From the NCBI GenBank assembly GCA_025201705.1, contig MU616917.1, positions 1 through 32,196 of the forward strand: a stretch of 32,196 bases of DNA, written 5' to 3'. The notes beneath the pieces are model-generated. The model was not told the DNA's origin, ran no database searches, and worked only from the letters and a program-made list of their open reading frames with translations. Position numbers and translations under genes: made by a program. The DNA comes from Dissophora ornata. Taxonomy: Eukaryota; Mortierellomycota; Mortierellomycetes; Mortierellales; Mortierellaceae. Within the stretch, counting starts at the first letter, position 1; every line of letters starts with the position of its first letter. Positions 1 through 32,196 of this stretch are shown one piece after another.

Positions 1-31
1 TACACTTTGCAATTGACAACTGTGCCTTTAG

Positions 32-382
32 GCTATGGGCGAAGGGATGCTTGTATGCTGTGTTGATGAGTTCAGAACCTCAATCTCTTGTTGCAGGTGC
101 CATCAGAAAATGCAGACTAAGGGCCGATCAGTCCTTTGTCCAGACTCGACATGTGGTGGTTATCGATCACCTGAATATAACTCAACCCACAAGTTGGATC
201 CAAAGACCGGTCTTCAGCGCGACCGCGACCACAACGCTGGCCAGAATATGGCCAACGCAGCCCTTAAATGGGTCAAAGAATTCAAGTGGCCAGAAGCGCT
301 AGACCGACAACTTGCCAAGAAGCAAGAAGCATCATGTGGAATGATGCAAATCCATATGGACTCGGAATCTAACTTAGTTTAG
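32..382 (+). CDS. Fanzor/TnpB-like RNA-guided nuclease, C-terminal exon (partial at left edge)
   Basis: This is the last exon of a gene that begins outside the window. The frame has a TAG at 29-31, and that AG is a good splice acceptor (CTTTAG before 32), so the exon most likely starts at 32. It encodes the diagnostic end of the TnpB/Fanzor family: VDEFRTS, a zinc ribbon (C-C-R-C, then C-P-D-S-T-C about a dozen residues later) and the motif RDRDHNAGQN, whose final Asp would be the third RuvC catalytic acid. Fanzors are eukaryotic, transposon-encoded relatives of bacterial TnpB that use a guide RNA made from the 3' end of their own element to cut DNA. The seen ribbon and RuvC-III motifs look intact. 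Whether the upstream RuvC-I and II motifs survive cannot be seen. The 30 or so residues after the motif are an unremarkable tail. The family call is firm; Fanzor1 versus Fanzor2 is not decided. Confidence 0.85.
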   Translation, partial: AMGEGMLVCCVDEFRTSISCCRCHQKMQTKGRSVLCPDSTCGGYRSPEYNSTHKLDPKTGLQRDRDHNAGQNMANAALKWVKEFKWPEALDRQLAKKQEASCGMMQIHMDSESNLV

Positions 383-1304
383 GTTTAGGTGAGTCTGCTG
401 TTGTTATTTTTGCCGCAGAAAAATCTTCGTACAAAAAATTGTTTGTGTGATTGTGTGACTAACAATTCAACTTTGGGTTGTAGGTCTATAGTGTTTATTT
501 AATTGAATATTTAACTGAAACCTAAGCTTAACAGCTCGACGTCCAGGTTAGACCAGCTACAGGGAGCAGATACAGGGTCAGGGAACAGAGGTCAGGAAAG
601 GGTAATAAATATATTACTGTGCCACCAAATAATTTATTGCCTTTGGCGGCGAACATCATCAGTCCATCCTCCGATTTGCAGTTTGAGCTGAAAGTGGTGT
701 CAGAATATTAATGTAGTTGTCAGATTTCCTGCACTTTGCTCTGTTTAGGACCATAGAGCATTGTCCTCTAAGGATGGATGCATTTGTCATCACCTTGACT
801 TTTTTTTTTTCCTTATTCAAACAGGCAATGCTGCGCAAGAACCGCCGTCATTCCATGTTGAAATTTAACCGGTCTGTTGCCATTGTAGCACGCAATAGGT
901 TATTCTTGTCAGATCGGTCTTGCCGGGAATGGAGAGCAGAGACGCGTTGAATGAGGTGAGAGCGCACTATGCTCTTCGAAAGAAAAAAAAAAGAAAAAAT
1001 AGTCGCGTCGCATGTGTTCTGAGACCTCGAAACACTAAACAAATGAGACAAACGTGCGATCTGCACATGCATAAACACATACCCGCGCACACTCCATCCC
1101 TACATCCCACACCTCACAAAGAGACAGAAACAAAAAAAAAAACCTTTCGTCCGTGTTTCTACTCCCTCTTTCCTGTCTCTCTTTTCTTAGATTTACTTTC
1201 TTCATCATCACCGTCTCTTTCTCTTTCTCTCTCTCTCTCTCGCCACTGCCCGCATACCTCGTCCTCGTCCTCGATCCTCTCAATTCGAAACAACAACGAC
1301 TATA
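383..1304. other. Intergenic: Fanzor 3' flank and ERG6 promoter
   Basis: About 920 bases without a convincing gene. The first 250-300 bases after the Fanzor stop are where the element's right end and guide-RNA scaffold would be expected, but I see no clear terminal repeat. The right half is the ERG6 promoter and leader, with A-rich and pyrimidine-rich tracts. Overlapping open frames here lack homology and contain simple sequence. Confidence 0.5.
1214..1241 (+). repeat. CT-rich microsatellite in the ERG6 leader
   Basis: An interrupted (CT)n tract of about 28 bases lies some 60 bases before the ERG6 start. Pyrimidine-rich leaders are common just upstream of highly expressed fungal genes. A regulatory role is inference. 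Confidence 0.7.
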
Positions 1305-3221
1305 ATGTCGCCTCCAACAGCAACGTCCAGTGTTATGGCCAGCCAGCGGGACCGAGACGACCTTGCGCTGTCCAAAGTCCTCCACGGCAACTCTTGGAAC
1401 GATAACAAAAACCAGACTTCATTTTTGTCAAAACTACACAAGAAGGACCGCGAGTACCAAGCGTCGGTCGTGAATGAATATCTCGATAACTGGAAGGAAC
1501 AGAAGCCAGAGAATGAGACGGATGATGATCGGGAGAAGCGCGCTGGCGCATACAAGGCTGTGTCGAATTCGTTCTATGACCTCACGACGGATTTCTATGA
1601 GGTAAGAAAAAAAATTCTCTCTCCTCTCCAATTACCAAAGTCGGTCTTGCCTACCTGGGATATAACCGACATCAACCTATTCAATTTGGAGGTAGCCAAA
1701 GCGGGGGGGGGGAAGACCTTTGTCTCTCTTTATTTTTCACTTTACGCGTCTGTCTTCCCCTTGAAGTCCCTCGCCCCATCCAACCACATTCATAAAAAAA
1801 ACGGCTCCTCAGACATCGTCTGTTGTCACTAACCCGCGAACTGAGGGATGACAGCAGTATTTACTTTTTTATTTTCTATGACCCGAAAATACCATTCTCA
1901 GAAAAAATGCAAGGAGTTTACATAGAAAGAGGAGGTGTGAGAAGAAAGAGGGGAGAACATGTTACTATTGTTTTTTCCGCTGTTTGCTTCCCCGAAAACT
2001 TTGGCATCATTACATGATCTACTAATGGGGAGAGAGGGATGAGGGACACACTAGGAGGTAGAAAAGGAGGGAAGGAAGTGGAGAAATGGAAGATAGGAGA
2101 TGCGGGATATGGATGCGCAGGGACGCGCAGGGTTGCTTGGGGTCTCGTCAGGCTTGGCAGAACTCGTTGAGCAAGAGAATGGGAAGGAAAAGGAAAGAGC
2201 GTTGTGTGTTATAGCGTGAAGAATGATGCGATGGATAACCTACAAAAAAAAGAAAAGGGAGGGAGGAAGGGGGAAGTCGCGTCGAAAGCTCTCAGTATGC
2301 TAACATGAAACTGTAACCATTGCTTTTCCGAACCTCTCTGGTTTTCTCCAATAGTACGCATGGGGCACATCCTTCCACTTTTGCAGATTCCGTCCCTATG
2401 AGCCCTTCCAACAAGCCATCGCCCGCCACGAGCACTACCTCGCCGCCAACATGGGCATCCAGTCCACCTGGAAGGTCCTCGACATCGGCTGCGGCGTTGG
2501 AGGACCCGCCCGCGAGATCGGCCACTTCACGGGCGCCCACATCACCGGTCTCAATAACAACGACTACCAGATCGCTCGCGCAAAACGTTATGCGGCCTCA
2601 TATGATCTCGAACACAAATCCGACTTTATCAAAGGCGACTTTATGAACATGCCTATCAACGATAAATCGTACGATGCCTGCTATGCCATCGAGGCTACCG
2701 TCCACGCTTCGTCCCTGGAGGGCGTCTATGGCGAAGCGTTCCGTATCCTGAAGCCAGGCGGCGTTTTTGGATGCTACGAATGGCTCATGACCGACAGTTA
2801 TGATCCCACAAACCCAGAACATCTCCGAATCGTCCGTGGATTGGAGGTTGGCAATGGCATTGCCAAGATGGTGACGGTCAAGGACTGTCTCAAAGCTCTG
2901 GAGACTGTGGGGTTCACGATTGAGATTGCAAAAAACATGGGCACAACGGACGACAAGATTAAGTGGTATTACCCACTTGAGGGAGATATTCGACAGGCAA
3001 ATGCCTTTTGGGATTATTTAACGGTCTTGAGAACTACGACGGCGGGTCGTACCGCGACGACGTACATGGTCAAGGCCTTGGAGACCTTTGGACTAGTGGC
3101 ACCAGGCAGTGCCAAGGTCTCGAGCATTCTGCAAACCGCTGCGGACTCTGTCTTGGAGGGCGCTCGTTTGGGCATCTTTACGCCCATGTATTTTTTTGTT
3201 GCAAGAAAACCCGAAGCATGA
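1305..3221 (+). CDS. ERG6: Sterol 24-C-methyltransferase
   Basis: The model has exon 1 at 1305-1601, an intron at 1602-2354 (GTAAGA...CAATAG) and exon 2 at 2355-3221, giving 387 aa, the normal size for the family. The splice joins FYE to YAWGTSFHFCRF, the conserved sterol-binding region I (residues 100-111). It is followed by the SAM-binding motif I LDIGCGVGG (about 141-149) and by EWLMTDSYDP (about 241-250). The enzyme transfers a methyl group from S-adenosylmethionine to C24 of zymosterol or lanosterol-type sterols, at the ER or lipid droplets, in ergosterol synthesis. The start is the first ATG of the frame after the pyrimidine leader; the next in-frame ATG is ten codons later and also possible. 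The intron is unusually long for this window (753 nt). The next gene, on the opposite strand, is a sterol isomerase acting on the same pathway. Confidence 0.95.
1602..2354 (+). other. Long ERG6 intron
   Basis: The 753-nt intron starts GTAAGA and ends TCCAATAG, with a CTAAC-like branch region near 2300. It is several times longer than most other introns here (70-250 nt) and holds G-rich and A-rich low-complexity stretches. I see no conserved gene inside it on either strand. Confidence 0.8.
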
Positions 3222-3324
3222 ACTGCATCTGAGAAAGGTCACTCCTGCATACATGTGCATGCGTAGTTCACCTTCCACATTCATTTCTACCACTAATATT
3301 ATTAGCCGATCGCTCTAGGCATCG

Positions 3325-3325
3325 A

Positions 3326-3387
<62 letters not shown>
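3325..3387 (+). repeat. AATAAA followed by a 60-nt A homopolymer
   Basis: AATAAA at 3325-3330 lies about 100 bases after the ERG6 stop and could be its poly(A) signal. It runs straight into an uninterrupted run of 60 A residues (3328-3387). Such a run can be a slipped microsatellite, the A-tail of an inserted retro-copy, or an assembly artefact. ERG6 itself retains its intron, so it is not a processed copy. Confidence 0.9.
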
Positions 3388-3389
<2 letters not shown>

Positions 3390-3520
3390 GTCATGAGTGC
3401 TTTTCTCCCAGAGATAACCATAACCATCGGTAGCAAAAGTGCACGCCTCTTCAGTACGCAACAAGTAAATGTGGATTTCTAGTTTCTTTTAATATTTGAT
3501 ATCTAAGACTTTATTTTATT

Positions 3521-4332
3521 TTACTCCAGCTTCTTGGCCTTGGCTCCAGCAGCCTCGTGCTGATGCATCAACTTCATGCCCCTGTACAAATGCTTGATGG
3601 AGTTGTGCATCAACACACAAGGCAAGATCATCCAAAAGATGTTGAAGAACCCAAAGTAAAAGTAATAGTAATAAGGGTGAGGATCACAGTGGGGTGATCC
3701 CTCAACCATCGTCGTCAAGTAGTACAGCGTGCATCCGTAGAGTTGGCCCAGAGAAAGGATCAATTGGGCAATGTGGCGGGAGGGACTGTTGATGTACATG
3801 GTATAGGCGGTGTAGAATGCCAAGGGGCCCCATGCGAACTAGGTAGTCGGCAATACCAATGACAACAATGGCGTTAATAACAAATAATTGAACCGACAAA
3901 CCAGCATCGTGGGATAGTAGCGAAGGCAAATCGACTTACAGCGGTAATGCGCTCCATGATCAGGACAAACGAATCGCTCGACAGATATCTTGAATCACTC
4001 AACGCATACTCCTTCCAGACTTGAGCCAACGGGGATTGGTCGCCGGCGAGGGTTTCGTGAAAGACACCAAAGTAGCCCTCGAGGAAAAAGTGGATGAATC
4101 CGCACATGACGAACCAAAGGAACGTCAACTGGCTATCGAGCCCCTTGATAGTAGAGTTGCGCTTCTGGTACGAGAGAGCGATGGCCCCGACAGCGATGGT
4201 CCCGAAGGTCGAGAAGAGGATTGTGAGGGTATCCGCCATGGAGTAAGAGTTTGGCACATAGTGGTTGAGGACCAAATCCAGGGGATAGTATGGGTGGAGT
4301 GTCCGTGCCATTGTGTCTGATGATGCGTTCAT
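3521..4332 (-). CDS. EBP: EBP-type 3-beta-hydroxysteroid delta8-delta7 isomerase (EXPERA family)
   Basis: Exon 1 is 4332-3940, the 101-nt intron (GTAAGT...CCTAG) is 3939-3839 and exon 2 is 3838-3521, giving 236 aa, the usual length of emopamil-binding proteins. Conserved features are HPYYPLDL near the N-terminus, CGFIHFFLEGYF (His81, Glu85) and MERITA (Glu127). The H-E spacing of 4 and H-to-second-E spacing of 46 match the catalytic residues of human EBP (His76, Glu80, Glu122). After the splice come FAWGPLAFY and GQLYGCTLYYLT, also typical. Several hydrophobic helices agree with a polytopic ER membrane protein. The enzyme moves the sterol B-ring double bond from C8 to C7, the job done by the unrelated Erg2 in ascomycetes. 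A second in-frame ATG, seven codons in, is an alternative start. The gene is convergent with ERG6, 299 bases apart. Confidence 0.93.
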
Positions 4333-5106
4333 TGTGATGAAGATGAATGAGGGATGAGTGATGAAGGAGTGATGAAGGAAAAGGAAGGAGAGTAATAAAT
4401 GTATGCCGGTTCATACGTCTTGAATGCCCGCCGGAGAACGTGTTCGTTCCCGTGCTGGTTCCCAGGCACAGCAGGCAAAACAGACACGGGAAACCTGATG
4501 CAAGTGGCTTGTCGGCTCCAAGAGCGATCAGGCCATTTCGGTTGGTGGCACAAATCCCGCAATTCCCGATAGTCTACAATTATTGAGTTCGGGTTAAACT
4601 CGTTTTTGAAGAACTAGCCCAGTGTGTCTGCGCACTGTCTGAAACATCCTCTGCCATGTGTGCATCGATTATTTGGCAATGCGGGATGATATTCTATATC
4701 CGTTCTAGGCTCTTGGTTTGGTGCAACCAGTTACCCTAGATTGTACAGAGTATATTCATGTTCAGTCGGGACAATAACAAGTGACGATTCCGTAAACCAT
4801 CAAACGGGAAGCAAAGTGAGCAAGCAGGATTACCATCGCACCCCCATTATTCACATCGGAAAACAGCTACGTTTTATTAGGGGGGGATACTACTTGGGTA
4901 ATGGTCAATGATCATCGACAGGATGCATATATTACACGTGTTTGATACATACAATTGGGAATGAAAAAAATGAAAAAATTATCCCGCATTTTGGAATGTT
5001 TTGACTGTCTTCCGGGAAGAATGAACAACACGCCCAGCGACGTGCGACTGAGTCTCGGCGCTCTGATGTTCCCGTTAATGAAATGGGCAACGGCGCGACG
5101 GGACAG
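4333..5106. other. Intergenic: EBP promoter and Psy2 3' flank
   Basis: About 770 bases between the start of EBP and the end of the PP4 subunit gene. The EBP leader just beyond 4333 is GA/GAT-rich on the minus strand. I see no further gene; short open frames here have no family-like features. Confidence 0.5.
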
Positions 5107-8100
5107 CTATCCTTCAACACATCCACTCCGCTCTTCTGTCGCCACTATCGAATCAGCAGGATCCGAAGACTGAGTACTCCCGAGTTCATTTGTTGTCGAT
5201 GCAGTCGAGGCTTTACTCCCGCAACTGCTGCTGTCCTCAACCCTACGTCTGGTCTCGGCCCGGCCGCTAATGTCCACACCCGTGTCTCTTACATCGCCAG
5301 AAGCAGGTTCGTCATCCTCCCTTTTTCGCTTCATCGTATGGACAGCTTCTGGTTGATGAACAGCTCCGGTGGCAAGCTCGCTCTTGAGCCTCATTGCCGC
5401 CTGAGCTCTACTTGCATCCTGCGTCGTCGAGCTCTGGTCACTGTTGTCACAGACATCTGTGCCAGCCTTGACGAATACGATCCCAATGCGTGTTGCAATT
5501 GGCGGCAAAGGTGTCAGTGGCGGCGATTGTGAAGGTGAGTGCGATTTTGCGTTGGATGGCGATGATAGTGTTGGCGATAATGGTAATAGTGATGAGAGAG
5601 AGGGCGGTCTGCTGTTATTTAGTGATATGGCCGCGTTCGTTTTGATGGGATTCAATGCGACCGTCAATCTGGAGGACGAATCGTTCAACGGGCTTCCACC
5701 GGTTGAACCAGTAAGAAAGAATGTGGAGCCGGTATGGACTTCGATGTTTCTTTTGGAGGGCTCCCTAAATGAAGGAACCCTTTCCAGTCTTTTCCTCTTC
5801 TCTGGTGGCGTTTGGATATCTCTGTCCTTTTTAGAAGGTTTAATCGAGGACTCATCACCACCATCGTAGTCGTTGTCGTCCTCGATGTATGCTAGCTTTC
5901 TTCGGGGACTTCGTAGCTGTACCGTCTCATCATGACCTTTCGCGTCCGTCAAGGATTTGATGGCTGAGGAGACATCTGTATCTTCGTGAATCCGCTCCAA
6001 ATTTGAAGCTTCTTGATCAGGCACACCATCATCGCCATCGTCCGGACCATTTTCGGGATTTGAGCAACCTTCTTCTTCACGCTGGACGCTCCCTACTTTG
6101 CTAGCATCGGTCGCAACATTGAACGCGACCACAGGCACTTGTTGTTGCTGACACTGTTGGTGCTGCTCGTAATGCCTGACTAGCCTGCTGAATGTGTCAA
6201 CATAGATGATTTCTCTGATCCGCGCTCCGTGATTTACCACTACATGGGCCAGCAGTATCTGAATATTCTCCTATGCGAATTGCCGCCAAAGAAGTATAAA
6301 TACTGCTTTAGGCGCTGTTCATGAGAAAAGAAGCAAGAAAAAAAAAAGAAGACCAGGTAATAGTCAAGAATAATAGGACATAAGGCTTACGACTCTAATG
6401 AATTCAAAGAACTCGAGACAGACAGAATTCACGAGATTGTTCTTGCGGCCAGTTTCGAGCAGCAAATCGATAATATACTCGACGACATTGTGTTTGATTA
6501 AGTAGCGGTGGTAGAAATCGTCGCTTGTTCCAATGCACGTCCTAAAGAGCTTCAGTGCCACTGTGAAGAGATGAAAATGTAAAGGTTAGGGTATTTTATG
6601 ATCGTGTCCAAAAATGATATGAGGCCGATCAAAAGGAACGCGTAAAAAATGGAACAATCGACTTTACTTAGCCGCAAATGTTGGTCACGGTTCTTGAGCA
6701 AAAGAGATAGTTTCTGGATGATCCCACTCGAAAGTACGTAGTATTTGCTACGGAAGGAATGCTGCCGAATCATAAAGGACAGTATATGACAGATGTTCTC
6801 GCACAGTGTAATCGTAGGTCTGTCAAATGCCGTAGTGTCTATGGAGAATACAAGTTGGTCAGTCGTGCTGTGACAAGAGAGAGCCCCCTCCCTAATATCC
6901 ACTCGATCTTTGATGAAAATGGGTAGCTTACCGTCTGATAGACTAAGCAACGGCGACAAGAACTTGCCAACATACGAAGAATAGAATAACCCCAGAAACT
7001 TGTCTGCATCAGGGTCCAGATTGGCGGATCTTTCGAGTGACATTGGCATCCCGTTCTCATTCAAATTTGGGTTTGTGTCGAGGAGAACTCGAATCAGCTC
7101 AGAGATCTGCACCATCACGCCTGCATCTTTCTCGGCCAGAAACAGATCCAAAATTACATCAAAGAGCTGCTTTTGTACGCTCTTGTCCTCTGCTTGCTTG
7201 ACTATATGTGATCGGACCAAACTCGCGTCGTGCTCTAATGCCGACAACATGATCTCTGCGCCACTCATTTTGATTGCCTTTTCATTGTCGGACAAAGCCA
7301 TCTCGAATACACCAAAAAGACCGCATTGGCACAGCGTCCTACCCGCAAGTGGACGAAACGAAAGTCCAGACGTTAGCAGTGCAGAAACTACAATTCGCAG
7401 AGTTTACCAAGTAAATTCTCATATGTCCCTGCTGTCCTCCGTACCTGTAAAGTCCTACTCTGGTGCTGATCTGTGTCGTCCGCGCCATCAAACAAAACTG
7501 CTGCACAAACCGAACTACATCCCGTTTCCGTTCCAGTGTTTCTGTATCATTCCCAATAAGCCCAAACAACTCCTTTAGAAAGACGCGGTCCTGATGGATC
7601 CCATTGACAATGTCAATGTTGTGGAAGAATATCAGAGAACCCAAGATCGATGACAGGTACTCGTCCATGAACCGAAGGAGTACCGTGTCCCTCAGAAATT
7701 GCAGTCGAAAGGCGTGATGGATTTTTTGCTCGATTTCGCGATTCCTGAAGGGGATGATCTGCTTGAACGTTGAGCGCTTTGTCAAGAACCCGCGATAGTC
7801 TGGTTTCTTTTCTGCTATGCCAACTTCGTCTAATTGTTGGGACTCCCCCAAAAGGGAGAGGCGACGTTGTTAAATAGTGGCCAATGGCAAATAACATAGA
7901 AATGATTGTGTATCAAGCAGACCGCACGTACATTCCAACATCCCGACACAATTGATAAATACGGTGTCCTTGAGAATGTACTGAATGATAGCAATGTCGT
8001 TGAGGCGAACTACTCGCAACCTGGTTAGTCAAGAGTCAAGAAAGTGTCAATGCGACATCATTTGAATGACCTCCCTCTTCCTCGACTTACTTATGCCCAG

Positions 8101-9773
8101 CATAATGTCGTGTAGTATATAAAGATCGGAAAGACTCTCCAGATCCTCACATGTCTCGAAGATCAGGAATAGCTTGTCAATGTAGTTCTATTTCAAGATC
8201 AGCGGCGTTCCAAGGTTAACGGATATGCTTTCCTAAGCCAAGGTAACACAAATAAGTGAATGTCGATGCGTTTTCCGACTTGCTCCTCGCTTCACTTACG
8301 TCAAGGATTATAAAGCTCGATAGTGCCTCCTTGTCCGTATTATCATTATGGGTACGCCTGATCGACTCTTCAATGTCTTTCAGGTTCGAGAGGTCCGGGT
8401 TAGGGAGAGTAAGAGAGTCTGTCCCATTACCACTATGAGTATCCGTCGGGTCCGAAAAGAGATCGTCAGCTAGCGTAGAAGCATTGGAAATATATCGGAT
8501 TGAAATGAGTCGGAAGAAGAGATGGGAAGGAGGGTCGTGACCACAACCCGATATGCATGCACATGCGTCAATGCCTTCGTGTTCAAAACATCATTTGTCT
8601 TGAGGAACAAGAAGAATACCATAGTGTTGGAGTTCGTTGATATCACTCCTAGAACAAGAGAGCGAGAAAATTGAGAGGTGTAACAGAAGCACAAAAAGTC
8701 CGTTTTTAAGTAACGCTGCAGTTGCAATTCAATCGAGATGGGTCTCCGGATTGGAGAAGTACCCAGCTAAACAGATTAGGCCAATGTCTTTCTGTTTACC
8801 AGATTTCACTGCAGCCCTCTGCCTCTTGAAAACTCAGCGCCAGGTCCGCATCGTCTTCTGACCACACTATCAATGAAGCTACAGGCAATTTTAGCATGAA
8901 AAGGAAAAGGTTGATGTCCTGTTAGAAAGAAAAGGAAGGGGGTGTTGAGTTGAATAAAGAAACAAAAAGAGAAAAAGGAAAAGGGACAGGTCTGCTTTGC
9001 CTGAGTGAATCGTTTCTTTATTATTTACCTTGCTGTCGCTGATAAATATCCTCTCCGACCCTAATCCGGGACTGCAGAAGGACCCTGCTCTCCTCATCCT
9101 CCGAGCGCACTACCAATGTGCCTTCAGACTTGTCCTATTCGGCGACAGCGACGCCAGAGACAGAGGGAGATAAAGAAGGAAGTAAACGAAACACGGGGCG
9201 GTTTAACGGCCCATGTTTAAACATCATTAACACTAGTATCCGCGGAAATGTATGCCTAATTCAATTAACACATTGACACACGACACATCAACACTTCGAC
9301 ATGTCGACACATCGACACATTGAGTTGTCTGTGTTGTGCAGTGCAGAGCAGCGCGCGGAGGGCGTATCATATGTGAAGAGGGGCCCACAGCCCACACGCG
9401 CCAACGCAATGGGAATATGGGCGATTCCACACTGCCCATTGAACTCCCCCTGTGTGTGAATGTGTCTCTGCCAACACCCACATGCGATCTAAACGCTTTG
9501 CTCATCCTATCCCTTTCGAATCTTCCCCGGTGCAACGGTGTAAAAGCAAAACGCCGTCTTCTCCGAAGAGACGTTTTAATTCCGCTATCCACGATGTGTC
9601 GAAAGCGCAGCGTTTTAACGGTGGCGAAAAGGTAGTTGTCCCCCCTTTTTTCATTTTTTTTTTTTTTTTACCTCGTTGAATTCACACGAGCAGTGTCCAG
9701 TGCCTTGATCGAGCCACTCATTGCCATTGCCAAGTCGGTATACCTTCACCCGCATCTTGGCCGGGTTTTCCAT
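5107..9773 (-). CDS. PSY2: Serine/threonine protein phosphatase 4 regulatory subunit 3 (Psy2/SMEK)
   Basis: Twelve exons were assembled by hand: 9773-9672, 9134-9029, 8878-8800, 8648-8620, 8469-8300, 8187-8091, 8009-7932, 7829-7445, 7338-6932, 6838-6668, 6560-6391 and 6270-5107. All joins keep frame and give 985 aa. The start reads MENPAKMRVKVYRL, followed by the EVH1/PH-like fold (GTGHCSCEF, GTLVVRSE, LIVWSE; residues 1-100). The SMEK domain and ARM-like repeats fill about 160-620, for example DYRGFLTKRSTFKQ and FLGFFYSSYVGKF. The last exon is a 387-residue disordered tail with Gln-, Ser- and acidic-rich blocks and basic clusters such as MKRKRE. The protein targets PP4 to proline-rich motifs in substrates of DNA-damage and cell-cycle control. 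Exon 4 is only 29 nt and is the least certain piece. The first exon lies 537 nt upstream of the second, so a search starting at exon 2 would miss the start. Confidence 0.92.
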
Positions 9774-10431
9774 CTCTTTTTTTTTTCTAATTCGTAAATT
9801 GAATTCCTCCAAAATACTGCACAGCAAAAAAAAACGTGAAGCTTTGACTCTGTCGCGTGGGTTCCCTCCCTCCCCCTTTTTTTTTCCTTTCTTCGAGTAG
9901 TGTTGCCAGGGAGGGTGTGTTGGTGGTCGCGCTTATGTTTTCTCTAATGGTGAGAGTAGACTTTTTGTCATTTGAAACGGTAGGAATCAGGGAATCAGAG
10001 TTATAAGGCTGAAGGTTAGGGAAGTATGAAAAACAAGTGTTTGTGTGTGTGTTTTTTTTTTCTTATCCCTGTCTGAGCCTTCTGTGCTCTTCTTGGCCAC
10101 CATTCCCTTCGAAGCAGAGAGCTTTGGAGCACACAAGCAATAAAAAAAAATTATATTGCGGCACATGTGCGCTCTCTGTCAAAGTGGTATCAACGGTGGG
10201 CGGCAATGAGGGCTCATTTTTTTGGGTCCTTGCTTCATACATTGAACCCTGGTCTTACTCAGGCACGAAAAAGAAAGAACGCGTTCATGTACTCTTATCG
10301 CGTCTCAAACACACGTCCTTCAATAAACTCCCATCCAAAACAGCGTCTTTGTTACTTTACATGATTGTAGAAACGTTCACGCATTGGTACATTAGTTTTT
10401 TTTTATTCTATTTGCTTAACGATAATGTGTA
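9774..10431. other. Intergenic: Psy2 promoter and 3' flank of the DUF1746 gene
   Basis: About 660 bases rich in T homopolymers (near 9779-9786, 9879-9886, 10051-10060 and 10398-10405). These act as poly(dA:dT) tracts in the Psy2 promoter. Forward open frames at 10037-10534 run into the antisense of the DUF1746 coding exon and show no family signal. Confidence 0.5.
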
Positions 10432-11385
10432 TTATACAGGAAGGTTTTGCACGCGAGCTGCTTCTGCACCGGCTCTTGCTGTCGTTGCCATCGTCCTGGG
10501 ATCTGGTATCCGTGGGAAAGAGACTGCCTCCTGATTCGAAAACAGATATGAAACGAAATCCCAGAACTGCACTTGAAGAACAAATGCCTCTTGTTCAATG
10601 ATCTCTTGATAGTCATCGCCTAATGGATCTTCGTCTTCGACATCATCGGCTTCGTCACCGCTGCTACTGCTGTGATCTGTTTCTGAAGTCGAGCCGGCTC
10701 CGTTGGTACTTGTCGATGTGGCGTGATAGTTTTGCGCACGATGACGGCCGGCATTAGATTGTCCTTCTTCGCGCACAGGCTGCTCAGTACTGGCAGGTTC
10801 TGTTCTGCTTGCACTTCCTCCTGCTTTCAGAAAGTTGAACACTATGAGCGCCTCAGAGATCTGGAGTGCTGTGATAAAGACATCTAGCCAGAGCAACTTT
10901 GATCGACTTGGCGGTGAAACTATACATTTGTCGCGACAAGGGAAGATTCTGTGAATAACAGTGACAGAGGTCAAGTTGTCCTCCCAGATCCCTCAGGAGA
11001 GGTCCAGAAATTTACCATTCCCAATAAAGTCGATGACCACTGCGAAATGGTCCGGTGTCCGTTGGTGCCGAAAAAGAGCCAGGAACGTGGTGGCGAAGAT
11101 GGTATACAGAGCGATACGCAGCGTTGGAGCTTTCGTCTTTGGCGACAGGAATTGCTATCCAATGGTATGTTGTGCAAAAAAAGTCGTCAGGCTCAAAGCC
11201 TCGGTTTTCATGTGTTTGGACCGCTCACTCTAGGCAATGGTATGCGATGAGCTTACATCCTGCACCACTGCCCTGATCAGGAGACCAAATGTGCTGGTGT
11301 CCAGCAGATACTGGTAGACGTAGAGTCCATAGAGCAGTCCCTCTATAGACTTGAAGATGTCCTTCTTGTAATACTGACTTGGCAT
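10432..11385 (-). CDS. DUF1746-family membrane protein (possible Dsc E3-ligase complex subunit 4-like)
   Basis: Three exons, 11385-11257, 11154-11016 and 10919-10432, join in frame to give 251 aa. The start ATG sits in an ideal context (GCCACCATG). Three hydrophobic segments are visible: IEGLLYGLYVYQYLLD (about 14-29) with the following RAVVQ, RIALYTIFATTFLALF (about 54-69), and LLWLDVFITALQISEALIVF (about 100-119). The motif DFIGN before the third segment is typical of the fungal DUF1746 family. The second half is a disordered Ser/Asp/Glu-rich region. From memory, DUF1746 proteins include the S. pombe Dsc4 / yeast Vld1-Gld1 group, which direct the Dsc/Tul1 ubiquitin ligase to organelle membranes; I hold that link at moderate confidence only. 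It is divergently transcribed from the Ind1 gene, 482 bases away. Confidence 0.72.
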
Positions 11386-11867
11386 GGTGGCACCGATGAC
11401 TCGGCTGTTTGTATATGATTGTGCAGTGTCCTGTCCCCAGTCGTCTGTTGATGATCACGTTTTTTGAGTCCTGATTGCAGAAACGTCAATTGGGAGGAAT
11501 GAGGCGTCAATTGGGGAGGAATAGGTGGCGAAGACAAAGTTTGCTGTGGAACTTCCTTCCTGGCCTAGTCAAAGGAACGAGGATGCCGCGGTATTAAGGG
11601 TTTTGAGCAGTTGATGATAGTCAGAGCAACGCGTGAGTGTTCAAGGACCAGCTGGGTATTTTTGATAAGAAGGGGGGGGGGTTCCTTCAACGCGTACCGA
11701 TGTCGACTCTCGGACCCCATTGAAAAGCTGCCACGTTCAAAGAAAATAAGTGCGCGTTGGGGGGCCAGTCGTGAAAGTGGCTTGCAACGTGGGCTGCGCT
11801 TTGTGGATCAGTTTCCAGCGATCCGCCGCCCTCCAGTTCTGATCAGCAAGGAACAACTACAGCGAGC
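11386..11867. promoter_or_regulatory. Shared divergent promoter of the DUF1746 and Ind1 genes
   Basis: The 482-bp gap separates two head-to-head starts, so it must hold both promoters. A direct repeat of about 17 bases occurs at roughly 11487-11522 (GTCAATTGGGAGGAAT and GTCAATTGGGGAGGAAT), on the DUF1746 side. No defined factor site is recognised. Confidence 0.55.
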
Positions 11868-13317
11868 ATGGCATCGACCTTTGCATTCAGGAGACTTATC
11901 GCTCAAAGGGTCATCGGCATCAGCACTGTGGGCAACGCACAAAAGTCATGGACAGTGTCGCATGGAGCAATGAGGACGATCGCAACGTCCCGATCAGCAT
12001 TTCACGAGAATCCTTTGGTAAAAGAGAAAATAGACTTTTACAGCCCTGCAAAACACCGTAGACTCGTTAGGCGATCTCTTCGCTGACAAGGGGCATATTA
12101 CAATTTATGCATGGCAGGGAATTCCCCGGAAGCCGCCTGTAGCCCCTGGTGTTAGAGGACCAGGAACAGGACCCGCCCCAACCATCCCAAGAATGCAACG
12201 TGGGCTTCCTCATAAGATGCCGATCAAGGGCGTGAAACATGTTATTGCTGTGGCCTCTGGCAAGGGCGGCGTAGGCAAATCCACCACCGCAGGTATTTTC
12301 TCCAGAAAATAAACAGGAGCAAAATGCAGTTTGGATCGACGTCGATAAAACGTTCAGCGTTGTTAACCCCGACACAAAATCGAAATAGTGAACCTGGCTC
12401 TGGCAATTGCGGGGATGAACAAGCGTGTGGGACTCCTTGACGCGGATATCTTTGGTCCATCAATTCCTCGACTCATGAATCTCAGTGGCGAGCCAGAACT
12501 GACTGGGACAGGTTAGGGCGATGTCTGTACTGCCTGGATTTTGTGAACCAAAGTGCTATTGAAAACAAAAGTACTGATGTCCCGACCTTCATTCTTTTCT
12601 ATTTTTCAATCTCGAAAGAGGATCGGTTGGTGCCGCTGACAAACTTTGGCGTCAAGTGCATGTCCATGGGCTTTCTTGTCGGAGAAGAAGCACCAGTCGT
12701 CTGGCGAGGATTGATGGTCATGAAGGCTCTTCAGCAGCTTCTGCACCAAGTCGAATGGGGAGAACTTGACCTGCTCGTGATTGATATGCCCCCTGGAACA
12801 GGTGATACGCAATTGACGATCTCACAGCAGATTCCGCTTTCGGGCGTGGTGATTGTTTCGACCCCACAAGACATTGCGCTGATCGACGCGCGCAAGGGGG
12901 TCAACATGTTCAAGAAGGTCGATGTTCCTGTAAGTCGTACAAAAGTTGAATGAAACTATAAGAAACGAAATATGAAGACGCTGTCCTGTTCACAAGGACT
13001 AAACCGACCTGTTTGTCCTACTTGGTTGTGGATAGATTCTTGGTATGGTGCAGAACATGTCGCTCCACGTGTGTCCCAATTGCAACCATGAATCACACAT
13101 CTTCGGGGACGGTGGCGCAGAACGGACAGCCAAGGAAATGAACCTTGACTTCCTGGGCGATGTAGCGCTCCACTCTGAGATCTGCCAGCTCTCTGACAAG
13201 GGCCAGCCTGTGGTCGTTTCTCGACCCGACAGCAAGCACACGCAGTACTACAAGGCCATTGCTTCCAAGGTCGTTGATAAGCTATGGCCTTCAGAAGCAA
13301 AGTCTTCATCGGATTGA
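11868..13317 (+). CDS. IND1: Mitochondrial Fe-S P-loop NTPase Ind1/NUBPL (complex I assembly)
   Basis: Five exons, 11868-12017, 12091-12292, 12389-12511, 12619-12929 and 13036-13317, give 355 aa. The first 50 residues are rich in Arg, Ser and Ala with almost no acidic residue, as in a mitochondrial presequence. The deviant Walker A motif GKGGVGKST (about 107-115) is cut by intron 2 just after it. Further family motifs are [29 protein letters not shown], the switch-like [12 protein letters not shown] and CPNC (275-278), the CxxC that holds a 4Fe-4S cluster between two subunits. Ind1 delivers Fe-S clusters to respiratory complex I, so its presence predicts that this fungus has complex I. The acceptors of exons 2 and 4 were chosen by frame and are the least sure. 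It is convergent with the cytidylyltransferase gene, with only 117 bases between stops. Confidence 0.92.
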
Positions 13318-13329
13318 AATCAGAAAGCC

Positions 13330-13335
13330 AATAAA
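13330..13335 (+). terminator. Likely poly(A) signal of IND1
   Basis: AATAAA lies 13 bases after the IND1 stop. On the opposite strand another AATAAA (13385-13390) lies about 45 bases beyond the cytidylyltransferase stop, so the two convergent genes appear to end within the same short spacer. Confidence 0.5.
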
Positions 13336-13434
13336 CTAGAATGTAAAGAAAAATCCACGCCTGTTTGTTCTTCATTGATGCGCTTTTATTTGTGACAAGA
13401 GAAACGACACAGACTGCTAGATGTCCCATTTCAA

Positions 13435-15349
<1,915 letters not shown>

Positions 15350-15731
15350 TGATGATGTGATGACGGTGGATATGAGAGAGAGAGAGGGATAGAAGAGTAA
15401 CGAGCCGAGGTGGGCGTAGAAAGAGAAGAGAAAAACAAAAGGTGGAAAGAAAGAGAGGAAGAAAGATAGCCAGATAGCGTGCTGGATAAAGCAACGTGAG
15501 AGGATGAAAAAACGCTAATCCAAATGGATACAACAAAATTGCACCATGCATTTTGGCCATGGCGCGCCTGCTTAGCACAACCCCCACATTCATCTGTAGG
15601 ATCACTCGTATTACATCTCTCCCTTCGCATCGCAGAACAAAGCTTTCGCTATTTTTCATTATTTATTTTGGTTGGTGTTTATGATGATTTGGCAGATATA
15701 AAGGCAACGATAAAGCGTCATTCATGTTGTC
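15350..15731. other. Intergenic: PCT1 promoter and 3' flank of the acidic-protein gene
   Basis: About 380 bases. The part next to PCT1 (15370-15480) is GA-rich on the + strand, that is, a pyrimidine-rich leader for PCT1. TTTATT at 15662-15667 is a candidate AATAAA for the minus-strand gene that ends at 15732. Confidence 0.5.
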
Positions 15732-16611
15732 TTATGCGTCAACAACGGCGGTCTTGATCTCCTCCTCGACAGCATCTTCCTTGGGCTCGGCAACGACTGG
15801 AGTCTCAACGACACTCTCAAAGACACTCTCAACGACACTCTCAACAACCTCGGCCTCCTCCTGAACTGAGCTCTGAGCTGCGGCAACCTCGACAACCTGG
15901 AATGCCTCAACAGACTCAGGAACTACAATATCATACGCCGGCTCTTCGAACTGGATAGGAGCAACGGGCAGCTCTTCCTGTTCCTGGACCACGACCTCGG
16001 TCTCGATCTCAGTTTCTTGGATCTGCTCTGGCTCTTCTGTCTGCTCTTGCTTTTGCTCCTCTTCCAAAGGAGTCTCCACGAGATCAATATCCTTGACCTT
16101 GTCAGCCAGATCTGCAACACTCAGATTGGACTCAATCTCCTGTTCGACTTCAGCAGAGCTGTCCTCTTGCACCGATTCTTCCTCACGCTGCTCCTGAATA
16201 ACCTCAGCGGTCTTGTCGAGAGGCTGAGACTGCTGCTGAGTCGTCGTAGGTGGTGTGGAAGTCTTTGTAGCGGTGGCGGGGGATGCTTTGGCTATGCCAC
16301 CGGCCTGGGGCAGCTTGCCGATGTTGTTGTGAGGGACGTAGCTGGAGTTTGCTGCGGCCTGCTTGGTCAAGGCAGAGTATCGGCGAGCGAGGCTCTGGAC
16401 CTTGGACGAGGCGGCTGTGGCGGCGGGGGTCTTGGCAGCATCGGTCAGGGGCGATGAGCTTGGGGGGGAGGACGAGATCTGGGAGGAAGACCTAGTAGGA
16501 GAAAACAAAATCCGACGGGGATGCAATCATGTTAGCTGGGCCGATCAGCCACGACGGCGTGCAAATGCGGGAAATGAAAGCGAAGACGCTGGTGGAAGTG
16601 TTCTCTTACAT
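15732..16611 (-). CDS. Acidic low-complexity protein of unknown function, start codon split by an intron
   Basis: I do not recognise this family. The main exon (16491-15732) encodes a Ser/Pro/Ala-rich N-terminal part with one basic stretch (LARRYSALTKQ), then about 170 residues dominated by Glu, Gln and Val with no Cys. The exon begins after a clear acceptor (TCCTACTAG) with a single G. Upstream, CCAACCAT is followed by a strong donor (GTAAGAG) at 16609. Joining AT (16611-16610) to G (16491) makes an ATG in a good context and a 253-aa protein. The alternative is an unspliced start at 16526 giving 264 aa, which would read through the acceptor. A short repeat encodes VVESVVESVFESVVET near the C-terminus. 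The composition suggests a soluble, disordered protein, perhaps a scaffold; no function is claimed. Confidence 0.7.
15803..15850 (-). repeat. 12-bp imperfect tandem repeat in the acidic protein
   Basis: About four units of the type ACACTCTCAACG encode V-x-E-S repeats on the minus strand. The unit length is a multiple of three, so expansion or contraction would keep the reading frame. Confidence 0.75.
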
Positions 16612-17506
16612 GGTTGGGTATAAGGTGTGAGTTTGTAAGGTGCTGCTTGAAGAAGTTCTGTGTGGTTTTCTGGATAATAACAAGAGAAGAAAGAGATGGG
16701 AAGTGTCTAAGAGTTGAAGAGAGGAGAGAAAGAGGGGGAGAAAGAGAGGGGGAGGAGAGAAGGAAGCGGAGAACGCCGAGGAATAAAAAGGATGAACGAG
16801 AACAAGTGCCGCGTTGCGTGTTGCGTTCATACTTGTCGGCACTCTCATAAGCTCTTACCTTTGTTTTTAATTTTAGGATTGGGTTGTGTACATGTACGTG
16901 GAAATCTATGCCCCCCGTGCCATGCTGGTGCAAGTCATGCGATCACGCCCTTTGTGCTCCTGTGGGAGAACATCAAAAGAGGAAAGAAAGAAAGAAAAGC
17001 GAGAGCGTGGCAGAGAGCAAACAGACGAGCTGAGCCGTGTCGGTGTCTCCGATCTCTGTACCCGCGTTGGGCTGGGTAACTGGCTGCCATTGGCCGCATC
17101 CGGCTCCACGACAGGTCCCTGCCTGGTAAATACAGGATATCTGTCTGCGCACTCCTGAACCGATGTCATCAGGAGATACATGCAGGATCCATGGAGCCGT
17201 CATGCACCCGCCTCGTCAAAAGCTGTTGCTCCCAATCCACCGAGGCTAATGCGCAATCCCCTCTGCATGCTCTACCAATGTGCTGTGTACAGGTGCGCTG
17301 TACATGTACCAGGCAAGCACTTTGACGTGATGCTCTGCAGCAAGTGCTTTGTTTTGGAAAGATATTTTAATGCGCGCTCTATTTGCAGACTATTGTTGGT
17401 ATTTTAGATCGCATGTACACATGCTCCTTCGACCGCAATGAGTCTGTACAACAAAGATCATCAATCATCCACTGTACATGGACTGTCGCCTGCGAAGCTC
17501 TTCCCT
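16612..17506. other. Intergenic: promoter of the acidic-protein gene and SCP2 3' flank
   Basis: About 895 bases with no convincing gene. A purine-rich tract (about 16680-16770) is the pyrimidine-rich leader or promoter of the minus-strand gene. The right half contains GTACATGTAC-type palindromes (near 17300), a motif that recurs in other intergenic parts of this window. Confidence 0.5.
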
Positions 17507-18421
17507 TTACAGACGGGCCCTGGCCTTCTCAGACTTTCCACGCTTCTGATCCAGATAGGTAAGGGTCTTCTCCGTGCCCTTCGCCTTGCTAAACATCCGC
17601 TCCAGCTCCTCAGCCAGCTCCATCGCACCGGCAATCTTGATCTTTCCGCTCACAATACCGCGCGATCCCTACCAGGTACACAATTGATTGAAGATGCACT
17701 CGCGTTAGCTGATCCACGCTAAACGCCTTACGAGAAAGAATAGGCATTGGAGCGCCGTGGAGAAGAATTAGACTCACCGTGAGGCCACCGCTCATGAAGT
17801 TGAGCAGATCCCTGTCCTCGATCTGGATAATGGCGACAGGAATGGGCTGCTCATCACGCTTGGCCTTGGGGATCTCGGGTCTCTTCTGAGACACGACTGC
17901 AGGTGCATCAAATCCTTGAAACAACATATACCTAAAAGGAAGGCGCGGGAGCAGAACCCCATCGGTTGGGCATCCATTGCACATGTCAATTAGCACATGA
18001 CGATATTTGTGAAAAGCCATCCTTCCCGCAAAGCTATCTTGCCCTCGATGGTGGGGATAACGGAGAGGCGACCGAAGAGAAACGAGCAACGCGTGTTTTT
18101 GGCAGGCAAAAGAGCCGGTTCGTACCACTCTGTCATAGGAACACCCTTCTTGGTGATATTGAAGATATAAAAGCCGCGGATGGTGAATAGCGACGGGTTC
18201 TTCTCGATCTCTAGCAAGGCAGCAATACAGCAATAGCGAGACCATAGTTCTCAAGGAACGTTTAGTCATGGGGGCAGGATAGTTCGTATACTTTGTTGAG
18301 ACTGGCGCATTCCCTTCTCCACAAAGAGCCGGAGAGCGAAAAACATACCCTTCTTAATCTCGGGGAAGAGAGTTGTGGCGTTGAGTTTGGCAATGGCCTT
18401 GGCAGAGGGCTTGTTGGACAT
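17507..18421 (-). CDS. SCP2-domain sterol/lipid carrier protein, probably peroxisomal
   Basis: Four exons, 18421-18349, 18210-18126, 17931-17778 and 17668-17507, give 157 aa, close to a lone SCP2 domain. The N-terminus reads MSNKPSAKAIAKLN. Family features are EIEKNPSLFTIRGFYIFNI in the first half, the conserved core DRDLLNFMSGGLTGSRG, then SGKIKIAGAMELAEELERMF. All introns have GT-AG ends and keep frame. The last residues are ARARL; ARL fits the peroxisomal targeting consensus (S/A/C)-(K/R/H)-(L/M), as in other SCP2 proteins. SCP2 domains bind sterols, acyl-CoAs and other lipids and support peroxisomal fatty-acid metabolism or lipid transfer. It is divergent from the eisosome gene on the right. 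Confidence 0.87.
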
Positions 18422-19476
18422 GGCTGAGATGAATTGATGGGGGGAGTGATGGAAAGCTGATGGAAAGCTGATGAAGAGCGGAACTGGAATGGAATGTGTG
18501 TTTTGGGGAAGAAAGAAGAGAAAAAGGGTGTGTATGGCGGCTGTGGGGGAGAAACTGGGAAGATCGCTTTAAAGTGCCGTGGCCCCGTGTGCGATTTTTT
18601 TGTTTGGGTGCAGGATGATTTCACGTTCTACTATCGGGACACTGCCGGGATACACCCATCCGATGTCACGACAAGGACACAGCGGCGATGTGGACTCGAC
18701 AAGGATATTGCGGTGATGTGGACTACAGCCCTTTTGGACTTGGAGCGCAAAAGGCCGAAAGGGCGAATTCGTGCTGCAAAGGATAGAAAGGGTCGCCAAT
18801 AAGACGCGTCAGACTTTTCCTACTCAGCTTTTTACTACTATCATTTTGCGTAGGGAGGCACGGAGACGTGTGTAGGCGCGCAACACTAAAGTACGCGTTG
18901 CAGACCGCCCATTGCGAAACACGCACAGTAAACATCCCACCCGTGTAATAATGATCAATGATCGGTCTGGCAATTTATTGCTGAGCAATCCTGACAGCCT
19001 ATGCTGGCCTAATATGATTAGGTGTGCACCCCACTGTAGTCCCTTGCACCACTGGCCTGTTCTGCCTGTTCTTATTTTAACACTTGGTTCTTGGTTCTTT
19101 GCCTGCAATAAACCAGCCATGTATAATCCCCCGGGAATGGACCTAATCTGCAATCAAATAAAGTGATTTAGCTTGGTTGGTTGGTTGGTTGAAAGGAAGA
19201 AAGGAAGAAAGGAGTGCTCTGTCGTTTTGGTGTCTGCCTCTTTTTTTTAATTTGGTTCCTCGGCTCATAGCGCGCGCTTATATTCATTTTAACTCCCATC
19301 AGGCACGCATTTCTCTCTTTGCTCTTGTTTTGCTCTCTCCTTCAACCCAACCTCGAACAGTATACCCCGCCAACATCAGCGCCTAGCCGCCCGCTCTTCC
19401 TGACACTGTCGCTCGCACACCTTTGGCTGTCACCATTCGCCTCCTCCCCATTCATTCCCGGTTCAGCAGATCAAGA
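18422..19476. promoter_or_regulatory. Divergent promoter region between SCP2 and PIL1-like genes
   Basis: A gap of 1055 bases separates two head-to-head starts. It contains a (GGTT)n and (AAGG)n microsatellite at about 19173-19212 and a pyrimidine-rich leader before the PIL1-like start. Open frames on both strands have no family-like features. No gene is called here. Confidence 0.5.
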
Positions 19477-21524
19477 ATGCAAAGCATTGGACATGACCTC
19501 CGCCGGGGTCTAAATAACTTTTCCCTTGGGTAACGCGCAATTTCTGGTTTTCGTAATCTTACTGTGAAACAGGACCGCACACTTCCCCAGCATGAAAACC
19601 TGCAGCTGTGCTGAGTGCCTGGCTAACCCCGCCTGCTTGCCTGGCTTGCTCAGTCTGCTGGCATCCTGGCGGTAATGAATGATCCCTCCTCCGCCGAGCA
19701 ATTGCTGACATTGCTGACATTCTCGACAACCCATTCAACCCATTAATGCATGTAGCAACAACTACAAGAACATCAACAAATGGCTGGGCGAACTGAAAAA
19801 CGTCGATGCTTCGCTCAAGAGGTTGGACAAGGAGATCTCCTCGAACGCAAAACTCATCTCTGGATGGGGCTGCAATGAAGGCGACGACTTGACTGATGTC
19901 TGCCAACGCATGACTCAGCTCATGGAGGTAAATACTCCTGCACAACCCTTGTTCTTCATACGGCTACGCCGCTGTTGCTTACGCGAGAGAGGGGGAGGCG
20001 AGCTTTTGGGTTTTGCCAGATATCTCCGTGCAATTTACCTAGTTCACACCTGATACATTGAAAGGGGAAAGAAGTTCCAGTTCACTCACACCGTTCTACC
20101 CCCACCCACCACGCGACATGCGGTCATGGTTCTTTTAGGAGGTTGGCCTCATCCATCAGTCGTACTCAATCCAACACACCGCTCACCGCAAAAAGATCAA
20201 AGGCCTCAAGACCCAGGAAATGACTCTAGACGACGTATGTATTCAATTAACCTCTGTCCCTGAAAACCAACAGACAGTGCAGGGATTAATTATACGAGTT
20301 GGTCTTTGTGCCATTTTTATCCCCAAACAGAATCGCAAAAAGAAACACGACCTCACTAACCAACTCGCCAAACACCAAAAATCAAGCAAAGAGAACCCCA
20401 TCAAAATAATGGAGATCCAAAGCGCTTTGGAGCGTGTCTCTGCGGACTTGCTGGCCCAGGAACTTGAGCTGCTTCAGTTCAAGCGACTCACCATCCGTGA
20501 CGCCTTCAACGACCAGTTTGATGCCATGATCGAGTTTGGCGAAAAGATGGCTCTCATTGCAGGCTATGGTCGTCAGATCACCAATGTCATCGATGTTGGC
20601 CCACAGGAGGCATATAGGACAACTCTCTACAGTGGAGCAGAATACACAGCAGCAGCGGTCAGTCAGGTCAAAATTGCAGTCACCAGCTGGCAGGCCCAGC
20701 CTGTGGGTAATCCTATTCGACCCCATGTGGCGCCATCTCAGGACGAGCTCGCTCTCTCGGCTGCAGCGACTGCCTACAATAACCGGACCCCACCTCTCAT
20801 CAGCCACCAGTATGAAGGGTCACCAGTCAGTCAGTCGACCAGCTTTGTGAATGGTGGTACAGGTGATAAGATTTCGGGCTATTGGGATGAGGTGCAGATG
20901 CTCAAAGTGGATCCCAGCCAGACTAGTCTGCATGACGGCCATGGCAGCGATTTCGACAATTGGAAACAGGAGATTCAAGGGGCAGGGGACCGCACAACTG
21001 ACTATATATCCCCACCGGCCTCGAATCCGGATGCATCACCCTACACTCAGTCACCACAGATGAACCATTTACAAGAACAACAACGCCAATTGCAAGCCGA
21101 ACAAAAACGTGCCCGTCAACTCTCCCTAACATCCTCCTACTCGCCTTCACAGCAGCACTATCAGAATGCAGCCGCAACAAACACAACAGGCCTTCGGCAC
21201 TCTGGTGGGGAGAGCTACGGTAACCTGGGAGGAAGTGCAGGAACAGGTCCAGGCGGGCGACCGTTTACACCTTCGATGCTCCGAGAAAGGGAAAATGGTG
21301 CAAGTCCGAGCCCGGCCTATAACGGCTACCAGCAACAGCCTGCATCATATGAGGACGGTCTATCCCCAGCGCAGGCGCGGGGGAGCTATAGAATGGGATT
21401 TACCGACCCACGGGAGCGCAGTCGGATGGAGAGAATGGACAACTCTGACCTGTACAAGACTGAGATTGGACCGACTATTGCTTCACGGTACTCTAGAAAT
21501 CAGGTGGTCTTAGAGGAAAAGTAG
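19477..21524 (+). CDS. PIL1: Eisosome core component of the Pil1/Lsp1 family
   Basis: Confident exons are 19756-19927, 20139-20234 and 20331-21524. They encode the family BAR domain: KLISGWGCNEGDDLTDV, EVGLIHQSYSIQH, IMEIQSALERVSADLL, LTIRDAFNDQFDAMIEF, KMALIAGYGRQI. The preferred N-terminus is exon 1 (19477-19529, MQSIGHDLRRGLNNFSL) and exon 2 (19573-19671), giving 537 aa in frame. Exon 2 is Cys- and Leu-rich, unlike known Pil1 proteins, so that part is doubtful. After the BAR domain comes a disordered tail of about 220 residues rich in Ser, Gln, Gly and Pro, longer than in yeast Pil1. Pil1 proteins polymerise under the plasma membrane into the furrow-like eisosomes, bind PI(4,5)P2 and help organise sterol-rich membrane domains. 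The call of the family is firm. Confidence 0.9.
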
Positions 21525-22198
21525 AAAGAGAGATCTATGGATTTCATTATGTCGTTTATGCAGCCACCATTCCCCCCTTTACCCTAATATACAATGATCC
21601 CCGACCCGCATATTCAAATCTAATGGTCCTCAGTATTGACGAGGAGGAAGGGATTGAAGGGGCACACAAAGTCGTTGATACAAGGGAAAGTGAAATACAG
21701 CCTAGAGATGAACGCGACGAAGGAGACGCCACCACAATGTGTAGCACGCCTCAACCAATAATTCTTAAACGCCTTGATCGCCAGCGTTTCAAACTGACGG
21801 ATAAGCATGCGCACAAACCTGCTGACAGAACGAGTTGAAGGATTCTCAGAATGTGATGGATGATGGATTTCAGATTCTATTCCCCCGAGAAGATAGAGGA
21901 AGAGAGAAGAAGGGAGAGAGACCCACGTCCGTCGTTCATGTCCGTCGTTATCCTTCCTATTCCGTGAAGCCTGGTTAATAACAGCAGGAAAAGGGATATT
22001 GTCTATTCCAAAGTCCTCGTCCAACTAAATGCAAAGCAACTCTTTTTTTTCTACTTCTACGCTGACATCGACCCTTTCTTTCATAAAAGCTCGCTGTCTT
22101 TCAACAGATCTCGACTTTTACAACACTTTACCTATTTGGCTACAAACTCTGCTCAACAAGAAGCCTTCATCTAGTAACAAATCATCACAACAATAATA
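21525..22198. other. Intergenic: PIL1 3' flank and promoter of the KNH-like gene
   Basis: About 670 bases; I see no gene in it. The last 150 bases form a pyrimidine-rich then A-rich leader that runs into the ATG at 22199 (ACAATAATAATGG), a good fungal start context. Confidence 0.5.
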
Positions 22199-23791
22199 AT
22201 GGTCCCTTTCCACGGACTCCTCCTATTGGTCTTTTTCGCAGGGTCCAGCTATCATCGACAGGGGGCCAGACTGAATGCTGGTCTCGTGCAAGCTTACCAG
22301 GGTCCTGGTGACTACTTCCTCCCCTCCAACATTTATGACAACTTGCCTCCAGGCATCCAGACACCGACCGCCACTGCCCCCATCCCAATTCCTTCAACTA
22401 CTGCCCCGGGACAATCAACAGAGTCACGAGTCGGCAGCAGTGATAATGATGCTGTTTTTTATCAGTCACCGGGACTTGACGATCCACCAATGATCGAGAT
22501 CACAACACCGCTCTTGAACGCAGTATACACACCCGGTTCAGGGCTGGTCGTGACCTGGACTAGCCACGACGAGATCTCATTCCCGGACAACTGGACTCCT
22601 CCCCAGAGTCTGCTTGACATGGTCACGAACGACCCAAATTTTTCACATAACCCGCTCTTGACAAAAGATGACATGACCAACCTCGCAAAGATGAAGCTCG
22701 TCGATCTGAAGCGCGCCGCATTGACTTTGATCATGAAGGACAGTCCTATTTGGCTCACCAGTCTTCGACTAGTCTCTTGGCCACTCCAAGCGGCGGCATC
22801 TGATATTGACGATGATGATCAGAACGGCGACTCTGGCGAAGAAAGGGGTCCTTCTGGATCCTCGTCACAAAAAACGTTCTCAATCTCACCAACCGTCCTA
22901 TTTGATCCTGGCTATAGTCTCCAAAACCTCTCCAGGACGACTATCTTGGGCGCAACGGGTGGCCAGCTGAGTTGGGTGATTCCAGAGGATTGGGAATACG
23001 AAGGTGAATTTGAGATCAGGATCCCTTCTGTCTCGTCTGGTTCGAATGGGGACGTACAAACCGGAAAAGGTGGCAGCAACAGTGGCGGTGCCGGTGCTAG
23101 GAGTCATAGTTTCTGGATCTTGAGAGATGCTGCTACCAGGACGAGCAATCCACAATATAACTTGCCGTCGGTAGGCCAACAACCACAAGAGGGGAAAGCA
23201 GGGACCGGATCGGGCCTGTTCTCAAGTCGGATGGATGTGCAGCGACAGAGAGATATGGGTGTATTTTTGGGCGTGTCGGCCATGATGTTGGCCTTTATCC
23301 TGGTTGGGCTTGGGTTCATTGTTGGAATCTATCGTCGCTCGTCTGCTCCCTCAGCCCCTGGAGGAGAGCTCGAGTCCGACGCGTGCGCTCACATAGAATC
23401 TTCATTGGCGACGGATTCTATGATCACGACTAGCACTCCCTCTTACTCATCTTCATCCGCCAGAAGCGCTGGGCCATTAATCAATTGCAAGCACATGGAA
23501 GGATATGGTGGTAACCCATTTGAGCACTCTCAAGGAGACGATGATGCTCACTCGCCCAGAGATTTGGACCTTTCAGAAGAGACTTTCCGGGGCGGGATGT
23601 CAGAGAAGGCAACAGTTGGAGGCAAGAATGAGCGAGGATATTCACAGGAATGCGAGAAAGAGTACAGTCCCGTTGATAGCACATTCGTGGATCTGCCACT
23701 GTACGAGGCTCATGACAGCTCGTCGACGCTGGCGACGGCAAGGGCAGCATCCAATCAGGACCTGCATAAGACGCAAGAGACCGCGGAGTAG
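22199..23791 (+). CDS. Type I membrane protein with Kre9/KNH-like ectodomain
   Basis: A single-exon gene of 530 aa. The N-terminus (MVPFHGLLLLVFFAGSS) is a signal peptide. A Thr/Pro-rich linker leads to residues about 98-310, which start ITTPLLNAVYTPGSGLVVTW and end with LSWVIPEDWEYEGEFEIRI and SHSFWI. That strand order is typical of the Ser-Thr-rich Kre9/KNH beta-sandwich family of fungal surface proteins. The domain is interrupted by a long insert. One membrane helix (about 354-376, LGVSAMMLAFILVGLGFIVGIY) is followed by RR and a 150-residue cytosolic tail rich in Ser, Glu and Asp. It is therefore not GPI-anchored but spans the membrane. The layout of exposed wall-type domain, single helix and acidic tail recalls cell-wall sensors, which is inference. 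The domain call rests on pattern only. Confidence 0.72.
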   Translation: MVPFHGLLLLVFFAGSSYHRQGARLNAGLVQAYQGPGDYFLPSNIYDNLPPGIQTPTATAPIPIPSTTAPGQSTESRVGSSDNDAVFYQSPGLDDPPMIEITTPLLNAVYTPGSGLVVTWTSHDEISFPDNWTPPQSLLDMVTNDPNFSHNPLLTKDDMTNLAKMKLVDLKRAALTLIMKDSPIWLTSLRLVSWPLQAAASDIDDDDQNGDSGEERGPSGSSSQKTFSISPTVLFDPGYSLQNLSRTTILGATGGQLSWVIPEDWEYEGEFEIRIPSVSSGSNGDVQTGKGGSNSGGAGARSHSFWILRDAATRTSNPQYNLPSVGQQPQEGKAGTGSGLFSSRMDVQRQRDMGVFLGVSAMMLAFILVGLGFIVGIYRRSSAPSAPGGELESDACAHIESSLATDSMITTSTPSYSSSSARSAGPLINCKHMEGYGGNPFEHSQGDDDAHSPRDLDLSEETFRGGMSEKATVGGKNERGYSQECEKEYSPVDSTFVDLPLYEAHDSSSTLATARAASNQDLHKTQETAE

Positions 23792-24160
23792 TCCATTTGT
23801 TGCTTGAAAACAAAATAGGGAAGGGGAGGGGCTGAGGTGTATACATTTGACTTACCCGGTTATAACTCCTGACATGGTACCCCTCGTTTTGTAACATGAA
23901 ACAATACATTTCAAATATTTGCTCTACAACAAAATACCCTCAATCAAAACAACAGTGTTGCTATACATGCGTATTATTGCATATTTATTAAAAGGCACAT
24001 TACTATGGACATGGTCATGGTCATGACAGGATGGAGGAAGGGCGTCTTTGAGGTTGCATACTTACAAAAAAAAAAGTGGAGGGGATTTGGAGTTCTTTGA
24101 TGGTTGAAAAGGGCCAGCCCTATATCTCTCAATCTCATCAAAGAGTTCCCTAATCTTAAT
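23792..24160. other. Spacer between convergent genes
   Basis: 369 bases between the stop of the KNH-like gene and the stop of the first secreted-protein paralogue. It contains A-rich tracts and several AATAAA-like hexamers on each strand, as expected for 3' ends. No gene seen. Confidence 0.5.
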
Positions 24161-25605
24161 TTACTTGCTACTCCTGTGGTGATGCTGGTGCTTTCTCTTC
24201 TTCTTGAGAGACTTTGACTGGTTGAACTGAATGGCAGTAGCAATGCCGTTGGTAGCCGTAGTAGTGATGGCAGACGTCTTCATCAAGAGCTTGTCGCATC
24301 CCAGGTTAGTCCACGAGGCCGCATAACGTTGGCCCATGAAAGTAAGCAGGTTCGAGGCGACATCTGGCATGGGCGAGGTCATCTTGGCAAGGTGGTTCTT
24401 GATGCCCATGAGATACTGAGGTGCGATATTGTTAAGGTTGTTGCAGTAGTTCCTGACCGAGTTAGCCGGAATGGCACGGAGCACAGGCTGGTTCACACCT
24501 TGACGATAGAGATTGAGCTTGGTCAAAGAGGGGACGTTGTTGGACAAAACCATGGGGTCAGTTGAGGGGACCATGGCCACGGCGCCGCCTTGCCTTGAGG
24601 CGTGGAGCTCATTCAGAGCCATGGCGCCGAGCATGACGCCTTGCTCCATCAGCGAGGGGGCTTTGAAGGGCTGGCATCCGATAGCCTATTACAAAAAAAA
24701 ACAATCGATAGCGAGGGAGTGAGTGAGTGAAGATAAATATGCAGCGGTCTTAATTATGAACAGGCTGGAAGGGACAAGTAAAACTTACAGGATCGATAAA
24801 GTCGGTAACAAGAGCGTTATCGGAGCCGTTGCTGATCACCGTGGCGGCAGGTAATTTACCCCTGTTCGCCTGGGTGTTCTGTGCAAACGTGGTGCCAGTC
24901 ATGAGATAGGTGGTGATGACGTTGTCGCTCTGATCTTGATCGACGACACCGAAGGCGCGGGTGGTGGGGCATTTTCTGCGATTGACATCAACACCGAGGA
25001 CAGGGATTTTGACGTTCTTGGCAGCGTTGACAGCGGCGAAGAACTGCTTGGAATTGCAGAACGCGACCTGGCCAAAGACATCTTGGTTCGAGATGCCATT
25101 GACGCATGTGCCGATGTCTCCCTGGAGGGTGACCGAGTTGGCATTGGCTCCAAACCAGAGACCGACAACCGCACCGGCGGGCAGGGTTGGAACGATGGGC
25201 GCGATGGCGGGCTTGGTGCCTAGATTTACCACAAAAGGAACATAAAATAATGTACGCGGTCAGTGACACAGAATAAAATTGAAGAACTCAAATTGTTTCT
25301 TCTGCGCGTCTCATCTTCGAAACATTACCTTGATTGATGACCAGGGGGTGGTAGACGCTAAATGCGCCGGTGGCAGGGTCAAAGACTGTAGCCTCAACAA
25401 AGACCTGCTCGTTGGGGTTCGTTTGATCGCAGTTGCCAGCCATAAGGATGTAGGGTGTGGCAAGACCCTTCGCCGTCAGAGGGTTCGGTGGGACGGTAAT
25501 GGTGCAGGCACCGGGATCAGCGGCTGCGGCCGCTGCTGCATCGACATTATAAAGGCCTGCGATGACTGAGAGAGAGAGGATGAGGGCAGGGGCAAGCTTA
25601 ACCAT
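24161..25605 (-). CDS. Secreted protein of unknown function, paralogue A
   Basis: Three exons, 25605-25329, 25219-24789 and 24685-24161, give 410 aa. I do not recognise the family. The N-terminus MVKLAPALILSLSVIAGLYNVDA is a clear signal peptide followed by an Ala run. The mature part contains several Cys (CTITVPP, GNCDQ, GTCVNG, VAFCNSKQ, KCPTT, AIGCQP, NYCNN, NLGCDK), so disulphides are likely, and sequons such as NGS. The region with VVGLWFGANANSVTLQG and the final YAASWTNLGCDKLL are the best-conserved blocks against paralogue B. It ends in a strongly basic and His-rich tail (KKKRKHQHHHR). Both introns are at the same places and phases as in B. No transmembrane segment follows the signal, so export is expected. 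Enzyme, adhesin or effector roles cannot be told apart. Confidence 0.85.
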
Positions 25606-27131
25606 ATTGGGCTATTATGCGCGCGTGGAAAAGTGATAGTTTTGAGAGCAAGAGCAAGAGCCTAGTTGTTGCAGGTGGACGCAGTGCAGGAGGTGGAGTT
25701 GGCTGGAGACGTGGGAGAGAGAGAGGGAGATAGATAACGATTGATGGCTATGAGGGCGGAGTGCTGTTAGAGCAGGGAAGAGAAAATCTACGCTGAGGAA
25801 GGCTAGGAATGAGGAGGGAGAAGAGGAGACGTCGTTGCTCTTTATATGGTCCTCAGATCTCGGATGGTTGAGTGAAGAGATTGATTTGATATCGAGGGTA
25901 CACTGAAATGGTCTACATTTTTTGTTGACTAATAAATCAAAGGGGTATGTTAAATGCAGCAACGTACAGCGGAATACATAAATGACCCAATTCAAGAGAC
26001 GATTCTTCCGGTGAACTGCTGATATGTTGACCGAAGCCCTATTGGACTCGAAGGACAACCAGCTACGCCGCATTTGCCGACACAACAAATCAAAACATCC
26101 AATTATGCTTGTACCTGGACGCCGACTTCTCCGAAATACATGTAAATTGCTCTATCTCGACCTTGTGGACATTGTCATTACAGGAGACAGTGAGAGTGTG
26201 CTTGACGTTAGAGAAATGCAAACACGCATGCGCATAACTAGGCAACGTACACTTGGGTTAGCCGCCGAGACCAGATTGCATTGTGTCTGAGAGTCTCCTA
26301 CTCGCTCGCTCTGGGATGTGCCCTCACAGTTGTATTCTTTGGTGTTGGTAGGGAAGCAATATCGCCCTGCAAAATACCTGTCAGTACCCAGAAATCATGA
26401 ATAAACAAAAGAAAAATCGATGTTTCCAGGTTTTGTGAAGTTTACCACGTACTTCAAGTATGACGATGTCATTTCAGCCTGTAATATACTGCATTTCTGC
26501 ACGCGTGCCGCATGGATTTGACGCGTCTTTTCGTGCGTATACCCATGTATTATCTCCATTTCTCTACTATTACTAATGATACATTTTTCTCAATGTTGTA
26601 TTCACAAGCGTTCTGCACGAAATGTACCCACAACGGCAGGCGGCTAGCTTTCTCTCCTCCGCGTTATCAGTTCCTCAAAGTTTTCCTGTTGATATAGTCC
26701 ATGTCTTTATCCGGGTTCTCGTCGTCGTCCAGCGTCTCACTTTGTCCCGGTTCCTTATCGTTGTCCACCTCGTCGTCGTAGTCTTGTTAACCCGCCTCTG
26801 CTCCCAATCGTTTTCTTGCATATCATACTGGCACAACAAAAATCGAATTACAGATACGGGACACTCGTAGGTGGACGTCCTACGTTGTTTTCCATTAGCG
26901 CTGTATGTATATCCGTCATTATAACGTGAAGAAATGGAGCAAAGGAGGAATCATATATTTATTATTGAGGTGATTTTTTTGGCCTCCTCTTCGGCACACC
27001 CTCGGGGAGACTCCTGTAACAAAGGGGTGCAATTAACATATCCACCAAAGCCGAGCGTACGAGTTGTTTTAGCATGTAGTACATCCTCTAGATGACCAGT
27101 AGTTATTTCATTCAAAAAGTATACACTAATT
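25606..27131. other. Intergenic: upstream region of paralogue A and 3' flank of paralogue B
   Basis: About 1.5 kb without a convincing gene. The part beside paralogue A (25620-25740) is GA-rich on the + strand. From about 26010 to 26270 the sequence resembles the upstream DNA of paralogue B (see the repeat entries), so it belongs to the duplicated segment. 26300-27100 shows nothing I can identify. Confidence 0.5.
26096..26262. repeat. Duplicated upstream segment, copy next to paralogue A
   Basis: Diverged but recognisable similarity to 30069-30265. Shared strings include AATTA(T/C)GCTTG, GAACGCAGACTT/GGACGCCGACTT, AACACGCATG and GGCAA(C/T)GT(A/G)CACT, in the same order. It lies about 490 bases upstream of the paralogue A start. 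Confidence 0.6.
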
Positions 27132-28688
27132 TTAAATTAATCGTTTCGTGTTCTGCTTTCTCTTCTTCTTGAGAGGCTTTGACTGATTGAACTGGATGGC
27201 AGTAGCAATGCCGTTGGTGGCCGTAGTAGTAATAGCAGACGTTTTCATCAAGAGCTTGTCGCATCCCAGGTTAGTCCACGAGGCCGCATAACGTTGGCCC
27301 ATGAAAGTAAGCAGGTTCGAGGCGACAGCTGGCATAGGCGAGGGTTTGTTGGCAATGGCATTCATGATGCCCATGAGATATGTGGGACCAACATTGTTAA
27401 GGTTGGTGCAGTAGGTCGTGACCATGTTGGCCGGAATGGCGCGGATCACAGGCTGGTCAACACCTTGACGATAGAGATTGAGTTTGGCCAAAGAGGGGGC
27501 GGCGTTGGATAAAACCATGGGGTCGGTTGATGGGACCAAGGCCACAGGAGCGCCTTGTTTCGTGGCCTGGAGCTCATTCAGAGCCATGGCGCCGAGCATG
27601 ACGCCTTGCTCCATCAGCGAGGGAGCTTTGAAAGGTGTGCATCCGATAGCCTGTTAAAAAAACAATCGATAGCGAGGGAGTGAGTGAGTGAAGATAAATA
27701 TGTGGCAGTCTTAATTATGGACAGGCTGGAAGGGACAAGTAAAACTTACAGGATCGATAAAGTCGGCGACAAGGGCATTATCGGAGCCGTTGCTGATCAC
27801 CGTGGCGGCAGGGAATTTACCCCTGTTCGCCTGGGTGTTCTGTGCAAACGTGGTGCCAGCCATGAGATAAGTGGTGATAAGGTTGTCGCTCTGATCTTGA
27901 TCGATAATACCAAAGGAGCGAGTGGTTGGGCAGGCTTTCCCATTGACATCAACACCGAGGGCAGGGATTTTGACGTTCTTGGCAGCGTTGACAGCGGTGA
28001 AGAACTGCTTGGAATTGCAGAACGCGACCTGGCCAAAGACATCTTGGTTCGAGAGACCGTTGACGCATGTGGCGATGTCTCCCTGGAGGGTGACCGAGTT
28101 GGCATTGGCTCCAAACCAGATACCGACGACCGCACCGGCGGGTAGTGTTGGGACGACAGGCGCAACGGCGGGATTGGTGCCTGGATTTACCACAAAGGAA
28201 GGTTGAAACGCAAAGAAAAAATGATACGGTCAGGGTACAGGAACAATATAAAATTGGAGGGAAATGATTCGACGAACAAGACGTATCAATTCTCTCGTGA
28301 ATTAATTTCCGCGCAAACGTTATTGTTGTCCATCCGCCCTCGATGCGCCAAATGCGGATCGGATGACAGAGCATGTCTCTGCGCGTCTCATCTTTGAAAC
28401 ATTACCTTGATTGACAACCAGGGGATGGTAGACGCTAAATGCGCCGGTGGCAGGGTCAAAGACTGTAGCCTCAACAAAGACCTGCTCGTTGGGGTTCGTT
28501 TGATCGCAGTTGCCAGCCATAAGGATGTAGGGTGTCGCAAGACCCGTCGCTGTCAGAGGGTTCGGTGGGACGGTGATGGTGCAGGCACCGGGGTTAGCGG
28601 CTGCTGCTGCGGCCGCGGCTGCATCGACATTATAAAGGCCCGCGATGGCAGAGAGGGAGAGGATGAGGGCAGGGGCAAGCTTAACCAT
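27132..28688 (-). CDS. Secreted protein of unknown function, paralogue B
   Basis: Exons 28688-28406, 28180-27750 and 27650-27132 give 410 aa, the same length as paralogue A. It has the same signal peptide (one V to A change, two extra Ala in the following run), the same Cys positions and the same intron positions. Differences cluster in the first half of exon 3 (for example HASRQGGAVAM against QATKQGAPVAL), while about 50 residues before the tail are identical. The C-terminus again has KKKRK, but the last residues differ (QNTKRLI). Intron 2 is almost the same as in A (about 100 nt), whereas intron 1 is about twice as long (225 against 109 nt) because of extra sequence near 28250-28370. The pair is a direct tandem duplication with about 1.5 kb between copies. 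Function is unknown. Confidence 0.86.
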
Positions 28689-28760
28689 TTTGGGCTATTA
28701 CGCGAGTGTGGAAAAATGATTTTTATATTTGAGAGCAAGGGCGAGAGCCTAGTAGTTGCA

Positions 28761-28832
28761 GGCGGACGTGATACAGAAGGTGGACGTTGTACAGAAGGTG
28801 GACGTTGTACGGGGGGTGGACGTTGTACGGGA
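28761..28832. repeat. 18-bp tandem repeat upstream of paralogue B
   Basis: Four units of 18 bp (28761, 28779, 28797, 28815) of the form GGTGGACGTTGTACRGRR, followed by a partial unit. It sits 73-144 bases before the ATG, in the promoter or leader. The matching place in paralogue A (about 25674-25700) has only one unit plus the partial one, so the array expanded after the duplication. Confidence 0.85.
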
Positions 28833-30068
28833 GGTGGAGTTGGCTGGAGACGTGGAAAAGAGAGAGGGGAAGAGACAGCGATTGATAATTATGAGGGCAG
28901 AGTGCTGTTAGGGCAGGGATGAGAAAAGCGACGCAGAGGAAAGGCTGAGGAAAGGCTGAGGAGGGAGAAGAAAACGATCTTTGGGGAGAGGAGACCTCGT
29001 TCACCTTTATATGTTGGTCCTCGAATTTCGCAGGGTCGGGCGGAGAGATTGACCAATGAAGCAAAGATGTGCGCAAAGGTACCGTTTTTTTTTGTTGTTG
29101 TTGTTATTGTGCAAAGTACAGTACTGTGCAGAAAAGTACAGCGGTACAGCGGAATGCTTAAAATGTCCAATTCAATAGAATACTGCTGGATACTTCTCCA
29201 GTGACCAGCTGGATCATTGTTTCCATTTGCGTGCTGTCGAGGCTTTTTGGTGACTACACTCGTCCACCACTCAGCATGATTTCTATTTTTCACCCAAGAC
29301 CAGATATCATTCTCACCCTGCAGCCGTTGGCCCCCTATCTCTATGCGTCGTACCCAGAGATGTTTGACAAAAGTAATGCAATGCAACACCGAGGGCGCGC
29401 ATTCGATTTTTGTTGACGGAAAGTCAGGGCCATGTCCGACCGGTTTGCTCAGTCTTTACTCATCGACTGTCACACCCCCTGATAACTGGAAACAAAACAA
29501 AATCAGGAACCTCGCCTCTGGCCTCCATTTTTCCAATCCTTACACTCCCTTTCCTGGCCTTGCGGTTAACTGGATGCCCCTATTCCTTGCTTTATGCCGC
29601 GCACCGGTAGTTGGCGACTCAATATGGATGCTCCATTTCCTGCTATCAGATCCCCATCGCTCCATGTGCAGTGTACAGTGCCGTCGCAGTAATGATTTAT
29701 TTGTCAGCTCGACTCTTTTTTTTTTGATCGCAGAAAAATGATGTATTGTTACTATGATACTCTGATCCCAGGCATCTGAGCTCCGAGAAAGATAAAAGAT
29801 CCAGGCTGTTAGGAGAATTAGCTGGGCGTATGATATTAATCCTGCAGACCCGTTTCATCAGCGACGCAGTGCAAAAAGTAAGATACATGTAGTACAATGC
29901 ATGTATTGTTGACGAACCCTGCTACCTTAACCTGCAGCCTATCGTTGTTACCCCGTTCCAACGATTCCTCGTTTTTTTTTGTCCCCCCGTGCATGACAGC
30001 ATGGCAATTTTGAAATCCTGGCCTGCCCCTGCGTCCATGTCGCATATGTAACCACATGAAGACAGCCA

Positions 30069-30265
30069 AATTACGCTTGCGCCTGAACGCAGACTTTTCC
30101 TAGACACTTATATATTGCTTTACCTCTGCCATGAAGGTATGGACCCTACGATTGCTTGTTTCAATGAGTGTGTGGGTGTGCTTGCCACTAATAAATACAA
30201 ACACGCATGTACAAAACGGAAAAAAATCCACACGAATACAGGGCCGGGCAATGTGCACTGTTGTT
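30069..30265. repeat. Duplicated upstream segment, copy next to paralogue B
   Basis: Counterpart of 26096-26262 (same strings in the same order). It lies about 1.38 kb upstream of the paralogue B start, against 0.49 kb in A, so about 0.8-0.9 kb was gained here or lost there. Confidence 0.6.
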
Positions 30266-30821
30266 AGCCGGACAATATCACGGAGAGCGAATTATATTTT
30301 CCGTTATTGGTCCGGGTTCCATGGGATGTCCTTTCACAGATGTGTTGGCGGCAGCACCGCCCCGCAAATTACTAAATTTCCTTCACCACTCTTTTCTGTG
30401 GGGTCCCCTAATTCTCAAAAGTGCGGTGGCGCCAAGAAGCAAAACTCAAATTAAATTGATCCAATTACATGTGTAACTCACACATAAACTTGCGGAGGTA
30501 CCACACAACCCACTAACTACAGTCGGTAAGTGAGCTCCGTCAGAAGCGGGCGGAGCTACATTGACCGTATAACAGGACTCTTTTCATGTCACATCCCTTA
30601 ATGAGAGCCGTTCGCTGACAGATCGGTAATCAAAACGTTCAACCCTGAATCCAGCCGGCATAGATTTTCCTTTTTAGAAAAGACATTGGCCAACATCTAC
30701 AATTTCGACAGGGAACTTTATTCAGGCGTAGACAGACATGTGCTGCTTTGAGTCAGGATAGCAAGAATTGTGAAAAGCGAGCGAGTCAACTTGACTTACG
30801 CCTTTACTCGGACTACGACCA

Positions 30822-30851
30822 TCCCTCTCTCTCTCTCTGTCTCTCTCTCTG
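30822..30851 (+). repeat. CT microsatellite
   Basis: An interrupted (TC)n tract of about 30 bases in the gene-poor region. No associated gene. Confidence 0.7.
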
Positions 30852-31369
30852 ACCCTGACTTCCTTCGGGAAAGATCACTTGAGGCTTGGAGTATAGACAA
30901 CTATACATGGAATTACCAGATTGAAAAAGGGTCTAGCGTTGGTGAACACCTTTCGGGCCCTTGAACATATATTACTTTTGCGACAACAACGGGAGCAAAA
31001 AAGAAAGTTTAATTGCTTCTTTATTTTCCTAAAAAAAATTGGCGTACTGTTTGTGTAGTAGACTATCATGTCGCCAATAAAAGACAAAACCAATTCTTTT
31101 GTAGGCTGAAAAAAGTAAACAAATAACAATGTGGAGCCAATCTGCGACAAACGCGAAAATGTTCAACACGAACGCGACTCCGGTGGCGGTGACATTAAAT
31201 AAATTGATGTAACAAGGACTTGAGAATGAATGGGATTAAATAAGGGCGAGAGAAAAAGAATGCAAGTCGGGGTAATGTACAAATGAATTTACAGTGTACA
31301 GCGCGTACCTCCGAGGTCGAATATCCGGACCGATGTGTACAGTACATGCACAGCACAAACACAGATACC

Positions 31370-31393
31370 AAAAAAAAAAAAAAAAAAAAAAAA
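31370..31393 (+). repeat. 24-nt A homopolymer
   Basis: A run of 24 A ends 13 bases before the left inverted repeat of the element at 31407-32082. It may be unrelated to that element. Confidence 0.9.
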
Positions 31394-31406
31394 GGAGTAA
31401 TCCTTA

Positions 31407-31514
31407 GGATTAATCTATTTGACAACCCGGGCTGTTCGTTTTTATTCAACAACCCAACATGTCTTGCGTGCTAAGTCCATGGACGATCAATTCTTTAAAG
31501 TCATATACATCGAT
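31407..31514 (+). repeat. Left terminal inverted repeat
   Basis: 108 bases from GGATTAATCTATTTGACAAC to ATACATCGAT. It pairs with 31975-32082. It contains the shorter palindromes CCCGGG and CCATGG. Confidence 0.9.
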
Positions 31515-31592
31515 AGTTTTCGGTGGTTGTTAGGGCTATATTAATGATGTGGATGCAAAAAAAACTAAGTCTATGAAACGAAAAATATCGAT
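31511..31592 (+). repeat. Internal direct repeat, copy 1
   Basis: The unit begins CGATAGTTTTCGG, contains GGCTATATTAATGATGTGG and ends at ATCGAT. It is repeated in the same orientation at 31891-31980 with small changes, including a duplicated GGCTATACTA in the second copy. Confidence 0.85.
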
Positions 31593-31656
31593 GTATATCA
31601 CTTAAAAGAAAAATTGATCGTCCATGGACTTAGCACGCAAGACATGTTGGGTTGTT
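31587..31656 (-). repeat. Internal copy of the right arm
   Basis: From ATCGATGTATAT to TTGGGTTGTT this matches the start of the right arm (31975 onward), apart from a few changes near 31599-31615. With the left arm it forms an inner hairpin around a loop of about 70 bases. Confidence 0.85.
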
Positions 31657-31699
31657 CGTTTTATTCAACAACCGAACGTGTTTTCGTGCTAAGTCCATG
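31657..31699 (+). repeat. Internal partial copy of the left arm
   Basis: CGTTTTATTCAACAACCGAA through GTGCTAAGTCCATG resembles part of the left arm at about 31437-31480 in the same orientation, with roughly 80-90% identity. It suggests that two elements were joined or nested here. Confidence 0.75.
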
Positions 31700-31890
31700 T
31701 AAGCACTTTTTCATCCTTTTTTTGAAAAACTCATTGAAGTTGGCATCAAAAGGCCAAATAGCGCTTTTTCTCGCCACCTCTTTCATGGAGCACCACTCTC
31801 ACGTTGTTCAAAGCGGCTTTTAAGATGCATTTCATAGGAAATACCAGTTTTTTGTGTGTGTGGTGGCCACGAAGACCGAGTTTTGGCTAG

Positions 31891-31980
31891 CGATGGCATT
31901 CGGCGGTTGTTCGGGCTATACTAGGCTATACTAATGATGTGGATGCAAAAAACGAAGACTATGTAACGAAAAATATCGAT
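31891..31980 (+). repeat. Internal direct repeat, copy 2
   Basis: Second copy of the unit at 31511-31592, running directly into the right terminal arm, just as copy 1 runs into the internal arm copy. Confidence 0.85.
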
Positions 31981-32082
31981 GTATATGACTTTAAAGAATT
32001 GATCGTCCATGGACTTAGCACGCAAGACATGTTGGGTTGTTGAATAAAAACGAACAACCCGGGTTGTCAAATAGATTAATCT
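31975..32082 (-). repeat. Right terminal inverted repeat
   Basis: 108 bases, reverse complement of 31407-31514 with about two mismatches (one in GGGCTGTT against GGGTTGTT, one at the outermost base). Confidence 0.9.
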
Positions 32083-32196
32083 TATTCTCACGGGGGGTCA
32101 TCAACTCCTGCACTAAGTCGATGTAAACGTTCCCAATCTTTGAGCGTCAATTGCGCAACAACTTTTTATGCTACTCCCTACTCTTCTTAATATATT

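Follow-up and report, generated by a model that had tools for sequence, protein, structure and literature searches.

Predicted right end of a Fanzor-type element with recent mobility in Dissophora ornata, and relatives that carry a flap-nuclease domain

The first few hundred bases of one contig of the fungus Dissophora ornata raise the question of which gene, and which kind of mobile element, a short exon with nuclease-like motifs upstream of ERG6 belongs to. The original prediction took this exon for the C-terminal half of a Fanzor, a eukaryotic TnpB-like nuclease. The window, i.e. the whole stretch of DNA that was analysed, is an entire contig (C356, 32,196 bp) of an assembly of 31.4 Mb in 968 contigs. 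The upstream exons of the Fanzor gene are absent from the window because this complete contig begins within the gene, and neither RuvC-I nor a flap domain is present in it. The features of the exon and of its upstream border are the following.

Positions 1 to 31, + strand: predicted 3' end of the upstream intron, with a putative branch point TTGAC (13-17) and the acceptor TTTAG (27-31).
Positions 32 to 382, + strand: final coding exon of the Fanzor gene; open frame of 116 codons and the stop TAG (380-382).
Positions 68 to 70, + strand: predicted catalytic Glu of RuvC-II at the alternative position of Fanzor type; GAG, codon 13, in E-FRTSIS-C, following the E-x6-C-x2-C rule (stated in a passage of PMC10711439).
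Positions 89 to 154, + strand: four-cysteine zinc ribbon C-x2-C-x12-C-x4-C; Cys codons 89-91, 98-100, 137-139 and 152-154.
Positions 155 to 226, + strand: spacer from the last ribbon Cys to the RuvC-III Asp; 24 residues, alignment A6.
Positions 218 to 247, + strand: RuvC-III motif RDRDHNAGQN, with the predicted catalytic Asp codon at 227-229.

The reading frame from 32 to 382 is open over its 116 codons, without stop or frameshift, as had been claimed. The splice acceptor, which had been called normal, was borne out as well: the TAG at bases 29-31, in frame, directly abuts codon A1 in a context (TTGAC...CTGTGCCTTTAG followed by GCT) that resembles a 3' splice site, and homology with the predicted proteins of relatives begins exactly at base 32 (P0015 aligns over 32-325 and P0017 over 32-334). 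VDEFRTS, the four-cysteine ribbon (Cys20, Cys23, Cys36 and Cys41 of the exon) and RDRDHNAGQN are all present in the order given by the original prediction. This order is that of TnpB and Fanzor proteins, but the spacing, which had been described as typical too, deviates: the second knuckle is C-x4-C instead of CxxC, and 24 residues lead from Cys41 to the RuvC-III Asp. In alignment A6, the spacer is 20 columns longer in the window than in the paralogues on contigs C949, C123 and C21, and the alternative RuvC-II Glu is conserved in relatives. The Pfam profile Cas12f1-like_TNB (PF07282) matches the exon with E = 1.6e-4 and 22.2 bits, under its cut-off of 26.3. Between the exon and its paralogue on contig C4, which is 72% identical, dN is 0.17 and dS is 1.66 (dN/dS about 0.10 over 103 codons), and we therefore regard the exon as protein coding and under strong purifying selection.

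ERG6, named as the neighbour in the original prediction, does lie past the element in the same orientation (Sterol_MT_C, 87.6 bits on 2355-3218), with a presumed start codon at 1305, about 0.8 kb past the end of the element. Just downstream of ERG6, positions 3328-3387 form an unbroken run of 60 A. Farther along, the minus strand carries two closely similar genes in tandem, which begin with MVKLAPALILSLS (24161-25611 and 27132-28694); two pieces of one copy of this gene gave no Pfam match at E ≤ 0.001. A tandem repeat of an 18-base unit (28760-28856, 4.7 copies) lies upstream of one gene of the pair.

With a fragment as query, 10 of the 11 candidate proteins were related at E ≤ 0.001 (best 2.8e-44). 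Their hosts include Modicella reniformis, Mortierella sp. AM989, Entomortierella beljakovae and Linnemannia zychae, all of which we take to be Mortierellales. A second protein search returned 3 related proteins among 11 candidates, the best being P0011 (Dissophora ornata, 831 aa, partial). Over 92 residues, this protein and the window exon do not differ (100% identity). It extends far upstream, where it begins behind the flap domain described below, and carries VLAVDPGIKNT, i.e. the DPG motif of RuvC-I. Thus, of the two catalytic residues that the original prediction had left to be looked for, the RuvC-I Asp is found in the matching D. ornata protein, and the RuvC-II Glu lies inside the exon itself, at codon 13 in the alternative position. 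The public gene model of P0011 omits about 24 codons (window 32-103), among them those for the catalytic Glu and for the first two Cys; as P0015, P0017, P0012, P0002, P0004 and P0007 contain this stretch, the omission is probably an annotation error.

We also searched with residues 260-831 of P0011, and 9 proteins were found, P0011 included. Among them are P0015 (D. globulifera, 1168 aa), P0016 (Mortierella sp. AD010, 1128 aa, partial and without the ribbon) and P0017 (Mortierella sp. NVP85, 1177 aa). The DPG motif is present in P0011, P0012 and P0014-P0018, P0019 reads YPG, and P0013 does not include the region. DPG, the alternative Glu, the four cysteines and RD occur within a single protein in P0012, P0015 and P0017 each; P0004 lacks RuvC-III. 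The fingerprint of the family, according to PMC10711439, is DPG together with a Glu that precedes the zinc finger by six residues; PMC3627910 describes a four-cysteine zinc finger with RD 5-50 residues further on. In the window, 23 residues separate Cys41 from the R of RD, which is within the latter range. The exon does not match the strict search expression in PMC10711439 (CxxC-x(12,18)-CxxC-x(4,8)-D), given the C-x4-C second knuckle and the 24 residues before the Asp; in the part of the paper concerned, this expression is not stated as a requirement for the family.

The TNB score is over the cut-off of 26.3 in P0002 (26.5) and P0017 (28.0), and under it in the window, P0004, P0007, P0009, P0012 and P0015. 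Profile A6 combines 11 C-termini: 8 belong to the window clade, one is the paralogue from C949, and 2 come from another clade of this genome that is more canonical and may raise the score. Against the PDB, 20 of its 24 matches at E ≤ 1 are of TnpB/Cas12/Fanzor type (best 2.2e-5), and they include TnpB, Cas12f, the TnpB-like L79 and the Parasitella Fanzor1 (0.0037). Single-sequence PDB searches with the window exon and with P0011 returned no Fanzor or TnpB, and the longer profile A4 gave three PDB matches, the best being FEN1 at 0.02, and no Fanzor or TnpB. The paralogue on C21 has weak matches to the TnpB family (3 of 4, E 0.08-0.33), the RuvC-I region of P0012 weakly matches Cas12f2 (E = 0.0039), and PADLOC gave weak Cas12 matches. 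The assignment to Fanzor made in the original prediction is thus supported by the motifs of the exon, the D. ornata match with its DPG, the relatives and the ribbon profile. From host and context, the gene would belong to Fanzor1. Viral and prokaryote contigs, scanned with one or two short peptide patterns each, gave no confirmed relatives.

We then investigated whether the copy is young, as had been suggested. Positions 1-410 of contig C840 repeat window positions 81-490 with one mismatch (409 of 410 identical), and the flanks differ from base 491 onward. The identity stops after 490, and the right end of the element is therefore placed at about 490. The element family of the window is recently mobile, and the young age of the copy is supported. 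Both contigs begin inside the element, presumably because the repeat is too similar to assemble. The right end comprises the following features.

Positions 383 to 490, + strand: 3' untranslated stretch to the end of the element, a candidate omega RNA scaffold (fold z = -3.08).
Positions 452 to 490, + strand: terminal hairpin closing at the right end of the element, predicted by RNA folding.
Positions 472 to 490, + strand: right-end motif TTTGGGTTGTAGGTCTATA, exact in C840 and altered in C4, C364, C30 and C17.
Positions 491 to 510, + strand: first bases of the flank, which would serve as guide under the omega RNA model; this flank differs from that of C840.

Only 2 of 200 shuffled versions of 383-490 fold as well as or better than the native stretch. 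This structured 3' end, abutting the flank, lies where the omega RNA of a Fanzor and its guide would be expected by analogy, and the terminal TA/TATA of the motif may be target sequence. The right ends on C4 and on C364, the latter a degenerate copy with an altered version of the motif, fold differently from the hairpin of the window. No Rfam family matched 383-490 at gathering score; over window positions 1-1300, Rfam gave one snoRNA match at chance level. The tRNA scan was empty. Inverted copies of the motif do not exceed chance (forward 1, reverse 5; controls 2 and 0), and the search for inverted or terminal inverted repeats in window 1-1300 and in the C30 region gave nothing convincing. 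The motif also occurs on C30 (L071:3902-3921) and on C17 (L072:164-183, preceded by just 163 bases), where no Fanzor exon was recognised; other elements may therefore share this terminus. On C4, a DDE_Tnp_4 fragment (22.6 bits, cut-off 24.8) and a chromodomain (43 bits) were found (L009:6076-6881) upstream of the 5'-truncated Fanzor exon. The copy count that the original prediction had called for gave at least 85 Cas12f1-like_TNB matches in the genome, at least 54 of them over the Pfam cut-off; this is a large expansion of Fanzors, in which recent duplicates are probable. Three TNB matches have equal scores and one TAG each (C96:64149, C4:140448 and C209:75).

Upstream of the RuvC parts, full-length relatives carry another domain. 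P0015, P0016, P0017 and P0020 start with MG[VI]xGVF and contain H-x-DG, GE[AT]D, DSD and NDY. A profile of these four (A2) has as its best PDB match the FEN1 structure 1a76 (E = 0.003), and 9 of its 11 matches at E ≤ 1 are FEN1. Profile A5 was built from 11 of 12 flap-like domains read from this genome, namely those of C28, C123 and ten further loci (C112, with a cut frame, was left out); 8 of these 11 have a ribbon downstream, and those of C28, C20:68650 and C425 do not. A5 matches FEN1 5zod with E = 1.4e-10, and 35 of its 39 PDB matches at E ≤ 1 belong to FEN1, RAD2, EXO1, XPG or GEN1. At E ≤ 0.1, all 11 members match NCBIfam fen_arch and 9 match Pfam XPG_I. Seven carboxylates (D31, D89, E181, D183, D202, D204 and D252 of P0017) are invariant in the four sequences of A2. 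The last six coincide with those of FEN1 in the alignment of A5 with FEN1, and we assume that the first corresponds as well, by comparison with the known FEN1 motifs. Within A5, E187, D189, D209, D211 and D259 are invariant in all 11 sequences, while the first Asp is found in 7 of the 9 that cover it (Asn in C237, no Asp in the reading of C661). In P0015 and P0017, NCBIfam finds just flap endonuclease-1 at the front and TnpB at the end, both weak and far under the cut-offs. Judged from its sequence, the N-terminal domain of the relatives (about 345 aa) is a flap nuclease of FEN1/XPG type with its catalytic carboxylates in place.

The flap domain and RuvC-I are found within one predicted protein in three genomes (P0015, P0016 and P0017). 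Moreover, P0020 spans the junction of the flap and Fanzor parts, and P0021, which begins directly after the flap core, continues into the Fanzor part. The linker reads YRTSGN in P0015 and FLTSGN in P0016, and this motif is absent in P0017. These predicted proteins show relatives of about 1170 aa to consist of a flap domain, a basic linker and the recognition and RuvC parts of a Fanzor. For this assembly, 41 flap-like loci, merged from 25 and 47 flap-region matches, were compared with the 85 ribbon matches, both sets being lower bounds. Among the matches listed, a ribbon follows 13 of the 41 loci within 6 kb on the same strand; in 12 cases the distance is 2758-3117 bp and the ribbon is over the Pfam cut-off. 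In comparison, a ribbon lies upstream on the same strand at 1 locus of 41 and on the opposite strand at 2 of 41, and about 0.008 are expected per locus. XPG_I and TNB are both over their Pfam cut-offs on C661, C298 and C21. Among the same listed matches, 42 of the 54 over-cut-off ribbons have no flap match within 6 kb upstream, and 28 of the 41 flap-like loci lack a ribbon in the 6 kb that follow. Some of the unpaired loci may result from divergence, truncation or contig ends, and some Fanzors may also be flap-free.

We consider it quite probable, from these sequence comparisons, that a Fanzor-type element with recent mobility has its right end at window positions 32-490 and that its gene belongs to a dual-nuclease variant; the window's own gene would then share the flap-nuclease/Fanzor architecture of its relatives. 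Other explanations were weighed. The copies of the window and of C840 could be short truncated elements, i.e. a last exon and a right end kept as cargo or relic, as on C4, which retains both and where no upstream gene part was recognised. Nor was a close upstream half of the window gene found in the assembly: residues 1-738 of P0011 gave no close match in it, the best being C477 (56% over 446-598) and C28 (50-52%). However, the homology of the window runs five residues beyond that of C4, up to the splice-acceptor-like site where the relatives' proteins continue, the 831-aa D. ornata protein that is identical to the exon over 92 residues extends far upstream, and C356 and C840 both break inside the element, as longer identical repeats presumably do. 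A truncated element is thus unlikely. It is still less probable that the gene predictors joined what are really two adjacent genes of one element, a flap nuclease and a Fanzor. Two loci would fit such a merger. C28 has both parts, 50-52% identical to P0011, is broken by an in-frame stop in the linker and comes to an end just before DPG; its flap reading frame closes in a stop overlapping a GTAAGT donor, and the next one is in another frame. C123 has a separate flap frame and linker/recognition frames; its RuvC-I-like stretch reads LDGG where DPG would be expected, and its ribbon has the alternative Glu; against A2, its flap part is strong (1.1e-15) and its linker (0.095) and ribbon (0.37) weak, and a scripted search for a GT(A/G)AG intron joining its flap and Fanzor frames found none. 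On the other side stand the same fusion in three genomes with a similar linker in P0015 and P0016, P0020 and P0021, of which the former crosses the junction in a single protein and the latter runs from behind the flap core into the Fanzor part, and the uniform spacing between flap and ribbon in this genome. Finally, an unrelated zinc-ribbon protein has almost no likelihood. The exon alone scores under the Pfam cut-off and a single-sequence PDB search yields no Fanzor, yet the E-x6-C4-RD order, the DPG of relatives and the ribbon profile (TnpB/Cas12/Fanzor type in 20 of 24 PDB matches) oppose it; this candidate was ruled out by the PDB matches of A6 and by the DPG, alternative Glu, four cysteines and RD of the relatives.

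If the dual-nuclease reading is right, the two halves could act on the same site. An omega RNA from the 3' untranslated region and the right end would carry flanking target sequence as its guide, and the RuvC half would cut the matching site free of the element; this step is proposed by analogy with characterised Fanzors (as described in parts of PMC10432273 and PMC11423790). The flap-nuclease half might then remove 5' flaps or resect 5' ends at the R-loop or break, repair would tend to restore the element with the intact allele or sister as template, and the element would be kept or spread. That a single polypeptide works in this way, its RuvC half opening and cutting the chosen site and its FEN1-type half processing flaps or 5' ends at the same R-loop, the element thereby dictating the repair of the break, is a tentative proposal that we place somewhat below an even chance. 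It is also possible, if on balance doubtful, that the flap domain does not trim target breaks but serves excision or insertion of the element, or processes the omega RNA at its 5' side. Enzymes of the FEN1 family also act on RNA-primed flaps and bubbles, and no transposase lies beside the right end of the window copy, its left side being missing. Nothing speaks directly against such a role, though nucleases of the TnpB family are believed to use RuvC for processing their own RNA.

A literature search for Fanzor or TnpB with flap nucleases or Mortierella (subscription papers and supplements were outside its scope) found no description of such a fusion. By their titles, PMC12719977, PMC11237433 and PMC7286691, in which both terms of a pair occur, do not deal with one. 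The words "fused" and "fusion" are absent from PMC10432273 and PMC3627910, "fusion" is absent from PMC11423790, and "fused" in PMC10711439 refers to tags. N-terminal extensions as such are already known, since a legend in PMC10432273 mentions that Fanzors acquired various ones. According to a passage of the same paper, it is not known what Fanzors do biologically. In this respect, an RNA-guided cutter fused to a repair-type nuclease is a testable clue that the element may steer the repair of its own cuts and, if active, would combine programmable cutting and end processing in one chain.

Compared with known systems, the gene and its relatives are close to Fanzor1 (SpuFz1, GtFz1 and PpFz1) in the DPG of RuvC-I, the alternative RuvC-II Glu, the four-cysteine ribbon and the RuvC-III Asp, in being part of a eukaryotic mobile element, and in a structured 3' end at the expected place of an omega RNA. 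Most Fanzor1 proteins have 600-700 aa and a relatively conserved domain set (according to a passage of PMC11423790), whereas here the relatives reach about 1170 aa and open with a flap nuclease, the second knuckle is C-x4-C, and 24 residues lie ahead of the RuvC-III Asp. The N-terminal domain has the MG start, DG, ExD, DxD and NDY in the order of FEN1, as in the FEN1/XPG/EXO1/GEN1 family. These enzymes are known as stand-alone or DNA-repair proteins; unlike them, the flap domain here heads an RNA-guided-type nuclease of a mobile element. The Mucor Fanzor elements MCi-2 and MCi-5 also reside in an early-diverging fungus and have no recognisable terminal inverted repeats; the copies of MCi-2 share a 3' region and those of MCi-5 carry a Harbinger transposase, and in the passages of PMC3627910 that describe these elements, in contrast to the family of the window, no flap-nuclease fusion is mentioned. 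The DDE_Tnp_4 fragment upstream on C4, which we presume to be linked to Harbinger, recalls the transposase of MCi-5. Finally, in the viral Fanzor1 elements PGv-1 and Mariner-2_PGv, a second nuclease likewise travels in the same element, encoded by a separate gene (GIY-YIG or another endonuclease; as given in part of PMC3627910). There, the second nuclease is a separate protein of another fold, whereas here it is FEN1-like and, in the relatives, predicted to be fused to the Fanzor.
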